From positions 62,001-126,000 of the forward strand of contig JAJPGV010000041.1 of assembly GCA_021325635.1 (NCBI GenBank): a DNA stretch of 64,000 nt, given 5' to 3'. Positions 1 to 64,000 of this stretch are shown here, piece after piece. Below the pieces are notes generated by a model, which worked only from the letters and a program-made list of their open reading frames with translations, did no database searches and was not told the origin of the DNA. The DNA is from Chloroflexota bacterium. GTDB lineage: Bacteria > Chloroflexota > JAJPGV01. How positions within the stretch are numbered: the first letter of the stretch is position 1; each line of letters begins with the position of its first letter. The position numbers and the translations under genes are program-made.

Positions 1-1438
1 GCAGGCTCACCTCATTGCTGCCCAGCGCAAGCGAAAGCCCAACCTGGCTTTCGTCGTTGATGGTGCTGATGCCCATGCTGTGCGCCAGCTGCAGGGTCTC
101 ATGAATGCCGGCGTCCTTGAGCACCTTGACCGCTGGAATATTCAGCGAGTTGCCCAGCGCTTTCCGATAGGTAATGGTGCCGTGGTACTTCTTGTCGTAG
201 TTCTCCGGCCGGTAGAAGGAGCCGTCGAAGTTAGGGAATTCGTTGCCGACCTTGGTGTCGACCACGGTTGATGCGGGCGTCTTGCCCTTCAGGAAGTCGG
301 CTTCATACTCGAACGGCTTCCAGGACGATCCGGGCTGCAGGTTCTTGGCTGTGGCGGCGTTGAACTTCCCGTCCATGGTGCCATTCGGCAGGTTCTGGTT
401 GTAGTCGCGCGAGCCCACCATGGCCAGGATCTGGCCGGTCCGTGGATCGAGCGCTATCACCGCGCCATTGTTGACATTTTTGTCCTTCGGCAGCTTGGCG
501 AGCTGCTGCTGCACAATCTGCTGGGCCTGGTTCTGCAGGTTGAGGTCCAGCGTCGTGGTGATGGACAGGCCACCGGTGTACAGGAAGCGCGACCCGTACT
601 TCTGCTCCAGGTAGTCCCGCACGTAGAACACGAAGTGCGGTGCCTGGATGTCGGTGCGCTGGCTGGCGAACTGCAAGTTTTCGTTGTAGGCGTCGATGGC
701 CTGCTGCTCGGTGATGTAGCTCTGGGCCACCATGGCGTTGAGCACTTCGAGCTGGCGTACCTTGGCGGTCTTGGGATTCTGCAGGGGGTCGTATTGCGAT
801 GGCGACTGCGGCAGCCCGGCCAGCATGGCTGATTCCGCCAGGTCGAGCTTGATGGCGGTCTTGCCGAAATAGGATTCGGCCGCCGCCTCGATCCCGTATG
901 CCTGGTTCCCGTAGTAGATCTGGTTGAGGTACATCTCCAGGATCTGGTCCTTGCTCTTCTCTTTGGACAGGGTGTAAGCAATGGCCACTTCCTGGAGCTT
1001 GCGACGGATGCTCTGCTCCGGAGTCAGGTACACCTTCTTGACCAGCTGCTGGGTTATCGTGCTGCCGCCGCCGACGATCTGGCCGGTGGTCAAATCATCG
1101 TAGGCAGCGCGGATGATGCCGGACACGTCGAAGCCCGGATTGGTGTAGAAGTTCTTGTCCTCGATGGCGATGGTGGCGTTCTTCAGGCTCTCAGGGACCT
1201 GGGCCAGCGGAATCTCGGTTCGATGGCCGGCCAGCGGGTCGACGAACTCATACAGCAGCTTGCCGTTGCGGTCGTAGATGCGGCTGGTCTGAAAGGTCGC
1301 CTCGTGGCTGGTGAAGTTGAGCTTGGCCAGGGCGTCCGAGGCGTAGGCGTAGGCAGCAAAGGCGGCGACGAAAGGCGTAGCAAAAGCTAGGACCCCGAGC
1401 AGGGAAAAAGCCATCAGGATGCCGATGGCGATGCTCAT
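1..1438 (-). CDS. Class A penicillin-binding protein (PBP1a type), 3' end outside window
   Basis: Bifunctional peptidoglycan glycosyltransferase/transpeptidase, anchored in the membrane with the enzyme outside the cell. After an N-terminal membrane helix (about residues 3-30), the glycosyltransferase domain shows EDKNFYTNPGFD, GGGSTITQQLVKKVYL and a RKLQEVAIAYTLSKEKSKDQ stretch. The transpeptidase domain begins with the active-site Ser motif PGSSWKPF (SxxK) and SLN (SxN); the KTG motif lies beyond base 1. The ATG at 1438 opens directly on the membrane helix. An in-frame TTG at 1504 would add 22 mostly basic residues, which is common for cytoplasmic tails of PBPs, so the true start may be upstream. 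The gene is divergent from the MerR-like gene. The family is certain; the length is unknown because of the truncation. Confidence 0.93.
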   Translation of the reverse strand, partial: MSIAIGILMAFSLLGVLAFATPFVAAFAAYAYASDALAKLNFTSHEATFQTSRIYDRNGKLLYEFVDPLAGHRTEIPLAQVPESLKNATIAIEDKNFYTNPGFDVSGIIRAAYDDLTTGQIVGGGSTITQQLVKKVYLTPEQSIRRKLQEVAIAYTLSKEKSKDQILEMYLNQIYYGNQAYGIEAAAESYFGKTAIKLDLAESAMLAGLPQSPSQYDPLQNPKTAKVRQLEVLNAMVAQSYITEQQAIDAYNENLQFASQRTDIQAPHFVFYVRDYLEQKYGSRFLYTGGLSITTTLDLNLQNQAQQIVQQQLAKLPKDKNVNNGAVIALDPRTGQILAMVGSRDYNQNLPNGTMDGKFNAATAKNLQPGSSWKPFEYEADFLKGKTPASTVVDTKVGNEFPNFDGSFYRPENYDKKYHGTITYRKALGNSLNIPAVKVLKDAGIHETLQLAHSMGISTINDESQVGLSLALGSNEVSL

Positions 1439-1671
1439 CTTGCCGCTGCCTTGGCGCGCCGTGCGCTGCCGGCGCGTCCGTATCGGGGTGTAAGGTCTAG
1501 CCAAGGCTGGCGTCAGTCCCTGCTTGGCCCGATGAATGCGCCGCGCGGGTGGGCCGATGGACAGAACGGGCGGCTTGCTCTCCGGTTATCATTTCAATTC
1601 TGCCTCACCGTAGAAGGACGGTCCGGCGCGATACCTCAATAACAATATCGACAACAACAAGTACGACTGAT

Positions 1672-2154
1672 GTGACGCCAGCGATTCAAGAGTACGTCCT
1701 GGACAAGCTGCGGCTCAGCATTGGAGAAGCGGCGCGTGTGAGCGGGATCTCCGTCCGCCAGCTCAGCTACTGGACGCAGAAGGGCCTTGTCCGAGCGCTG
1801 GGCACGCCTGCCAAGAAGCTGTACGACTTTCGTGCGCTGGAGCGCATCGCCCTGATCCGGCATAACCTGAGCGAGGGCTATGGGCTGGAGGAAGCAGCGC
1901 GCGAGGCGGATCGCCTGCTGCGCTTGCGCACGGCCGCGATCGTCGAGCCGGAAGCCGTCATCTCTCAGCGGGTGGCGGAGCTGGAACAGCTGGTGCAGTA
2001 CCTCAAGGGCCGGTTGAGCCAGGCGACCAGCAAAGCGCAGCTCATGAGCACCGCGAACAAGCTCTCGCAGTTGAACCTCGCCGCCCTGTTCGACGAGCGC
2101 CCAACAGCCCGGCGGCGCCTCGTCCGCCCCATGCCTCGCCGCAAATCGGCATAG
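1672..2154 (+). CDS. MerR-family transcriptional regulator
   Basis: Small DNA-binding regulator. The N-terminal winged helix-turn-helix reads LSIGEAARVSGISVRQLSYW and continues into KGLVRALGTPAKKLYDFRALERI, the usual MerR order of recognition helix and wing. A helical segment (about residues 90-125) may form the dimerisation coiled coil, and the C terminus is very basic (RPTARRRLVRPMPRRKSA). No effector domain or conserved Cys for metal sensing is visible. The chosen GTG (1672) lies just before the conserved part and gives 160 residues. An ATG at 1549 would add 41 low-complexity residues, and neither start has a clear ribosome site. It is divergent from the PBP gene; the target is unknown. 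Confidence 0.8.
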   Translation: MTPAIQEYVLDKLRLSIGEAARVSGISVRQLSYWTQKGLVRALGTPAKKLYDFRALERIALIRHNLSEGYGLEEAAREADRLLRLRTAAIVEPEAVISQRVAELEQLVQYLKGRLSQATSKAQLMSTANKLSQLNLAALFDERPTARRRLVRPMPRRKSA

Positions 2155-2176
2155 AGCTGCCGCTCAGACCGTCCTG

Positions 2177-2794
2177 CTAGCGGAACCTCGGCAACCACGG
2201 AGCCCGTGATTGGCGGCGGGACTCGAAGTCGCGGATGGCGTCCTCGTGCTGCATCGTCAGGCCGATGGCGTCCAGGCCGTTCAGCAGGCAGTGCTTACGG
2301 AACGCATCCATCTCGAAGCGATCCACTCGGCCGAATGGGTCGGTGACGGCTTGCTGCTCCAGGTCGATAGCTATCTGATAGCCCTCCCGGCCGGCGATAT
2401 CGCGCAGGATCTGATTGACGCGATCTTCGGGCAGCACGACGTTGAGCAGGCCGATCTGCGCGCAGTTGTTGGTGAAGATGTCGGCGAACGATGGGGCGAT
2501 GATGGCCCGAAAGCCGTAGTCTTCGAGGGCCCACGGCGCGTGCTCGCGCGATGAGCCGCAGCCGAAGTTGGGACCGGCTACGAGGATGCTGGCATTCTGG
2601 TAGCGCGGCTGGTTCAGCACGAAGTCCGGGTTGGGCGAGCCGTCGGGTAGGAAGCGTTTGGCAAAGAACAGGAACTGGCCGAACCCTGTCCGCTCGATGC
2701 GCTTGAGGTACTCGGCCGGGATGATCTCGTCGGTATCGACGTTGGCCTTGTCGTAGGGAGCGGCGAGCCCCTCTTCCTTCTTGAACGGTCTCAT
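2177..2794 (-). CDS. leuD: 3-isopropylmalate dehydratase small subunit
   Basis: Swivelling-domain subunit of isopropylmalate isomerase, which converts 2- to 3-isopropylmalate in leucine synthesis in the cytoplasm. The aconitase-swivel landmarks are present: [20 protein letters not shown] near the N terminus and [21 protein letters not shown] in the middle. The length (205 residues) is normal. The ATG at 2794 overlaps the leuC stop as ATGA and has GGAG seven bases upstream; a GTG at 2806 would add only four residues. It is translated directly after leuC, so the two subunits are made together. Confidence 0.96.
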
Positions 2795-4197
2795 GCCTTG
2801 CTCCACGCTCTGATGTCGACGAAATGCCCTTCGATGGCGGCCGCGGCTGCCATGGCCGGGCTCACCAGGTGCGTTCGTCCCCCTGGTCCCTGGCGCCCCT
2901 CGAAGTTGCGGTTAGAGGTCGAGGCGCAGCGCTCGCCCGGCCCCAGTACGTCCGGATTCATACCCAGGCACATCGAGCAGCCGGCTTCCCGCCATTCGAA
3001 CCCGGCTTCCCGGAAGACGCGGTCCAGCCCTTCGGCTTCGGCGGCGGCCTTCACCTGACCCGATCCCGGCACCACCAGCGCCTGCACGTGGGCGTTGACC
3101 TTCCTGCCCTTGACAACCGAGGCCGCCAGGCGCAGGTCCTCGATGCGCGAGTTGGTGCATGACCCGATGAACACCTTGTCGACGTTGATGGAGGTGATAG
3201 GGGTTCCTGGCTGCAGATCCTGGTACTTCAGCGAGCGGATGGCGTTGGCCTTGGAAGCTTCGTCCGGCATCTCGTCGGGATCCGGCACGCGGCCGGTGAC
3301 TTCGACCGACTGGCCGGGATTGGTGCCCCAGGTAACGAACGGCACGACGTCGGCAGCGTTGATGTTCACGGTCTTGTCGAAGATGGCGTCCTCGTCAGTG
3401 GCCAGCGAACGCCAGTAATCGAGGGCCTGCTCCCAGGCTTGCCCCTTGGGCGCGTACTGGCGGCCTTCCATGTAGGCGAAGGTGGTGTCGTCGGGCGCTA
3501 CGAGTCCGGCGCGGCCGCCAGCCTCGATCGACATGTTGCAGACTGTCATGCGGCCTTCCATGGACATCGCGCGGAAGGTCGAGCCGCAGTACTCGATGGC
3601 GTGTCCGACGGCGCCGCTGACGCCGATGGTGCGGATGATGTCCAGGACAAGATCCTTGGCCGTGGTGCCCAGCGGCAGCTCACCATCGACCTGGATCCTG
3701 AGCGTCTTGGGGCGGCGCTGCTGCAGCGTCTGCGTGGCCAGCACATGCTCCACTTCAGAAGTCCCGATGCCGAAGGCCAGCGCGCCGAAGGCGCCGTGCG
3801 TGGAGGTGTGACTGTCGCCGCAGACGATGACCATGCCTGGCTGGCTGGCGCCCATCTCGGGACCGATGACGTGCACAATGCCCTGGCGCGGGCTGAGCAT
3901 GCCCTCGAAGTGGATGGCGAAATCCCGCGTGTTCTGCTCCAGGGTCTCGATCTGCTTCTTGGCGATGGGATCCTTGACCGGCACGTTGCGCGGCGTGGTG
4001 GGCACGTTGTGATCGACCGTCGCCAGCGTGAGCTCGGGGTGACGGACCTTGCGTCCGTTCAGGCGTAGGCCTTCGAAGGCCTGCGCCGTCGTGATCTCGT
4101 GAATCAGGTGGAGGTCGACGAACAGCAGGTCGGGCTGGCCCTCATGGCTGTAGACAACGTGGTCGTCCCAGATCTTGTCGATGATGGTTCGTGGCAC
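2791..4197 (-). CDS. leuC: 3-isopropylmalate dehydratase large subunit
   Basis: Catalytic [4Fe-4S] subunit of isopropylmalate isomerase. The cluster ligands are Cys347 ([12 protein letters not shown]), Cys407 and Cys410 ([10 protein letters not shown]), at the spacing usual for LeuC. The other aconitase signatures, such as VDHNVPTT and [26 protein letters not shown], are intact in sequence order. The 468-residue length is typical. It leads a leuC-leuD pair and is divergent from pckG across only 77 bases, so the two promoters must lie close together or overlap. No leucine leader peptide or T-box was recognised in that gap. Confidence 0.97.
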
Positions 4198-4274
4198 TCG
4201 GCAAGTTTAACGGGGACGCCCCATGGTACATTGGCTAGTGGCCGACGAAGGCAGTCAAGGAGGTAGCGTCCGTA

Positions 4275-6050
4275 GTGGGATCGCCCGTAGAGCAGTGGGT
4301 CGACGAAGTTGCCCGCACCACCCGCCCCGACAGTATTTACTGGTGTGACGGCAGCGAGGCTGAGCGCCAGCGCCTTACCGACGAGCTGCTAGCGGCCGGT
4401 GAGCTGACCCGGCTCAACGACAAGCACTACCCGAACAGCTACCTTTCGCGAAGCGATCCACAGGACGTCGCCCGCACCGAGCGGTTGACGTTCATCATCA
4501 CCGATAAACCCGAGGACGTCGGTCCGACGAACAATTGGATGTCGCGCGAGGACGCGAACAGCAAGGTGTGGCCGCTGTTCGATGGCTGCATGCGCGGCCG
4601 GACCATGTACGTGGTTCCCTACATCATGGGGCCGGTCGAGTCGCCCTACAGCAAGGTCGGCGTCGAGATCACCGACAGCCGCTACGTGGTGCTGAACATG
4701 CGCATCATGACCCGCATGGGTCAGGTGGCCCTGGACCGTTTGAACGGCGGGGCGACAGACTGGGTCCCCGGCATTCACTCGATCGGCGACCTGTCACCCG
4801 ACCGCCGTTTCATCATGCATTTTCCGGAAACGAGGACGATCTGGAGCATCGGCTCTGGCTATGGCGGCAACGCGCTCCTGGGAAAGAAGTGCTTGGCCCT
4901 GCGCATCGCTTCGACCATGGCCCGCGATCAGGGCTGGCTGGCGGAGCACATGCTGATCCTCGGTTTGGAGTCACCCGATGGTGACGTGACCTACATCGCC
5001 GGCGCGTTTCCCAGCGCCTGCGGCAAGACCAACCTGGCCATGCTGCGGTCGCCCTTCGAGGATGAGGGCTGGAAGGTGCGCACCGTCGGCGAGGACATTG
5101 CCTGGATCAATATCGGCTCGGACGGCCGGCTGTGGGCGATCAATCCGGAAGCGGGCTATTTCGGCGTGGCTCCGGGCACGAATCGCGCCACCAACCCCAA
5201 CGCTATGGCGGCCGTCGAGCGCGACACCATTTTCACCAACGTCGCGCTCAAGGACGACGGTACCGTGTGGTGGGAGGGCATGGACGGGCCCAAGCCCAAT
5301 CATCTGATCGACTGGCTGGGCCGAGACTGGACGCCCGACAGTCCCGACAAGGCAGCCCATCCGAACTCGCGATTCACCACGCCGGCGGTCAACAATCCGG
5401 CTATCTCGTCGCACTGGGAAGATCCTCGTGGCGTGCCCATCTCGGCCATCCTCTTCGGCGGGCGGCGGGCGGACACCGTGCCGCTGGTGTTTCAGGCGCT
5501 CAGCTGGGAGCACGGCGTGTACATGGGCGCGACCATGGCTTCCGAGACCACGGCCGCGGCCGAGGCCAAAGTGGGGGTCGTGCGGAACGATCCGATGGCC
5601 ATGCTGCCCTTCTGCGGCTACAACATGGCCGACTACTGGGGACACTGGATTGAGATGGGGCGCCGCGCCTCCAATCCGCCCGCGGTCTTCCAGGTGAACT
5701 GGTTCCAGCGCGATGACGATGGCAATTTCATCTGGCCGGGATTTGGGCAGAACATGCGCGTTCTGCGCTGGGTGCGCGAGCAGGCGCTCGAGGGCAGCAA
5801 CGGTCACTCGCGGGAGACGCCCATAGGCGTCCTTCCCGCGCCACAGGACATACGTGGTGAGGAGGCCGGCGTCTCCTCCAAGCACATGGACCAGCTCTTG
5901 TCTGTCGATCACGATGCATGGCAGCGTGAAGTGGAATCACAGGAGCGGTTCCTGGGTGAGTTCGGCGATCGCCTGCCCAAGGAGTTGCGCGGCGAGCTGG
6001 ATTCACTCAAGCAACGCGTCACCCGGACCACAATCTCCGCAAAGAGCTGA
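4275..6050 (+). CDS. pckG: Phosphoenolpyruvate carboxykinase (GTP)
   Basis: Converts oxaloacetate and GTP to phosphoenolpyruvate, CO2 and GDP, the entry step of gluconeogenesis. The GTP-enzyme P-loop [14 protein letters not shown] begins at residue 243 and contains the reactive Cys249 that separates this class from the ATP enzymes. Downstream motifs include [13 protein letters not shown] and the [12 protein letters not shown] segment. The 591-residue length is usual. Translation starts at a GTG with AGGAGG about 11 bases upstream, slightly far. It is the first of three co-directed genes (pckG-mdh-fumC) that connect fumarate, malate, oxaloacetate and PEP. Confidence 0.97.
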
Positions 6051-6126
6051 GCGACCGTCCCCTGACTCGTCTGCTTGCACGCTCGATTCGTTTCTAACGC
6101 CTAACCCTATTCACGAAGGAGCTTTC

Positions 6127-7077
6127 ATGTCACGAAAGAAGATTGCCGTCATCGGCGCCGGCATGGTCGGCGCGACAACTGCCCAGCGGCTGGCCGAGCG
6201 TGGCTATGCCGACATCGTCCTCACGGACATCGTCGATGGGATGCCCGCGGGCAAGGCGCTCGATCTCGAGGAGGCTGGCCCGGTCGTTGGCTACGACAGC
6301 CACGTGCTGGGCGTGACGACCACCGAGCCCGACCACTACAAAGCCCTGGAGGGGGCCGACGTGGTGCTGGTCACCTCCGGCGTGCCGCGCAAGCCCGGCA
6401 TGAGCCGTGACGATCTGTTGGGGACCAACGCCAAGATCATCAAAGGCGTGTGCGAATCGATCAAGAAGTACGCCCCCAACTGCATTCTGCTGCTGATGAC
6501 CAATCCGCTCGACGCCATGTGCCACGTCGCCATGCAGGCAACGGGCTTTCCTCGTGAGCGCCTCATTGGCCAGGCCGGCGTGCTCGACTCGGCGCGTTTC
6601 CGCACGTTCATCGCCCGTGAGCTCAACGTTTCGGTAGAGAGCGTGCACGCCTTCGTGCTCGGCGGCCACGGCGACGAGATGGTGCCGCTGCCCCGCTATT
6701 CGACCGTGGCCGGCGTGCCGATTACCGAGCTGCTGCCGCCCGATCGTATCGACGCCATCGTGCAGCGAACGCGCCAGGGCGGCGCGGAGATCGTCAACCT
6801 GCTCAAGACCGGCAGCGCGTTCTACGCTCCGGCCGCATCGTTTGCCCAGATGGTCGATGCCATCGTGCTCGACAAGAAGCAGATCCTGCCCTGCTCGGTG
6901 CTGCTGCGCGGCGAGTACGGCGTCAAGGATCTGTTCGTGGGCGTGCCGGTGAAGCTGGGCGCGGGTGGCATGGAAGGCGTGTTCGAGATCAAGCTGACCG
7001 CGGACGAGCAGGCCCAGATCGATAAGTCGGCCGGCGCCGTCAAGGAGCTGGTCGACGTGCTTCCGCGTGTGATGTAA
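6127..7077 (+). CDS. mdh: Malate dehydrogenase, LDH-like type
   Basis: NAD-dependent interconversion of malate and oxaloacetate. The N-terminal Rossmann motif GAGMVG is followed by an acidic residue at the end of beta-2 (LTDIVDG), expected for NAD preference. The substrate loop [11 protein letters not shown] carries the arginines, and His181 in GGHGDEMVP is the catalytic base. The 316-residue length fits the tetrameric lactate-dehydrogenase-like group. The ATG has a clean AAGGAG site. The 76-base gap after pckG shows no terminator, so co-transcription is likely. Confidence 0.97.
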
Positions 7078-7119
7078 GGAAGGCGCGAGGAAAGGCAGTT
7101 GGCAGTAGAGGTTGCAGCC

Positions 7120-8523
<1,404 letters not shown>

Positions 8524-8536
8524 CTGTCACAGCCGA

Positions 8537-8570
8537 GCCGGGATGTTCAGACGTTCTGAACGGTCCCGGC
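8537..8570. terminator. Hairpin between convergent fumC and RND gene
   Basis: Nested inverted repeat: an outer GCCGGGA/TCCCGGC stem encloses a perfect GTTCAGA/TCTGAAC stem with a three-base loop. It lies right after the fumC stop and covers the last codons of the oppositely oriented transporter gene. There is no T-tract on either strand, so it may end or stabilise transcripts from both sides rather than act as a classical intrinsic terminator. Confidence 0.5.
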
Positions 8571-11500
8571 GAGCTCTTGACGCTTGGCGGCCGGCGACTT
8601 GCGCAGGTGGCGGAACCACTGTTTGATGTCGTCCAGCGTGCTGTAGACCACCGGCACCAGGATGAGGCTCAGCAGGGTGGAGGAGATCATGCCTCCACCC
8701 ACTACCGCGCCGATTGCGGCCCGAGACTCCGCGCCAACGGTCAGCTTGAAGGCCAGCGGGATCATTGACACGACCAGCGTGGCGCTGGTCATCAGGATCG
8801 GCCGAAGGCGGATGGGGCCCGCGCGCAGCAGAGCTTCGCGTCGGCTCAGCCCCTGGGCACGCATGCGCTCGGTGAAGTCGATCACCAGGATGGCGTTCTT
8901 CGAAACCAATCCCAGCAGCATGATCAGTCCGATCAGGGAGAACAGTCCCAGGTTTTCCCTGAAGGCCACCAGCGCGGTGAACGCCCCGACTGCAGCCACG
9001 GGCACCGACAGCATGACCGAAAGGGGGTACAGCAGGCTCTCGAACAGCGCCGCCATGAGCATGTACATGAGCGCCATCCCCAGCACTAGGGCGATACCGA
9101 ACGAGTTGAACGAATCAGCCTGCAGCTCGGCGTCGCCGCCGAAATCGACGCTGTAGCCGGAGGGCAGACGTAGATTGCCGAGCTGGCGCTGAACGTCGGC
9201 GGTCACGTCGCCCAACGGCCGTGTGCCCGAAAGGTTGGCACCGATCTGCACCAGCCGCTGGCGATCGCGGCGATCGATCTGCGGCGGAGAATCGACCCTG
9301 CTGATGGATGCGACCTGATCCAGCCGCACCACGTTGCCGCGCGGCGCCAGCAGCGGCAGGGCCGCGAGCTCCTGCAGGCTGGTCGCGCTGCCCGACTGCG
9401 AGATCAGTCTGACGTCGACCTGCTTTTGTCCCTGTGGACGCAGCTGCGTGACCACGTCCCCGGTTAACCCCGTGCGCAGGACGGCTGCGGCCTGGCTGGC
9501 GCTTACCCCGAGATCGGCCGCGCGGGCATGGTCGATCACCGCGTTGAGCTCGGTCGACGTCTCTGCCAGGCTGTTGGTGACGTCCGACGTCCCCGGTATG
9601 GCCTTCACCATTCGTTCGAGCTGGGAGCCGTAGTCCGCCAGCCTGGTAGCGTCGTCGCTGCGCAGCATCAGCACCAGCGGCTGTGAGGCGCCGCTGGTGC
9701 TCGGCAGCTGGGGCCGTGCCGTAAGGCCCGGGATAGCTTGCAGCGCCTGTTTCACGTCCGGCAGCACTTCGTCCACCGATCTCCGGCGCTCTCCGCGATC
9801 CGCGAGCAGGACGGTCATCTCGAAGCGATTCGTGCCGGCCTGCTCCTCGAAGCCGCTTTCGTTGCTGGTCCCCACCGAGCTGAGGACGTGGGCGACCTCG
9901 GGAATGCGTCTCAAGCGGGCCTCCAGGTCACGGGCCGCGCCATCGGTGACGTCGAGCGCCGTACCAGGAGGCATCTTGGCCTCGATGGTGAACACGCCCT
10001 GGTCGGCGTTGGGGACGAATTCGGTGCCGAGCAGGCCCAGCGGAAAGTAGGCGACCGCCAGCGCCACGCTCAGCAGGCTGGCGCCTACCACGGTCTTGCG
10101 ATGGTCGACAGACCAGGCCAGGACCCGCTCGTAAACGCGCTCGAGATGCGCAAAGGCAGCGTCCCAGCGCTGCCCGAAGCGGGCCCCCAGGCTGGAGCGA
10201 CCGGGGCGTTCGGCGGGCGGACGGAGCCAGCGACTGGCCAGCATCGGCGTGAGCGTAAAGGACACCGCCAGCGAAAACAGCACGGCGGCCACCACGCTGA
10301 AGCCAAACTCGCGGAAGAACTGGCCGACGACGCCTGTAAGGAATCCCAGGGGCGTGTAGACCACGACGTCCACCAGGGTGATGGCCAGGGCGGCTGCGCC
10401 AATCTCGCCGCGGCCATCGATGGCCGCGGCGACGGGGGTCTTACCCATTTGCAGGTGCCGGAAGACATTTTCCAGGACCACGATCGAGTCGTCCACCAGT
10501 ACCCCGATGGACAGCGCCAGGGCCAGCAGGGTCAACGTGTTCAAGCTGAACCCGGCCACGTACATCACGGCGTAAGTGGCCACCAGCGACGTGGGAATGG
10601 CCAGCAGCACGATGATCGTGCTGCGCCAGGTGTGCAGAAACAGCAGCAGCACCAGCCCGGTCAGCAGGATCGCCTCCAGCAGGTTCTCCTGCACGCCTTC
10701 AAGCGATCGATTGATGAATACCGAGCTGTCGTATGACACCAGAAGCCTGGCGCCCGCCGGGAGGCCGGTCTGCAGCCCGGCGATGGCCTTCTTGAGGCGT
10801 GTTGACGTCTCCACGCTGTTGGCGTCCGAGGCTTTGGAGATGATCATGCCGATGGCATTGCGGCCGTCGACGCGATACATCAAGTCCACCTTCTGGATGG
10901 TGTCCTGAACGTCTGCCACGTCGCGCAGGTAAACGGTGCCGGAGGGGCGCGTGGCCACGGCCAGCCCCAGCAGATCGCTGGGGCTGCGGTACAGCCCGAT
11001 GAGCCGCGTGTTGTAGCTCTTGCCCGCCTCGTTGAGCTGGCCGCCCGGCAGGTTCACGTTCTCCGCTGACAGCGCCGCCCGCAGCTGGTCCACCGACAGA
11101 CCGTAGGACTGCAGCTTGCGCGGATCGAATCGCACCTGGACTTCGCGGTCGTGCCCGCCCACGACAGTGACGGTGGATACGCCCGGGACGCTCTCCAGCA
11201 CGGCCTTGATGCGCTGGTCGACCAGCGCAAACAGCTGCTCCGGCGGCAGGTCGCCCTGCAATGAGACGTACATAATCGGTCCGGCGAAATCGGTCTTGCG
11301 CACCTCGGGCGTCTTGGCCTCGTCCGGCAGCTGACCCTTGATCGTGGCCAGGGCGCGCTCGGTGTCGGTCGCGGCGGTGTCGGCGTTGGTGCTGATCTCG
11401 AACTCCAACGTCACGTAGGACACGCCTTCGGCTGAGGTGGAGTTCACGTGCTTCAGCCCGTGCAGGCCGGCAAGAACGTCTTCGATGGGCTTGGTCACGA

Positions 11501-11684
11501 GGGTTTCGACGTCTTCGGGGCTCGCGCCGGGGTAGGCGGTCGTGACGAAGATATACGGCAGATTGGTCTTCGGATAGAGACCGACTCCGAGGTTGACGTA
11601 TGCCAGCGCGCCCATGAGGGCAACGGCCAGCGCGGCCATGACGATGACCAGCGGCCGTTTGACGGCCAGTTGGGTGATGAACAC
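8547..11684 (-). CDS. RND efflux transporter, AcrB/MdtC-like (HAE1 family)
   Basis: Proton-driven inner-membrane pump of the hydrophobe/amphiphile efflux family, 1045 residues, the usual size. It has two repeats of one plus five or six membrane helices with two large outer loops. The proton-relay residues are visible: Asp398-Asp399 in SIGVLVDDSIVVLEN (TM4) and Lys929 in GLVSKNAILVIDFTERMRAQG-like TM10. The N terminus (FITQLAVKRPLVIVM) and YPGASPEDVETLVTKPIE are family hallmarks. It starts three bases after the adaptor gene and belongs to the tetR-adaptor-pump operon. No outer-membrane channel gene is nearby. The substrate cannot be read from the sequence. Confidence 0.95.
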   Translation of the reverse strand: MFITQLAVKRPLVIVMAALAVALMGALAYVNLGVGLYPKTNLPYIFVTTAYPGASPEDVETLVTKPIEDVLAGLHGLKHVNSTSAEGVSYVTLEFEISTNADTAATDTERALATIKGQLPDEAKTPEVRKTDFAGPIMYVSLQGDLPPEQLFALVDQRIKAVLESVPGVSTVTVVGGHDREVQVRFDPRKLQSYGLSVDQLRAALSAENVNLPGGQLNEAGKSYNTRLIGLYRSPSDLLGLAVATRPSGTVYLRDVADVQDTIQKVDLMYRVDGRNAIGMIISKASDANSVETSTRLKKAIAGLQTGLPAGARLLVSYDSSVFINRSLEGVQENLLEAILLTGLVLLLFLHTWRSTIIVLLAIPTSLVATYAVMYVAGFSLNTLTLLALALSIGVLVDDSIVVLENVFRHLQMGKTPVAAAIDGRGEIGAAALAITLVDVVVYTPLGFLTGVVGQFFREFGFSVVAAVLFSLAVSFTLTPMLASRWLRPPAERPGRSSLGARFGQRWDAAFAHLERVYERVLAWSVDHRKTVVGASLLSVALAVAYFPLGLLGTEFVPNADQGVFTIEAKMPPGTALDVTDGAARDLEARLRRIPEVAHVLSSVGTSNESGFEEQAGTNRFEMTVLLADRGERRRSVDEVLPDVKQALQAIPGLTARPQLPSTSGASQPLVLMLRSDDATRLADYGSQLERMVKAIPGTSDVTNSLAETSTELNAVIDHARAADLGVSASQAAAVLRTGLTGDVVTQLRPQGQKQVDVRLISQSGSATSLQELAALPLLAPRGNVVRLDQVASISRVDSPPQIDRRDRQRLVQIGANLSGTRPLGDVTADVQRQLGNLRLPSGYSVDFGGDAELQADSFNSFGIALVLGMALMYMLMAALFESLLYPLSVMLSVPVAAVGAFTALVAFRENLGLFSLIGLIMLLGLVSKNAILVIDFTERMRAQGLSRREALLRAGPIRLRPILMTSATLVVSMIPLAFKLTVGAESRAAIGAVVGGGMISSTLLSLILVPVVYSTLDDIKQWFRHLRKSPAAKRQELAGTVQNV

Positions 11685-11687
11685 GGC

Positions 11688-13235
11688 CTAGCTCGCTTCG
11701 ACGGTTACAGGGTCGCGGTCCTCGAGCAGATTCTGCCCCACGACGACCACGCTGTCGCCAGGCTGGAGGCCTGCCAGGATCTCGACGTTCCGGTCGTCGG
11801 CGATACCTGTCTTGACCGGCGCCGCATGGGCGCGGCCCTCTTGCACGGTGAACGCCACCTCCTGCCCGTTCTTGAGCACGAGTGCGCCTTTGGGCAGCAG
11901 CGCGACGTTAGTGTGGACGGCGGCCGGGATGTCGATGCGCGTGGACATGCCGCCACGCACGTCCGGTGTATCACCCCGAGGCTCAGCCTTCACGGTGAAC
12001 GTTCGTGTCTGGCTGTCTATCAGCGGCGCGATGCTGCTGATGACGCCGTTGAAGGGCTTGTCGGGGAAGGCCGCCGCGGTCATGCGCACGGGCTCGCCGA
12101 GCCGAACCTGGCCGATGGCCTGCTCGGCTACCTGCACCGCCACTTCCCACTGCGAGGAGGCGATGGCGACGAGCGGACTGCCGGTGGACACGGTGTCGCC
12201 TTCATTCACCAGCTTGCGGGCAACCACGCCTTCGACCGGCGCGGTCACCTTGGTGTCGTCGATCTGGGTTTGCACCAGGTCGATTGCCGCCTGAGCCTGG
12301 GCGACGCCGGCAGCCGCGGCTTGTGCATCCTGGGCGGTGTACGGCTTGCCGGCCAGGACAAGCGCGGCTTCCGCGGCGCGCACGCCGGCGTTTGCCTGGG
12401 CCAGGTCCTGATCGCTGCCCGGCCGCTGGGCCGCGTCCAGCGCATGCTGCGCCTGGTCGACCGCCGCTTTGGCCTGATTGACCTGGTCGGCGGTGGGCGG
12501 ATCGATCAGCACCTTGACCGCAGCATTGGCCTGGTCGATGGCCGTCTGGTCGGCGTCCAGGGCCGACTCGCGCATCTCCTTGGTCATCTGCCCGCGAGCT
12601 ACCTGCGCGTCGTACGTGGTTTGGTCGGCGAACAGCTTGTCTTTGGCCTGCTCCACGGCGAGCTTGGCCTGCTGGACCTGCGCGGGGGTGGCGCCGTTCA
12701 GCAGCTGCTGCAGCTTGGCCTTGGCGGCGTCGAGCTGGGCCTGGGCCTGGCCGACCGATTCGGGCCGGCCCGTTTCGAGCGCTCCTACCTTCTCCTTGGC
12801 GGCGTCGAGCTGCGCCTGCGCCTGGGCCACCTGCTCCGGACGCCCCTGGGCGTTGACGGTGGCCAGCTTGGCCTGCGCCGCCTGCAGGTTGGCGCGCGCC
12901 TGGGCCATCTGCACGTCCAGCTGCGTATGCTCGATCTCGGCGATGACCTGGTCCTTGGCGACCGTGGCCCCGAGATCGACGTTCAGCTTCACGATGCGCC
13001 CTGCCACCTTGGGCAGCACGTTGACCACGAATTTGGGGTTGAAGTCGCCGGTGTAGTTCAGCATGGAGCGGATCTCGCCCGTGGTCACTGTGCCCAGGCG
13101 GACCGTGGTGGGGGCCTTTTCCGCGGCCTGGCTCACGTCCGCCGGCCGAGTCCCGCAGGCTGCTAGCAGCAGCGCCAGCAGCGCCAGCAGCGCCGCCAGC
13201 GTGAGTACGGCTTGTGCTTTGTCCAGGGTTCTCAT
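11688..13235 (-). CDS. RND/HlyD-type efflux adaptor lipoprotein
   Basis: Membrane-fusion adaptor for the adjacent RND pump. A signal peptide ends in the lipobox LLAAC, so the mature protein should be lipid-anchored outside the membrane. A barrel-sandwich half-motif (PKVAGRIVKLNVDLGATVAKDQ) precedes an unusually long Ala/Gln/Lys-rich helical hairpin (about residues 105-320), and the second half-motif (DTKVTAPVEGVVARKLVNEGD) follows. At 515 residues it is well above the 370-400 usual for AcrA; the extra length is all in the hairpin, which contains internal repeats. Its ATG overlaps the tetR stop as ATGA. Confidence 0.92.
   Translation of the reverse strand: MRTLDKAQAVLTLAALLALLALLLAACGTRPADVSQAAEKAPTTVRLGTVTTGEIRSMLNYTGDFNPKFVVNVLPKVAGRIVKLNVDLGATVAKDQVIAEIEHTQLDVQMAQARANLQAAQAKLATVNAQGRPEQVAQAQAQLDAAKEKVGALETGRPESVGQAQAQLDAAKAKLQQLLNGATPAQVQQAKLAVEQAKDKLFADQTTYDAQVARGQMTKEMRESALDADQTAIDQANAAVKVLIDPPTADQVNQAKAAVDQAQHALDAAQRPGSDQDLAQANAGVRAAEAALVLAGKPYTAQDAQAAAAGVAQAQAAIDLVQTQIDDTKVTAPVEGVVARKLVNEGDTVSTGSPLVAIASSQWEVAVQVAEQAIGQVRLGEPVRMTAAAFPDKPFNGVISSIAPLIDSQTRTFTVKAEPRGDTPDVRGGMSTRIDIPAAVHTNVALLPKGALVLKNGQEVAFTVQEGRAHAAPVKTGIADDRNVEILAGLQPGDSVVVVGQNLLEDRDPVTVEAS
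12720..12812 (-). repeat. 75-base internal repeat coding for the adaptor's helical hairpin
   Basis: The stretch at 12720-12737 recurs at 12795-12812, 75 bases away, and the surrounding codons give two copies of QAQAQLDAAK 25 residues apart. Further degenerate copies flank them. The periodicity suggests the hairpin was lengthened by duplication of a coiled-coil unit. Confidence 0.6.
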
Positions 13236-13849
13236 TTCGCCAAGATCCCTCCTCGAACGATGCGCATGAACGTTTCTTGAAAGGAGCCGACGTCTAGCGG
13301 CTCGCCCTTCACCGCGACGTAGAGCTGGAAGCCATCGAACATGGCCATGATGGCCACGGCGGCCATCCGCGGGTCGAGCTCCGGGTCGAGCTCTCCGGTT
13401 TGCTGGCCTTCCCGGATCAGGTCCTGGAGCTGCGTGTTCCAGGCTTCATAGCCGCTCGACGTCAGCGCGCGAGTCTCCTCGTTGTGCACGGCCTCGCCCC
13501 ATACCGAGAGGCTCATGCGCGCGGTCTGCAGCAGCTGCTCCCGGTCGCCGCCCAGACGGCCGAAGGCAGAATCGCCCAGGGCTTCGAGCTTGGCCTCGAT
13601 CGTGGGCCGATCTGCCAGACCATCCATGGCCCGCTGAAACCCAGCGGCCCAGTGGTCGTGGCAGACGGTGGCGAAGAGCTGCTCTTTGCTCTTGAAGTAG
13701 GTGTACAGCCCACCCTTGCTCAACCCTGCCTCGCGACACACATCGTCGATGCTGGTGGCGTCGTAGCCGGTGCGGGTGAAGCAGCGCGCGGCGGCTTCGA
13801 CGATCTGCTGTCGTCGGGTCAGTTCGTACTCGGCGTTGACTTTGGGCAA
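13232..13849 (-). CDS. TetR/AcrR-family transcriptional repressor
   Basis: Ligand-responsive repressor, most likely of its own operon. The N-terminal helix-turn-helix reads RQQIVEAAARCFTRTGYDAT followed by SIDDVCREAGLSKGGLYTYF, the canonical TetR pattern. The C-terminal helical domain (about residues 70-205) resembles TetR_C ligand pockets but is not diagnostic of a compound. The start is TTG with GGAGG six bases upstream. The gene is first in an operon with the adaptor and RND pump, and a palindromic operator lies 11 bases before the start, overlapping the expected transcription start. Confidence 0.93.
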   Translation of the reverse strand: MPKVNAEYELTRRQQIVEAAARCFTRTGYDATSIDDVCREAGLSKGGLYTYFKSKEQLFATVCHDHWAAGFQRAMDGLADRPTIEAKLEALGDSAFGRLGGDREQLLQTARMSLSVWGEAVHNEETRALTSSGYEAWNTQLQDLIREGQQTGELDPELDPRMAAVAIMAMFDGFQLYVAVKGEPLDVGSFQETFMRIVRGGILAK

Positions 13850-13860
13850 GCGTGCCTCCA

Positions 13861-13880
13861 GAAACCGACTGGTCAGTTTC
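13861..13880. promoter_or_regulatory. Palindromic TetR operator
   Basis: A 20-base near-palindrome, GAAACCGACTGGTCAGTTTC, with eight of ten base pairs complementary. The GACTGGTC core resembles operators described for TetR-family autorepressors. It sits immediately downstream of a promoter for the tetR operon and upstream of its ribosome site, so bound repressor would cover the transcription start. Confidence 0.75.
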
Positions 13881-13884
13881 TTTT

Positions 13885-13913
13885 AGGCTACAGGTGACAC
13901 GCCCCTTTGACAA
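13885..13913 (-). promoter_or_regulatory. Promoter of the tetR-adaptor-RND operon
   Basis: On the minus strand TTGTCA (13908-13913) is separated by 17 bases from TAGCCT (13885-13890). The -35 box is one base from consensus and the -10 box is weaker. The predicted start falls inside the adjacent operator palindrome, which supports both assignments. Confidence 0.55.
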
Positions 13914-13993
13914 GCCCCGATTTTTCGGGTCAATGGCTCCCGCTCGCGCGGGCTGCCCCGCTCAGGATGCGGTGCCTGAGTCGCGCCCGTCGA

Positions 13994-14518
13994 TTAGCTG
14001 GCTGGAGGCTCGGCGTAGGCGGTGACGCGTTTGGCGCCGTTGTCCGGAGTGCTGAAATAGCGCACCCGGTAGGAGTGCGTCAGCTGGCTCAGGCGGGCCA
14101 GAGCGAGCGCGCCCACGGACAGCGCGAGGTCGCGCAGGGCCACGTCGTAGTACTCGCCGAGGACGATCAGGTTGGCCACAATCAGCCACAGCCAGAGCAT
14201 GACCACGTAGCCGAAGACGCGCGGCCAGACGGCTGTGAGGATGCCGGCCACGATCTCGATAACCCCGACGCCCATCATGAACTGATGCGGCGTGACAGGG
14301 ACGACCTGGGTGGCCAGCGGCGAAAGGTAATCGTCCCAGTTAGCCAGGACGCCGAAGAATTTGTCCAACCCGGCGATGACTGGCAGCAGGCTGAAGGTGA
14401 TGCGCAGCAGCATCTGCATGCCGCGAACACCGGAGTACAGCCGGTCCTGCTGGGGAGTGGGGGCGCCACGCTCCACTCGTATCTCACGCACCGATACCGT
14501 CTCATGTGGAGAAGCCAT
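13994..14518 (-). CDS. DoxX-like integral membrane protein
   Basis: A 174-residue membrane protein with about four hydrophobic helices (near residues 35-60, 78-96, 102-120 and 128-145). The phrase ITFSLLPVIAGLDKFFGVLANW, with Gly-Leu-Asp-Lys-Phe in the first helix, is typical of DoxX/DoxD-related proteins, whose roles range from redox complexes to unknown. The N-terminal 33 residues are hydrophilic and the C-terminal tail is soluble. It follows the hydrolase gene after 99 bases on the same strand and precedes tetR by 144 bases. No specific function can be assigned. Confidence 0.7.
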   Translation of the reverse strand: MASPHETVSVREIRVERGAPTPQQDRLYSGVRGMQMLLRITFSLLPVIAGLDKFFGVLANWDDYLSPLATQVVPVTPHQFMMGVGVIEIVAGILTAVWPRVFGYVVMLWLWLIVANLIVLGEYYDVALRDLALSVGALALARLSQLTHSYRVRYFSTPDNGAKRVTAYAEPPAS

Positions 14519-14617
14519 ATCTCACCTGCCTCAAGACTTTCCCCCGCGCCCAGCGGCGTTCCTTTGAGACCGCAAGAACCAGGCCAGGGGCGATGGGAAG
14601 CTTGGCAGGGCCGTTCG

Positions 14618-15442
14618 CTACGGCAGGAAGGCGTCGACCAGGCGGTTGAACTGCTCGGGGTTGTCCTGAGCCACATTGTGGCCCGCGTCCGGCACCACCT
14701 CGAGCTTGGCGTTGGGCAGCCGGCGAACCATCTGCTCCGCCACCTCGGCGGTGAGGATGTCGGAATTGCCGCCGCGCACCACCAGCGTCGGACAGGTGAT
14801 GGCGTCCAGCAGCTTCCAGAGATCGGGCGTTGGGGTGGAGCTGGACAGGAAGCGCTGGCGCAGCTTCTCGTCGTACTTGAGCCGGTAGCTGCCGTCGGGC
14901 TGCTCACGGAAGGCATACCGCAGGGATTGCTGAACGAGCTCTTCCGGCCGTTTCGGGTTGGCCAGGCGGACGTATGCCAGCGCTTCGTCGCGACTGGCGA
15001 ATGAGGTTTTGGCTTGCGCCAGCACGTTGGCCATGCGCGCTCGCCCGGCTTGGTCACCCCCCGCCGGTGGCCGGTCCACCAGGACGAGCCGTTCGATTCG
15101 CTGAGGAGCCCCGGCCGCGAACGACAGCGCGGCCCCACCTCCCATGGAGAAGCCGACCAGGGAGAAACGGGTGAGCCCCAGCTGGTCAACGGTAGCCTTC
15201 ACGTCGGCCAGGTTTTCGTCGTCTCCATAGCGCTCGGCGTGGTCGCTGTCACCGTGGCCCCGCAGATCGAGGGCATAGACGTGGTAGCGGCCGGAGACGG
15301 TGGCGGCGAAACCGTCCCACATGTGCGCCTGGTTACCGAAGCCGTGGAGCAGGAGAAGGGGCGGATTGGAGCCCGAGCCCCATTCCACATAGTGCAGCCG
15401 CAAGCCATTGGCCTGCAGAAATCCGTCGCGGTATTCGGTCAC
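14618..15442 (-). CDS. Alpha/beta-hydrolase fold enzyme
   Basis: Cytoplasmic serine hydrolase of the alpha/beta-fold class (274 residues). It shows LLLLHGFGNQAHMW (oxyanion-hole strand), the nucleophile elbow GFSMGG with the catalytic Ser, an Asp in RGGNSDILT, and the catalytic His in DAGHNVAQDNPEQFN. This arrangement fits esterases, lactonases or C-C bond hydrolases, and the substrate is not predictable. The start is a GTG that overlaps the lipoprotein stop as GTGA, so translation of the two is coupled. A longer in-frame reading exists but would run far into the upstream gene. Confidence 0.87.
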   Translation of the reverse strand: MTEYRDGFLQANGLRLHYVEWGSGSNPPLLLLHGFGNQAHMWDGFAATVSGRYHVYALDLRGHGDSDHAERYGDDENLADVKATVDQLGLTRFSLVGFSMGGGAALSFAAGAPQRIERLVLVDRPPAGGDQAGRARMANVLAQAKTSFASRDEALAYVRLANPKRPEELVQQSLRYAFREQPDGSYRLKYDEKLRQRFLSSSTPTPDLWKLLDAITCPTLVVRGGNSDILTAEVAEQMVRRLPNAKLEVVPDAGHNVAQDNPEQFNRLVDAFLP

Positions 15443-15909
15443 TGTGCGGGGGCCAAGGAGGGCGAGGGCTGATCCGAGGCCGTCTGGCGGTCGGGATAGG
15501 TGATGTTCTCGATCTTCCAGGAGCTCCCGACCTTCAGCAGCGAGTAGACGTTGCGGTCGCGAACCGAAAGTGTTTGCCCGGATTGATCGGTCTCCTCCCA
15601 AGTCTCCCAGGTGGTAGCTTCAGCGGTCGTGGCCGAGGTAACGCGAACGTCTCCCCATTCGAGCTTTGCCAGACGAATGCCGACGGTGCCGTCGGCGGCG
15701 ATTTCCTCGTTCCTGCGGGTCATGGCCACGAAGTTCGCGGCTGTGCTGGTGTCCTGCATGATCGATGCGTCGCGGGCGGCGAAGGCGTCTTCCTGCTCGT
15801 GGTTAGCCCGCTCGATGACCGCTTTGATCTGTCCCACGTCGCCGGACCCACAGCCGGCCAGCATGGCCAGCGCCAGGACAGCGACAAGCACACGGGCCAC
15901 GCCTATCAC
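15439..15909 (-). CDS. Lipoprotein with NTF2-like (SnoaL-like) domain
   Basis: A signal peptide with lipobox LAGC gives a lipid-anchored extracytoplasmic protein of about 139 mature residues. The remainder (IKAVIERANHEQEDAFAARDA, then a four-strand region ending VYSLLKVGSSWKIENI) has the helix-plus-curved-sheet layout of NTF2/SnoaL-like proteins, which often bind small ligands. No catalytic residues stand out. The C terminus is Pro/Ser-rich. It is coupled to the hydrolase gene by a four-base overlap. The start is GTG, and a TATACT box ends only eight bases upstream, so the mRNA may be leaderless. Confidence 0.65.
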   Translation of the reverse strand: MIGVARVLVAVLALAMLAGCGSGDVGQIKAVIERANHEQEDAFAARDASIMQDTSTAANFVAMTRRNEEIAADGTVGIRLAKLEWGDVRVTSATTAEATTWETWEETDQSGQTLSVRDRNVYSLLKVGSSWKIENITYPDRQTASDQPSPSLAPAQ

Positions 15910-15917
15910 CGAGAGCC

Positions 15918-15923
15918 AGTATA
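15918..15923 (-). promoter_or_regulatory. Possible -10 box for the NTF2-like lipoprotein gene
   Basis: TATACT on the minus strand ends eight bases before the GTG start. No convincing -35 box is seen 16-18 bases further upstream. If used, transcription would begin at or within a few bases of the start codon. Confidence 0.35.
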
Positions 15924-16059
15924 GCCCTCCGCGGATAGGGCGAACAGGTGGGAGCGATCCCGCTGAGGGAGCTTGGCCGCCGGCCCAAGCAAGCCTTCAA
16001 TTGGCCCGCCGGGCCAACGCTGGCGGCCATGGATCTTCGAGATGGGCCGAAAAAAGGTC

Positions 16060-16087
16060 TTGACCGCCGCAACGGCAAGCCTATAAT
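16060..16087 (+). promoter_or_regulatory. Near-consensus housekeeping-sigma promoter
   Basis: TTGACC (16060-16065) and a perfect TATAAT (16082-16087) are separated by 16 bases, the best promoter seen in the window. It points at the 61-residue orphan gene starting at 16133, giving a leader of about 40 bases. Confidence 0.75.
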
Positions 16088-16097
16088 GATCACTATA
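16082..16097. promoter_or_regulatory. Palindrome over the -10 box (candidate operator)
   Basis: TATAATGATCACTATA is complementary at seven of eight pairs around a TGATCA core. It starts with the -10 box and extends to about the transcription start, the classical place for a repressor site. Confidence 0.5.
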
Positions 16098-16132
16098 GCA
16101 CGGCAGCGAGATCATTTTTAGGGGAAATGGCA

Positions 16133-16318
16133 ATGTGGACTAAGCCAGCTCTGGCCCGAGCCTTGAGACAGCAGAGCCTCATCCACCGGCGGCGGAACTT
16201 CACGTTTACGCCGGCCCCCCTTCCTCGCGAAGAACGCCAGCCCCTGGAGCTGCCCCACAAGGCGGAGGCCCAACCGCCTATGCGGCAGCCTCATTCGGAG
16301 CGAGTGCTGTCCGAGTAG
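16133..16318 (+). CDS. Small basic protein of unknown function
   Basis: A 61-residue protein starting MWTKPALARALRQQS and continuing with a Arg/Pro/Glu-rich, probably disordered chain (RRRNFTFTPAPLPREER) and an acidic end (SERVLSE). There is no signal peptide, membrane segment or domain that I recognise. The ATG at 16133 is chosen over the one at 16127 because AGGGG lies eight bases upstream of it. The strong promoter and ribosome site suggest a real, well-expressed gene. It stands alone between two divergent/convergent minus-strand units. Function unknown. Confidence 0.6.
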   Translation: MWTKPALARALRQQSLIHRRRNFTFTPAPLPREERQPLELPHKAEAQPPMRQPHSERVLSE

Positions 16319-16342
16319 CGCCCGGACCGGGGCGAGCCAGGC

Positions 16343-16888
16343 TCAGGCCGCAAGGTGCTGCGCCTGGCTCACCAAGGCGCTCAGCCGCTCCAGGTACTGC
16401 GCGCACAGCTCCGTAGCCGACTCGGCCGGCCGTTCGCGGAAGGCCGCTGCGCCATCGTGCCCGGAGGTCTGAATATCTGGAAGCTCGGCGGCTCCCAGTG
16501 GGTCTACGCGTGGGTGCTCAAGCGTGTTAGGCGCGAGCGCTACCGACGCCTCGCCGGAGGGAAAGGTGATGCGGAAGTGGCGCCGTTCACCGAAAAAGGT
16601 CGAGATGTCATCACGCAGCCAGCGTTCGCGGGCAGTCACGTACCAGCGTGTGAAGCCGGGAATGCTGACCCCATCTTCCTGCAGCAGGTACAGCACCGTG
16701 CGGGCCGCGCTGAGAAAGGCGCTGAAGGCAAACCGAAAGGCATCTTCGCCCTGCAGCCGGCCAGGCACTGTTTCGGCTTCCTCCGGCAGCTCCGCCACCC
16801 GCATCAGCAGCAGGAAGTGGTAGGCCTCGTTCACCTTGTCCACGCAACCGCTGAACGGCCGCTGGCTCGGCTCTTTTGCTGCCGTCAC
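16343..16888 (-). CDS. Unknown protein coupled to acetoacetyl-CoA synthetase
   Basis: A 181-residue soluble protein, not recognised. The N-terminal half is helical (VDKVNEAYHFLLLMRVAE, then FAFSAFLSAARTVLYLLQED), followed by an aromatic-rich segment (GFTRWYVTARERWLRDDISTFFGERRH), a short strand region (FRITFPSGEASVAL) and a C-terminal amphipathic helix. It starts at a GTG three bases after the synthetase stop, so both are almost certainly co-transcribed. The spacing suggests a functional link, but nothing identifies what it is. Confidence 0.7.
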   Translation of the reverse strand: MTAAKEPSQRPFSGCVDKVNEAYHFLLLMRVAELPEEAETVPGRLQGEDAFRFAFSAFLSAARTVLYLLQEDGVSIPGFTRWYVTARERWLRDDISTFFGERRHFRITFPSGEASVALAPNTLEHPRVDPLGAAELPDIQTSGHDGAAAFRERPAESATELCAQYLERLSALVSQAQHLAA

Positions 16889-16891
16889 CCG

Positions 16892-18871
16892 TCAATGTCC
16901 ATTGCGCGCTTTGGCCAGCGCTGCGAAGTGCCGCAGCGCGCTCGGGTCGGCCGCGGCGCCGACGTTGGCGGCCTTCTCCAGGGCAACGCCCATGAACAGC
17001 TTCTTGACCGGGACTTCCATTTTCTTGCCGCTGAGGGTGCGCGGCACGGCTGGAACGGCCACGACTTCGTCGGGTACGTGACGCGGAGAGAGGCGGGCGC
17101 GAAGCTCGTCCTTGATCCGGTCCTCCAGCGCCGCGTCCAGCTCGATCGAATCGCTCAGCACGACGAACAGCGGCATGTAGTAGCCGCCGCCCGGCTGTTC
17201 TACTCCGATGACAAGGCTGTCGGCAACCTCGGGTAAGGCCTCGACCGTCGCGTAGATCTCGCTCGACCCCAGCCGCACGCCGGATCTATTGAGGGTCGAA
17301 TCGGAGCGGCCTTCGATCACGCATCCGCCGCGGCGATTGATGCGGATCCAATCTCCGTGGCGCCAGACGCCAGGATACACGTCGAAATAGCTTTCGCGAT
17401 AGCGTTTGCCCTCGGAATCGTTCCAGAAGTGCGTGGGCATGGACGGCAGCGGGGCGGTGATGACGAGCTCTCCCAGATGATCGACCTGAGGCCGGCCGCG
17501 CTCGTCGAAGGCCTCTACTCCGCAGCCAAGACCGCGGCACTGGAGCTCGCCGGCATACACCGGAAGGAGGGGGTTGCCCAGCACGAAGCCGCTCACTACG
17601 TCGGTGCCGCCGCTGACCGAAGCTAGCCACACGTCCGGCTTGACGTGCCGATACACCCACTCGAAGCCTTCTACGGACAGCGGCGATCCGGTTGAGCCGA
17701 CCATCTTCAGCCGGCTCAAGTCGACCCGCTTACCGGGATCGAGCCCAGCCTTCAGACAGCTGGAGATGTAGGCCGCGCTCGTGCCGAAAATCGTGATGCC
17801 GATCCGGGCGGCGTAATCCCATAGGACGTCGAGGTTGGGGTAGCCCGGGCTGCCGTCGTACAGCACCACCGTGGCGCCCAGCAGCAGCCCGCTCACAATG
17901 AAGTTCCACATCATCCAGCCGGTGGAGGTGTGCCAGAAGTAGCGATCGCCCGGCTGAACGTCGAAGTGCAGCCCCAGGGCTTTGAGGTGCTCCAGCAGGA
18001 CGCCGCCATGTCCGTGAACGAGCCCTTTGGGCAGACCGGTCGTGCCGGACGAGTACAACACCCACAGCGGGTGGTCGAACGGCACCTGCTCGAACGTCAG
18101 CTCGGGCGGACGGCCTGCCTGCAGTTGAGACAGGACGACCGCCCGTGGGTCATCGAACGTGGCTTGCGGATCGAGATATGGGATGAAAACGACGTGCTCG
18201 ACCGTGGGCAGCTGCTCGAGCAGCTGGCGCAGCACGTCGCGCCGGTCGAAGCGCTTGCCGCCGTAGCTGTAGCCATCGACGGCCAGCAGCACCTTGGGCC
18301 CGATCTGGGCGAAGCGGTCGACCACGGCGCTGATGCCGAAGTCCGGCGAGCAGCTCGACCACACCGCGCCGATACTGGCCGAGGCCAGGAAGGCGATCAT
18401 CGCCTCGGGAATGTTGGGTAGAAAGGCGGCCACGCGGTCGCCCGGGCGGACGCCGAAGCGCCGCAGCGCCGCGGCCAGCGAGGCTGCGCCGGCGCGCAGC
18501 TCCGCCCAGCTCGTCTCGCGCGGCTGGCCGCCCTCGGCCAGCGAGATCAGGGCGGGCCTGTCCGCGGTCTCATTCCGGAAAACGTGCTCGGCGTAATTGA
18601 GCTCGGCGCCCTCGAACCAGCGGGCGCCCGGCATTTCCCGGCTGCGCAGCACGGTCCGAAAGTGGCGGCTCAGCCGGACGTCGAAATACTGGTAGATGGT
18701 GGCCCAGAAGCGCTCCAACTCGGACGTGGACCATTCCCAGAGATCGTCGTAGCAGCGGAAATTGAGCCCGTGGTTGGCGGCCAGCCAGCGCAGGTAATCC
18801 GCCAGGGTGCACTGCTCGCGCAGCGTTTCTGGCGGCTCCCACAGCAGCGAGCCCTCCCGCACTCCGGACAT
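16892..18871 (-). CDS. Acetoacetyl-CoA synthetase
   Basis: ATP-dependent ligase activating acetoacetate to acetoacetyl-CoA, used for ketone-body or polyester use and lipid synthesis. It belongs to the ANL superfamily: AMP-binding motif YSSGTTGLPKGLVHGHGG, HTSTGWMMWN, GSTGSPL, the YREDWD-equivalent region and the C-terminal lid with LSGKKMEVPVKKLF carrying the catalytic Lys. The N-terminal ACAS_N-like part (YLRWLAANHGLNFRCYDDLWEWS) and the ELNYAEHVF phrase favour acetoacetate over acetate. ATG 18871 gives 659 residues; a TTG at 18877 is also possible. Neither has a ribosome site, because a long hairpin lies directly upstream. Confidence 0.9.
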   Translation of the reverse strand: MSGVREGSLLWEPPETLREQCTLADYLRWLAANHGLNFRCYDDLWEWSTSELERFWATIYQYFDVRLSRHFRTVLRSREMPGARWFEGAELNYAEHVFRNETADRPALISLAEGGQPRETSWAELRAGAASLAAALRRFGVRPGDRVAAFLPNIPEAMIAFLASASIGAVWSSCSPDFGISAVVDRFAQIGPKVLLAVDGYSYGGKRFDRRDVLRQLLEQLPTVEHVVFIPYLDPQATFDDPRAVVLSQLQAGRPPELTFEQVPFDHPLWVLYSSGTTGLPKGLVHGHGGVLLEHLKALGLHFDVQPGDRYFWHTSTGWMMWNFIVSGLLLGATVVLYDGSPGYPNLDVLWDYAARIGITIFGTSAAYISSCLKAGLDPGKRVDLSRLKMVGSTGSPLSVEGFEWVYRHVKPDVWLASVSGGTDVVSGFVLGNPLLPVYAGELQCRGLGCGVEAFDERGRPQVDHLGELVITAPLPSMPTHFWNDSEGKRYRESYFDVYPGVWRHGDWIRINRRGGCVIEGRSDSTLNRSGVRLGSSEIYATVEALPEVADSLVIGVEQPGGGYYMPLFVVLSDSIELDAALEDRIKDELRARLSPRHVPDEVVAVPAVPRTLSGKKMEVPVKKLFMGVALEKAANVGAAADPSALRHFAALAKARNGH

Positions 18872-18880
18872 GCGCAAATT

Positions 18881-18919
18881 CTAGGTGGCTGGCGGCCGCA
18901 GCGGCAGCCAGCCACCTAG
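18881..18919. terminator. Very stable hairpin between ribH and acetoacetyl-CoA synthetase
   Basis: A 13-base perfect stem (CTAGGTGGCTGGC with its complement) encloses a second GCCGC/GCGGC stem, 39 bases in total. It lies 57 bases after the ribH stop and ends nine bases before the synthetase ATG. In the direction of both genes it is followed by AATTT, a poor T-tract. It may terminate the riboflavin operon and also occlude the next ribosome site. Confidence 0.55.
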
Positions 18920-18976
18920 CTGGCAGTACCAAGCCATCGCTTGCTCATCACAGCGGGCGAGCGACGGCCGGAGCTT

Positions 18977-19453
18977 CTAGGCTAGCTCCTGGCGGAGCTT
19001 GCGCATGAGGTTGGCCATCTCGATCGCTTCCGCGGCTGCCTCGCGGCCGCGGTTCATCTTCAGCCCGGAGCGGTCCAGGGCCTGGCCGGCGTCCTCCGTC
19101 GTCAGGACGGCGAAGATCACCGGGACCCGGCACTCCAGGCTCACGCGGCCGATGCCGGATGCCGCTCCCCCGGCTACGTAGTCGAAATGGCGGGTCTCAC
19201 CCTTGATGACGCAGCCCAGGCAGATGATGGCGTCGAAGCGCTGGGAGCGCGCCATCTCCTGCGCGGCCAGCGGGATCTCGAACGATCCGGGCACGCGAAC
19301 CACGGTCACCTGTTCGTCCGGCAGGCCGTGCCGCCTCAAACCCTCGATGGCGCCCTCCAGTAGCTGGCTGGTAATCGCGTCGTTGAAGCGGGCCACGACG
19401 ATACCAATGCGGACATCGGCCTCGGGCACGAGCCCACCTTCGATTGTCACCAT
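18977..19453 (-). CDS. ribH: 6,7-dimethyl-8-ribityllumazine synthase
   Basis: Penultimate step of riboflavin synthesis: condenses the ribityl-aminopyrimidine with dihydroxybutanone phosphate. The motifs IGIVVARFNDAITSQLLEGA, VPGSFEIPLAAQEMA, CLGCVIKGETRHFDYVA (with the catalytic His) and FAVLTTEDAGQALDR are complete. The 158-residue length is normal for the icosahedral/pentameric enzyme. It begins three bases after ribBA and is the last gene of the operon. Confidence 0.97.
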   Translation of the reverse strand: MVTIEGGLVPEADVRIGIVVARFNDAITSQLLEGAIEGLRRHGLPDEQVTVVRVPGSFEIPLAAQEMARSQRFDAIICLGCVIKGETRHFDYVAGGAASGIGRVSLECRVPVIFAVLTTEDAGQALDRSGLKMNRGREAAAEAIEMANLMRKLRQELA

Positions 19454-19456
19454 GAT

Positions 19457-20665
19457 TTAGACGTCGTCCAGGAGATGACCGAGCTTGAGCCGCTTGGTCA
19501 TCAGATAGCCGGCGTTGACGTGGTTGGCGGGCATCTGGATCGGTACCCGCTCGACGATTCGCAGGCCGTATCCTTCCAGGCCCACGATCTTGCGGGGATT
19601 GTTGGTCAAGAGTCGCATCTGTTCCACGCCGAGGTCTCGGAGGATCTGCGCACCGATCCCGTAGTTGCGCAGATCCGGGCCGAACCCCAGCGCTTCGTTT
19701 GCCTCTACCGTGTCCTTACCCTCCTCTTGCAGCGCATATGCTGCCAGCTTATTGGCCAGGCCGATGCCGCGGCCTTCCTGACGCAAGTACACCAGCACGC
19801 CCGACTCCGCGGCCGCGATCTGCTGCATGGCCGCCGTCAGCTGCTCGCCGCAGTCGCAGCGCATCGATCTGAAGACGTCGCCGGTGAGGCACTCCGAATG
19901 GACACGGACCAGCGGAGCGTGGCCGCCGTCGACGCTGCCTTTGACCAGCGCCAGGTGGACCTGACCGTCGACCATGCTGCGGTAGCCGCGGGTCACGAAG
20001 TCCCCGTAAGCGGTGGGCAGCTTGGCCTCGGCGACGCGCTCGATCAGCTTCTCACGAGCCAGGCGGTATTCGATCAGGTCGCGCACGGTGATCATCTTCA
20101 GCCCGTGTCTATGGCAGAACTCGGTGAGGTCCGGCACGCGAGCCATGGTTCCGTCGTCCTTCATCACTTCGCAGATCACTCCGGCCGGCGTCAGGCCGGC
20201 CAGCCGGGCCAGATCCACCGCCGCCTCCGTCTGGCCTGCCCGGCGCAGCACGCCCCCGTCGCGGGCGCGAAGGGGAAAGGTGTGGCCGGGGCGAAGCAGA
20301 TCTTCGGGCTTGGTCGCTGGATCGATCAGCGCGTGCACGGTGGCAGCCCGGTCGAAGGCCGAGATGCCGGTGCTGGTTCGGCCGCGGGCCTCGACCGACA
20401 CGGTGAAGGCAGTGCCGAAGGCGGCGGTGTTGTGATCCACCATCTGCGGCAGCTTCAGCTCGTCCACGCGCGTCTCGGTCAGCGGAACGCAGATCAGGCC
20501 GCGGCCGTGGGTGGCCATGAACACGATGTCTTCCGGACGCGCCTTCTCCGCCGCCATGGTCAGGTCGCCCTCGTTCTCGCGGTCTTCGTCGTCGACGACC
20601 ACCACCATCCGCCCGGCGCGGATCTCCTCCAGGGCCTCGTCGATGGTGGCGAAGGTTTCAGCCAT
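19457..20665 (-). CDS. ribBA: Bifunctional dihydroxybutanone phosphate synthase / GTP cyclohydrolase II
   Basis: The N-terminal RibB domain (about 1-205) has the acidic active-site loop [11 protein letters not shown] and [12 protein letters not shown]. The C-terminal RibA domain (about 210-402) has the zinc ligands in [20 protein letters not shown] and the catalytic [12 protein letters not shown]. Together they make both precursors of lumazine. The ATG at 20665 ([14 protein letters not shown]) overlaps the end of ribE by eight bases; an upstream in-frame ATG at 20818 would run through ribE and is rejected. Length is 402 residues. Confidence 0.97.
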
Positions 20666-21269
20666 TGGCGGCACCCGCTGCGCGCAGATCGAGGAACCGT
20701 TCGATGTACTTGGCAAACAGATCGACCTCCACGTTGACGCTCTCGCCGACCCGTTTGGCGCCGAGGGTGGTGAGCTCCGCCGAGTGCGGTATAAGCGCGA
20801 TGCCGAACGCCGAGCCATGGCAGCTGGCCACGGTCAGGCTCACGCCGTCCAGCGCAATGAAGCCCTTCTCGACGACGTAGCGCGCGATATGCGGGGGCGC
20901 CTCGAAGCGCAGCGTGGTCTGGATGCCCACCGCTGCTCGCTCCACCAGCGTCGCCAGCCCGTCCACGTGTCCCTGCACCAGGTGGCCGCCCAGCGGAGTC
21001 TCCAGCGTGACCGATCGTTCCAAGCACACGCGGCTGCCCGGCCGGAGCTGGCCCAGGTTGGTCCGGCCCAGCGTTTCCGGGGCGAGGTCGGCCGTGAAGG
21101 CGCTGCCGTCGCAGGCGACCACGGTCAGGCACACGCCGTTCGTGGCAACGCTCTCGTCTACGCTCAACCGCGGCGCCAGCTTGGGAGCTCGCACGGTGAG
21201 GCGCCCGCCGCTCGATGCCAGCTCGAGGCTGTCCACCGTGCCCAGCTCCTGCACGATTCCGGTGAACAC
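20658..21269 (-). CDS. ribE: Riboflavin synthase, alpha-type
   Basis: Dismutates two lumazines to riboflavin and the pyrimidine precursor. The N terminus [12 protein letters not shown] is diagnostic. Two lumazine-binding repeats follow (about 1-95 and 96-195), with [16 protein letters not shown] and [16 protein letters not shown] as the equivalent segments and [10 protein letters not shown] at the junction. The 203-residue length is typical. It starts one base after the ribD stop. Confidence 0.97.
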
Positions 21270-21270
21270 G

Positions 21271-22416
21271 TCAGCAGTGCCCTCCGTGGACGATCGGCCT
21301 GCCGCGAAACAGCCAGTCTTCGTCCACGCGGGTGACTTCGAGGTCGGCGAGCTGCACTGCTTGATCGGGCTCGCCGACGCTCAGGTCGCCAAACGCGCTT
21401 GGGGCGGACTGGCCGCCGAACAGCTTGGGCGCTACGAAGGCGCTGAGGCGATCGACCAAGCCGGCCTTCAGCAGGGCCGCGTTGAGTGCGGCTCCGCCTT
21501 CGACCAGCACGTCGTTGACGCCGTGCTCGGCCAGCCAGCGCAGCGGGTCGCCAAGATCCACGCCGCCGCCGCGGGGCGGGAGGTGGACGACTTCGGTCGA
21601 GGCGCCTGGCAGGGCCGGCAGGACGGCGCCCTCGGGAGCGAACACGACCGTGCGGCCGGCCGGCTGATGGAAAATGGCGGCGCCTCCGTCCAGCTCGCCT
21701 GAGGCGGTGACGACGGCCCGCAGCGGCTGCCGGCCATCGTGCTCAGGCAGCCGCACCGTCAGCTGCGGGTCGTCCAGCCGCACCGTGCCGGCGCCGGTGA
21801 GGATCGCGTCGCAGCGGTCCCGCCGCCGGTGCACCCACTCGCGCGCGCGCTCGCCGGTGATCCAGCGCGAGCCGCCGCGATCGGTGGCGATCTTGCCGTC
21901 CAAGGTCATGGCGACCTTGAGCTCGACGAAGGGCAGCCCGGTGGTGATGCGTTTGATGAAGCCCTCGTTCAGCGACCTGGCGTCGTCCTCGAGCACGCCG
22001 GTCCGTACGTCCAGCCCGCGCTCGGAGAGCAGCCTGAGGCCCGATCCCGAAACGAGGGGATTGGGATCTTCCATGGCCACGATCACGTGCGCCAGCCCTG
22101 CCCCGGCAACCAACGGGGCGCAGGGCGGAGTTCGGCCGGTGTGAGAGCAGGGTTCGAGGGTGACGTACAGCGTGGCGCCCGCTGCCCGAACGCCGGCTTC
22201 GGCCAGTGCCAGGACTTCGGCGTGCGGCTCGCCTGCGCGGTGATGATAGCCGCGACCCACCACCGTCCCGCCGGCCACCACGAGCGCGCCCACCGCGGGG
22301 TTCGGGCTTGTCCGGCCAATCGCCTGGGCCGCCAGGGCGAGCGCCTCGCGCATGAAGCGCTGGTGCTGCACCAGCTCGCTCGCATCCCCCAACCGCTCCG
22401 CCGTGCCTGCCTGCAA
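21271..22416 (-). CDS. ribD: Bifunctional riboflavin deaminase/reductase
   Basis: The N-terminal deaminase domain shows [18 protein letters not shown] and [14 protein letters not shown] (zinc His/Cys ligands); the C-terminal reductase has [25 protein letters not shown] and [13 protein letters not shown]. Both domains are intact. The start is difficult: an ATG at 22569 lies inside the riboswitch and cannot be used. I favour TTG at 22416 (381 residues) because AGGAG lies five bases upstream, and it leaves about 18 residues before the conserved [12 protein letters not shown] 22476, GTG 22371 and ATG 22353 are alternatives. First gene of the operon ribD-ribE-ribBA-ribH. Confidence 0.93.
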
Positions 22417-22421
22417 CGCTG

Positions 22422-22449
22422 CTCCTAACGCTTGCGCTCGGAACAGGAG
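22422..22449 (-). promoter_or_regulatory. ribD Shine-Dalgarno and possible sequestering stem
   Basis: AGGAG (22422-22426) precedes the favoured TTG start by five bases. A complementary CTCCT lies 18 bases upstream (22445-22449) and could pair with it. This fits a riboswitch that acts on translation, but the five-base stem is short. Confidence 0.4.
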
Positions 22450-22511
22450 GGGCGACCGCTCGGCCTCCGAAGCCATCAACCCCGAAATCCTCAGCTGATC
22501 TCGGCGCCAAT

Positions 22512-22525
22512 GGTTCCGCAGAACC
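22512..22525 (-). promoter_or_regulatory. Small hairpin directly after the FMN aptamer
   Basis: GGTTC/GAACC with a four-base TGCG loop, two bases downstream of the aptamer P1 helix on the minus strand. It may be part of the expression platform. There is no T-tract, arguing against intrinsic termination. Confidence 0.4.
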
Positions 22526-22527
22526 TG

Positions 22528-22666
22528 CCTTCTCCCATCCAGACTGTACGGTCGGCCCTGGAATCTCACCAGATCATGCCGCTGCGCCAGCGGCCCGTAG
22601 GCTTACCCGCTCAGGCGGGCTCACTACCGGTCGGGAATTGGCTTACGCCTCACCCTGCCCCGAAGG
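22528..22666 (-). promoter_or_regulatory. FMN riboswitch (RFN element)
   Basis: The minus strand carries the conserved RFN segments in order: P1 5' strand CCTTC, GGGGCAGGGTG, TTCCCGACCGG, GAGCCCG, a variable GC-rich stem, GTGAGATTCCAGGGCCGAC, CGTACAGTCTGG, and ATGGGAGAAGG closing P1. It is about 139 bases and lies in the 320-base gene-free stretch upstream of ribD. Binding of FMN should reduce expression of the riboflavin operon. The rest of the stretch holds the ribD leader with its Shine-Dalgarno and a probable promoter. Confidence 0.96.
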
Positions 22667-22687
22667 CTCGCTATGAAATTTGGCTCA

Positions 22688-22693
22688 ATTCTA
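22688..22693 (-). promoter_or_regulatory. Possible -10 box of the riboflavin operon
   Basis: TAGAAT on the minus strand, 22 bases upstream of the first riboswitch base. The hexamer 17 bases further up (TCGTGC) is a weak -35. Position relative to the aptamer is as expected for the operon promoter. Confidence 0.4.
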
Positions 22694-22736
22694 GCGCGCT
22701 TCGTCGCTCAGCACGATTGCTTGCCCGCACGCGCGG

Positions 22737-23021
22737 TTAGGATACGACTTGCACCCCGTGCCAGAAGGCCACATAGTCCTTGATCTGCTTGGCGGCCTCC
22801 AGTGGATCGGGGTAGTACCAGGCAGCGTCGGCGTTCTCCTGGCCGTCAACGCGAACGGTGTAGTAGCTGGCTCGTCCCTTCCAACCGCACATCGTATGCG
22901 TTTGGCTGTCCACAAAGAGCTCACGGTGCACCGCCTCAGGCGGGAAGTAGTGGTTGCCCTCAACCACGATCGTGTCCGCGCTCTCAGCCAAGACCGCGCC
23001 GTTCCAGATTGCTTTCACCAT
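22737..23021 (-). CDS. DUF427-family protein
   Basis: A 94-residue single-domain protein. The family pattern is clear: an N-terminal strand with KAIWNGAVLAESADTIVVEGNHYFPP, then MCGWKGRASYYTVRVDG and the C-terminal AAWYYPDPLEAAKQIKDYVAFW. The conserved Cys-x-WKG-x-A-x-YY segment suggests a shared active or binding site, but the family role is not established. It is a monocistronic minus-strand gene divergent from the amidase and upstream of the riboflavin operon promoter. Confidence 0.88.
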   Translation of the reverse strand: MVKAIWNGAVLAESADTIVVEGNHYFPPEAVHRELFVDSQTHTMCGWKGRASYYTVRVDGQENADAAWYYPDPLEAAKQIKDYVAFWHGVQVVS

Positions 23022-23150
23022 TGACCAGCTCCGTGAGAGAGATTTCAGCCTAGGAGCCTAGCGCAGAGACGGGGACTATGACCAGGCCCGCAGTTCCGAT
23101 CTTGCGTCGATCCCGCCCCGTGACGGAGCAGGATCTGCATCGTTGTCGTC

Positions 23151-24263
23151 ATGAGATGGATTCGCTTCGCGGCTGATGTGAGGAACGTGCGTCCGCCATC
23201 GGAGCTGTTGCCGAGTCAGTCGCAAAGCCGCGCTGGCATCGTTCAGCGCAAGCCGCTGGCAGCCCCTCTGCCCCCGAGCTCGAGACGGGCGCGGCGTCAG
23301 CGACCGAACAGGCCCGGGCGTGGACCGAATCTTCGACTCGTCCTCGGCGGCATGCTCGTTGGCGCCATCACGCTGTGGGCGCACTTTCGGGCAGCCCCGG
23401 CCGCCCCTCCCGCTCGGGTGGTCCCGGCCACCACGGTCACCAAGCCGGCGCCCAGCGCAGACTCGAACGGCCCCAAGCTCGCCGGTTTGCGCCCGGATGC
23501 GTGCCAGCTGTTCGCCCCGACTGCCGGCGACCGCCACCTGACGGTGTTCGTCGATCCGGGCCATGGCGGCGTCGATCCCGGCGCCCTGGGAGCAGCGTCT
23601 TCCGGGGAGGTGCAGGAGAAGGACGTGACGCTGGCGGTGGGGCTGGAGCTGCTCGAGCGGCTGCGAAGCGACGGTTACAGCGTGGCGATGTCGAGGACCA
23701 CTGACGCCACGGTAGCCCAGCTCGGGCCGAACGACACCGACGAGAACGGGCTGACGCAGAGTGGCGAGCATCGGGATACCCAGGCCAGGATCCAATGCGC
23801 CAACGCCCGCCAGGCCAAGCTGATGATTGCCATTCACCTCAACTCCTTCTTCGACCCATCAGCCGGCGGAGCCGAGACGATCTACGACGCCGAGCGAGAG
23901 TTCAGCGACGCCAACGAGCGCTTCGCCGGGCTGGTGCAGAGCAGCCTGGTGGACAGCTTTGCGCGTCACGGCTGGGCGGTGCCGGACCGCGGCATCAAGG
24001 ACGACAGCTCCCTGTTTGCTCCCGTGTTGTCGATGCAAGCGGGCAATTACGGACACCTGCTGGAGCTGGGACCGAGCCAATCCGGCTGGCTGGACGATCC
24101 CAGCCGCATGCCCGGCGCGCTGACCGAGCCGCTGTTCGTCACCGATCGCGGCGAGGCCAACCTGGCCGTTTCCGGGGAGGGCCAGGCGGCCATGGCCGAA
24201 GGCATTCAGCAGGCGATTAACGGGTATTTTGACGGGGGTGCAACAGCGGCTAAGCGCGGCTAG
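23151..24263 (+). CDS. N-acetylmuramoyl-L-alanine amidase (Amidase_3)
   Basis: Zinc hydrolase cutting the amide between N-acetylmuramic acid and L-Ala of peptidoglycan. A basic cytoplasmic tail of about 60 residues precedes one membrane helix (LRLVLGGMLVGAITLWAHF), then a Pro/Ala linker. The catalytic domain (about 128-360) has the zinc ligands in FVDPGHGGVDPGA, the Glu in SGEVQEKDVTLAVG and the His in MIAIHLNSFF. Type II membrane topology with an external enzyme is expected. Family certain; role in division or turnover is not resolvable. Confidence 0.9.
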   Translation: MRWIRFAADVRNVRPPSELLPSQSQSRAGIVQRKPLAAPLPPSSRRARRQRPNRPGRGPNLRLVLGGMLVGAITLWAHFRAAPAAPPARVVPATTVTKPAPSADSNGPKLAGLRPDACQLFAPTAGDRHLTVFVDPGHGGVDPGALGAASSGEVQEKDVTLAVGLELLERLRSDGYSVAMSRTTDATVAQLGPNDTDENGLTQSGEHRDTQARIQCANARQAKLMIAIHLNSFFDPSAGGAETIYDAEREFSDANERFAGLVQSSLVDSFARHGWAVPDRGIKDDSSLFAPVLSMQAGNYGHLLELGPSQSGWLDDPSRMPGALTEPLFVTDRGEANLAVSGEGQAAMAEGIQQAINGYFDGGATAAKRG

Positions 24264-24364
24264 GCTTCCGGGCGCTCCTGTTGTCGTGGTGTTCACTTCT
24301 CGTTCGCGCAGCTTTTAGCCGCGCGGATCGAAGCTCGGCCAAACAACCGAGATGGAGAGCTGAC

Positions 24365-24970
24365 ATGCCCGCCACGTACGCGACGACGGTCGACCTATTG
24401 CTGGATCACCTGGACGAGCACGAACGGGAAGAGGCCAATGTGCTGGGCCGCTACCGGGCGGCCGCGGATAGCTCGCCGGACGCCGGGGTGCGATTCCTCA
24501 TGCGCCTCATCGTCGAGGACGAGCAGCGGCACCATGCGTGGATGGCCGCCGCGGCGAGCAGCATTCGTGAGCTGCTGCGCCAGGGAACGGCCGACGCCCT
24601 CCCGCCTCTGGGAACCGCCACAGACGCCAACGCCGCGATCCTGACCGAAACCGACGAGTTCATCCAGGCCGAGCGCCAGGCGCTGGCCGGGCTCAAGGCC
24701 TTGCGCCGCACGGTCGAGTGGGCGGGAGGTCGGGATCGGGCGCTCTTCAGGGGAAGGGAGGTGACTCGCCCGCCGGCCGTGGCCGAGTGGATGAAGGGCA
24801 GCCCCATGCACCTCCTGGTGGAGCTGATGATCGAAGACACCAAGCGGCACATACGGGTGCTGGACGAAATCGGTAGGCGTTTGCTGTCAGCCGAGAGAGC
24901 TGCCAGCCGGCCATCACGATCGCCCGGCGCGATGAGCCGAGCAGCCGTGGCATTAGAGGAGCGAGCATGA
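24365..24970 (+). CDS. Ferritin-like di-iron four-helix protein
   Basis: A helical 201-residue protein with metal-ligand patterns spaced over four helices: LDEHEREEANVLGRY, IVEDEQRHHAWM (ExxxHH), a Glu-rich third helix (TETDEFIQAERQALAG) and IEDTKRHIRVLDE. This is the carboxylate-bridged di-iron layout of ferritin-like proteins such as rubrerythrin-type domains. A C-terminal basic/disordered tail follows. The ATG has GGAGAG upstream. It overlaps the OsmC gene by four bases (ATGA), so an oxidative-stress role is likely by association. Confidence 0.7.
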   Translation: MPATYATTVDLLLDHLDEHEREEANVLGRYRAAADSSPDAGVRFLMRLIVEDEQRHHAWMAAAASSIRELLRQGTADALPPLGTATDANAAILTETDEFIQAERQALAGLKALRRTVEWAGGRDRALFRGREVTRPPAVAEWMKGSPMHLLVELMIEDTKRHIRVLDEIGRRLLSAERAASRPSRSPGAMSRAAVALEERA

Positions 24971-25407
24971 GCAGCCATCTTGTAGCGACCGTGCGCCTCG
25001 ACGGAGAGATGAGGTTCGTGGCCGCCTCGGAGTCCGGGCACGAGCTTGTCCTGGACGCCTCTTCCGAGGGAGGGGGACACAACGCCGGGCCTATGCCTAT
25101 GGAGTTGGTGCTCATGGGACTGGGTGGGTGCACGGCCATGGACGTGTTGGGCATCTTACGCAAGATGCGCCAGGACGTGACCGACTATCGGGTCATCGTG
25201 CATGCCCAGAGAGCGGACGACCATCCAAAGGTCCTCACCGAGGTCACGGTCGAGCACGTGGTGACAGGGCGCCACGTTTCACCTGAGGCGGTCGAGAGGG
25301 CAGTCAAACTGTCCTGGCAAAAGTACTGCTCGGTGGGCGCAATGGTCGAGAAGACGGCGCGCACCACGCACATCTGGCGGGTGGAAGAGGCTTCCAAAGC
25401 AGCATAG
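24967..25407 (+). CDS. OsmC-family peroxidase
   Basis: Thiol peroxidase for organic hydroperoxides. Both catalytic cysteines are present: Cys55 in LGGCTAMD (peroxidatic) and Cys121 in WQKYCSVGAM (resolving). The N-terminal sheet and PMELVLMGLGGC helix are typical, and the 146-residue length is standard for the YhfA/OsmC group. It is translationally coupled to the ferritin-like gene, giving a plausible pair for iron and peroxide handling. Confidence 0.92.
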   Translation: MSSHLVATVRLDGEMRFVAASESGHELVLDASSEGGGHNAGPMPMELVLMGLGGCTAMDVLGILRKMRQDVTDYRVIVHAQRADDHPKVLTEVTVEHVVTGRHVSPEAVERAVKLSWQKYCSVGAMVEKTARTTHIWRVEEASKAA

Positions 25408-25433
25408 TGCCCTATCTTCTTCTGTTGTAAACT

Positions 25434-25446
25434 GTAATTGAATTAC
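25434..25446. promoter_or_regulatory. Perfect palindrome before the Clp_N/RHH gene
   Basis: GTAATTGAATTAC is a perfect 6+1+6 inverted repeat, 18 bases before the ATG and just upstream of the GGGAGG ribosome site. ACTGT (25431-25435) and ACAGT flank it as a wider inverted repeat. A ribbon-helix-helix-like tail in the adjacent protein makes it a candidate autoregulatory site. Confidence 0.5.
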
Positions 25447-25464
25447 GACAGTGGGAGGACGCGT

Positions 25465-26199
25465 ATGTTACGCAGGCTGGCTGGCGATCGCGCGGATAAG
25501 TTCACCAAGCGCGCTCGAAGGGCGCTGAGCCTGGCCCAGCAGGAGGCCCAGCGGCTGCGTCACAACTACATCGGCAGCGAGCATCTGCTGCTGGGCCTGG
25601 CCGCCGACGAAGGGGGTATCGCCGCCCGCGTGCTGCAGCGATTGGGCGCGGATCTCGACCGTCTGAGGTCGGCCGTCACCTGGATCGTGCCAGCCGGGGC
25701 AGAGGCCCCGGATGGGCCAATCGGCCTCACCGAAGAAGCCAAAGCAGCTATCGAGCAGGCGCTAGTCCAGGCCAACCAGATGAAGCAGCGCTATCTGGGC
25801 ACCGAGCATGTGCTGCTGGGAATCATGCGCCAGACGGACGGCAAGGGCGCGCAGGTGTTGCGCGATCTCAACGTCGACGAGGCCCAGGTGCGGACGATCG
25901 TCGCCGAGCTGCTGGAAGCCCATGGCGAGAACGTGGAGCCGGAGCCGAGCCGTGGCAACGTCGTGATGTGCCGCTTGACTGACGCCGATCTCGACGCGCT
26001 GGACACCCTGGTCGAGGCCGGGGTCAGAACCACCCGCAGCGACAGCGCCGCCTGGCTGATTCAGGCCGGCGTCAAGGCCAATGCCGATCTGTTCGCCGCC
26101 ATCCGCGACAAGGTCGATCAGATTCGCGAGATGCGACAGTCCGCCAGGATGCTGGCCGATCAGGTGCTCGGCAACCCGGAGCGGCCGTTAAACGAATAG
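25465..26199 (+). CDS. Stand-alone double Clp_N protein with ribbon-helix-helix-like C terminus
   Basis: Residues 11-75 (FTKRARRALSLAQQEAQRL, NYIGSEHLLLGL) and 85-150 (LTEEAKAAIEQALVQA, RYLGTEHVLLGIM) are the two Clp_N repeats that recognise substrates or adaptors in ClpA/ClpC, but no AAA+ module follows. After a short linker, residues 165-205 (VVMCRLTDADLDALDTLVEA, then TRSDSAAWLIQAGVKAN) read like a ribbon-helix-helix DNA-binding fold: a short strand, then two helices. A last charged helix ends the protein (244 residues). The ATG at 25465 has GGGAGG at proper spacing. ClpS/ClpN-like regulators exist, but this fusion's role is unknown. Confidence 0.8.
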   Translation: MLRRLAGDRADKFTKRARRALSLAQQEAQRLRHNYIGSEHLLLGLAADEGGIAARVLQRLGADLDRLRSAVTWIVPAGAEAPDGPIGLTEEAKAAIEQALVQANQMKQRYLGTEHVLLGIMRQTDGKGAQVLRDLNVDEAQVRTIVAELLEAHGENVEPEPSRGNVVMCRLTDADLDALDTLVEAGVRTTRSDSAAWLIQAGVKANADLFAAIRDKVDQIREMRQSARMLADQVLGNPERPLNE

Positions 26200-27048
26200 C
26201 GGCTCCATCTGCAGGCGCTCGACCATTGCCGCCAGCTCGCCGTCCGCCGGCGGGCCGGCATAGCGCTCGGCCGCATCGAGAACGTAGGGCAGCAGGTGCA
26301 CGTCACCAGTAGAGATGACGAAGATACCTGGACGGGCCAGCGCCCAGTGCACCGCCAGCTCGATGTCCTTCGGATCCTGCAGCGGCTCGTACCAGGTGGA
26401 GGTGGTTTTGGGCCTGCCCATCCAGGGTCGGTAGGCGAGAGACTTGATGGTTTGGCAGGCGATGCCACGCTCCATGCAGGTCGCTTGAAGGGCGTCGAAG
26501 TTGTGCGAGTAATAGGGGTTGCTCATGGTCAGGAAGTTGAAGGGCAGGAGCACCGAGTCGAAGTCGAAGCGCTGGAGGTTGCGTTGGTGCATGGCTGCCA
26601 TCTGGATGCCGTGTCCGGTCACGCCTATGGCGCCGACGAGGCCCTGCTCGCGAGCTTCGACCGCGGCTTCGATTGCTCCGCCGGGGCTCAGCGCCTTGTC
26701 CCACTGGATGGCATCCGAGAGGTTGTGCAGCTGCCACAGGTCGACGTGGTCCGTGCCCAGGCGGTCGAGCGATCGCTGCAGCTCCTCGCGCGCGCCCTCG
26801 GCTGTTCTCTCGCCGGTCTTGGTGGCGACGAAGAAATCCTGCCGGCGTTGTTTGAGCCAGGGCGCGATGCGCAGCTCGGCGTCGCCATAGCTGGCTGCCA
26901 CGTCGATGTGATTGATTCCATGCTCCAGCAGCACCTCGAGCGCGCGGTCGGCTTCCTCCTGAGACACCCTGGAAAGCGACGCCGCGCCGAAGATCACCCG
27001 AGTGCTGAGATGGCCTGTCCGTCCGAAGGCTTGCAGCGGGATTGCCAT
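26188..27048 (-). CDS. Aldo/keto reductase
   Basis: NADPH-dependent oxidoreductase with a TIM-barrel fold, 286 residues. The catalytic tetrad is visible: Asp49 (HIDVAASYG), Tyr54, Lys77 (VATKTG) and His108 (LWQLHNL). GAIGVTGHGIQMA and the C-terminal FVISTGDVHLLPYVLDAA match AKR features. Substrate unknown. Its last 12 bases overlap the 3' end of the convergent Clp_N gene. It is the last of a co-directed run starting at 31.5 kb. Confidence 0.9.
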   Translation of the reverse strand: MAIPLQAFGRTGHLSTRVIFGAASLSRVSQEEADRALEVLLEHGINHIDVAASYGDAELRIAPWLKQRRQDFFVATKTGERTAEGAREELQRSLDRLGTDHVDLWQLHNLSDAIQWDKALSPGGAIEAAVEAREQGLVGAIGVTGHGIQMAAMHQRNLQRFDFDSVLLPFNFLTMSNPYYSHNFDALQATCMERGIACQTIKSLAYRPWMGRPKTTSTWYEPLQDPKDIELAVHWALARPGIFVISTGDVHLLPYVLDAAERYAGPPADGELAAMVERLQMEPLFV

Positions 27049-27084
27049 GGATCCATGGTACGCCCGTTCGAGCTCCGCTGACGG

Positions 27085-27450
27085 TTAGAAGGCGATGGCG
27101 ACGGCGACGGCGTTGTCGCGCGAGTGGCTGATGCTCACCTCAATCCCGCTCAGGCCGATGCTTGCCAAACGCTCTTCGGCACGGCCGTAGAGGGTGACCT
27201 TCGGAGCTCCGGCACGGTTGGGCAGGATCTCGATATTCCGCCAGTGGATCCGTCTGATGCCCGTGCCCAATGCCTTGGATATCGCCTCCTTGGCCGCGAA
27301 CCGGCCGGCCAGCTGCGGCGCCCGGCCGCGGCAGTAGGCTTGCTCGGCCGGCGTGTAGACGCGGTCCAGGAAGCGGCTTCCGAAGCGCTCCACAGAGTCC
27401 CGAATGCGTGGGATCTCGACGATGTCTATTCCGGTGCAGGGAGCGGGCAT
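27085..27450 (-). CDS. acpS: Holo-[acyl-carrier-protein] synthase
   Basis: Transfers 4'-phosphopantetheine from CoA to acyl carrier protein. Key motifs are [18 protein letters not shown] (Mg-binding Asp9), [15 protein letters not shown] (catalytic Glu/Lys) and [15 protein letters not shown] at the C terminus. The 121-residue length is canonical. ATG 27450 starts at [13 protein letters not shown]; a much longer in-frame reading would run into the UDP-glucose dehydrogenase gene. It sits 25 bases after that gene. Confidence 0.95.
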
Positions 27451-27475
27451 GAGGCAAGGTGCGGCTGAGCGCTGC

Positions 27476-28774
27476 TCAGGACCGGCCCGTTCCCTGATAA
27501 GTGAAGCCCATCTCGCGCAGCGTGGTCCCATCGTAGATGTTGCGTCCGTCCACGATGACCGGCTGGCGCATGACGGCCTTGACCCGTTCCATGTCCAGCT
27601 GCTTGAACTCATTCCATTCGGTGACGATCATGAGTGCGTCGCAGCCACGGGCGACGTCGTAAGCGTCGTGGCAGTAGGTCAGGTTGGGCAGCAGGCCGCG
27701 AGCGACTTCCATGGCGACCGGGTCGTACGCGCGCACGTGGGCTCCCTCGGCCAGCAGCATGTTCGCTATGTCCACCGCCGCGGCTTCGCGCATATCGTCG
27801 GTGTTCGGCTTGAAGGCCAGGCCCAGCAGACCGACGTGCTTGCCCTCGAGACGTCCCAATTGATTCCGAACCTTGTCCACCGCTCGCTTGCGCTGGTCGC
27901 TATTGATATCGGTGACCGCCTGCAGCATCTGCGGATGGCAGCCCTGGGTCGAAGCCATGTGCATCAGCGCCTTGACGTCCTTAGGGAAGCAGCTGCCGCC
28001 GTAGCCCAGCCCGGCCTCCAAGAAGGAGCTGCCAATACGCTTGTCGTAGCCCATGCCGATGGCCACCTGCTTGACGTCGGCGCCAAGGGCTTCGCAGACC
28101 TCGGCGATCTCGTTGATGAACGAGATCCGGGTCGCCAGCATGGCGTTCGAGGCGTATTTGATCATCTCGGCGGTGGCCAGGTCGGTGATGATGATTGGAC
28201 AGCGCAGCGACAGGTACAGGCCGGCCACGGTCTCGGCCGCGGTCCGATTCGTGGAACCCAGGACCACGCGATCGGGGTTCAAGCAGTCCGCGACGGCGCT
28301 CCCCTCTCGCAGGAACTCAGGGTTGCTCACGACAGAGAACCGGGCGTCGGTCTTGCGCTCGGCCAGCACGATGCTGGCGACGAGGTCCCCGGTGCCGATC
28401 GGCACGGTGCTCTTGTTCACGATGATGAGGTCGTGGTCCAAGTGCCGGCCGATCGACTTGGCGGCGGACTCGACGAAGCGCAGATCGGCGCCTCCGTTGT
28501 CGCCGGAAGAGGGCGTGTTCACGGCGATGAAGACGAACTCGGCCGCCGCCATGCCTTCGGCGTACGACGTGGTGAAGCGCAGGCGGCCCATATTGAAGTT
28601 GCGCTGCACGAGGTCGGCCAGGCCGGGCTCATAAATAGGCAGCTTCCCGGAATTGAGCAGAGCGATCTTGGCTTCGTCGACATCCAGGCACGTTACCTGG
28701 TTGCCCAGCTCGGCGAAGCAGGTTCCCGTCACCAGGCCAACGTAGCCGGTGCCAACCACACAGATGGAGCGCAT
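27476..28774 (-). CDS. UDP-glucose/GDP-mannose 6-dehydrogenase
   Basis: Two-step NAD-dependent oxidation of a sugar nucleotide to a uronate, for capsule or envelope polysaccharide. The N-terminal Rossmann motif [19 protein letters not shown], the catalytic Lys in the [14 protein letters not shown] region ([15 protein letters not shown]) and the nucleophile Cys262 in [14 protein letters not shown] are present; the C-terminal domain has [16 protein letters not shown]. The 432 residues are normal. UDP-glucose is the most common substrate, but the sequence alone does not exclude GDP-mannose. It starts two bases after the FecR-domain gene. Confidence 0.94.
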
Positions 28775-28776
28775 GG

Positions 28777-30060
28777 CTACTCGACCACCAGCGACACTCG
28801 CTGGATCTCACTGTCGTAGTCGTGGCCCGAAGCCACTACCTCAACGGTCTGAATCATCTGCGGCCGCGGCAAGATCTGCTGCAGCTGGAGTCCCTGCTCG
28901 CCGATGAAGTCGTTCCACTCGCCGGCCTTGACCTGCTGTCCGTTGGTCACCGGCAGCGCAGCATCGTTGTGAACGTAGAAGCCTCGAACCCACAGCTGCG
29001 AAGCTCCGGTTTCATCCAGGTAATGGACGCGCACCATCAACGGGTACTCACTCCCTTGGTCTCCTCCTCCGGAAACGTTTTGTGAAAAGACCTTGAAGCG
29101 CAGGTCCAGGCGCACGATGTTGTAGTCGGTCACGTCCTGGTTGACGGTCTGGGTGATGCCCTGCTCGGCGTGATAAATGGCCTCGGAACGGGTGAAGCGG
29201 ACCACCGGGAAGCTGTCATCCGAGGTGAGGCGTGTCCTGCCCGCCACGTCGCGAGCTTCAGGTGGCGGCGTGACGAAGTCCCATTTGGTGGGATTGCCGG
29301 CGCTGTCGGTTTGAGTAAAGGTGGGATTTTCGATCAAGTCTTCGGCTGCGAGGATGGCCGGCTCTGGTGGGCGGGGAGGGCGAACCTGGGTGCGTTCCCC
29401 ACCGTACACAGCCACTTCCTGTCCGGCTGCCGAGACGCGGGCGCTGCCGCGGGTGGCTACGACTTCGAAAGTCTGGTTGGGGGTCACCTTGACGATGAAG
29501 CTGCCCTCATCCAGCGCTGCCCGAGCCGACCCGTTGGCCACCGCGAACGACAGCGCGGAGACGGGATTGAGGTGGGCTACACCGAAGAGCGCCCGGCCGG
29601 AGCTTTCCCGCAGCGACAGTGTGTTTCGAGGCGTGGCATTCAGCGGCTTGCCGAAGCGGTTCGAGCGTGCCAGATCCAGCGTGATCTGCGTCAAGGGATA
29701 CAGCGTGACGGTGCTTTGATCGAAGAGCGTCAAGAAAGCGCGGCTGTTCTCGCGGGTGCGAATGGTGGTGCCCTCGGCCAGCTGCTGTCCGTTTCCGGCC
29801 AGGATCCACTGATTGCTGCCAGGCAGCAGGATCTCGGCGCTGCCCGAGATGTTGTCGATCTTGGCGCCGTGGCTGTCGGTCAGCGACGGAAGAAACCGGG
29901 TGCACACGAACAGCACGAAGTAGATGAACGCCAGCAGCAGGGCGAAGCCGGTCAGCATCATCATGCCGGTGGCCAGCGCCAGGACTCGGTAGTCCTCCGC
30001 CGGGACGGCGATTAGTGGCGAATCTGGAACCGGTCGAATTCGCCGGTACTCGTTTGCCAT
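28777..30060 (-). CDS. Membrane-anchored FecR-domain protein
   Basis: A cytoplasmic N terminus (about 28 residues) leads into one membrane helix ([24 protein letters not shown]), so the rest is outside the cell. Residues about 66-215 form a FecR-like beta domain ([51 protein letters not shown]). A second beta-rich, carbohydrate-binding-like domain (about 235-427) ends the protein. Unlike classical FecR it has no obvious sigma factor partner nearby. It lies in an operon with UDP-glucose dehydrogenase, so an envelope polysaccharide role is inferred. Its start overlaps acyP by 49 bases. Confidence 0.75.
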
Positions 30061-30317
30061 CCGCTGTCTACGTGGCTGACGTATGCGCCCGCTGGACCTC
30101 GCCGCAGGTGGGCGAGGAGTTGATCCACGGCCGGCCGTGGTCCTTCGGCAACCACCTCGACCTCGGTGCCGGACAGATCATTGCGAACGTAACCCGTGCA
30201 CCCGAGCAGCTGCGCCTGCTGCCGGACGAACCATCGAAAGCCGACGCCCTGCACCCTCCCGTGTACATTGGCGCGCAGCCTGACCGGCCCTGATGCGGGT
30301 TGGCTGGGGTTTGACAC
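30012..30317 (-). CDS. acyP: Acylphosphatase
   Basis: Hydrolyses acyl phosphates in the cytoplasm. The signature HGRVQGVGFRWFV includes the phosphate-binding Arg28, and the catalytic Asn46 lies in GYVRNDLSGTEVEV. The 101-residue length is standard. The gene overlaps the next one by 49 bases in another frame, an unusually long overlap that implies coupled expression. It follows the His-tailed protein gene after 33 bases. Confidence 0.94.
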   Translation of the reverse strand: MSNPSQPASGPVRLRANVHGRVQGVGFRWFVRQQAQLLGCTGYVRNDLSGTEVEVVAEGPRPAVDQLLAHLRRGPAGAYVSHVDSGWQTSTGEFDRFQIRH

Positions 30318-30350
30318 TAGGCAGCTGCCATTGCCGGCACGACACGCGCG

Positions 30351-31511
30351 TCACGTGGGAAGGATGATGCCCGAGTCCGTGCGCGCCGGCGCATGCGCAT
30401 GTTCATGGCCGTGCTCGTGTGGATGCTCGTGCTCATGTCCCTCGACGTCCTGATTGGTCGCGGCCTGGATGCTCTTGAGGACGAGCTCGCGCAGGAAGGG
30501 CTGCTCGTGCGGCGGCAGCTCGTCCACGCTGAGCGCAGCGCGCAGACTGAGCTCGGCAGCCTCACGCTGATTGTGCTGCAGCAGGTAGTGAGCTGTTTCC
30601 TGCAGCCGCTCCTTCGCCCGCCCCAGCTCGTCGCCCTGGAAGATGCTGTCGGTGGCTTCGTCGACGATGGTCTGTTCACGCCCCTTGAGCGCATCGGAGC
30701 TGAGGACGAGCGGACCTCCGCGCGCGGTGTCGAGCCTGGCGACGTGCTCTTTGAGTGCCTCTTCTTCGTAGAGCCAGGCTTCGAACTCGGAGTGCGCAAG
30801 CTCGCGTGTCTTGTCGAGGGGGATAGCTTTGCGTACCTCATCCACGTCGAGCTCCACGAGGATCGGGGGCTCCAGCGGCGGATCCGGCGCTTCGGCCCCG
30901 AAGCTCTTCCACATGGCGAAGTCCTGGGGCACGGCGGTCTTGGAGCTTTCGTTGAGACGCACGCAGCGATGCACGATCTGGTTGGCGTACTCGGGCGCCA
31001 CCGTCACGAAATCGATGTAGTCATACTGGCGGCTGAAATTTTCGAGCCGCGCGTAGAATGCCTTCTTCGTCGTGGTCGTCAGCTCTATGTCCAGCAACCC
31101 GTCGGTATCATTGGCGATTGCCCGAAGACTTATCAATCCAGTAAACGGTTTCTCGGCCAGGATTGAGACGGCGCGGGTGCCACGCGGGTCGTATGAAGAC
31201 ACGCGAGCGTCCAAGAGCTTGATGTTCGGTGCCGGTCGAGGAGCGGCTGCCGAGGGCTGCTCGGCCGAGGGCCGGGTGGCATGGATGCCCTGGGTTTGCA
31301 GCCGGAACAGGGCCCTCCGAGCTGCTTTGGCTGCCTGTTTCGGCTCCTGGATACTCGCTAGTACGTCGGCTGCCTCTGTGGAGCGCTGGGCTCCCAGGGC
31401 TTCGATCGCGGCGAGGAGCTCATCGGGCAAGAGGGTGTTTGGCGCTGTGCCGGCCAGCAGCTTCCGGGCCGCCCCTTCAGCAGCGGCGTTGACCCCGGAT
31501 TCCTTCGGCAT
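30351..31511 (-). CDS. Unknown protein with His-rich C-terminal tail
   Basis: A 386-residue soluble protein, not recognised. The N terminus (about 1-60) is helical; a Pro/Ala-rich linker (SAEQPSAAAPRPAPN) leads to a beta/alpha domain with SYDPRGTRAVSILAEKPFTG and a TTTTKKAFYARLENFSR segment, then a charged helical region (about 230-340), possibly TPR-like near LGRAKERLQETAHYLLQHNQREAAEL. The tail has alternating His/Glu (HEHEHPHEHGHEHAHA), which looks like a metal store or metal-chaperone tail. The start is set at ATG 31511 (MPKESGVNAA), 31 bases from the divergent uppP. Confidence 0.7.
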   Translation of the reverse strand: MPKESGVNAAAEGAARKLLAGTAPNTLLPDELLAAIEALGAQRSTEAADVLASIQEPKQAAKAARRALFRLQTQGIHATRPSAEQPSAAAPRPAPNIKLLDARVSSYDPRGTRAVSILAEKPFTGLISLRAIANDTDGLLDIELTTTTKKAFYARLENFSRQYDYIDFVTVAPEYANQIVHRCVRLNESSKTAVPQDFAMWKSFGAEAPDPPLEPPILVELDVDEVRKAIPLDKTRELAHSEFEAWLYEEEALKEHVARLDTARGGPLVLSSDALKGREQTIVDEATDSIFQGDELGRAKERLQETAHYLLQHNQREAAELSLRAALSVDELPPHEQPFLRELVLKSIQAATNQDVEGHEHEHPHEHGHEHAHAPARTDSGIILPT

Positions 31512-31542
31512 TTCGGGCCTGATGTTAGCATTTGGCCGCTGA

Positions 31543-32415
31543 ATGTCGGTTGTCCAGGCCCTGTGGCTGGCGGTGCTGCAGGGAGTATCTGAGCTCTTTC
31601 CGATCAGCTCCATCGGCCACACGGTGCTCATTCCCCGGCTCATTGGCTGGGACCTCGATCAGCAGAGCCCGACGTTTCTGCCGTTCCTCGTTGCGCTTCA
31701 CCTGGGCACTGCCAGCGCGCTGCTGTGCTTCTTCTGGCGTGACTGGCTGGCGATTGTGGTGGCGCTGATTCGGAGTGTTGCCCGGGGCAAGCTCAGCACC
31801 GATCCGGATGAGCGGCTGGGCTGGCTGCTGGTGTTCGGGACGATTCCCACCGCGCTGCTGGGGTTCTTCCTCGAAAGCCGGTTGAAAGCGCTCTTCGCGG
31901 CGCCCCTGGCAGCCTCGGTCTTCTTGATTTGCAACGGCTTCATCATGTTTGCCGGCGAGCGGCTGCGCCGGCGGCAGCCGGCCGCGGCAGGACAGCCAAG
32001 AGCGGGCCGAGACGAGGGTCTGGGCCTGGAGTCACTCACCTGGCGAGGGGCGGTGCTGATTGGGTTGGCGCAGTCGGCGGCGCTGCTGCCGGGCATTTCG
32101 CGCAGCGGCAGCACCATCGTGGCAGGCTTGCTGCTCAAGCTGCGGCACGAGCCGGCGGCGCGGTTCTCGTTCCTGCTGGCCACGCCGGTCATCCTAGCGG
32201 CCGGCCTGCTCGAAGTGCCGTCGTTTCTCACACCCGAAGGGCGGCCCCTGCTGGGGCTGGCCATCGTAGGAGGCCTCCTGGCGGGCGTTACCGCGTTCCT
32301 CAGCGTCAAGTTCCTCATGCGCTACTTTCAGATCGGCCGGCTGGACCCTTTCGCCTACTACTGCTGGGCCTTCGGCGCACTCTCGTTAATCGTCCTGACC
32401 GTGGCACGGCGCTGA
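31543..32415 (+). CDS. uppP: Undecaprenyl-diphosphatase
   Basis: Integral membrane phosphatase recycling undecaprenyl diphosphate to the monophosphate for peptidoglycan and other cell-wall polymers. The motifs QGVSELFPISSIGHTV (catalytic Glu, Ser and His) and LLPGISRSGSTIVAG (Arg) are intact. About eight hydrophobic segments are seen over 290 residues, the normal size. The start lies 31 bases from the divergent His-tail gene and lacks a clear ribosome site. Confidence 0.95.
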   Translation: MSVVQALWLAVLQGVSELFPISSIGHTVLIPRLIGWDLDQQSPTFLPFLVALHLGTASALLCFFWRDWLAIVVALIRSVARGKLSTDPDERLGWLLVFGTIPTALLGFFLESRLKALFAAPLAASVFLICNGFIMFAGERLRRRQPAAAGQPRAGRDEGLGLESLTWRGAVLIGLAQSAALLPGISRSGSTIVAGLLLKLRHEPAARFSFLLATPVILAAGLLEVPSFLTPEGRPLLGLAIVGGLLAGVTAFLSVKFLMRYFQIGRLDPFAYYCWAFGALSLIVLTVARR

Positions 32416-32446
32416 GCGCCAGACTGATATCCGAAGGAGCATCTTG

Positions 32447-32644
32447 ATGACGCGTGCATTTGTCCCGGCGCTGCTGGCCGTGCTGTTCGTGCTGGCCGCG
32501 GTCTTCTATCTAATCCCGGGGGTGACCCACGCACTGGTGAGCGACAGCCCAACGGCAATCCACGTCAAACACGCGATCCTGTTTGCCGGGCTGGCGGTGC
32601 TGAGCCTGGTATGGGCACGCTTCGCCGCCAACGCTACGCGCTAG
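32447..32644 (+). CDS. Small two-helix membrane protein
   Basis: A 65-residue protein with two predicted membrane helices (about 4-25 and 42-58) joined by an outward or inward loop (LVSDSPTAIHVKHA). The ATG at 32447 has AAGGAG eight bases upstream; the preceding ATG (32444) adds one residue. It follows uppP by 31 bases and is likely in the same transcript. No family was recognised. Its last 11 bases overlap the convergent flippase-like gene. Confidence 0.65.
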   Translation: MTRAFVPALLAVLFVLAAVFYLIPGVTHALVSDSPTAIHVKHAILFAGLAVLSLVWARFAANATR

Positions 32645-33623
32645 AGGGCTCCGGAAGGGGCTCGTCGGACGGGCGCTCGTGTTTCGTCAGATGGAGCGCT
32701 TCGCGGCGAAACACCAGCATGGCTACCCCTGCCAGCAGCTCGGTGAAGAGCAGGGAGGCGAAGCGGCTGATCAGCATGATGGTCAAGCCCTGTGACAGCG
32801 GCACACCGTAGGCGAGAAAGATGCCGACCCCGCCGCCTTCGCTGAGGCCCAGGTCCGACGGCAGCGGAATGATGATGATCAGCGCCAGCACGAAGCAGTA
32901 GATGGCGGCGGCCTGCAGCGGGCCGATGTTGGGCAGGCCGTAGGCCTGGACCACCACGTAGAACGCCGCCACCGTGAAGGCCATGTAGGCGGCGGTCAAC
33001 AGCCCTGCACGCAGGATCACGCCAGGGACCATTAGGCCTTCGATGCCCTCTAGGAAGTCGCTCAGGCGGTCGGCTATCCACTTCGCGGCACGCTGCTCCG
33101 GCGAATGGCGTTGGAGCCATTCGACGACAGGGCGCCTGCTCACCAGCACCAGGAAGGCCACGTAGCCCGCGAGGACCACCACGATGGCCGGCCGTGCCCA
33201 GCTCCAGCCCGGCACGCCGACGATGCCGACCACCAGCAAGGCGATGGCGCCTTCGAGCAGCTGCATGCCCAGCGTTGCTGCCAGCGAAGTGGCGAAGCTG
33301 GTTCCCTCCGCCTGCTGCAGCAGGTAATTCTGAAAGTAGATCCCGGCCGGGAGGATCTGGCTGGCATCTCCGCCCAATAGGGCCAGCAGGCTGTGCCGCC
33401 ACAGCGGCGAAAAGCGCAGCGCGTGCAGCAGGTAATGCCATTCGATGACGCGAATCGCCTCGCGAGCGGCAATGAAGCCGAGCAGGACAGGGATCAGCAC
33501 CGGCGGGAAGCGCTGGAAGGCAAGGGCAACCTGGCGAAGGTCGGACAAGCTCAGCAGCAGCGAAAGCACGATCGCGCCCAGGACCAAGCCGACAATGGCT
33601 CGTGGATTGAGCAGGCGCCGCAT
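32634..33623 (-). CDS. Lysylphosphatidylglycerol-synthase-type transmembrane protein (flippase-like)
   Basis: A 329-residue polytopic membrane protein. The order of segments, including FQRFPPVLIPVLLGFIAAREAIRV, the GDASQILPAGIYFQ motif, and the C-terminal LPSDLGLSEGGGVGIFLAYGVP and ISRFASLLFTELLAGVA helices, matches the LPG_synthase_TM / UPF0104 group, which includes lipid flippases and MprF membrane parts. No soluble transferase domain follows. ATG 33623 starts just before the first helix; a start at 33701 would add 26 hydrophilic residues. Lipid substrate unknown. Confidence 0.8.
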   Translation of the reverse strand: MRRLLNPRAIVGLVLGAIVLSLLLSLSDLRQVALAFQRFPPVLIPVLLGFIAAREAIRVIEWHYLLHALRFSPLWRHSLLALLGGDASQILPAGIYFQNYLLQQAEGTSFATSLAATLGMQLLEGAIALLVVGIVGVPGWSWARPAIVVVLAGYVAFLVLVSRRPVVEWLQRHSPEQRAAKWIADRLSDFLEGIEGLMVPGVILRAGLLTAAYMAFTVAAFYVVVQAYGLPNIGPLQAAAIYCFVLALIIIIPLPSDLGLSEGGGVGIFLAYGVPLSQGLTIMLISRFASLLFTELLAGVAMLVFRREALHLTKHERPSDEPLPEPSSA

Positions 33624-33771
33624 GAAAGACCCTACGCGGACCACGCTTGCCGCATGTGTGGACTGTAGCAATGAACAGACCTTTTGGGGTCGCTTCAACA
33701 TGGCGCCGGGACAAAGCTTCGGCTAAACATTTGGTCTACCAGACGATCACCGCAGCGCTACCATATGGGCG

Positions 33772-36700
33772 TTGGCCGCCCACTCACTGAACGACTTCGC
33801 CCACCTGCACGTTCATACCGAGTACTCCTTGTTGGACGGCCTGACCAAGATCGACTCGCTGCTCGATCGGGTGAAAGAGATGGGCATGTCGTCCATCGCC
33901 ATCACCGACCACGGCAACATGCACGGGGCGATCGACTTCTACAAGGCAGCCAAGGCCAAGGGCGTCCAGCCGATCATCGGCGCGGAGCTGTACATAGCCG
34001 AGCGCAGTCTGCGGGACAAGGACATTTCCAAGGACCGCGAGAACTACCACCTCACGGTCCTGGCCAAGGACCTGTCCGGCTATCGCAACCTGATGAAGCT
34101 GCTGAGCGCCGCCTGGCTGGACGGTTACTACTACAAGCCGCGCGTGGATCACGACCTCCTGCGCCAGCACAGCGAGGGATTGATCGCCCTGTCCGGCTGC
34201 TGCGGCTCGGAGATCTCCCAAGCCATCCTGAAGCACAATCCCGACAAGGCGCTGCGGCTGGCGGAGGAATATCGGGACATTTTCGGCGCCGAGAACTGGT
34301 ATTTCGAGGTCCAGGGACACGACACCCCGGAGCAGAAGCTGGTCAACGAAGCCTTGGTCGAGATGTCGGCCAAGCTCAACGTGCCGTTGGTGGCCACCAA
34401 CGACTCGCACTACACCAATTCCGACGACTACAAGCCCCACGACGTGCTGCTGTGCATCCAGGTTGGCAAGGACTACACGGATCCGAACCGCTTCCGCTTC
34501 AACGGTGAGCACTTCTACGTTCGCTCGCCTCAGGAGATGGCGGTGCTCTTTCCCGATCTCCCGCAGGCATGTGAGAACACGCTGGCCATCGCCGAGCGCT
34601 GCCACGTGGACATACCGGTTGGCACCTGGATCCTGCCGCATTATGAGCCGCCGGATGGCTCGGCTCCGGAGGAGTACATCCGCAGGATGTGCTACACCAG
34701 CGCCGAGCAGAAGTACCGCCCCGTAACCGAAGCGATCCGGCAGCGCATCGACTACGAGCTCGACGTGATCGTCGAGAAGGGCTACTCGACCTACATGCTC
34801 ATCGTGGCCGACTACGTCAACTGGGCCAAAGAGCATGGGATCGCCGTGGGCCCAGGCCGGGGATCCGCGGCCGGAAGCCTGGTGTCCTACCTGCTGAACG
34901 TCACCGGCTTGGACCCGCTGTTCTACAAGCTGCCGTTCGAGCGCTTCCTCAACAAGGAACGTCCCAGCGGGCCGGACATCGACATGGACTTCTCCGATAA
35001 GCGCCGAGACGAGGTGCTGAGCTACGTCGTTCGGAAGTACGGCGAGGATCGAGTCGCCCGCATCTGCACGTTTGGAACGATGGGCGCGCGCGCGGCCATC
35101 CGGGACGTTGGACGGGTGCTGGCTATGCCGTACGGCGACGTGGACCGGCTGTGCAAGCTCATCCCGCCCGACAAGCCCACGCAGGCCACCACTATTGCCA
35201 TGGCGCTGGACCAGGTTCCGGATCTGCGGACGCTGTACGACACCACGCCGTACGTGAAAGAGGTCATCGATCTGGCGCAGAGCCTGGAAGGCACGGTGCG
35301 GCACGTGTCGACGCACGCCTGCGGCGTGGTGATAGCGGATAGGCCGTTGGTGGACTACCTGCCGCTGATGCGTGAGACCAAGCAGGTCGATCACGACGAA
35401 GCGGCATCCTGCGGGGTGAGCCTGCTCACCCAGTACGAGTTCAACGCGGTCGAGAAGATCGGCCTCCTGAAGATGGACTTCCTGGGCTTGATCAACCTGT
35501 CGATGATCGAGAACACGGTGCAGTTCGTCAAAGACAGTCGCGGCATCGACGTTGACGTTCAGAACCTGCCGCTGGATGACAAGCCAACCTACGACCTGCT
35601 CTCCAGCGGTGAGACCACCGGCATCTTCCAGCTCGAGTCCGCGGGCATGCGGCGCTACATTCAGCAGCTCAAGCCGACGACGATCTTCGACATCGCGGCC
35701 ATGGTGGCGCTGTACCGTCCGGGCCCGATGAACACCATCCCCATGTTCATCGAGCGCAAGCACGATCCCGCCAAGGTCACCTATCTCGACCCGCGCCTGG
35801 AGCCCATCCTGTCCGAGTCCTACGGGGTCGTGACGTACCAGGATGACGTGCTGCTGATCGCGGTGCAGATGGCGGGCTTCTCCTGGGCCGAAGCGGATGC
35901 GCTGCGCAAGGCCATGGGCAAGAAGATCGCCGCGGAGATGGAGCAGCAGCGTGAGAAGCTGGTGTCCGGCCTCATCGCCAACGGCGAAGGGCTCGGCATG
36001 ACCGAAGACAAGGCGCAGCAGCTGTGGACGCTCATTGAGCCCTTCGCAGGGTACGGCTTCAACAAGGCGCACGCTGCCAGCTATGGTCTCGTGGCCTACC
36101 AGACGGCATATCTCAAAGCCAACTATCCGGTCGAGTACATGACGGCGGTGCTCACCGCTCAGCAGGGCAACTCGGATAAGGTTGCCGCGGCCGTGGCCGA
36201 ATGCCGGCGCATGAACATCGAGGTGCTGCCGCCCGACGTGAACGAATCCGGGCTCGACTTCACCATCGTCAGGCGCGAGGACCAGGCAGGCGAGGAGGCG
36301 GCTGAGGCTTCCGATGCGCCATCCCCGGCGCTGGCCATCCGTTTTGGCCTGGCCGCGGTGAAAAACGTCGGTCGGGGAGCGGCCCAGGCCATCATCGTGG
36401 CTCGCGAGGCCAAGGGCTCCTTCAGCTCCCTGGACGACTTCTGCCAGAAGGTCGACTTCAGGGACATCAACCGCAAGGTGATCGAATCGCTGATCAAGTG
36501 TGGGGCGTTCGATCTGTGCGATGACCTGGGCGGGCGGCAGGCGATGCTGGACGAGCTGGAGCGCGTGATGTCGGCGGCGCAGGCGGCCCAGCGGGCGGCC
36601 GAAGTCGGCCAGGTCACGATGTTCGAGCTGATGCTGGCGGGTGGCAGTGGCAGCGACGTGATCGGCGAGGAGTCGCCTGCCGTGGCAGCATCGACGACCG

Positions 36701-37413
36701 CGTGGGGAATCGCCCGGCGCGCGGCCGACGACACGCCGCAGCGCCTCAAGCTGGCCTGGGAGAAGGAGCACCTGGGCCTGTATCTGAGCGATCACCCGCT
36801 GATGCCACTGGAGGACATCCTGGCGGCCGTTCGGACCTGCCGTATCGCCGAGATCGAAACCGAGCACGCGGGCAAGACCATCACCATCGGCGGCATCATC
36901 AGCGCGCAGCGGCGCATCGCCACCCGTCAGGGCAAGATGATGCTGGCAGCCACGGTCGAAGACTTGACGGGCTCGCTGGAGGTGATCGTCTTTCCCCGTG
37001 TCTACGACGAAACCGGCTCGCACTGGGTCGACGAGACGCCGGTGGTGGTGCGCGGCAAGGTGGACTTCCGCGACGACGTGGCCCAGATCCTGTGCGAGAG
37101 CGTCCAGCCGCTCGAGGACATGGTGCAGCGACAGTCGCGGGTGCGGCTGCGTATCAACGTGCCGCGCACGAACGATCTTCAGGCGGACATGCAGTGCCTG
37201 GAGCGGGCTATCAACGCGCTGCATCGGTATGCAGGCAACGACCGCTTCGATCTGCTGATCGAAGGTGGATTGCGTATCGAGAACCACGCCGGGGCGACGA
37301 CCTGGTGGAACCCTAGGCTCGAAGCGGAGCTGCGGTCTCTGCTCGGTCCCAGCCGCGTTCAAATCATCCCGGACGAGGAAGGAAGCTCCTACGAGGCAGC
37401 CCTAGCCGGCTAG
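33772..37413 (+). CDS. dnaE: DNA polymerase III alpha subunit
   Basis: Replicative polymerase of 1213 residues. The N-terminal PHP domain keeps its metal ligands (HLHVHTEYSLLDG, ITDHGNMHG, NDSHYTN). The palm shows GPDIDMDFSD with Asp404 and Asp406. HACGVVI and YRPGPM mark the central region. A helix-hairpin-helix (KNVGRGAAQAII) and an OB-fold (ITIGGIISAQRRIATRQ, VEVIVFP-type strand) follow. The start is TTG, as an ATG seven bases upstream is out of frame. The intact PHP ligands suggest a potential proofreading or phosphatase function. It is monocistronic, divergent from the flippase-like gene. Confidence 0.97.
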   Translation: MAAHSLNDFAHLHVHTEYSLLDGLTKIDSLLDRVKEMGMSSIAITDHGNMHGAIDFYKAAKAKGVQPIIGAELYIAERSLRDKDISKDRENYHLTVLAKDLSGYRNLMKLLSAAWLDGYYYKPRVDHDLLRQHSEGLIALSGCCGSEISQAILKHNPDKALRLAEEYRDIFGAENWYFEVQGHDTPEQKLVNEALVEMSAKLNVPLVATNDSHYTNSDDYKPHDVLLCIQVGKDYTDPNRFRFNGEHFYVRSPQEMAVLFPDLPQACENTLAIAERCHVDIPVGTWILPHYEPPDGSAPEEYIRRMCYTSAEQKYRPVTEAIRQRIDYELDVIVEKGYSTYMLIVADYVNWAKEHGIAVGPGRGSAAGSLVSYLLNVTGLDPLFYKLPFERFLNKERPSGPDIDMDFSDKRRDEVLSYVVRKYGEDRVARICTFGTMGARAAIRDVGRVLAMPYGDVDRLCKLIPPDKPTQATTIAMALDQVPDLRTLYDTTPYVKEVIDLAQSLEGTVRHVSTHACGVVIADRPLVDYLPLMRETKQVDHDEAASCGVSLLTQYEFNAVEKIGLLKMDFLGLINLSMIENTVQFVKDSRGIDVDVQNLPLDDKPTYDLLSSGETTGIFQLESAGMRRYIQQLKPTTIFDIAAMVALYRPGPMNTIPMFIERKHDPAKVTYLDPRLEPILSESYGVVTYQDDVLLIAVQMAGFSWAEADALRKAMGKKIAAEMEQQREKLVSGLIANGEGLGMTEDKAQQLWTLIEPFAGYGFNKAHAASYGLVAYQTAYLKANYPVEYMTAVLTAQQGNSDKVAAAVAECRRMNIEVLPPDVNESGLDFTIVRREDQAGEEAAEASDAPSPALAIRFGLAAVKNVGRGAAQAIIVAREAKGSFSSLDDFCQKVDFRDINRKVIESLIKCGAFDLCDDLGGRQAMLDELERVMSAAQAAQRAAEVGQVTMFELMLAGGSGSDVIGEESPAVAASTTAWGIARRAADDTPQRLKLAWEKEHLGLYLSDHPLMPLEDILAAVRTCRIAEIETEHAGKTITIGGIISAQRRIATRQGKMMLAATVEDLTGSLEVIVFPRVYDETGSHWVDETPVVVRGKVDFRDDVAQILCESVQPLEDMVQRQSRVRLRINVPRTNDLQADMQCLERAINALHRYAGNDRFDLLIEGGLRIENHAGATTWWNPRLEAELRSLLGPSRVQIIPDEEGSSYEAALAG

Positions 37414-37460
37414 GAAGGCGGGGCTTTGCGGCTCCGGCTGGGGTTGCGCGCCGCCGGACG

Positions 37461-37501
37461 AAGGGCAACGGGACGGGCGTGCGGGGTGGGGAATTGCCCT
37501 T
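37461..37501. terminator. Inverted repeat between convergent dnaE and ruvB
   Basis: AAGGGCAA (37461-37468) and TTGCCCTT (37494-37501) form a perfect eight-base stem around a 25-base G-rich loop in the 136-base gap between the two convergent genes. It could end transcription from both sides. Confidence 0.4.
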
Positions 37502-37549
37502 GGCGTTAGGCCGAAGCCAGGCTGACGGCGAACGGCATGGACGAGGCGC

Positions 37550-38575
37550 CTATTGGAAGAGGCCGGGCTGGTCGGGGCGCATTGGCTTGCCGAGGTGCTC
37601 GTAGGCGAGGGGCGTGGCGACGCGGCCGCGCGGCGTGCGCTTGATGAAGCCGAGCTGGAGCAGGAACGGCTCGTACACGTCCTCAATGGTCTCGGATTCC
37701 TCGCTGATCGAGGCCGCCAGCGTATCCAGGCCGACCGGGCCGCCAGCGAACTTCTCCATGATGGTCAGCAGCAGCTTGCGGTCGACCTCGTCCAGCCCCA
37801 ACGCGTCGATCTCCAGCATGGCCAGGGCAAGCTGCGCGGTGTCGCGATCGATCCGGCCGCGGCCGCGCACCTGCGCGTAGTCCCGCAGACGGCGCAGCAG
37901 GCGGTTGACGACGCGAGGTGTGCCCCGCGAGCGCTGCGCGATCTCCATGGCGCCGCGTTCGTCGATTGGCACGTCCAGGATGGCGGCGGAGCGCACGGCG
38001 ATCTCCTTGAGCGCGTTGTAGTCGTAGAAGTCCAGGCGGTAGGTGACCCCGAAGCGCTCACGCAGGGGCGAGGTCATCGAGGCGTAGCGCGTCGTCGCGC
38101 CAACGACCGTAAACTCGGGCAGCGGAATGCGCACGCTGTGGGCGGCCGGTCCCTTGCTCATCATGACGTCGATGACGCGATCCTCCATGGCCGGGTAGAG
38201 CACCTCTTCGACCACTCGCGGCAGCCGGTGCACTTCGTCGATGAAGAAGATGTCGCCCCTGTTCATCATGGTGAGCATGGCGGCCATGTCGCCGGGCCGC
38301 TCGATGGCCGGTCCGGAGGTGGTCTTGATACGCACGCCCATCTCGTTTGCGAGCACGTTGGCCAGTGTGGTCTTGCCTAGCCCCGGCGGACCATAGAGCA
38401 GGACGTGATCGAGCGCCTCGCCCCGGCCGCGGGCCGCCTCCACGAAGATGGCCAGGTTCTCCTTGACCTTCTCCTGGCCGATGTACTCGCGCAGGGACCG
38501 CGGCCGTAAGCTCAGCTCGACCGCGCCTTCGTCCGGCTGCTGGACCGGAGCGACCAAGCGTTCGGCTTCGTCCAT
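37550..38575 (-). CDS. ruvB: Holliday junction branch migration ATPase
   Basis: AAA+ hexameric motor of the RuvAB complex in recombination repair. Walker A ([17 protein letters not shown]), Walker B ([10 protein letters not shown]), sensor 1 ([18 protein letters not shown]) and the C-terminal winged-helix part ([12 protein letters not shown]) are all present. The 341 residues are normal. It overlaps the ruvA stop by one base and closes the ruvC-ruvA-ruvB operon. Confidence 0.98.
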
Positions 38576-39159
38576 CAGGCGGGCGCGCCCTCAGCGAAGT
38601 AACGCAGCGCCCGCCGCAGCCTTTCCTCGAGTGGCAGGTCAACGCCGCGCAGGTAGCTCACAGCAGCGGCGATCTCGCCGGCGCTGTACCCCAGGCCCGC
38701 CAGCGCGTCGGCCAGCTCCGCCTCCGGGCTTCCGGCGGGCCCCAGGGCCACGATGCCAGGCGCGAGCTTGCCCTTCAGCTCGAGCACCAGCCGTTGGGCG
38801 GTCTTGATACCGATGCCCGGCACCCGCTTCAGCAGATCGACGTTGCCGGCCTGGATGGCCTGCCTGAGAGCATCGGCCGGCATGGCGCCGGCCAGCGCGA
38901 GGGCGCTCTTGGGGCCGATGCCGCTGACGTTGAGGAACTGCTCGAACAGCTCCTGCTCCTCTGCCGAACGAAAGCCATAGAGCTGCAAGGCGTCTTCACG
39001 CACGTGCAGATAGGTCGACAGCTGCACCTGGGCGCCTTCAGCGCCCAGGCCGGCCAGTGTTTGGGTCGAGACGCTGGCACGGTAGTGTACGCCGCCCACG
39101 TTCACCACCACGTAGTCTCCACCGCGGCGGACGATCACACCTTCGAGGCCGGCAATCAC
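38575..39159 (-). CDS. ruvA: Holliday junction binding protein
   Basis: Tetrameric subunit that binds the four-way junction. The OB-fold N terminus ([19 protein letters not shown]), two helix-hairpin-helix motifs ([16 protein letters not shown] and [19 protein letters not shown]) and the C-terminal RuvB-binding domain (about 145-194) are in order. The start is GTG at 39159, giving 194 residues. It begins 16 bases after ruvC. Confidence 0.96.
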
Positions 39160-39175
39160 GGTCGCTGCTCGAAAC

Positions 39176-39679
39176 TCACAAGCCCAGGGCGGCGCGCAGC
39201 CGGCCCGCTGCCACGTAGGAGTGGGCATGACACAGCGCGATGGCCAGAGCGTCCGCGGCGTCGTCGGGCTTCGGCACGCTGTCGAGGCGCAGCAGCGTTC
39301 GCACCATGTGTTGGACCTGCTGCTTAGTGGCGCCGCCATAGGAGGCGACTGCCTGCTTGACCTGGATGGGCCGGTACACTTCCACGCTCAGTCCGTGCTG
39401 CGCGGCGGCGAGCAGGGCCACACCCCGAGCCTGCGCCACGCTGAAGGCTGAGCGGGTGTTCCGGCCAAAGAACAGCTCCTCCACGGCACAGGCCTCCGGC
39501 CGGTGCTGGCTCATCAGATCCGCGAGCTGGGCATGGATGGCGTGCAGCCGGCGCTCCAGCGGGAGGTTGGCGGCGGTGAGGATGACGCCGAAGATCACGG
39601 CATGGTCGCCGTCAGGGCCGGAGTCGATCAGGCCGTAGCCGGTGGTGGCCGTCCCGGGATCGATTCCTAGGATGCGCAC
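39176..39679 (-). CDS. ruvC: Holliday junction resolvase
   Basis: Endonuclease that cuts the junction. The RNase-H-like catalytic acids are in ILGIDPGTATTGYG (Asp7), AVEELFFG (Glu) and KPDDAADALAIALCH (Asp pair); the DNA loop AVASYGGATKQQVQ is also clear. Length is 167. It leads the ruvCAB set and follows yebC after 101 bases that hold two inverted repeats, the nearest starting one base before the start codon. Confidence 0.97.
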   Translation of the reverse strand: MRILGIDPGTATTGYGLIDSGPDGDHAVIFGVILTAANLPLERRLHAIHAQLADLMSQHRPEACAVEELFFGRNTRSAFSVAQARGVALLAAAQHGLSVEVYRPIQVKQAVASYGGATKQQVQHMVRTLLRLDSVPKPDDAADALAIALCHAHSYVAAGRLRAALGL

Positions 39680-39680
39680 G

Positions 39681-39701
39681 TTGGGCTACATTCTAGCCCA
39701 A
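39681..39701. promoter_or_regulatory. Perfect palindrome immediately upstream of ruvC
   Basis: TTGGGCTA and TAGCCCAA, separated by five bases, lie directly before the ruvC start. This is either an operator or a hairpin that hides the ribosome site. No other ribosome site is seen for ruvC. Confidence 0.5.
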
Positions 39702-39711
39702 GCCTCGGAAC

Positions 39712-39735
39712 AACGATCACGATTTAATGATCGTT
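39712..39735. promoter_or_regulatory. Second inverted repeat upstream of ruvC
   Basis: AACGATCA and TGATCGTT with an eight-base A/T-rich centre. It differs from the closer palindrome, so if both are operators they bind different proteins. It may instead end the yebC transcript. Confidence 0.4.
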
Positions 39736-39747
39736 ACTGTCGCCGTC

Positions 39748-39774
39748 AGTCGCTGGGCGCAAGTCGCTGGGCGC
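39748..39774 (+). repeat. Tandem 13-base direct repeat after yebC
   Basis: AGTCGCTGGGCGC occurs twice (39748-39760 and 39762-39774) with one base between, ending six bases before the yebC stop codon. Probably a replication-slippage product. Confidence 0.6.
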
Positions 39775-39780
39775 GAGGCG

Positions 39781-40533
39781 CTAGCCGGCGATGCTGGCCA
39801 TGATCTCGTCGGAGATCTCGGCGTTGGCGAAGACTCGCTGGACGTCGTCGAGCTCCTCCAGGCGATCGATCAGCCGGGCCACCGCTACGGCCGACTTCTC
39901 CTCCAGGTCCACGCTCGTTTTGGGGACCATCACCAGCTCGGCCGAGCTGATCTTGAGCTTTTGACCGTCGAGAGCTCGACGCACCGCGTCGAGCTCGGCC
40001 TTGTCGGTGTAGACCTCGAGCACGCCGTCGGATTCCTGGATGTCGTCGGCGCCGGCGTCGATGGCCGCCATCTCCGCTTCCTCGGCGCTGCTGCCTTCCA
40101 GCTCCAGCGTGATGAGGCCCTTTTGCTCGAACATCCAGCCCACAGAGCCGCCTTCACCGAGATTGCCGCCACCGCGTGTGAAGACGTTGCGCACGTCCGC
40201 TGCGGCTCGGTTGCGGTTGTCTGTGAGGACCTGGACCATCATGGCTACGCCGCCCGGGCCATAACCCTCATACATCAGCTCTTCGAGGCTGCCGCCTTCC
40301 TTGTCCGCGCCGGTGCCGCGGTTGATCGCGCGCTGGATGTTGTCCTGTGGCATGTTGACTTCGCGCGCTTTCTGCATCGCCAGCCGCAGGCGGAAGTTGG
40401 CGTCGGGGTCCCCGCCGCCCTCACGCGCGGCGACCGTGATCTCGCGGCCGACTTTGGTGAAAAGCTGCCCTCGGCGGGTATCGTTAACGCCTTTTTGGCG
40501 CTTGATCTGCGCCCACTTCGAATGTCCCGACAT
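39781..40533 (-). CDS. YebC/PmpR-family protein
   Basis: A 250-residue cytoplasmic protein of the YebC/TACO1 family. The N terminus MSGHSKWAQIKRQKGVNDTR is diagnostic, followed by the conserved GGGNLGEGGSVGWMFEQKG. Family members have been described as transcriptional regulators and more recently as ribosome-associated factors helping translation of difficult sequences. It lies upstream of ruvCAB, a widespread arrangement, and 69 bases after xseB. Confidence 0.96.
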   Translation of the reverse strand: MSGHSKWAQIKRQKGVNDTRRGQLFTKVGREITVAAREGGGDPDANFRLRLAMQKAREVNMPQDNIQRAINRGTGADKEGGSLEELMYEGYGPGGVAMMVQVLTDNRNRAAADVRNVFTRGGGNLGEGGSVGWMFEQKGLITLELEGSSAEEAEMAAIDAGADDIQESDGVLEVYTDKAELDAVRRALDGQKLKISSAELVMVPKTSVDLEEKSAVAVARLIDRLEELDDVQRVFANAEISDEIMASIAG

Positions 40534-40602
40534 ACCTCTGTCCTCGAGGCGGATTCTAGCACCGAGGGTGCCGTGATGAGCGTGGCAGCCGGCTTGGCAG
40601 CG

Positions 40603-40944
40603 CTAGTCGAACAGCTCCCGTTGCTCTCGCAGCGGGTCACTGTCCGGCTCGTTGGGAGGAGCTGGTGATGGGCTCTCCGGAGGCGTGACATCCTTCTCAG
40701 AGACGACCGGTTTGGTGGCGTAGCCGCCATTGGCGCGGCTCAGGAGCTGCGTCACCTTCAATTCCACGCCGTCGAGCTTTTCCAGGCAGTAGCGAGCCAG
40801 GAACGAGCCTCGCTCGTAGAGGCGCAAGGTCTCATCCAACGACAGCTGACCCTGCTGCAGGGCGGCGGCGGTTTGTTCCAGCTCGGCGTAGGCTTGCTCA
40901 AAGGTCAGAGCGGGCTCGGCTGGCCCGCTCACCGACTCAGCCAC
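40603..40944 (-). CDS. xseB: Exodeoxyribonuclease VII small subunit
   Basis: Small helical subunit that assembles with XseA for single-stranded DNA degradation. The core LTFEQAYAELEQTAAALQQ, then GQLSLDETLRLYERGSFLARYCLEKLD is the full family signature. At 113 residues it is longer than the usual 60-80 because of a charged Pro/Glu-rich C-terminal tail. The GTG start overlaps xseA by eight bases. Confidence 0.93.
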   Translation of the reverse strand: MAESVSGPAEPALTFEQAYAELEQTAAALQQGQLSLDETLRLYERGSFLARYCLEKLDGVELKVTQLLSRANGGYATKPVVSEKDVTPPESPSPAPPNEPDSDPLREQRELFD

Positions 40945-42220
40945 GGTCCGCGCCGGCGGGCTGGGCCGCGAAAGGCGACGTCGCGGCCGGCAGGGCTTGG
41001 ACGGTGCCGGCAGTTTCCGAACGCCCGTCCTGCTGTCGGGTGGTTTCGACGCTGATGCGGCCGTCCGCCACCTGGATCTCCAGCGGGTCCCCAGGTTGCG
41101 CCTGGCTGGTGCTGCTCACCACATGGCCGCGGGGGTCGTAGGTGATGGAGTAGCCGCGCTCCAGCGTGGCGTAGGGGTTCATGAGCGCAAGCCGCTGTTC
41201 GACACCGTTCACCCGCTCCCGCCGCAGGGCCAGTCCATGCCGCAGGCAGGTTTCGAGGTTGTCGTGCAGTGCAGTGACGCGCTTGCGGTCGTGCTCCAGA
41301 CGGGCGCGCGGGGAGTTGTTCTCGACAGCTGCCTGAAGCGTGCCGACACGCTGCCGAAGGTGGCTGATGCGTGTCGGCAGGAGGGCATCGAGCTGCTCCT
41401 GGTATCGCTTCAGCTTGGCGACCTCGCCCTGCAGGTCGGGAACGGCCAGCTCGGCCGCGATCGACGGCGTTGGCGCCCGGACGTCGGCCACCAGGTCGGC
41501 AATCGTCACGTCGGTCTCGTGTCCAACGGCGGAAACGACGGGTGCACGAGAGGCGAAGATGGCCCGCGCCACCCGCTCGTCGTTGAACGGCCACAGCTCT
41601 TCCAGCGAGCCGCCTCCGCGGGCCACGATGATCAGCTCCACCAGGCGCGACTCGTTCAGCGCGCGCAGCGCCGCCACAACGCTCGGAGCGGCCTGCTCGC
41701 CACTCACGAAAGCCGGAGCCAGCACGAGCTGGCAGGCGGGGTACTTGCGGCGAATGACGTTGACGATGTCGTGCAGCACGGCCCCCGTTGGCGACGTGAC
41801 GACGCCGATCCTCCGAGGCCAGCGCGGCAGGCGCCGTTTGCGCTGCTGATCGAACAGGCCTTCGCACGTCAGCCGGGCCTTCAGCTGCTCGAACTGCAGG
41901 TGCAGCTTGCCGACGCCTTCCGGCTGGATGAGGTCTGCCACGAGCTGGAACAGGCCGCGCGACTCGTACACGGCCACCCGGCCATGAACGACCGCGGCCA
42001 TGCCATTGCTCGGAGCCACGGCTTGCAGCTCCATGGCTTGGCGGAACAGGACGCAGTTGATCTGGCCCTCACGGTCTTTGAGGGTGAAGTAATGGTGCCC
42101 CTGTGGGGACCGAGTGACGTTTGAGATCTGCCCCTGGACCCACACGTCCTGGAGCATCGGATTGGACTCGAACAGCTCGCGCAGATAGCGAACGAGCTGC
42201 TCGACCTTCAGGATGCGCAT
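40937..42220 (-). CDS. xseA: Exodeoxyribonuclease VII large subunit
   Basis: Catalytic and DNA-binding subunit, 427 residues. The N-terminal OB-fold (VQGQISNVTRSPQGHHYFTLKDRE) precedes the nuclease core (PRRIGVVTSPTGAVLHDIVNVIRRKYP, IVARGGGSLEELWPFND, VVSAVGHETDVTIADLVADVRAPTPS). A coiled-coil region (about 255-330) and C-terminal strand follow. It sits 69 bases downstream of the accB-like gene, where accC is often found in other bacteria. Confidence 0.95.
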   Translation of the reverse strand: MRILKVEQLVRYLRELFESNPMLQDVWVQGQISNVTRSPQGHHYFTLKDREGQINCVLFRQAMELQAVAPSNGMAAVVHGRVAVYESRGLFQLVADLIQPEGVGKLHLQFEQLKARLTCEGLFDQQRKRRLPRWPRRIGVVTSPTGAVLHDIVNVIRRKYPACQLVLAPAFVSGEQAAPSVVAALRALNESRLVELIIVARGGGSLEELWPFNDERVARAIFASRAPVVSAVGHETDVTIADLVADVRAPTPSIAAELAVPDLQGEVAKLKRYQEQLDALLPTRISHLRQRVGTLQAAVENNSPRARLEHDRKRVTALHDNLETCLRHGLALRRERVNGVEQRLALMNPYATLERGYSITYDPRGHVVSSTSQAQPGDPLEIQVADGRISVETTRQQDGRSETAGTVQALPAATSPFAAQPAGADRG

Positions 42221-42289
42221 GTCAGGCGAGCGCCGCGTGCCGCGTGCCGAGGCGTGGGTGGCTCGATAGCGGGTAGGCGACGGATGGGC

Positions 42290-42745
42290 TCATGGCTCCT
42301 CGGGGATCATGGTCAGCAGCGCCTGGCCGTACTCGACCGGCTGCCCGCTGCGAACCGCGATCTCGATCACCTCGCCGGAAAGCGGAGCTTCGACTTCGTT
42401 CATGATGTCCATCGCTTCGATGAAGCCCAGGACGTGGCCCTTGGTCACCTGCTGGTGCAGGGTCACGACCGGAGTGCCGCGCTTGTCGCGCGCCGCGTAG
42501 AACACACCGACGAGGTGCGCTTTCACCGGCACACCGGCGGCCGGAGCGTTTTCCTCTTCCACCTGCTCCTGCGCATCGACGTTCGGCTCGACCTGGGCCG
42601 CGCCCTTTCGCAGCACGAGCTTGCGGCCCGCCCGCTCGACGCTGAGATCGGTGAGGTCGCTGTGATGGAACAGCTCGATCAGGGCTATCACGTCCTCACC
42701 GAGGACGGATCGCGCGGCTCCGGTGGATGGATCAGTCTCGGCCAT
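42290..42745 (-). CDS. AccB-like protein lacking the biotinylated lysine
   Basis: Homologue of the biotin carboxyl carrier protein of acetyl-CoA carboxylase, 151 residues: an N-terminal helix (DVIALIELFHHSDLTDLSVE), a Pro/Ala/Glu linker, and a C-terminal biotinyl domain. The attachment motif reads EAMDIMNEVEAP instead of EAMKMMNE; codon GAC (42407-42409) replaces the lysine codon, needing two base changes from AAG. The rest of the barrel (HVLGFI, LSGEVIEIAVRSGQPVEYGQALLTMI) is well conserved. As written it cannot carry biotin in the usual way. Order pepP-efp-accB is typical, but accC is absent. Confidence 0.85.
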   Translation of the reverse strand: MAETDPSTGAARSVLGEDVIALIELFHHSDLTDLSVERAGRKLVLRKGAAQVEPNVDAQEQVEEENAPAAGVPVKAHLVGVFYAARDKRGTPVVTLHQQVTKGHVLGFIEAMDIMNEVEAPLSGEVIEIAVRSGQPVEYGQALLTMIPEEP

Positions 42746-42765
42746 GGCTCGAGCTCACAGGCGGC

Positions 42766-43323
42766 CTAGGCGCGCTCGATGTACTGCCCGGTGCGGGTAT
42801 CGATGCGAATGCGCTCACCCTGGTTGACGAACAGCGGCACGGCCACGGTGGCTCCGGTGGACACCTTGGCAGGCTTGTTGCCCCCGGTGGCGGTGTCGCC
42901 CTTGAAGCCCGGGTCGGTTTCGATGACTTCGAGCTCCACCGTGATCGGCAGCTCGACGTCGATCGGCTCGTCGCCGTAGGTCATCAGCTCCATGGTCATG
43001 TTTTCGGTCATCCACTTGACGTTGTCGCCCAGGATGTCCTTGCCGAGGGTGAGCTGATCGAACGTTTCCGTATCCATGAAGTGGTACTGGCCATCGTCCT
43101 CGTACAGGAACTGCACGGAATGGTGGTCCAGCCGGATGCGGGGGAAGCGCTCGCCCGCCTGCACGGTGCGCTCGACGTTTGACCCGGTGCGAACGTTGCG
43201 CAGCTTCATGCGCACCTGGGCGCTGCCTCGTCCGAGCTTCAGATGGGTGTACTCGAGCACCTGCCAGAGCTCGTTGTCCAGCTCGATGACGAAGCCTCGT
43301 TTGAGCTCGCCAGTGCTAATCAA
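42766..43323 (-). CDS. efp: Elongation factor P
   Basis: Binds between the P and E sites and helps ribosomes through polyproline. The 185 residues form three beta domains. The loop tip reads KLGRGSAQ, with Arg32 where enterobacterial EF-P has the modified Lys34; the layout resembles the Thermus type. No earP, epmA/B or other modification gene is nearby. The start is TTG with GGAGG six bases upstream. Many proteins in this window have Pro-rich linkers, its likely clients. Confidence 0.96.
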   Translation of the reverse strand: MISTGELKRGFVIELDNELWQVLEYTHLKLGRGSAQVRMKLRNVRTGSNVERTVQAGERFPRIRLDHHSVQFLYEDDGQYHFMDTETFDQLTLGKDILGDNVKWMTENMTMELMTYGDEPIDVELPITVELEVIETDPGFKGDTATGGNKPAKVSTGATVAVPLFVNQGERIRIDTRTGQYIERA

Positions 43324-43388
43324 GTTCGTCCTCCAGATCGATAGATGCGAGATGGGAGATTACGAGCGAGCGGCTGAGGCTCACGCGC

Positions 43389-44477
43389 TCAAATCCGCGG
43401 GTCCTTGGTGGCCTTGTTGACTACCTCGAGTCCATTTTGACGTACGAAGCAGATGTCCTCGATACGCACGCCACCCCATTCCGGCAGGTACACACCCGGC
43501 TCGACCGTGACGGTCATGGACGGCTCGAGCGTCAGGGTGCCGCTTGGTCCCATGGTGGGCGCCTCATGCACTTCCAGGCCGACCCCGTGCCCCAAACCAT
43601 GGCCGAACTGCTCGCCGTAGCCGGCGCTGGCAATGACCTGGCGCGCGTACTCGTCGCCCCGCCGGGCTTCGATGCCCGGCACGATCCGCTGCTCCGCCGT
43701 CGTCTGCGCGTCGAGCACCAGCGCATAGATCTCCTCGAAGCGGCCATCGGGCGGCCCGATGCAGACGGTGCGCGTGATGTCCGAACAGTAGCCCTGGTAC
43801 TTGGCGCCGAAGTCGCACACGATGGGCTCGCCGGAGCGGATCTCGCGCTCTGAGATGCCATGATGGGGCTTGGCGGCGTTGGGACCGGACGCGATGATGG
43901 TGGGGAACGACAGGGCTTCCGCGCCCTCCTCACGAATGAGCTGCTCCAGCCGCCAGGCGACCTGTCGCTCAGTTAGACCGGGCTTGATCGACTCTCGCAG
44001 CTTCGCCCAGGCGTCATCGACGACGCGCACGGCCTCGGCGATGATGGCCAGCTCCTGCTCGTCCTTGACGGCGCGCAGGCGCTCGACGAGCTGCTCTGTC
44101 GGGACAAGGTCGACGCTCGGCCCGGCCGCCTGCAGCCCTTCGAGCCAGGCGGCCTGACCAGCGACCGTCATGTGCTCGGCTTCAAAGCCGATGCGGCTGC
44201 CGCCGGCTCGCTCCAGGATCGCCCTCAGTCCCTGCTTGGGGAAGCCGCGCTCGATGCGAACGAACTCGTAGTCGGGCGCCTGCTCCGGGCCCTGCGTCAT
44301 GTAACGGAAATCGCTGAGCAGCAGCGCTGCCCGTGACGAGATGAGCAGGTAGCCGGCCGAACCGGTGAAGCCGCTCAGGTAACGGCGATTTTCCGGCTGA
44401 CTGACCAGCAGCGCATCGAGCTGCTGCTTATCGAGCTCGTCACGAACCCGCCGAATACGCGCGGGGATGTCGAACAT
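43389..44477 (-). CDS. Xaa-Pro aminopeptidase (M24 family)
   Basis: Metallopeptidase removing N-terminal residues before proline. An N-terminal creatinase-like domain (about 1-130) is followed by the pita-bread fold: the metal ligands are in CDFGAKYQGYCSDITRT (two Asp), FGHGLGHGVGLEVHE (His) and VEPGVYLPEWGGVRIED (two Glu). The 362-residue length is of the short PepQ/YqhT-like group. It leads the pepP-efp-accB-like run; efp begins 65 bases downstream. Confidence 0.93.
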   Translation of the reverse strand: MFDIPARIRRVRDELDKQQLDALLVSQPENRRYLSGFTGSAGYLLISSRAALLLSDFRYMTQGPEQAPDYEFVRIERGFPKQGLRAILERAGGSRIGFEAEHMTVAGQAAWLEGLQAAGPSVDLVPTEQLVERLRAVKDEQELAIIAEAVRVVDDAWAKLRESIKPGLTERQVAWRLEQLIREEGAEALSFPTIIASGPNAAKPHHGISEREIRSGEPIVCDFGAKYQGYCSDITRTVCIGPPDGRFEEIYALVLDAQTTAEQRIVPGIEARRGDEYARQVIASAGYGEQFGHGLGHGVGLEVHEAPTMGPSGTLTLEPSMTVTVEPGVYLPEWGGVRIEDICFVRQNGLEVVNKATKDPRI

Positions 44478-44486
44478 GCGGTCGAA

Positions 44487-45224
44487 TTATAGAGAGGCAG
44501 GTCCGAACGAACCGCTGCCGGCTGCCTCGATCAAGGCCTGGAAGAGCGCCCTGGCCCAGTCTCGATGGAGCAGCTCTTCCGGGTGTGACTGCACGGCCAG
44601 GATCAGCCCATCCGGTGATTCCAGCCCCTCGACGATGCCATCCGGGCTGCGGGCGCTGACCTGCAGCCCCGGTGCGACCTCTTTGACCCCCTGGTGGTGA
44701 AAGCTGTTGACCTTCAGCTGCCGTTCGCCGGTTATGTGCGCCAGACGGCTGCGCGGCTCGATCTCAATCCGATGCAGCTCGTGCTGCCGGCCGAGCTCCG
44801 GCTCGGTGTGATGGTCGAAGCTCGGGCCCAGGTCCGAGACCAGATCCTGATACAGGCTGCCGCCGAGCGCCACGTTGATGAACTGCTGGCCCCGGCAGAT
44901 ACCCAGGACCGGTTTCCGCAGATCGATGGCCGCCCGAAGGGCTGCCTGCTCAGAGGCGTCGCGAGGCCGGTCCACGTCGCCCATTTTGGGACCGGGGGGC
45001 TCATGGTAGAGGGCCGCATCGACGTCGGCGCCGCCCGGGAGCAGCAGCGCGTCGAGCCGCTCAACCAGGCGAGCCAGCTCGTCTGGTTGAGCGGGCGGAA
45101 TGAGGATGACGGCGCCTCCGGCCTGCTGAAGGGCGGTCACGTAGGCCTGGTTTACGCCGTACGCCGGCTCGCTCGGACCGCGCAGCGTTCCGCAGGTCAC
45201 GCCTATGGCTGGACGAGCGGGCAT
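44487..45224 (-). CDS. Class I glutamine amidotransferase-like hydrolase (peptidase C26)
   Basis: Resembles gamma-glutamyl-gamma-aminobutyrate hydrolase (PuuD) and related enzymes that cut gamma-glutamyl amides. The triad is Cys110 (GICRGQQFINV), with His and Glu in AVQSHPEELL; LLLPGGADVDAALY and the HHQGVKEVAPGL phrase fit the PuuD-like group. 245 residues. It lies nine bases upstream of the aminopeptidase gene, suggesting a peptide or gamma-glutamyl salvage unit; the substrate is inferred. Confidence 0.88.
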   Translation of the reverse strand: MPARPAIGVTCGTLRGPSEPAYGVNQAYVTALQQAGGAVILIPPAQPDELARLVERLDALLLPGGADVDAALYHEPPGPKMGDVDRPRDASEQAALRAAIDLRKPVLGICRGQQFINVALGGSLYQDLVSDLGPSFDHHTEPELGRQHELHRIEIEPRSRLAHITGERQLKVNSFHHQGVKEVAPGLQVSARSPDGIVEGLESPDGLILAVQSHPEELLHRDWARALFQALIEAAGSGSFGPASL

Positions 45225-45319
45225 GGTCCTTAGCCTATCGCTTCGTTGGGAGCTGACGCCATGCTTTCAAAGTCGATCCGGCGCCATGGGCCCATTCTCG
45301 CCCGAAGGCTTGGTGGCAT

Positions 45320-45346
45320 GAGCGCAGCCGGTTGCCGGCTGCGCTC
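45320..45346. terminator. Perfect 12-base hairpin after the opuC operon
   Basis: GAGCGCAGCCGG and its complement with a TTG loop, 70 bases past the last stop of the transporter operon, in the 190-base gap before the amidotransferase gene. No T-tract on either side. Probable transcription end or mRNA 3' stabiliser. Confidence 0.55.
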
Positions 45347-45415
45347 GGCTCACACGACGGTCGTGCAGCAACGCAATGGCGCCGGCGTGACCCTCTTAGC
45401 GCAAGGTTTGGCGAG

Positions 45416-46486
45416 CTATTTCACGAGGCCGTTGGCTTTGAGCCAGGCGGCAGCGACGTCCTTGGGGTCCTTCTTGTCAACCCCCACCTGCTTGTTCAGG
45501 CCGGTCAGCTCTGCCGTGGTCAGCTTGGGCGCGATGGCGTTGATGGAGGTCTTGAAGTCCGGGCCGACCTTGGCCAGCAGGTCGTTGCGCACCACGGGCA
45601 CGATGTTGTCGGCCAGCTGCAGGTGCTTGTCGTCGTCGACCAGGACGAAGTTGTGGGTGGTGATGTTGGCGTCCGTGGTGAACAGCTCCCCGACCTGCAC
45701 CTGGTTGCTCTCCACCGCCTGAACGGTAATTGGCCCGCCGGTGTCCAGCGGCTTGAAGTCCTTGAACTTCAGGCCGTAGGTGTTCTGCAGCCCTATCAGG
45801 CAGAAGGGCCGGGTCGGGCATTCAGGCGTCCCGCCCAGGATCATCTCATTGGCGACAGGCGCGAGGTCGCTGATCTTCTTCAGGTTGTACTTGTCGGCGG
45901 TTGCCTTGGTAACCACGAAGCCGTCGTTGTCGACCGCGGGGGCGTACTGCAGCGGGGTCAGATTCTTGGCGGCCAGGGCCGTTTGCAGCTGCTGGGCCGT
46001 CTGGGCGGCGTCCGTGGATGGATTGGCGTTCTTGTCGATGAAGTGCAGGAGCGTGGCCATGTACTCGCCGTCCATGTCGATCTTGCCCGACTCCAGCGCC
46101 GGCTCCACGATCTCCCGGGAGCCGAGGTTGAAGCTGCGCGTCACCTTGTAGCCGTTGTTCTCCAGCACCTGGGCGTACAGCTCGCCCAACACCAGCTGCT
46201 CGGAGAAGTTGGTCGAACCGATGGTCACGGTGGGTTTGGTCCCGGCGGAGGCACTGGCAGCAGGGCTCGAAGCGGCGCTGGCGGCTGCGCTGGCGCTGGC
46301 TGCCGGCTTAGCGCTGGCCGGGCTGGCACTGGCCGCGGGACTGCTGGCGGCAGGCTTTGCTGCACTGGCCGGAGCCACGCTGGCCGGAGCGGCACTGCTG
46401 GCTGCCGGCGCGGCGCTGCCTCCGCAGGCCGCGAGTCCCAGAGCAACAGCCGTTATCAATGGGATGATCGTTCGGAATGGGCTCAT
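45416..46486 (-). CDS. Osmoprotectant (glycine betaine/choline type) substrate-binding lipoprotein
   Basis: Extracytoplasmic binding protein of an OpuC/ProX-type importer. A signal peptide ends in the lipobox LAAC, followed by about 55 residues of almost pure Ala/Ser/Pro, an unusually long flexible tether. The mature domain begins VTIGSTNFSEQLVLGELYAQ and contains ESGKIDMDGEYMATLL and VGELFTTDANITTHNFVLVDD, typical of the family. ATG 46486 has GGAGAG upstream. Last gene of the operon. Confidence 0.9.
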   Translation of the reverse strand: MSPFRTIIPLITAVALGLAACGGSAAPAASSAAPASVAPASAAKPAASSPAASASPASAKPAASASAAASAASSPAASASAGTKPTVTIGSTNFSEQLVLGELYAQVLENNGYKVTRSFNLGSREIVEPALESGKIDMDGEYMATLLHFIDKNANPSTDAAQTAQQLQTALAAKNLTPLQYAPAVDNDGFVVTKATADKYNLKKISDLAPVANEMILGGTPECPTRPFCLIGLQNTYGLKFKDFKPLDTGGPITVQAVESNQVQVGELFTTDANITTHNFVLVDDDKHLQLADNIVPVVRNDLLAKVGPDFKTSINAIAPKLTTAELTGLNKQVGVDKKDPKDVAAAWLKANGLVK

Positions 46487-46607
46487 TGTTCTCTCCCTAG
46501 TTGGTTGGCGCTCGAAGGCCGCCGCGGGCCTGTCGCAGGGCGGCGTTCGGACCGCCTGTCGCAACCGGAATTTGCCCTAGCATACACCGCTGGCGCCGCC
46601 GGCATTC

Positions 46608-47309
46608 CTAGTCCGGCGCGCCTGGTTGGAGCTCTCTGCGCACGCCGGGACTCACGGCCAGCCGTTCCAGCACACCGAAGGCCAGCTCCGTGACAATGGC
46701 CAGCAGAGCGACCAGGAGCGCTCCGGCGAACAGCCGTTCGTGCTCTTGGCGGGCCAGGCCGTCGACGATGTAGCGGCCGAGACCTCCGCCCGCGACGACG
46801 GCGCCAAGCGTCGCCGTGGCCACGATGGCGACCGCGGCATTTCGCACGCCGGCGATCACGATCGGCGCGGCGATGGGGATCTCGATCTGGAACAGGAGCT
46901 GCCAGCCGCTCAGGCCCATGCCTCGAGCCGCATCGACAACGTCCCGATCGACTTCTCGGACGGAGGTGAGGCTGTTCGTGAGGATGGGCGGGATGCCCAG
47001 AGGCACGAGGGCTATCAAGGTTGGCCAGAAGCCCAGGCCCAGCCCCAGTGCGAACGACACGGGAAGCGCCAAAGCGATCAGCGCCAGCGATGGCAGCGCC
47101 CGGCCGACGTTGGCGGCGTTCACCGCGGAGAAGCCAAAACGCCGGCTGTGGCCGAGATAGATGCCGAGCGGCAGGGCCAGCAGGACGGCGATCGCCGTCG
47201 CCGCGGCTGATAGCTCCAGGTGCTCCATTACGCGCGTGGGGATGCCGTCCGAGCCCTGCCAGTGCAGCGGATCCGTGAGCCAGGCGGCGACAGCGGCTAG
47301 AAAGGCCAT
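46608..47309 (-). CDS. Osmoprotectant ABC transporter permease 2
   Basis: Integral membrane subunit of the OpuC-type importer, 233 residues with about six helices. The permease EAA-type loop reads VDAARGMGLSGWQLLFQIEIPIA, which docks onto the ATPase, and LGAVVAGGGLGRYIVDG is conserved. ATG 47309 is 10 bases after permease 1; the longer reading from 47387 would overlap that gene. Confidence 0.9.
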   Translation of the reverse strand: MAFLAAVAAWLTDPLHWQGSDGIPTRVMEHLELSAAATAIAVLLALPLGIYLGHSRRFGFSAVNAANVGRALPSLALIALALPVSFALGLGLGFWPTLIALVPLGIPPILTNSLTSVREVDRDVVDAARGMGLSGWQLLFQIEIPIAAPIVIAGVRNAAVAIVATATLGAVVAGGGLGRYIVDGLARQEHERLFAGALLVALLAIVTELAFGVLERLAVSPGVRRELQPGAPD

Positions 47310-47319
47310 AGGCTGCGAA

Positions 47320-47976
47320 TCACTGCCTGGTTCGGGCCCAAGGAGTGGCCAGGCGCTCCACCTGGACGAGGAGCCAGTCGAGGGCAATGGCCAGCAGTAC
47401 TGACAGGACGGCGCCGAGGATGAGGGGGGTGGAGAAGAAGCGCTGGATGCCGTCGATGATGAAGTAGCCCAGGCCGCCCTGCCCGATGAGGGCGGTCACG
47501 GTGGTCAGTCCTACCGTGGTCACGGTGGCGACTCGCAGCCCGGCCACGATCACTCCCATGGCAAGGGGCAGCTCAACCTTCCACAGCACCTGGGCCGGGG
47601 TGTAGCCCATGCCCAGAGCGGACTCGCGCACGTCTGCTGGCACCGAGCGGATGCCGGCGACGATGTTGCGCACGAGGATCAGCAGCGTATAGCTGACCAG
47701 CCCAATCTCGGACGTGAGCACCGATAGTCCGGTGAAGGGGATCAGGAGGGCGAACAGCGCCAGGCTGGGGATGGTGTACAGCACGCCGGCCACCCAGGTG
47801 ATCGGCGCGTACACGCCGGGACGGTGGGCAGCCCATACTCCCAGCGCCAGCGACAGGACGAAGCCTATGCTCACCGCCAGGCCCGTGAGCACGAGGTGCT
47901 CCAGGATACGGTGCCCGACGTCGCCTAAGTGCGCGGCTATCCACTCCCAGCGGATGAGCGGTTCGCCCGGTGTCAT
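47320..47976 (-). CDS. Osmoprotectant ABC transporter permease 1
   Basis: Second membrane subunit, 218 residues with about six helices. The coupling loop reads VRESALGMGYTPAQVLWKVELPLAMG and the downstream TALIGQGGLGYFIIDGIQ is typical. It overlaps the ATPase gene by four bases (ATGA). The two permeases are related but distinct, as usual for OpuCB/OpuCD pairs. Confidence 0.9.
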   Translation of the reverse strand: MTPGEPLIRWEWIAAHLGDVGHRILEHLVLTGLAVSIGFVLSLALGVWAAHRPGVYAPITWVAGVLYTIPSLALFALLIPFTGLSVLTSEIGLVSYTLLILVRNIVAGIRSVPADVRESALGMGYTPAQVLWKVELPLAMGVIVAGLRVATVTTVGLTTVTALIGQGGLGYFIIDGIQRFFSTPLILGAVLSVLLAIALDWLLVQVERLATPWARTRQ

Positions 47977-49157
47977 GGGACAGGAGTGGGCACCGGCGCG
48001 CTCTCGATGGCCGATCGCAGCGCTCGCGCGATGTCTTCCAGGGTGATCACACCGCTGTAGCGGCCCTGATCGTCGACCACGATGGCAGTCTGAACGGCCA
48101 GGCCGAGCAGCATCGAAAGCGCATCGTGCAGGTTGGTGTCGCGCTGCACGAACGGCGACGATTCGTCAGCCTGGTCGCGACTCGTCTTGCCAGTCGCGGC
48201 CATGCGGCGGCTGTTGAGCCAGCCGATGGGGCGCCGCCCATCGTCGAGCAGCAGGTGGTAGGCAGGCATGGTTGGGGCCCCCGCTCCCTCAGGCCCGAGG
48301 GGCTGGCCCTCCACGACAATGGGCGCCTGGCCTAGCTCGATCTCGCCGACGGTCGTGAGCGCCAGTCGTTTGAGGCCGCGGTCCGCCCCCACAAAACGGG
48401 CGACGAAGTCGTTGGCCGGTCTGGTGAGCAGCTCTTCGGGCGGCGCGTACTGAGCCAGCAGGCCGCCGGATTGCATGACCGCCACGCGGTCGCCCATCTT
48501 TATCGCTTCGTCGATGTCATGCGTGACGAACACCACCGTGGTCCTGAGCTCTTGATGGAGCCGCAGGAACTCGTTCTGCAGCCGAGCGCGAGCTATGGGA
48601 TCCACCGCCCCGAACGGCTCGTCCATGAGCATCACCGGCGGCTCGGCAGCCATGGCGCGAGCCACGCCGACTCGCTGTCGTTCGCCTCCGGAAAGCTCGG
48701 CCGGATAGCGTCCTCGGACCACGGCCGGATCCAGGCCAATGACGTGCAGCAGCTCGTCGACGCGCCGGCGCACCCGATCCTCCGGCCAGTTGAGCAGGCG
48801 TGGGACGGTGGCGATGTTGTCGGCTATCGTCCTGTGCGGGAACAAGCCGATGTGCTGAATGACGTAGCCGATGCGGCGGCGCAGCTTGGTGGGGGGAATG
48901 CGGGAGATCGGCTGGCCGTCAATCAGGATCTCCCCGCTGCTGGGCTCGATCAGCCGGTTGATCATCTTCAGCGTGGTCGTCTTTCCGCAGCCGCTCGGCC
49001 CGACCAGGACACAGATCTCTCCGGGCGGCACCAGCAGCGACAGGTCGTTGACGGCGCCCACCTGGCTCCCTGACCGTGAACGTTCGGCAAAGTGTTTGCT
49101 GACACGGCGTAGCTCGACCGTTGCGCCGCCGGTCCGGGAGCTGAAAGGAGACGTCAT
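47973..49157 (-). CDS. Osmoprotectant ABC transporter ATPase with CBS domain
   Basis: Walker A VGPSGCGKTTTLKM, signature LSGGERQRVGVARA, Walker B VMLMDEPFGAVDP and the His switch FVTHDIDEA are complete. The C-terminal part (about 290-394) holds CBS-like sequence (DTNLHDALSMLLGLAVQTAIVV, then GVITLEDIARAL), which in OpuA senses ionic strength. ATG 49157 gives 394 residues; a start at 49259 would extend across the divergent gene's leader. First gene of the operon. Confidence 0.9.
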   Translation of the reverse strand: MTSPFSSRTGGATVELRRVSKHFAERSRSGSQVGAVNDLSLLVPPGEICVLVGPSGCGKTTTLKMINRLIEPSSGEILIDGQPISRIPPTKLRRRIGYVIQHIGLFPHRTIADNIATVPRLLNWPEDRVRRRVDELLHVIGLDPAVVRGRYPAELSGGERQRVGVARAMAAEPPVMLMDEPFGAVDPIARARLQNEFLRLHQELRTTVVFVTHDIDEAIKMGDRVAVMQSGGLLAQYAPPEELLTRPANDFVARFVGADRGLKRLALTTVGEIELGQAPIVVEGQPLGPEGAGAPTMPAYHLLLDDGRRPIGWLNSRRMAATGKTSRDQADESSPFVQRDTNLHDALSMLLGLAVQTAIVVDDQGRYSGVITLEDIARALRSAIESAPVPTPVP

Positions 49158-49239
49158 CCGTGTTGCAGAGAGCGTACCGTTTGGAGCCCCGGCAGATCCC
49201 CTCGAACGGCGCTGAGCCGTATTGTTTGGAGAAAGCACG

Positions 49240-50103
49240 ATGATCGAACTGAGCGCCAACCAGCAGGTCGCCGCCGCCCAGCAGACCGCTTACGAGCGGC
49301 TGTCGCTCGGCGGGCCCAACAGCGTGGCCTGGAAGATCAACCGCGAGATCGTGGTGCTGCTGGGGTGGTCGGCGGCGGTGCTCATGCAGCTGGCGCATCC
49401 CCTGGTGCTGGCAGGTGTGTTGGACCACAGCGTCTTCGTCGCGGAACCGCGGCGGCGCTTGGAGCGGCTGAGGAGCACGGTTGAGTCCATGCTGCTGCTG
49501 ACCTTCGGCAGCCCTGAGGATGTGCGCCGCACGGCGAACAAGATCAACGGCATCCACGATCGAGTCCACGGCCGGCTGCGGAGGCAGGCGGGTCCACTGC
49601 CGGCCGGGACGCATTACTCGGCGCATGATCCCGAGCTGCTGCGCTGGGTCCACGCCACGCTGATAGACGTCTTGCCGCGCACGTACCGCGTGTTCGTTGG
49701 ACCGCTCAGCCGCGAGGAGGTCGACGCCTATTGCGCGGAGGCCACCGTCGTGGAGTCACTGCTGGGCATGCCTCGCGGCTATCTGCCGAAGAGCTCGGCC
49801 GAGCTTCGATCATACATGGACGACACCTACGCCAGCGGCGTCATTACGGTCACAGATGAGACACGCTGGTTGGCCGGAGAGGTCCTGCGCCCCATCCCTC
49901 TGCCCGGCAAACTGCACTGGGCGGTGGACTGGCTCGGCGCCCTGCCGACCATCGGGCTGCTGCCGGCGCAGGTTCGGCAGGCCTACAACCTGAGCTGGGG
50001 GACGGCCGAGCGTGCCTGTCTGCGCGCCGGCTCAGCTATCTTGCGCGGTGCGCTTCCCTTGGCGCCTTCACTGCTGCGCCATTGGCCGGCGTCGCGCCGC
50101 TGA
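49240..50103 (+). CDS. DUF2236 / MpaB-like oxygenase
   Basis: A 287-residue helical protein. The family pattern is seen as SVAWKINREIVVLLGWSAAVLMQ then LAHPLVLAGVLDHS, with the conserved His-Pro, IHDRVHG and LRWVHATLID. Members include latex-clearing protein and MpaB oxygenases, which bind haem b, but most are uncharacterised. The ATG at 49240 has GGAG nine bases upstream. Monocistronic, divergent from the opuC operon. Confidence 0.82.
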   Translation: MIELSANQQVAAAQQTAYERLSLGGPNSVAWKINREIVVLLGWSAAVLMQLAHPLVLAGVLDHSVFVAEPRRRLERLRSTVESMLLLTFGSPEDVRRTANKINGIHDRVHGRLRRQAGPLPAGTHYSAHDPELLRWVHATLIDVLPRTYRVFVGPLSREEVDAYCAEATVVESLLGMPRGYLPKSSAELRSYMDDTYASGVITVTDETRWLAGEVLRPIPLPGKLHWAVDWLGALPTIGLLPAQVRQAYNLSWGTAERACLRAGSAILRGALPLAPSLLRHWPASRR

Positions 50104-50130
50104 TCGACGCTCGGCCTCCATCTCGGCCGA

Positions 50131-51357
50131 TCAGCTGGCGGCTTTGGCCGCTTTGGCCATGTCGCCTGCCTCCGCCCAGCGGTCCCGAACCATCTTTTCG
50201 AGCAGGGGCTGCGCTTTGAAGTCGGGCTGAGAAGCGGCGGTCCCGAACCACTTCACCGCGTCCTCGTACTTGTTGAGCCGCATGTCGATCTCGGCGATGA
50301 GGTACGCCCACAGCACCCCCTGTTTGGCGGCGTCGCTGGTAGTGAAAGCTTTCTCGTACCACTCGCTCGCTTTGGCCAGGTAGGCTTTCTCCTGGTCGCT
50401 GTCGCCGCGGACTCGCTCTACCCAGGCCATGCGGTGGTACAGACCGGCGCATTTCTCAGCGCCGCCCCGCAGTCCGTCATAGAAGGCCGTCGCCAGCTGG
50501 TAGCTGCGGAGGGCCAGCCCGCCGTCACGGTAGTAGGTGAAGTCGTACTTGGTGGGATCGGCCTTCTTCAGCTCTTCCAGCGCGGGCCGGACCCGGGCTA
50601 CCTGGACCGACTGCATGCTGGCGAAGTCGTCTGCATAGGCTGCAAGGTTGCAGTTGGGGCAGACCCACACGGCATACCAGTTGGGGTCGACGCCGGTGTA
50701 GTGGTTCATGAAGTCGCTGTCGCGCTCGGTCATGTTGATGGCTTGCGATCGCACGTTCCAGGCATGGAAGGTGGTCCGGCAGTTCGGACACTTCACGTCT
50801 TTCTTCCACAGCGCATTGGCGTAGTCCACGCTGAGCACCGGACCCACCTGGCCGGCTACGCCTGCCGGGGCTTCGGGAGCGGCGGCCTGGGCTGTCTCAG
50901 CGGCTGGAGGCGCTGCCGCGCTCGGCGCCGCAGCCGCGGCCGCCGCGGGCGTCGCAGCCGCGGGCGCCGCAGCCGCCCGGGATTCGGCGCGAACCACCTG
51001 CTCGCAGCTCTTGCGGATGACTACCAGGGCGAACGAGGGCGTGGCCTCGGCCAGCCGAATGGCCGTTTCCGCGGTGAACCCAAGCAGCTGGGAATCGTCC
51101 AATGCCGTCGCCTTGCTGACTCGCGGCCTGCCGGTGAAGAGATCGACCTCACCGAAGAGATCGCCCGGGGCGACCGTCTGTGCATCCTGACCTGCGCGTT
51201 CCAGCTGCACTCGTCCGCGCATGACCACGTAGAACTTGTCCGCGGCGTCACCCACGGAGAAGATCACGTCGCCCTTTTTGACGCTGGATCCGAACTCTTC
51301 GCGCAGCGCGAAGAGCTTCATCAGGTCCAGACCCTGCCCAGTACTCGCTCCTGCCAT
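50131..51357 (-). CDS. Cyclic-nucleotide-binding domain protein with DUF2225-like zinc and TPR region
   Basis: Three parts in 408 residues. Residues 1-125 are a cNMP-binding-type beta roll (KKGDVIFSVGDAADKFYVVMRGRVQLE, APGDLFGEVDLFTGRPRV). An Ala/Pro-rich linker (about 125-175) follows. The rest has two CPNC zinc knuckles (KCPNCRTTFHAW, VCPNCNLAAYAD) and helical repeats resembling TPRs, the DUF2225 layout. It has no enzymatic motif, so it looks like a sensor/scaffold. The E-x-D in GEVDL replaces the usual E-x-A before the Arg, so nucleotide binding is uncertain. A 23-codon reading frame lies upstream. Confidence 0.78.
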   Translation of the reverse strand: MAGASTGQGLDLMKLFALREEFGSSVKKGDVIFSVGDAADKFYVVMRGRVQLERAGQDAQTVAPGDLFGEVDLFTGRPRVSKATALDDSQLLGFTAETAIRLAEATPSFALVVIRKSCEQVVRAESRAAAAPAAATPAAAAAAAPSAAAPPAAETAQAAAPEAPAGVAGQVGPVLSVDYANALWKKDVKCPNCRTTFHAWNVRSQAINMTERDSDFMNHYTGVDPNWYAVWVCPNCNLAAYADDFASMQSVQVARVRPALEELKKADPTKYDFTYYRDGGLALRSYQLATAFYDGLRGGAEKCAGLYHRMAWVERVRGDSDQEKAYLAKASEWYEKAFTTSDAAKQGVLWAYLIAEIDMRLNKYEDAVKWFGTAASQPDFKAQPLLEKMVRDRWAEAGDMAKAAKAAS

Positions 51358-51385
51358 TCCTACCTCTGTTGCCGAGCTGCCGCTG

Positions 51386-51457
51386 TCACCGTATCCACGC
51401 TCGGAAGGTCCCTTCAGCTAAAACCACGGCGCCATCCTGCAGCGGCTCGCGCGACAT
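51386..51457 (-). CDS. Candidate 23-residue upstream peptide
   Basis: MSREPLQDGAVVLAEGTF followed by RAWIR and TGA, preceded at seven bases by a strong GGAGG site. It ends 28 bases before the cNMP/DUF2225 gene and is in another frame. The good ribosome site is the main evidence; it may be a leader peptide or a chance purine run. Confidence 0.35.
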   Translation of the reverse strand: MSREPLQDGAVVLAEGTFRAWIR

Positions 51458-51498
51458 TATTCCCCCTCCCTGCTTGGCTTACTCCAAATGTATCCCCC

Positions 51499-51834
51499 AT
51501 GGTTGCCATAATGGGAGCATTGTCCGAAGCTTCGCCACCGCCAATGATGGCCGATCCTGTATGGGCCTATCGCAAGAACTACGAGCCCAAAGAGGTACTG
51601 TACCAGGCTATCGACCTTCTGCAGAGGCATCTGGCGGAGCTGCCGGAGGAGCTGTCGACACTCGATAACCTCAGGCGTGCCTTCAACCGGCTGTGGATCA
51701 TGCTCGAGGTCGATGATCGCGTCGTCGTGACGGCGCACACCAGCGTGCTGATGAGCGAAGAGCAGTGGCTGCGCTGCCAGCAATCCACGATTGCGCGTAG
51801 GAGGGTGGAGCTGGGCTCCGACCAGGGCGATTGA
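51499..51834 (+). CDS. Small unknown protein
   Basis: A protein of up to 111 residues. The core VWAYRKNYEPKEVLYQAIDL, then LQRHLAELPEELSTLDNLRRAF and RLWIMLEVDDRVVVTAHTSV reads as a folded helical-to-strand domain, unlike random frames. No family is recognised. Start choices are ATG 51499, 51511 and 51544/51547; none has a clear ribosome site. It lies alone on the plus strand, between the minus-strand cNMP gene and the convergent accDA. Confidence 0.5.
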   Translation: MVAIMGALSEASPPPMMADPVWAYRKNYEPKEVLYQAIDLLQRHLAELPEELSTLDNLRRAFNRLWIMLEVDDRVVVTAHTSVLMSEEQWLRCQQSTIARRRVELGSDQGD

Positions 51835-51862
51835 GCCCTGGCCCAGCGAAGCAACCCTACGG

Positions 51863-53728
51863 CTACTCCCTGTGCCCCACGAAGGGGACCTGCGCCAGCT
51901 CGCTGACGCGCTGCGGGTCCGGCTCCGGCTGGGCGATGGGTCCCATGGCCCGATACTTCTCCCGCCGCCGGCGCACCAGTGCCTCCGGATCGCCGGCGTC
52001 GATGCCGGCAAGCTCCATTCGCAGCGCCGTGGCAAGGTTCGCGCAGCAGGCAGCGTAATCACGATGCGCGCCCCCCACCGGCTCAGGCACGATCCCGTCG
52101 ATCAAGTCCAGGGCTTTGAGCTCCTGGGCGGTAACGCGCATGGCTTCGGCCGCCTGCGGAGCGAAGGCAGAGTCACGCCAGACGATGGCGGCGCAGCCCT
52201 CCGGGGAGGCGACCGAGTACACGGCGTGCTCGAGCATGAGGACGCGATCGCCCAGACCGATGGCCAGCGCTCCGCCGCTGCCGCCTTCTCCGATGATCGT
52301 CACGATGACCGGCACGTGCAGCGAGAGCATGGTGAGCAGGTTGCTGGCGATGGCTTCGGCCTGGCCTCGTGATTCGTCGTCCATGACCGGCGAGGCGCCC
52401 GGGGTATCGGGAAAGCACAGCACCGGCAGGCCAAAGCGTTCCGCCAGCCGCATCAGGCGCTGCGCCTTGCGGTAGCCCTCGGGATGGGCCATGCCGAAGT
52501 TTCGGAACACGTTCTCTCGCGTATCCCGACCCTTCTGATGCCCAATGACCATTACCGGGCGTCCGGCCAGTCTGGCCGGACCGCCGACGATAGCGGCGTC
52601 GTCGCCGAAGCGGCGGTCTCCGTGCAGCTCTATGAAGTCGGTGAAGACGCCCGCGATGACTTCGTTCAGATGGATTCGAGCCGGGTGTCGCGCCACCTGG
52701 ACCTTCTGCCACGGCTTGAGCTGCCGGTAGAGCCCGGCTAGCTTCTCCCGCAGCGTCTCTTCGAGCTGCGCCGATCGCTGCTGGGCCCGAGCGTCGCCTT
52801 TCGCGGCGTGCTTGTATGCGTCACCCAGCTGGTGCTCGACGTCGGCCAGGGTGTGTTCGAAATCCAGGAGCTTGACCCCTGCGGAGGCGGCTGGGGTCTG
52901 GACCGCCGGCCGCTCCACTGACTCCGGCAGCGCTTGGCCGCCGAGGAGGCGCACCAAGCGAGTAACGGTGTCACGCAGCTCCGGCCGTGGAACGACGGCG
53001 TCGATCATGCCGTGGGCCAGCATGTACTGCGAGTCCCGCTCGTCGGCGCCGACTTTGTGCTTGGTCGTCTGCTCGATGACCCGCGGGCCAGCAAACCCTA
53101 TCGCCGCTCCGGGCTCAGCCAGGATGACGTCGGCGATGGAGACGAAGCTGGCCGTAACGCCGGCATACGTCGGATCGGTGCAGATGCAGATGAATGGCAG
53201 CCCGGCCTCAGCCAGGCGCGCCGCGGTGGCAGTAGTCTTGGCCATCTGCATGAGGGAAAACAGCCCCTCGTGCATGCGCGCGCCGCCGGAGGTGGCAAAG
53301 ATGACCAGGGCGCAGCGCTCGGCCAGCGCCCGCTCGAAGCTGCGCGCAATCTTCTCGCCCACGACGCTGCCCATGCTGGCGCCAAGGAAGGAAGCATCCA
53401 TGACCGCCAGCACGATGGGCTCGCCATCGAGCCGAGCGGTTCCGTAGACAATGGCCTCCGATAGGCCGGAGGAACGACGGGCTTCGACCAGCCGGTCGGG
53501 ATATGACTTTTCCTTGGCGATGAAGCGCAGCGGATCGGCGGACGCTATGTCCGCGTCCAGCTCGCGAAAGCTGTTGGGGTCGGCAAACTGCTCGATGCGC
53601 TCAGGCGCGCGTAGGCGGAAGTGGTACTGACACTTGTGGCAGACCTGGAGGTTCTTAGTCAGCTCTCGCTGATAGAGCAGCTCACCACAGCGGGTGCACT
53701 TGACCCAGAGGACCGGCCCTTCGCTCAA
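51863..53728 (-). CDS. Acetyl-CoA carboxylase carboxyltransferase, beta-alpha fusion
   Basis: A 621-residue fusion of AccD (about 1-270) and AccA (about 300-600), which transfer CO2 from biotin to acetyl-CoA. The AccD zinc ribbon is complete (Cys11, 14, 30, 33), and SFERALAERCALVIFATSGGARMHEG and PTYAGVTASF are typical. The AccA half has FIELHGDRRFGDDAAIVGG, VIGHQKGRDTRENV-type, FPDTPGA and IGEGGSGGALAIG. Fusion fixes a 1:1 ratio; such AccDA forms occur in a few lineages. It precedes neither accB nor accC in this window. Confidence 0.94.
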   Translation of the reverse strand: MSEGPVLWVKCTRCGELLYQRELTKNLQVCHKCQYHFRLRAPERIEQFADPNSFRELDADIASADPLRFIAKEKSYPDRLVEARRSSGLSEAIVYGTARLDGEPIVLAVMDASFLGASMGSVVGEKIARSFERALAERCALVIFATSGGARMHEGLFSLMQMAKTTATAARLAEAGLPFICICTDPTYAGVTASFVSIADVILAEPGAAIGFAGPRVIEQTTKHKVGADERDSQYMLAHGMIDAVVPRPELRDTVTRLVRLLGGQALPESVERPAVQTPAASAGVKLLDFEHTLADVEHQLGDAYKHAAKGDARAQQRSAQLEETLREKLAGLYRQLKPWQKVQVARHPARIHLNEVIAGVFTDFIELHGDRRFGDDAAIVGGPARLAGRPVMVIGHQKGRDTRENVFRNFGMAHPEGYRKAQRLMRLAERFGLPVLCFPDTPGASPVMDDESRGQAEAIASNLLTMLSLHVPVIVTIIGEGGSGGALAIGLGDRVLMLEHAVYSVASPEGCAAIVWRDSAFAPQAAEAMRVTAQELKALDLIDGIVPEPVGGAHRDYAACCANLATALRMELAGIDAGDPEALVRRRREKYRAMGPIAQPEPDPQRVSELAQVPFVGHRE

Positions 53729-53759
53729 CGCGCTGATGTTAGCAGCACTGCCCGGCCGG

Positions 53760-54251
53760 TCACCGGTAGTTGATGAACTGCAGCGGAACGGGGTAGTCCT
53801 GCTCGCGCAGCAGCTTGATGACCGCCTGGAGCTCGTCCTTGTTCCGGCTGAACACGCGTACCGCGTCGCCCTGTATCTGGGTGCGCGCCTTCGGCATATC
53901 GTCCCGCACGAGCTTGGCGATCTTCTTGGCCAGCTCTTCGTTGATGCCGGCCTTGAGGGCGATCTTCTGCCTGTAGGTGCTGCCCGACGCCGGCTCCGCC
54001 TTGCCGTAATCGAAGATTTTCAGCGACAGCCCGCGACGGATGGCCTTCGATTGCAGTACGTCCTGGATGGACTTGATCTGGAACTCGGAATCGCCCACGA
54101 GCTGGATGGCGTCCTTCTCCAGCTCGATGTCAGCTTTGGTGCCCTTGAAGTCGTAGCGTGTTGCCAGCTCTCGCTTGGTTTGGTCGACCGCGTTGACCAG
54201 CTCCTGGCGATCGAACTGTGAAACGACGTCGAATGAAAACTCGCCTGCCAT
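53760..54251 (-). CDS. YajQ-family protein
   Basis: A 163-residue nucleotide-binding-like protein with two ferredoxin-like folds; some homologues bind cyclic di-GMP. FSFDVVSQFDRQELVNAVDQ, RYDFKGT and QIQGDAVRVFSRNKDELQAVI are family signatures. It lies 31 bases before accDA and four bases after rodZ in the operon rodZ-yajQ-accDA. Confidence 0.94.
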   Translation of the reverse strand: MAGEFSFDVVSQFDRQELVNAVDQTKRELATRYDFKGTKADIELEKDAIQLVGDSEFQIKSIQDVLQSKAIRRGLSLKIFDYGKAEPASGSTYRQKIALKAGINEELAKKIAKLVRDDMPKARTQIQGDAVRVFSRNKDELQAVIKLLREQDYPVPLQFINYR

Positions 54252-54255
54252 GTCC

Positions 54256-55011
54256 TCAAGCCTTGCGGAAATCGCGCCGGACTACCTGGCCCGCGGAACC
54301 CAGCGTGCCCATATCCTTGCCGTTGAACACGATGCTTACGCCGCCGGCGTTGCCCGCCCACACGAACACGTCGTCGTTCCCCTTCCAGGTCTGTGTCTGG
54401 CCGGCCTTGAGGATACCCTCAAATTTCTGCTGCCCGTCCACCTGGACCTGCAGCCAGGCATCCTGCGTAATCTTGGCGGTGACCTCAGCCGCGACCAGGG
54501 CGTCGCTTGGCTCGATCTGCTCGCTCGGTTGGGCCGTCGCCTCCGGGGCGACGGTCGCGATGGCCGTTGGCGTGGGTGGAATAGCCGTGGGCGTGGGAAC
54601 GAAGGCTTCGGCCGCGGTCGGCGCCGTTTGGCGGAAGCTCTGCACCTGGCGGTAGGCGTACACGGAGAAGATGCCGACGACGACGACGAGCAGCAGGCTG
54701 GCGAGCGTGCCACCGCTGACCAGCTGGCTCGTTCCCCGAGGGTTGATGCTCGAAGGAGCCACCACGTCCTCCGTGCGGTCGGGGTGCTCGCGGTGATACA
54801 CGCTCAACACGTGGTTGGGGTCGAGGCCGAGATAGACGGCGTAGTTGCGCAGGAAACCTTTGGTGTACACGGCGCCTGGCAGGAGCACGTGCTCGTCATC
54901 TTCCAGCGCCTGGAGGTAGGCGCGCCGGATCATGGTGGCAGCCTCGGCCTGGGCCAGGGAAACGCCTTTCAATTCTCTGGCCGAGCGCAGCATCTCGCCC
55001 AGCTGAGCCAC
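54256..55011 (-). CDS. RodZ-like membrane protein
   Basis: Cell-shape/cytoskeleton-linked membrane protein. The N-terminal helix-turn-helix (LGEMLRSARELKGVSLAQAE, then ATMIRRAYLQALE) binds MreB-type partners in RodZ; VYTKGFLRNYAVYLGLDP is the family hallmark. One membrane helix (about 100-122) follows, then a Pro/Thr-rich linker and an external beta domain (DAWLQVQVDGQQKFEGIL). 251 residues. A TATACT box (55095-55100, minus) lies 84 bases upstream. Confidence 0.9.
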   Translation of the reverse strand: MAQLGEMLRSARELKGVSLAQAEAATMIRRAYLQALEDDEHVLLPGAVYTKGFLRNYAVYLGLDPNHVLSVYHREHPDRTEDVVAPSSINPRGTSQLVSGGTLASLLLVVVVGIFSVYAYRQVQSFRQTAPTAAEAFVPTPTAIPPTPTAIATVAPEATAQPSEQIEPSDALVAAEVTAKITQDAWLQVQVDGQQKFEGILKAGQTQTWKGNDDVFVWAGNAGGVSIVFNGKDMGTLGSAGQVVRRDFRKA

Positions 55012-55194
55012 GAGCAGCTATCTCCCTCCACTACTGGCGGAATCGGACATGGCGCTCAGGCTGGCGCCTCCGGCGCTGACCTAAGACTGAGCCCAGTATA
55101 GCGGCCGGTATGCCTTCCGACGTTAGAATTTGGGCAGAAATCACGCGGTTTGAGGAGCGCAGCACGAGCTTGAAGGCGCTTCTCGCGAGCCTCT

Positions 55195-56346
55195 ATGCGT
55201 GACCGACGAACGCTCATCATCGCGGCCGTCGGAGCCGTGCTCATCCTGCTGATCGCCGGCGCTAGCCTGCTCATTCAGCGACAGCTGGCCCGCCTTGTGG
55301 CGCCGGCGCCCACCGCCGTGCCGGCGGCGACCGCCAGTCCCACTGCCACCGTCCAGCCGACCGCCACGCCCACGACGCCGCCAACCCGGACGCCCGTTCC
55401 GACCTCTCCCACTCCGGCTCCGCCGACGGCCACACCCGGCCCTCCGACGGCTACCCCACTGCCTATCGCCGGCCCCCCGTCGCCGGGGCCGGTGGTCACC
55501 AACACCAAGCTGGGGGTGGGTGTATACGGTGTGGTCGGTATCGACACCGTCCGCCTGTTCCGCCCGGCGATGGTGCTGCTCCAGGATCCCGACGTCCGTA
55601 CGGCGGCGGAGTACCGCGCGAATTTCCCTAAAGCGCTGATCGTGGGCCGCCATTTCGTACGCGACGGTGACAGTTCGCTGGCTGACTGCCGCAATGCCAG
55701 CGAGGATCACCTGGCCAAGGGGCAGGCGTTCGCCGACCTGGTGTCCCGCACGGCCCTGCCGCTGAAGGACGTCGTCAACGCCTGGGTGAGCGATAACGAG
55801 CAGGCTACCGGATCCGATCCGGCGCAGCTCACCTGCCATGCACAGTTTCAGACAGGCTTCGTGGAGCAGCTCCAGGGCAAGTACCAGATCGCGGCGGTGG
55901 CGGGCAACGAGGCATCCGGCGCCATCGAGCCGGCCGACTACGCCAAGTACTTCGCCCGGCCGATCTCGGAGGCGGCCTATTTCGGCATTCACGCCTATGG
56001 CAAGCCGGAAGCGCGCAGCCTGCAGACGCCCGACGCCCTCTACTACGCGCTGCGCTACCGGCTGATCCATGATGCGCTGGTCAAGGCCGGTGTCGGGCTG
56101 CCGAAGAACGGCTTCCTGCTCACCGAGACGGGGCTGTATGAAGGCTGGCGGGGCCTGGTCAACGACGAGCAGATGGCCAAGGACTTCATCTGGCTCGATC
56201 AGCAGCTGCAGCAGGACAGCTATGTGAAAGGCCAGTTCGTCTTCGGCCTGGGCCCGCAGAATCCGTACGGTCTGTTCGAGATCCAGGGGACGGCGCTCAT
56301 TGGCATGCTCGGCGGATACAACGCCCAGCACGCCGGGCAGCCATGA
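55195..56346 (+). CDS. Secreted TIM-barrel-like hydrolase with Pro/Thr linker
   Basis: A membrane-anchored or secreted protein: an N-terminal hydrophobic helix (LIIAAVGAVLILLIAGASLL), then about 70 residues of Pro/Thr/Ala linker, then a domain starting near residue 105. Two glutamates fit the clan GH-A pattern: Glu239 in AVAGNEASG (acid/base position) and Glu311 in LLTETGLYEG (nucleophile position), with GIHAYGKPEA between. I infer a glycoside hydrolase-like enzyme; family and substrate are not identifiable. Divergent from rodZ, 86 bases before the next gene. Confidence 0.6.
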   Translation: MRDRRTLIIAAVGAVLILLIAGASLLIQRQLARLVAPAPTAVPAATASPTATVQPTATPTTPPTRTPVPTSPTPAPPTATPGPPTATPLPIAGPPSPGPVVTNTKLGVGVYGVVGIDTVRLFRPAMVLLQDPDVRTAAEYRANFPKALIVGRHFVRDGDSSLADCRNASEDHLAKGQAFADLVSRTALPLKDVVNAWVSDNEQATGSDPAQLTCHAQFQTGFVEQLQGKYQIAAVAGNEASGAIEPADYAKYFARPISEAAYFGIHAYGKPEARSLQTPDALYYALRYRLIHDALVKAGVGLPKNGFLLTETGLYEGWRGLVNDEQMAKDFIWLDQQLQQDSYVKGQFVFGLGPQNPYGLFEIQGTALIGMLGGYNAQHAGQP

Positions 56347-56431
56347 GGCGCGCCCCTTCCCGTCCCCAGCGACCGCGCCTGAACGGGCCCGGACGCTCAC
56401 GGATGGAGCGCCGGCTGGCTACAATGGCTCA

Positions 56432-57694
56432 ATGCGGCGAGTCCTGGCGTTGGCCGCGGGCCTTCTGCTCGCGGCCAGCGGTTGCGCCAGGCTGGTCCAG
56501 CAGCAGGATCTGCTCGCTCCTCGTATTGCTCCCGCACTCCCTCCCCAGCCGCTAGCTCAGCCCACGCCGGCGTCGCCTGCCGGCCCCCCGGCACAGGCCG
56601 CGGTGCCACCATCTTCGGAAGCTCCGGCGCCCAGCGCCCCAGCGCCTGCCGCGGCGCAACCGTCCGCTGTGGCGCCGGCAGGCACTCCCGTAACCTCGCC
56701 CAGCTCATCCCCGAGGTCATTGCCAGGGACGGCCGAGGCGAGCAGCGCGCCCGCCAGCGCGCGGCCAAGCGTGGCGCCCGCGGCCCGAAGCGTGCTGCTG
56801 CAGCCGTTCTCCCATGAGTACGAGACCTGGAACAACTGCGCTCCCGTGACCGCTGAGATGGTCTTGAGCTACTTCGGGATCAGTAAGAAGCAGACGGAGA
56901 TCGCCGCCGTCATGAAGCCCAATCCCAAGAACCTGGACGTGCGAATGGACCAGATCAGCGCCTACCTGGCGACCTTCGGGCTCGACAGCCGGGCGCTGGT
57001 TGGCGGCACGCTGCCGCAGCTCAAGGCGCTGGTCAGCAACGGCATCCCGGTGGTGGTCGAGGATCAGCTGAGCTTGCAGGACGATTACGGCCACTTCCGA
57101 GTGGTTCGAGGCTACGACGACAGCGCCGGGGTCATCATTTTCGGTGACTCGTATTTCGGCCCTGCGAACCGCTTGACCTACGCTCTCTATGAGGAGCTGT
57201 GGAAGCGCCACAACCATGCCTTCATGCCGGTTTACCGGCCGGCCCAGCTGTCGCTGGTGCAGGCCATCCTGGGCGGCGACTTCGACGAGCCGGGCAATCT
57301 GGCCGACGCTGTGAGCGCCGCCAGGCTGGCGGCCACTCAGCATCCCGAGGACGGCTTCGCCTGGCTCAATCTGGGCGAGAACCTCTACCGCTCAGGCAGC
57401 TACGACGAGGCCCGCGCGGCCTGGGAGCGGGCGAAGAAGCTGCAGCTCACCGCTCGCACGCTGTGGTACACGATCTGGCCGGCCGCCAACTACAACCAGC
57501 TTGGCCAGTATCAGCAGGCGCTGGACGTGGTGGCCATCCCGCTGGCCACCGACCCGAACAACGCTCAGGCCCTCCTGGAGCGTGGCAACGCCTATAAGGG
57601 CCTGGGCAATGCCACCCGAGCTCGCGCCGACTATGCCCTGGCGCTGGACGTAGATCCTTCGCTCCTGCCGGCCAAGCAGGCGCTTGCAGCCTGA
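56432..57694 (+). CDS. C39-like cysteine peptidase lipoprotein with TPR region
   Basis: A 420-residue lipoprotein-like protein: signal peptide ending ASGC (Cys18), a long Pro/Ala/Ser linker, and a papain-like domain with Cys136 in NNCAPVTAEMVLSYFG, His221 in YGHFRVVRGYD and Asp239 in IIFGDSYFG (C39-type triad). The C-terminal third (about 290-420) holds TPR-like repeats (GFAWLNLGENLYRSGSYDEA, ALLERGNAYKGLGNATRA). An ATG at 56432 sits right before the signal peptide. Likely an extracytoplasmic peptidase with a binding scaffold; the substrate is unknown. Confidence 0.78.
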   Translation: MRRVLALAAGLLLAASGCARLVQQQDLLAPRIAPALPPQPLAQPTPASPAGPPAQAAVPPSSEAPAPSAPAPAAAQPSAVAPAGTPVTSPSSSPRSLPGTAEASSAPASARPSVAPAARSVLLQPFSHEYETWNNCAPVTAEMVLSYFGISKKQTEIAAVMKPNPKNLDVRMDQISAYLATFGLDSRALVGGTLPQLKALVSNGIPVVVEDQLSLQDDYGHFRVVRGYDDSAGVIIFGDSYFGPANRLTYALYEELWKRHNHAFMPVYRPAQLSLVQAILGGDFDEPGNLADAVSAARLAATQHPEDGFAWLNLGENLYRSGSYDEARAAWERAKKLQLTARTLWYTIWPAANYNQLGQYQQALDVVAIPLATDPNNAQALLERGNAYKGLGNATRARADYALALDVDPSLLPAKQALAA

Positions 57695-57707
57695 GGAGGC
57701 AGGCGGC

Positions 57708-58712
57708 TCAGGCTTTCAGGTTGGCGGCGTAGTCCTGCAAGCGGATGCCGCCAGGGACGCGCACTCGCGGCATAATCATCAGCTTGTCGGTGGTGTGCTT
57801 ATCGCCAAAGGCCGTCGTCACGGCCGAGCTGAAGCCTGCCTCGGCCACCAGCTTGGGCGTCTCGGTGTTGAACTGACCGCTGGGGTAGGCGAACGTGTCC
57901 ACAGGCGCTGACAGTCGCTGCTGCAGCGCGGTGCGGCTGCCGGCGATCTGGGTTCGAGCTTGAGCCGGCGACAGCTTGGCAAGGTCGACGTGATCGAGCG
58001 TGTGCGCGCCAATCTCAACGCCGGCAGCCTTCAGCTCCTGGGCCTGCTGCCAGCTCATGTAGCCTGGCTTGCCGAGGAAATCGACCACGAGGTAGACGGT
58101 GGCGCTGAAGTGGTACTTCTGGAGCAGTGGCCAGGCGGCGGTGTAGAAATCGGCGTAGCCGTCGTCGAACGACAGCACCACCGGCTTGGCCGGAAGCGGC
58201 GTGCCGCTCTTCATGTGACGTACGACGTCATCCATGGACACCGACGTGTATGACTGGCTCGCCAGGTACGCGAGCTCGGCGTCGAACAGCTTGGGGGCAA
58301 TCGAGAGTCCATAGCCCAGCTTGTCCGGCGTGTTCGGAGGAAGCTCGCGAATGTAGTGATACATCAGGATCGGGACGACAGTGACCGCTCCGGGCTTGGG
58401 CTGAGCAAGGGGCACGGCCGTGGCCGTTGGCGTGGTCTGCGGATCAGCGCTGACGGCGGGCTCGGCGGTGGGGCTGGCCACCATCTCGTCGCCCGCTTGG
58501 GCGGGCTGATCTATTCGAGGCGCGGGCGCAGCAGCCTCGTTGAGCTGGTTCAGCGAACGTGGCAAGACGGTGATCGCCGGCCCGTTGCAGCTCACGGCCA
58601 GGACTGCCGCCGCCGCCATGGCGAACCCGAGCCGAAGCCAGCGGCCACCAGGGGCCGGGCGTGGATCGCACTCCTTCTTGTGAGTGCGGAACGGCAAAAG
58701 AAAGCGGTTCAT
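57708..58712 (-). CDS. Polysaccharide deacetylase lipoprotein
   Basis: Removes N-acetyl groups from a cell-wall or capsular glycan. Lipobox-like AVSC follows a basic N terminus; a Pro/Ala linker leads to the NodB domain: ILMYHYI, the catalytic base in VVLSFDDGYADFY, the metal-binding His pair in IGAHTLDHVDLAKL, and FAYPSGQFN. 334 residues. Convergent with the peptidase gene across 13 bases. A palindrome lies 25 bases upstream of the start. Confidence 0.88.
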   Translation of the reverse strand: MNRFLLPFRTHKKECDPRPAPGGRWLRLGFAMAAAAVLAVSCNGPAITVLPRSLNQLNEAAAPAPRIDQPAQAGDEMVASPTAEPAVSADPQTTPTATAVPLAQPKPGAVTVVPILMYHYIRELPPNTPDKLGYGLSIAPKLFDAELAYLASQSYTSVSMDDVVRHMKSGTPLPAKPVVLSFDDGYADFYTAAWPLLQKYHFSATVYLVVDFLGKPGYMSWQQAQELKAAGVEIGAHTLDHVDLAKLSPAQARTQIAGSRTALQQRLSAPVDTFAYPSGQFNTETPKLVAEAGFSSAVTTAFGDKHTTDKLMIMPRVRVPGGIRLQDYAANLKA

Positions 58713-58737
58713 GAAGCAGTGCTCGGCATATGAGATG

Positions 58738-58764
58738 ACGTAGCCCGCGTTTCGCGCGTTACGT
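58738..58764. promoter_or_regulatory. Imperfect palindrome upstream of the deacetylase gene
   Basis: ACGTA and TACGT arms enclose a CCGCG/CGCGCG centre; ten of thirteen pairs match over 27 bases. It lies 25-52 bases before the deacetylase start. Operator or hairpin; the binder is unknown. Confidence 0.4.
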
Positions 58765-58841
58765 CCCTACGCCGGTGAAATACTAGTGTACGAGCTTGCT
58801 TCCTGGCACGCTGAATGCCCCAAAAATCCCCTTTGGCAGGC

Positions 58842-59528
58842 TCAGGAGGAGGCCGGAACGACGTAGATGACGCCGTTGAGCTGCTGGACCGGTATTCGTT
58901 CCAGCCTCGGCAGCGGCCGGCCGTAATTCACCGGATTTGTGTGCTCTCCGGACACGGAGAACTCCGCCCCGTGACAGGGGCAGTCAAAGGCCTGCCCCTG
59001 GGCATTCCAATTGAGAATGCAGGCCTGGTGGGTGCAGATCGCGGACAGCGCCCAGATGTGCCCGCCGATGTTCATGACGTGGCCGTCTTTGTCGTTGGCG
59101 AGGAAGCGCTTGACGGCGCCCGGCGGAAGCTCGGCGGCCTTGGCCACGGGCACCCAGCCCGCGGGCACGCTGTCCCGCCCGCGGATTCGCTCCAGGGCCT
59201 GCTGGCCAAACAGGCACACCACCACTGCCGCCGCGCCTCCGGAAAACCCGCGCAGCAGCGTCCGCCGGCTCAATCGAAGATCCGGCAACCAGCTCTTCTG
59301 CTTGGGCATGAAGCGGCTTCGCAGGGCTTGAACGAAGGTGTGGCTCGGCACGGAGTCCGCCGAGCGGTAGCTCGACAGCAGGCTGGCCATGCGCAGGCTG
59401 CCGGCTGCTTCCCCAAGCAGCGCTTCGGGATTGTCGGGCCGCTTTCCGGCCAGGAGGTCGCCGATGCATCGATCGAGCGCTTCGACTTGCTCGTCCGTGG
59501 GGTTCGGGCCCTCCTCGTCCGGCGTCAC
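58842..59528 (-). CDS. Membrane-anchored Rieske [2Fe-2S] protein, possible anti-sigma factor
   Basis: Residues 1-85 are a cytoplasmic, Asp/Glu- and Leu-rich helical stretch (DEQVEALDRCIGDLLAGKRP, NPEALLGEAAGSLRM), then a Tat-like twin-arginine SRRTLLRG and a membrane helix (about 94-112), then a Rieske domain with ligands Cys165/His167 (CTHQAC) and Cys183/His186 (CPCHG) plus the disulfide Cys170/Cys185. It overlaps the ECF sigma gene by four bases (ATGA). That gene order and topology are typical of sigma/anti-sigma pairs, so a redox-sensing anti-sigma role is inferred; an electron-transfer role is the alternative. Confidence 0.8.
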   Translation of the reverse strand: MTPDEEGPNPTDEQVEALDRCIGDLLAGKRPDNPEALLGEAAGSLRMASLLSSYRSADSVPSHTFVQALRSRFMPKQKSWLPDLRLSRRTLLRGFSGGAAAVVVCLFGQQALERIRGRDSVPAGWVPVAKAAELPPGAVKRFLANDKDGHVMNIGGHIWALSAICTHQACILNWNAQGQAFDCPCHGAEFSVSGEHTNPVNYGRPLPRLERIPVQQLNGVIYVVPASS

Positions 59529-60118
59529 CAGGCCATCTCCCGACCGATCTCAGCTGCCTTGCGCAGTGCGCGAAACTGCAGGACCTTGACGTTCGTTTCG
59601 CTGAGCTGCATGGCAGCTGCCGTTTCGCGCACCGTGTAGCGTTGCAGGAAGCGATATTGCAAGACGTCACGATACCTGGGCTGTAAGGCGTCCAGAATCC
59701 GGCCGACGCGCTCGTCCCTCGCTGTCCGGTTGAAGTCGGCGGGCGCCTCCGCGTCGACGACCTCGAGCCCCTCCGGCATGGCCATGGCCGGCAGCTTGTA
59801 TTTCTCGCGCCAATGGTCGTTCACAGTCACACGAGCAATCTGAAAGAGCCAGCCCTCGAGGCTGCCGCGACCTTCGAAGCGCCCGAGGCTGTTGAACACC
59901 TTGAGGAAGATCTGTGAGGTGAGATCTTCCGCCTCCTCGCGGTTGCCCACCTGGCTGAAGACGAAGCCGTACACACGGCCTACGTGCTGCTCGTATACCG
60001 AGGCGAAGTCCCGCTCCTGAGCTGGCCGCTCGGCGGAGCCTTCGACCTCGGCGCGGATCATCCGACTGCAGGCAGAGGACGTCCACAGCCACAAGCCGTG
60101 AGCGTCGAGATTCGCCAT
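59525..60118 (-). CDS. ECF-family RNA polymerase sigma factor
   Basis: Region 2 (about 37-105: FASVYEQHVGRVYGFVFSQV, REEAEDLTSQIFLKVF, RGSLEGWLFQIARVTVNDHW) and region 4 (about 140-190: LDALQPRYRDVLQYRFLQRY, TVRETAAAMQLSETNVKVLQ) are both complete. ATG 60118 gives 197 residues; ATG 60061 gives 178 and starts closer to region 2. It overlaps the Rieske gene by four bases. A GGAACC/CGAC promoter-like element lies just upstream, suggesting autoregulation. Confidence 0.93.
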   Translation of the reverse strand: MANLDAHGLWLWTSSACSRMIRAEVEGSAERPAQERDFASVYEQHVGRVYGFVFSQVGNREEAEDLTSQIFLKVFNSLGRFEGRGSLEGWLFQIARVTVNDHWREKYKLPAMAMPEGLEVVDAEAPADFNRTARDERVGRILDALQPRYRDVLQYRFLQRYTVRETAAAMQLSETNVKVLQFRALRKAAEIGREMAW

Positions 60119-60130
60119 TGCGCTACAGGT

Positions 60131-60154
60131 GTCGGATAGCCGTTACAGGGTTCC
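60131..60154 (-). promoter_or_regulatory. Possible ECF-type promoter of the sigma-Rieske pair
   Basis: On the minus strand GGAACC (60149-60154) is followed after 14 bases by CGAC (60131-60134), similar to the GGAAC/CGTC pattern of ECF promoters. It lies 13 bases before the sigma ATG at 60118; a start at 60061 would leave a more usual leader. Confidence 0.4.
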
Positions 60155-60248
60155 GGCATTGGCCAGTGATACGGCTGCAGGCCCGTTTTGGTTTCGCCAG
60201 CTACCGCAGCCGAGGGGTTGGTGCGCTGCGTGACGATTGCCATTCTCG

Positions 60249-61409
60249 TCAGGCGATCAGGTGCTGTTCGAGGTCCATAAGGCTGTTCAGATTGTGGGCC
60301 GGCGCGAAGACCTCTATGTACGGTAGGGCCGTTCGCATGCCCCGGCACAGCGGCTGGTAGCCTCGGTTGGACATGAGCGGGTTGAGCCAGATGACCCTCG
60401 CTGACCGCCGCTGGAGCTCCGACATCTGGACGTCGAGCAGCTCCGCGTCGCCGGTGTCCCAGCCGTCGCTGAGCACGATGACCACTGTTCGCTGATCGAG
60501 CAGGCTGCCCGCCCACTCGTCGTTAAAGGTCTCCAGGCTCTGCCCGATGCGCGTGCCGCCCGACCAATCCAGCACCTCTTTGGAGATGGTGTCGAGGGCA
60601 TCGTAGATGTCCTGATTGCGGAAGTAGTCGGTCACCCGCGACAGCTGCGTGCTGAAGACGAACGACTCGGTCCTGGCGAAGTTGCTCTGAAGCGCGTAGA
60701 TGAACTGCAGGAGGAAGCGGCTGTACACGTCCATCGAGCCGCTGACGTCGCACAACAGCACGAGCTTGGTCTTCTTGATCTTGCGCTGCTTATGCGCCAG
60801 CTCGATCACGTCGCCGCCGTACTTGAGGTTGCGGCGCATGGTGCGCCGGCGGTCGATGACGTGGCCGTGCCGCGTCTGCTCCATGCGCCGGCTGAGGCGT
60901 GTTGCCATCTTGCGCGCCATGCGCAGCGTGATACGGATCATCTCCTCCAGCTCGTCGGCGCGGAAGGCTGAAAAGTCCTTGCCGCTCATCAGCTCGTCGG
61001 CGCTGTAGCCGGCGACTTCCTGCTCCTCAGCGGTGTCGTCGTCCTGTGGGCCCCCGGCCTCTACCTCTTCATTCACGCTGTCGCCGCCCTCGCCGGCGGC
61101 ATCATCCGAGGCTGTGGACGACGCCGGCAGCGCCAGCTGATCCGCGCCTTCGTCCCACGGGTCGTCGGCGAAGAGCCGCGGCCAGAAGTCGAAGAAGACC
61201 TCATCGAAGATCGGAATGTCCTCGAGCCGCGAAGTCATCACCGTACGAAGGGCGAGATAGAACTCCCGACGGTCGGCGATGTCAACCGATCTCAACGCCC
61301 GCAGGCTGTCGATGCCTTCGCCCGGAGTGACGAGCAGCCCTCGCTGGCGCAGCCGCATGCCGAAGTCGACGACGTTGGCAAGCAGGGAGCCTTTATGCGA
61401 TCCGACCAT
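60249..61409 (-). CDS. CoxE-like von Willebrand factor A protein
   Basis: A 386-residue protein. The C-terminal VWA domain (about 200-386) has the MIDAS motif LLCDVSGSMDVYS with RTVVIVLSDGWDTGD. The N-terminal half, with a long acidic stretch (about 105-145), is typical of CoxE-like proteins that pair with MoxR ATPases to assemble metalloenzymes such as CO dehydrogenase. No Mo-enzyme gene is in the window. It follows the MoxR gene after 53 bases. Confidence 0.85.
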   Translation of the reverse strand: MVGSHKGSLLANVVDFGMRLRQRGLLVTPGEGIDSLRALRSVDIADRREFYLALRTVMTSRLEDIPIFDEVFFDFWPRLFADDPWDEGADQLALPASSTASDDAAGEGGDSVNEEVEAGGPQDDDTAEEQEVAGYSADELMSGKDFSAFRADELEEMIRITLRMARKMATRLSRRMEQTRHGHVIDRRRTMRRNLKYGGDVIELAHKQRKIKKTKLVLLCDVSGSMDVYSRFLLQFIYALQSNFARTESFVFSTQLSRVTDYFRNQDIYDALDTISKEVLDWSGGTRIGQSLETFNDEWAGSLLDQRTVVIVLSDGWDTGDAELLDVQMSELQRRSARVIWLNPLMSNRGYQPLCRGMRTALPYIEVFAPAHNLNSLMDLEQHLIA

Positions 61410-61462
61410 CGTTACTCACAGCCTAGCGAATAGGTGCTTTCCTGAGCGATCTACTCGCTGGC

Positions 61463-62407
61463 CTAGACTTCGAGGGCGGTGAGCTGCTGCCGGAGGGCGG
61501 GGATGATGTCGCCGGGCGGGCGCCCGTCCCCGCTGACCGCGCTGAGCAGGACGTCCAGCCGCTTGCCCGACATCTTCTGCACGTCGCGGTTGTCCTTGAG
61601 GAAGGCGACCAGCGTGTCGCGCACGTTCTCCTCGTCGAGGTGATCGCGGTGGAGTGACACCAAGGCCATGCCCCAATCGAGCGTCTCGGCCACGCCTGGC
61701 GTCTTGATCAGACGGACAGACCGCACACCCTGCATGAACATACAGATCTGATCGGCTAAGGCGTCGTTGACGCCTGGGACCTTGGCCTTGACCACCCGCA
61801 CTTCCTTCTCGAAGCTCGGATAGTCGATCCAGAAGAAGAGGCAGCGGCGGCGGAGCGCATCGCTGAGCTCGCGAGTGCGGTTGGAGGTAAGCACCACGTA
61901 GGGCACGTGTGTGGCCTTGACCGTGCCGATCTCCGGGATGCTGACCTGGAAGTCGGACAGCACTTCGAGCAGAAAGGCTTCGAACTCTTCGTCTGCCCGA
62001 TCGACCTCGTCGATCAACAGCACCGGCGCCTTGTCCTGGCGGGTGATGGCCTCGAGCAGCGGGCGCTTGAGCAGGAAATCTTCGCTGAAGATCTCGTGCT
62101 CTTTCTCGGCTACGCTGCGCCGGTCGTGCTCTTCCATCTTTATACGCAGCATCTGTTTCGGGTAGTTCCATTCATACAGGGCGGTGTTGACGTCCAGCCC
62201 CTCGTAGCACTGCAGACGGATTAAATCGACGTCCAGCATGCTGGAGAGCACCTTGGCGATCTCGGTCTTGCCGACCCCGGCTTGCCCTTCGATGAGGAGC
62301 GGTTTGCGGAGCTCCATGGCCAGGTACACCGCTGTGGCAATCTCGCTATCGGTGATGTAGCCGTTCCGCTCCATCTGTTCGAGAATGCGGCGAACTCCCT
62401 CGTTCAT
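61463..62407 (-). CDS. MoxR-family AAA+ ATPase (CoxD-like)
   Basis: Chaperone-like ATPase of 314 residues. Walker A IEGQAGVGKTEIAKVL, Walker B VLLIDEVDRADEEFEAFLLE, sensor 1 VLTSNRTRELSDALRRRC and the MoxR lid region are clear. Its partner is the VWA protein directly downstream. Together they probably insert a cofactor or remodel an enzyme complex encoded elsewhere. Confidence 0.92.
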   Translation of the reverse strand: MNEGVRRILEQMERNGYITDSEIATAVYLAMELRKPLLIEGQAGVGKTEIAKVLSSMLDVDLIRLQCYEGLDVNTALYEWNYPKQMLRIKMEEHDRRSVAEKEHEIFSEDFLLKRPLLEAITRQDKAPVLLIDEVDRADEEFEAFLLEVLSDFQVSIPEIGTVKATHVPYVVLTSNRTRELSDALRRRCLFFWIDYPSFEKEVRVVKAKVPGVNDALADQICMFMQGVRSVRLIKTPGVAETLDWGMALVSLHRDHLDEENVRDTLVAFLKDNRDVQKMSGKRLDVLLSAVSGDGRPPGDIIPALRQQLTALEV

Positions 62408-62533
62408 GTGAGGCAGAAGTATAACGGTGAGCAGCCTACGGAAGGCGGCTGGCGTCTGTCGTTCCAGCCTGCTAACATGCTGTCCTGATCCGGTGATCGA
62501 TCATTCAGCGCATCAGCACCAGGAGTGGCTCGC

Positions 62534-63658
62534 GTGAAAGTCATCTGCCCGCAGGACAACTTGAGCAGGGGCCTGGCCGTGGTTGCTCGGGCCGTGTCCA
62601 CGCGGAGCACGATGCCGATCCTGAGCAACGTGCTGCTGGCGACTGATGGGTCCCGGCTGCGGCTGGCGGCCACCAACCTGGAGCTGAGCATCAACTGCTG
62701 GGTCGAGGCCGAGGTGATTGAGGAGGGCCGGGTCGCAGTGCCGGCCCGGCTGCTGCAGGAGTTCGTGAATTCGCTGCCCTCGGCGCCGGTGCAGATGGTG
62801 TTGAACCCTGCCAACCGCGTCGTCAAGATGCACTGTCTGCGGACCGATGGCAACATCCGGGGCGTCAGCGCGGACGAGTTCCCGGCTATCCCGACAGTAG
62901 AGGACGGGGCGGTATTCCGCCAGCCGGCGCATCTGCTGAAGGAGATGATCAACCAGGTCGCCATCGCCGCGGCCACGGACGACAGCCGGCCGATCTTCAC
63001 TGGCGTGCTGACCACGCTGGGGCCAACGCTGAGCATGGTCGCCGCCGATGGCTTTCGCCTGGGCCTGCGCAGCGCCGAGCTGGAAGGCGGGCCGGAAACC
63101 GAGACGACGCTGATTATCCCGGCCAAGTCGCTGCTCGAGCTGGCGCGCATCCTGCCCGATGGCAAGGGCCAGGACGAGATGGTAGAGATCGCGCTGTCTC
63201 CCAACAAGAACCAGGTGATCTTCCGCACGGCCAGCGTGGAGCTGGTCTCGCGGCTGATCGAGGGCCAGTTCCCGAACTACAAGCAGATCATGCCCAAGGA
63301 ATGGAAGACGCAGGTCATCGTGCCGACCAGCGAGTTCCTGAACGCGGCCAAGACGGCGTCCTTCTTCGCCCGTGACAGCGCCAACATCGTTCGCCTGCAC
63401 TTCGAGAGTGGTGAGATGGCCGTTCGCGCCGAATCGACCGAGCTGGGCGACAACGAATCGAAGATCGACGCCATCGTCGAGGGCGAGCAGTCGGCCGACA
63501 TTGCCTTCAACGCCAAGTACCTGACGGACGCCTTGAACGTGGTCGAATCCGAGCAGATTAAGCTCGAGATCACCAGCGCCGGGGCGCCGGGCGTGATCCG
63601 GCCCGTGGATTCCACGGACTACGTGCACATCATCATGCCCATGGCGACCAGCCGCTAG
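62534..63658 (+). CDS. dnaN: DNA polymerase III beta subunit (sliding clamp)
   Basis: Ring-shaped processivity clamp of 374 residues with three similar domains (about 1-120, 130-245 and 250-374). MKVICPQDNL, FPAIPTVEDGA, GVLTTLGPTLSMVAADGFRL and the C-terminal VHIIMPMATSR are typical. The GTG at 62534 has AGGAG eight bases upstream; a GTG at 62525 overlaps that site. No dnaA gene or DnaA-box cluster is seen next to it here, although the origin may lie elsewhere. Confidence 0.96.
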   Translation: MKVICPQDNLSRGLAVVARAVSTRSTMPILSNVLLATDGSRLRLAATNLELSINCWVEAEVIEEGRVAVPARLLQEFVNSLPSAPVQMVLNPANRVVKMHCLRTDGNIRGVSADEFPAIPTVEDGAVFRQPAHLLKEMINQVAIAAATDDSRPIFTGVLTTLGPTLSMVAADGFRLGLRSAELEGGPETETTLIIPAKSLLELARILPDGKGQDEMVEIALSPNKNQVIFRTASVELVSRLIEGQFPNYKQIMPKEWKTQVIVPTSEFLNAAKTASFFARDSANIVRLHFESGEMAVRAESTELGDNESKIDAIVEGEQSADIAFNAKYLTDALNVVESEQIKLEITSAGAPGVIRPVDSTDYVHIIMPMATSR

Positions 63659-63672
63659 GAGTCATCTGCGCA

Positions 63673-63691
63673 GCGTTCTCCCGGAGAACGC
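63673..63691. terminator. Perfect hairpin after dnaN
   Basis: GCGTTCTC and GAGAACGC around a CCG loop, 15 bases past the dnaN stop. The position fits the end of the dnaN transcript, but there is no T-tract. Confidence 0.5.
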
Positions 63692-63888
63692 CCGCTCGTC
63701 GGCGCAGTGGCGGTCCTTGCCACGCTGTGGTCGTTCACGGATTGCGTCCGGAGCCAGGAGGGCCGCGGGGCCCATCCAGCTTTTTCGGCTGGTTCGCCCT
63801 TGGTCCGGGGCGCCTTCCTTACCGTTGAAGCGTAGGCCGGTTGGTTAGTACTTCTTGGCTAATCCCAATCTCAATGTGCCGGATGACA

Positions 63889-63906
63889 CTAGGCATATTG
63901 GCCTAG
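63889..63906. repeat. Inverted repeat in the dnaN downstream region
   Basis: CTAGGC and GCCTAG around ATATTG, a perfect six-base stem. Confidence 0.4.
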
Positions 63907-63933
63907 GTCATGTAGTCTGACGGCGGCTGTTTC

Positions 63934-63948
63934 CATCGTGCAACGATG
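63934..63948. repeat. Inverted repeat near the window end
   Basis: CATCGT and ACGATG around GCA, a perfect six-base stem, 15 bases upstream of the GGAGG at 63963. Confidence 0.4.
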
Positions 63949-64000
63949 TAGTTGGAGCGACCGGAGGTGTGGTTTGGGTATAGGTCGGGACGCCGCCAGC

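Follow-up and report, generated by a model that had tools for sequence, protein, structure and literature searches.

Fatty-acid synthesis draws its committed intermediate from heteromeric acetyl-CoA carboxylase (ACC). In plants, a protein without the biotinylation motif, BADC, binds BC and the carrier protein BCCP and has been proposed to act either as an assembly subunit or as an inhibitor; the source also calls BADC unique to the plant heteromeric ACC (PMC11926652). Actinobacterial acyl-CoA carboxylases, such as that of Thermobifida fusca, contain a non-catalytic subunit in a biotin-dependent carboxylase complex (PMC7835884, in excerpt), for which the excerpt of PMC11926652 uses the term 'glue'. 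As far as these excerpts describe it, that subunit offers a parallel to the protein considered here, in that both would be non-catalytic subunits of a bacterial biotin-dependent carboxylase. The actinobacterial subunit is not known to be a BCCP homologue. In Chloroflexus aurantiacus, which belongs to the same phylum as our sequence, ACC is also heteromeric and comprises a BC with fused BCCP and a separate BCCP that has the biotinylation motif; the excerpt of that paper contains neither a Lys-less BCCP nor the term BADC (PMC11077971). A survey of the open literature by title and start of abstract, with subscription papers mostly outside its scope, likewise returned no Lys-less bacterial BCCP.

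Here, we describe an AccB (BCCP) homologue with aspartate in place of the biotinylated lysine, encoded in a 64,000-nucleotide stretch of DNA (hereafter the window) from a Chloroflexota bacterium (contig JAJPGV010000041.1, positions 62,001 to 126,000). We propose, with a probability of about 0.74, that this protein and its Lys-less relatives are non-catalytic BCCP-like subunits of heteromeric ACC that aid assembly in the manner of plant BADC. The gene, its main features, and the genes of the window that bear on the argument are as follows.

42290..42745, minus strand: Lys-less AccB (BCCP-like) protein, 151 aa, ATG to TGA (from the ORF, TIGR00531, and the predicted fold)
42407..42409, minus strand: Asp113 codon GAC at the biotinylated-lysine position (from the sequence)
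42323..42337, minus strand: codons of V137-E-Y-G-Q141, an AccB motif (coordinates by arithmetic)
42608..42721, minus strand: N-terminal helix (residues 9-28) and beta hairpin (33-46) (from the model; coordinates by arithmetic)
42766..43323, minus strand: efp, conserved upstream neighbour
43389..44477, minus strand: pepP-type aminopeptidase, conserved neighbour (name by recognition)
40937..42220, minus strand: xseA, conserved downstream neighbour, single-copy in the genome
40603..40944, minus strand: xseB
51863..53728, minus strand: accD-accA fusion (carboxyltransferase of ACC), 621 aa, on the same contig about 9 kb from accB

Residues 110-117 of the protein read E-A-M-D-I-M-N-E, and the GAC codon would need two changes to become AAA or AAG, just as the first-pass annotation of this DNA had read the site. 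The protein matches the BCCP model TIGR00531 (E 2.3e-23, 83.4 bits) and passes the Pfam Biotin_lipoyl cut-off (38.4 bits against 22.1), and its identity as an AccB is thus not a matter of chance. However, it differs from E. coli-type AccB in that the biotinyl lysine of EAMKM is absent and in that it falls under the curated equivalog cut-off of TIGR00531 (115.2 bits). Because there is no lysine in the translated sequence at site 113, biotinylation there is excluded. The protein is also divergent in other respects, with end branches of 2.28 and 2.86 in the trees and a histidine where Gly97 stands in 94-100% of the group profiles. The window genome is represented by one assembly (63 contigs, 96.43% complete, 3.95% contamination), from which Asp113 is known, and the relatives compared with it belong to the same phylum, none of them being closer. 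A stray contig was also considered as an origin of the gene, and the single copy of xseA in the genome speaks against it.

The AlphaFold2 model (mean pLDDT 78.9) consists of an N-terminal helix, a hairpin, a low-confidence linker, and a biotinyl domain with a pLDDT of about 94-98. In Foldseek, the modeled biotinyl domain superimposes on E. coli BCCP 4hr7_G at an rmsd of 0.6 A (TM 0.96 by target) and on Arabidopsis BCCP1 9a87 at 0.7 A. The predicted domain also retains the thumb of the BCCP fold, as the segment is equal in length to that of E. coli when counted by eye on the alignment. The likeness to E. coli AccB (4hr7, 1bdo) extends to the N-terminal part, whose helix and hairpin are alignable, and to the related sequence VEFDE at the position of the VEYGQ motif.

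The gene lies 20 bases from efp upstream and 69 bases from xseA downstream, and the earlier observations that xseA is its neighbor and that no accC lies beside it are both correct; the sole accC match above the TIGR00514 cut-off is on another contig of the genome (C60). A search for a second AccB with EAMK, which the first-pass annotation had suggested might be encoded elsewhere, found EAMKIFNE on contig C6 (G000:C6:21118-21339, minus strand), adjoining fabH. Counting this copy, accC, and the accD-accA fusion, the genome encodes every catalytic component of a heteromeric ACC even without the Lys-less AccB. The fusion itself encodes a zinc-ribbon CT-beta followed by CT-alpha.

The same arrangement occurs widely in the phylum. 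A profile built from 18 Lys-less proteins, all 18 of which match TIGR00531 and which share 24-33% identity with the window protein, has matches in 205 of 400 Chloroflexota genomes at E <= 1e-12. We counted as locus copies those AccB genes with pepP, efp, or xseA beside them, taking the first such copy per genome; neighbors outside the window were recognized by tblastn to proteins of the window, of two further loci (L039 and L079), and one FabF-like protein. Of the 109 genomes read at this pepP-efp-[accB]-xseA locus, 68, belonging to 15 families, have a residue other than lysine at the site (N 36, G 18, Q 6, R 5, D 3), and the other 41, from 10 families, have lysine; no family is mixed. The Lys-less state is therefore shared by orthologues in 15 families, and the outcome that would have spoken against the first-pass annotation, lysine in all orthologues, did not occur, although these relatives are related at the level of the phylum and are not the close ones it had in mind. 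Copies of one genome sharing their last 60 residues were collapsed, leaving 186 proteins. Two further Lys-less families have their copies elsewhere: f10, in which no locus genes were seen nearby, and f20, whose motif set includes a copy from G048 that is absent from the 186 proteins. Only five of 80 named loci, drawn from many phyla, are Lys-less (L137, L151, L175, L185, and L195); all five are from Chloroflexota and include Ktedonobacter robiniae SOSP1-30, with N at the site, and a Thermogemmatispora MAG; these 80 loci were chosen partly by the peptide GQPVEYGQ and represent neither a census nor a measure of VEYGQ frequency outside Chloroflexota. The viral contigs that were searched gave no match.

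Such a distribution bears on the question of whether the gene is merely an old copy that lost its lysine after a second AccB arose and is now decaying, or whether Asp113 is an assembly error. The long branch of the window protein and the loss of some of its near-invariant residues would agree with decay. However, the 68 Lys-less locus copies, spread over 15 families, are listed without internal stops, and the two codon changes needed also argue against error. Sequencing or assembly error is accordingly rejected for the family and stays a small possibility for the window codon itself. Moreover, Lys-less copies in three genera have median dN/dS values far below 1, namely 0.10 (all 15 pairs usable), 0.13 (9 of 10 pairs), and 0.16 (all 15 pairs); their Lys twins give 0.12, 0.18, and 0.14, respectively. 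In each of two other sets, at most one pair of Lys-less copies could be used. Purifying selection thus acts on the Lys-less copies as it does on their biotinylatable twins, as measured in three genera other than that of the window protein, which has no congener. For the family, decay is largely refuted, and we regard this explanation as very improbable overall.

The Lys-less locus copies are regularly accompanied by a Lys-bearing twin. The second copy was read in 50 of the 68 genomes (the other 18 being unread), and in all 50 it is a Lys AccB beside accC, fabF, or fabH. In four families whose locus copies were all read as Lys (f13, f22, f53, and f57), a single profile match was found in 41 of the 42 genomes listed, by hand tally. 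Among the 41 Lys-locus genomes, further copies were read in four (G126, G304, G328, and G388), and these lie outside such clusters, with their lysine set in atypical EVMK or GVMK motifs. In family f48, efp-locus Lys genomes (L312, L313, L314, L315, and L323) encode one or two extra AccB-like proteins with EVMKLMH or GVMKTFH outside the fatty-acid-synthesis (FAS) clusters. At L305 (G388:C8), an AccB-like domain with LEVMKTYHEV and VEYGQ occurs in a long frame that, by eye, looks like a biotin-dependent carboxyltransferase of either PxpB/PxpC or urea amidolyase type.

The two kinds of copy have degenerated in a complementary manner. The second signature of the AccB domain, V-E-Y-G-Q at residues 137-141 of the window protein, appears as VE[YF]G in all 41 Lys copies at the locus; single-copy AccBs have both features. 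In Lys-less copies, E-[YF] is kept in 73 of 75 proteins outside f20 and in 25 of 25 within it, whereas it is absent from 62 of the 64 Lys copies of the FAS group, the exceptions being the third copy of G062 and G403 (a single-copy genome that is included in the 64), and from all 25 Lys copies of f20. A clean split is seen in 63 of the 65 genomes with both kinds read, and the window genome follows it, with VEYGQ in the Lys-less protein and VEADQ in its Lys twin. Weighted by family, each of the five residues is present at 96-100% in its column among Lys-less copies, in profiles that omit six Lys copies outside the FAS and locus contexts. The persistence of E-[YF] in proteins only 24-33% identical to that of the window is a further argument against decay. 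Plant BCCP, too, is not known to have VEYGQ, and BADC has a YGD-like form. As a counterpoint, two Lys-less copies depart from the motif (VQYGQ in G015 and VGYGQ in G273), and the third copy of G062 (L329, G062:C171), which adjoins accC alongside the split pair, has both Lys and VEYGQ.

E. coli AccB is said to control acc transcription through its N-terminal part, and a specialized AccB devoted to such control would be expected to retain the N-terminal part that the window protein does retain and that aligns with the E. coli one. However, the strongest conservation falls in the C-terminal biotinyl domain (VG.F, G124, and VEYGQ), and family searches with the window protein reported no DNA-binding domain; it is quite improbable that the protein is an autoregulator of this kind.

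Gene order connects the Lys-less copies with ACC more directly in other families. In f20, the cluster reads accB*-accC-fabF-accB-fabH (G048 and G115), with the Lys-less gene (accB*) directly upstream of accC; the stop of the former and the start of the latter share one base (TGATG) in 15 of 18 resolved junctions, 25 loci having been tried and seven left unresolved by the pattern used. In G230 and G216, two of the 29 f17 genomes searched, a single strand carries accC, Lys-less accB, and Lys accB in succession. Judged by eye, a biotin synthase-like ORF (L214 46-1068) lies beside this row in G216 and a phosphoketolase-like ORF (L211 2519-3601) comes after it in G230. Gene order in f20, G216, and G230 thus supports a tie of the Lys-less copies to ACC, from which physical membership may be presumed. 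However, most loci, including that of the window, place the gene beside efp and xseA and not beside ACC genes. The stable linkage to efp could be taken to mean that the protein moonlights with a partner outside ACC, for instance EF-P or a different carboxylase. Since the Lys copies of single-copy families share the same locus, the efp linkage is independent of lysine loss, and Lys-less copies stand beside accC in f20, G216, and G230; we therefore consider such a partner extremely improbable.

The same genomic evidence would also fit a Lys-less subunit that competes with its biotinylated twin for places on AccC and lowers ACC activity, the ratio of the two setting flux. Inhibition is one of the two models published for plant BADC, as given in the excerpt of PMC11926652, and the separation of the two genes in most genomes would allow their independent control. 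However, the overlap of the Lys-less stop with the accC start in f20 speaks for a part of fixed stoichiometry and not for an inhibitor of variable amount, and the twin, having lost VEYGQ in turn, may need its Lys-less partner. We infer that the direction of the effect is assembly aid rather than inhibition, and an inhibitory role appears unlikely to us.

The trees give a limited view of the history. In a tree of 132 rows, most Lys-less copies fall in a few groups and the window protein sits on a long branch with its place unsure. A second tree, of 62 rows, drew on no more than two Lys-less and two locus-Lys rows from each family plus a single FAS-Lys row (two in f20) and excluded G403, L329, and rows with fewer than 110 filled positions; in it, neither a single clade of all 27 Lys-less copies (p-AU 0.864) nor one of the 16 Lys twins (p-AU 0.887) was rejected. 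One duplication with reciprocal loss is therefore possible. The weak resolution of the tree also means that the counts given above may rest on few evolutionary events; two ancient losses could explain the motif pattern, and its informative part is what selection has kept since.

Taken as assembly aid, the Lys-less AccB would have arisen as follows. An ancient duplication of AccB in Chloroflexota would have come first. Of the two copies, the one in the FAS cluster, beside accC, fabF, and fabH, would have retained the biotinyl lysine but not the VEYGQ surface, and the one at the old pepP-efp-xseA locus, or adjacent to accC in f20, would have retained VEYGQ and the N-terminal part but not the lysine. 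The Lys-less subunit may then take places in the AccC-AccB subcomplex and hold it together, while the Lys twin alone would carry carboxybiotin; the retained parts (N-terminal part, barrel, and VEYGQ) would serve assembly, and the part lost would be the catalytic one. The earlier suggestion of a structural or regulatory part of ACC is thus supported by the Lys-less orthologues, the twin, and gene order, and physical membership in the complex is probable.

Plant BADC serves as our working analogue and is compared by description; a plant BCCP-like fragment used as a query matched only E. coli BCCP entries. Like BADC, the window protein has a BCCP-like domain without the biotinylation motif, and a biotinylatable BCCP is present in the same organism, as it is in all 50 genomes in which the second copy was read. 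Unlike BADC, it is bacterial, is encoded at the pepP-efp-xseA locus or, in f20, overlapping accC, and keeps VEYGQ. Binding to BC and BCCP within ACC, as described for BADC, is suggested here by gene order. A bolder version, which we put forward tentatively and at somewhat less than even odds, is that in much of Chloroflexota BCCP has split by complementary degeneration into an obligate pair, a carrier without VEYGQ and a lysine-less partner that supplies it, with the VEYGQ loop as an ACC assembly face, and that this is an independent bacterial invention of the plant BCCP/BADC split.

A Lys-less AccB that selection maintains beside a normal copy suggests that a single protein of fatty-acid synthesis has had its two jobs divided between a pair of proteins. 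The motif patterns and gene order suggest that this division of labor extends to the level of the phylum, a wider finding than the first-pass annotation stated. Annotation may take Lys-less genes, which score as AccB homologues, for working AccB and so mislead metabolic reconstructions. The split pair bears on how the carrier protein is held in heteromeric ACC: the carrying residue has been separated from a second conserved surface in many families, and each function may therefore be tested alone, with Ktedonobacter robiniae SOSP1-30 providing a cultured host in the group.

Follow-up and report, generated by a model that had tools for sequence, protein, structure and literature searches.

The window, a stretch of 64,000 nucleotides from a Chloroflexota bacterium, carries on its reverse strand a gene for a BldN-like ECF sigma factor (59525..60118, 197 aa), followed directly by a gene for a Rieske protein that we infer to be its anti-sigma factor (58842..59528, reverse strand, 228 aa, GTG start). 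The sigma factor contains both Sigma70_r2 (3.5e-15) and Sigma70_r4 (1.4e-10) regions, and the Rieske domain PF00355 (1.7e-12) covers residues 125-196 of its neighbor. The four-base overlap described in the original prediction is borne out, as the two reading frames (60118..59525 and 59528..58842) share the bases GTGA. A promoter-like element, TGTAAC-N7-CGAC, precedes the sigma gene on the same strand (60131-60147). Genes flanking the pair in the window encode DnaN, a MoxR-type ATPase, a CoxE-like VWA protein, a polysaccharide deacetylase and a C39 peptidase/TPR protein, with the CoxE-like VWA and MoxR-type ATPase genes (60249-62407) located just upstream on the pair's own strand. Neither cytochrome b nor arsenite oxidase is encoded among these flanking genes, in agreement with the earlier observation that the Rieske gene has no adjacent electron-transfer partner.

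The Rieske protein can be divided into three parts. Residues 1-80 (59289..59528, reverse strand) constitute a putative cytoplasmic, anti-sigma-like domain of three helices, which AlphaFold2 places at residues 12-26, 40-53 and 63-73, consistent with the helical N-terminal part of about 85 residues that was previously noted. Residues 86-112 (59193..59273, reverse strand) comprise a twin-arginine motif, SRRTLL, and a hydrophobic anchor; the twin arginines expected before the hydrophobic stretch are Arg88, conserved in 59/59 family members, and Arg89, conserved in 57/59. Residues 121-228 (58845..59168, reverse strand) form an extracytoplasmic Rieske [2Fe-2S] domain that is complete, as had been proposed, with the cluster ligands Cys165, His167, Cys183 and His186 and the disulfide pair Cys170/Cys185. 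In an AlphaFold2 model built on 59 family members the Rieske fold is predicted confidently (pLDDT of 92-97 for residues 121-220), and Foldseek matches this domain to solved Rieske structures, the closest of which are b6f-type Rieske domains. The protein has both the CxH...CxxH ligands and the fold of Rieske [2Fe-2S] proteins, and it scores far under the cut-offs of the NCBIfam equivalogs.

Among the 59 family proteins, Cys165, Cys170, Cys183, Cys185 and His186 are invariant and His167 is present in 58, leaving the full set of four cluster ligands in 58/59 and the disulfide pair in 59/59. Such constancy argues that selection acts on the cluster itself, beyond the fold alone. In bc1/b6f Rieske proteins a tyrosine and a serine, both of which raise the potential, occupy the positions of residues 190 and 188. 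These high-potential residues are replaced in the present family by Phe190 (59/59) and by Ala or Gly at position 188 (52/59), and a middling cluster potential would therefore be expected. Two individual sequences deserve mention: one family member (L021:1486-2103) is the sole protein of the 59 in which Asp replaces the first ligand His (CTD), and a Rieske match in genome G119 (L171) contains one in-frame TAG, which may reflect decay of this copy or an error in sequencing.

A search for the same gene pair in related genomes, which had been suggested as a check, revealed that the pair recurs. In named genomes, a sigma gene lies directly upstream of 44 of the 45 Rieske-family proteins scoring above 145 bits, and the single unpaired locus (L058) is cut by the end of its contig, 3 nt from its start; all Rieske proteins scoring below 102 bits are without an upstream sigma gene, and the family is thus cleanly separated from Rieske proteins that have no sigma neighbor. 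A protein search of 101 genomes returned 29 loci from relatives; in 25 of them (Chloroflexota) a sigma gene of the same orientation immediately precedes the Rieske gene, and no sigma gene was found upstream of the remaining four (L030, L032, L033 and L035). Within one order all fetched loci were paired (30/30), and in paired loci outside that order the two genes overlap mostly by 4 or 8 bases. Because the arrangement recurs in dozens of genomes, the pairing is beyond chance. The hosts belong to Chloroflexota and Actinomycetota, the named ones including Chloroflexota MAGs, Dictyobacter, Ktedonobacter, Actinomadura, Nocardia, Catenulispora, Streptacidiphilus and Smaragdicoccus. The degenerate-pattern scan behind these named hosts used a narrower set of sequences, the full 26-row alignment having no sufficiently conserved stretch.

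Linkage to cytochrome b or other respiratory genes in relatives had been named as evidence that would speak against an anti-sigma role, and the pair proved to be conserved without such genes. No cytochrome b, cytochrome c or molybdopterin enzyme is recurrent among the annotated neighbors of the pair; unlike bc1/b6f Rieske subunits, the family has no cytochrome b or other redox enzyme encoded alongside it. The window genome has a second Rieske gene (L002) adjoining reading frames for 4Fe-4S and molybdopterin-type oxidoreductase proteins, as assigned by inspecting their translations, and only about 30 residues precede the RR motif of its product. Neighborhood clustering was performed on codon-position G+C, since antisense reading frames confounded plain clustering. 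Several other genes accompany the pair in particular lineages. A PAP2-superfamily gene recurs upstream of it in Actinomadura and a Streptosporangiaceae MAG (L039, L049, L054, L057 and L098), and a gene for a YtkA/FixH-like small secreted protein is found downstream of it in Ktedonobacteria-type loci, as assigned by Pfam (L059, L061 and L112) or by clustering (L078 and L092). In Nocardia (L068, L075 and L088), the pair is immediately succeeded by a second ECF sigma gene (approximately 6366-7336), which is itself preceded at 42 nt by a GTAACC-N6-CGTA element.

The window sigma factor is closest, both by sequence and by fold, to the BldN of the BldN-RsbN complex, which is its best match in the PDB (6dxo, 1.1e-16), and its score against the BldN family model TIGR02952 is 110 bits, under the cut-off of 206. 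The sigma factors paired with Rieske proteins form one clade (61/61, support 1.0) that is nested among BldN-like ECFs linked to DUF5667 proteins and sits on a long separate branch; in the sampled members of the window sigma's clade the Rieske gene comes next. A reverse search with the sigma factor identified four close paralogues (L272, L273, L274 and L275; two in G025 and one each in G034 and G003). No Rieske gene occurs within the stretches read around them, one of which ends at a contig end 293 nt downstream, and the upstream element typical of Rieske-linked sigma genes (see below) is likewise absent from these stretches.

In the same phylum the sister ECFs are followed by DUF5667 proteins, one of them in the window genome, and these proteins are apparently the anti-sigma factors of the sister ECFs. 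RsbN itself is presumably a member of the DUF5667 family. Comparison of the N-termini of the Rieske proteins with those of the DUF5667 partners gave an hhalign score of 27.6 over 64 columns, whereas 200 column shuffles did not exceed 12.9 and a reversed profile reached 11.1, which indicates, at the level of profiles, that the two N-termini are homologous. Searched by itself as a profile, the N-terminus had no significant match among solved structures. A read-through fusion of the sigma factor and the N-terminus, taken from one in-frame pair, reached an AlphaFold2 pTM of 0.61 with just 12 alignment rows spanning the N-terminus, which is suggestive at most; such fusions were built from in-frame pairs, because aligning fused proteins together with separate ones misplaced the Rieske N-termini onto the sigma factor. 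As with RsbN-like anti-sigma factors, the gene stands directly after a BldN-like ECF gene, often overlapping it, and the product begins with a cytoplasmic domain homologous to those of the DUF5667-linked partners, the likeness to RsbN running via these partners. The extracytoplasmic DUF5667 domain is absent, and the C-terminus is a Rieske domain instead. The class I zinc anti-sigma motif (ASDI, Hx3Cx2C) was found in 0/59 N-termini, a result that concerns the zinc-bearing ASDI form only.

An ECF-like promoter element had been predicted before the pair, and an element is present there, but the conserved one is TGTAAC-N7-CGAC. A GGAACC sequence just upstream of it was evaluated as a possible -35 box and dismissed for lack of conservation in relatives. 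The relatives' counterpart, GTAAC-N6/7-CGTA, occurs upstream of Rieske-linked sigma genes in 31 of 53 non-redundant regions. At spacings of 3 to 23 in these regions, neither CGTA nor CGTT follows GTAAC at any other distance, and a second box sought at a spacing of 15-17 bp was not found. Upstream of the DUF5667-linked sister ECFs, GTAAC-N16/17-CGTT is found in 11/28 cases, a spacing that agrees with the BldN site reported as CGTAACN16CGTTGA (PMC2375139). The element of the Rieske-linked sigma genes hence has the first box of the BldN promoter class but not its spacing, and the second box lies 10 bp, or one helical turn, closer than in the sister ECFs. Several loci have their first, or their sole, start codon 9-10 nt past CGTA; if the element is a promoter, this distance would suit a leaderless message for which CGTA serves as the -10 box. 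A spacer of 6-7 bp in a core promoter would be hard to reconcile with sigma-DNA contacts, and no shortening of the linker between sigma regions 2 and 4 was seen in the Rieske-linked sigma factors. The element may instead be a binding site for another regulator.

In the window genome the pattern YGTAAC-N7-CGAC occurs at 7 sites, versus 59 for the reversed-pattern control. One site precedes the sigma gene itself, two precede cupredoxin genes by 38 and 65 nt, and another lies 54-63 nt before the genome's only Lipoprotein_15 gene; the others are located 15 nt before another MoxR-like ATPase gene (L269), distinct from the one next to the pair, 254 nt before a gene for a Tat-signal protein, and within a gene. 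The binomial probability for the sites before cupredoxin and Lipoprotein_15 genes (P about 1e-10) is a post hoc figure, the pattern having been picked after the sigma upstream region was seen, and 2 of the 7 sites are without a convincing target. In relatives, the CGTA form of the element precedes genes for cupredoxins, Lipoprotein_15, ferritin-like proteins (followed by TatA), NHL proteins and sulfocyanin. Matches to the element cluster around the pair in G015, G025 and G061, and in several large Ktedonobacteria-type genomes their counts are not above the reversed-pattern control. The scanned cupredoxin resembles amicyanin/plastocyanin electron carriers according to NCBIfam, and the predicted regulon is rich in exported electron carriers. 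The pair yields a testable predicted regulon and spans two phyla.

The original reading of the Rieske protein as a redox-sensing anti-sigma factor gains support from features established by computation, namely the gene pairing conserved without respiratory genes, the N-terminal homology to DUF5667-type partner domains, the near-invariant ligands and the common promoter-like element, as well as from the BldN-RsbN match and the predicted regulon of exported electron carriers. The pair is probably a sigma/anti-sigma switch in which exported electron carriers are controlled by an anti-sigma factor that is RsbN-like and carries an extracytoplasmic sensor of the Rieske type. At rest, the three-helix domain at the N-terminus would bind and inhibit the BldN-like sigma factor, keeping it at the membrane, while the Rieske domain, exported by Tat with its [2Fe-2S] cluster already loaded, would be located outside. 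There the cluster may swap electrons with an oxidant or with exported carriers such as the cupredoxins. The signal would be a change in the cluster, most likely of its redox state and possibly its loss, and would cross the single membrane helix via a conformational change or proteolysis, freeing the sigma factor. The freed sigma factor would then transcribe its own operon and the genes for exported cupredoxins and Lipoprotein_15 (SCO0930-like) and, in some relatives, also those for Tat-exported ferritin-like proteins together with the TatA gene.

Three other explanations were considered. The first retains the anti-sigma role but assigns the signal to the presence of the cluster or to Tat export competence, which would reflect iron supply or oxidative cluster loss, the apo-form being unexported or degraded and the sigma factor freed. 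Tat exports Rieske domains in the folded state, and the nearly invariant twin arginine and the ferritin-like Tat proteins followed by TatA among the predicted targets are in line with this proposal; however, cupredoxins and Lipoprotein_15, rather than genes for iron uptake or Fe-S assembly, make up most of the predicted targets that recur, and we consider it unlikely, at about one chance in several. A less probable scenario, which we rather doubt, is that the Rieske domain of the anti-sigma factor senses copper, which would damage or displace the cluster and elicit a response in which cupredoxins and YtkA-like proteins handle the copper. The cupredoxins among the predicted targets and the YtkA-like genes that closely follow the pair in Ktedonobacteria-type loci could be explained in this way, but no copper exporter or chaperone was present among the predicted targets examined, and the amicyanin/plastocyanin likeness of the scanned cupredoxin points to electron transfer. 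It is very unlikely that the Rieske protein serves chiefly in electron transfer, sharing a transcript with a sigma factor that it does not inhibit and that governs their common operon: the protein's intact, b6f-like Rieske domain and the possible redox partners in the predicted regulon would suit that role, but its N-terminus is homologous to those of DUF5667 partners, its family stands sharply apart from Rieske proteins without a sigma neighbor, and it has no recurrent cytochrome b/c or molybdopterin enzyme among its annotated neighbors, whereas the second Rieske gene of the window genome adjoins oxidoreductase frames.

We favor the redox-operated switch over signals given by cluster presence, iron or copper. 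If it is correct, iron-sulfur electron-transfer domains join the sensors that control sigma factors, and the cell could directly monitor the condition of the electron carriers it exports. A broader proposal, to which we would give somewhat less than an even chance, is that the pair represents a class of ECF signaling systems in which an extracytoplasmic Rieske [2Fe-2S] redox sensor of the anti-sigma factor gauges exported carriers and controls their genes, and the promoter boxes of the sigma factor lie 10 bp closer than those of sister ECFs. No description of a Rieske anti-sigma factor was found in the searchable literature, with the ECF classification (10.1093/nar/gkaa1229) and the RsbN-BldN structure paper lying outside that search.

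Among known systems, the Rieske subunits of b6f/bc1 complexes, PetC3 and the small subunit of arsenite oxidase share with the present family the Tat anchor, the [2Fe-2S] ligands and the disulfide, but the family differs in its anti-sigma-like N-terminus, its adjoining ECF gene and its lack of a partner enzyme. RsrA and ChrR, which belong to class I (ASDI), are anti-sigma factors that respond to redox change, as the Rieske protein would; however, they are zinc or thiol proteins, whereas HxxxCxxC is absent from the 59 N-termini and the putative sensor is an extracytoplasmic iron-sulfur cluster. The nearest parallel is σBldN/RsbN of Streptomyces (ASDIII, 6dxo), with RsbN being the membrane-anchored anti-sigma factor that defined the third class (PMC8103513). 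It provides the closest solved sigma factor, a membrane-anchored partner and the same first box (CGTAAC/TGTAAC), and the present pair differs from it in the Rieske domain outside the membrane, in a second box 10 bp closer and in sigma factors that form a long separate branch.
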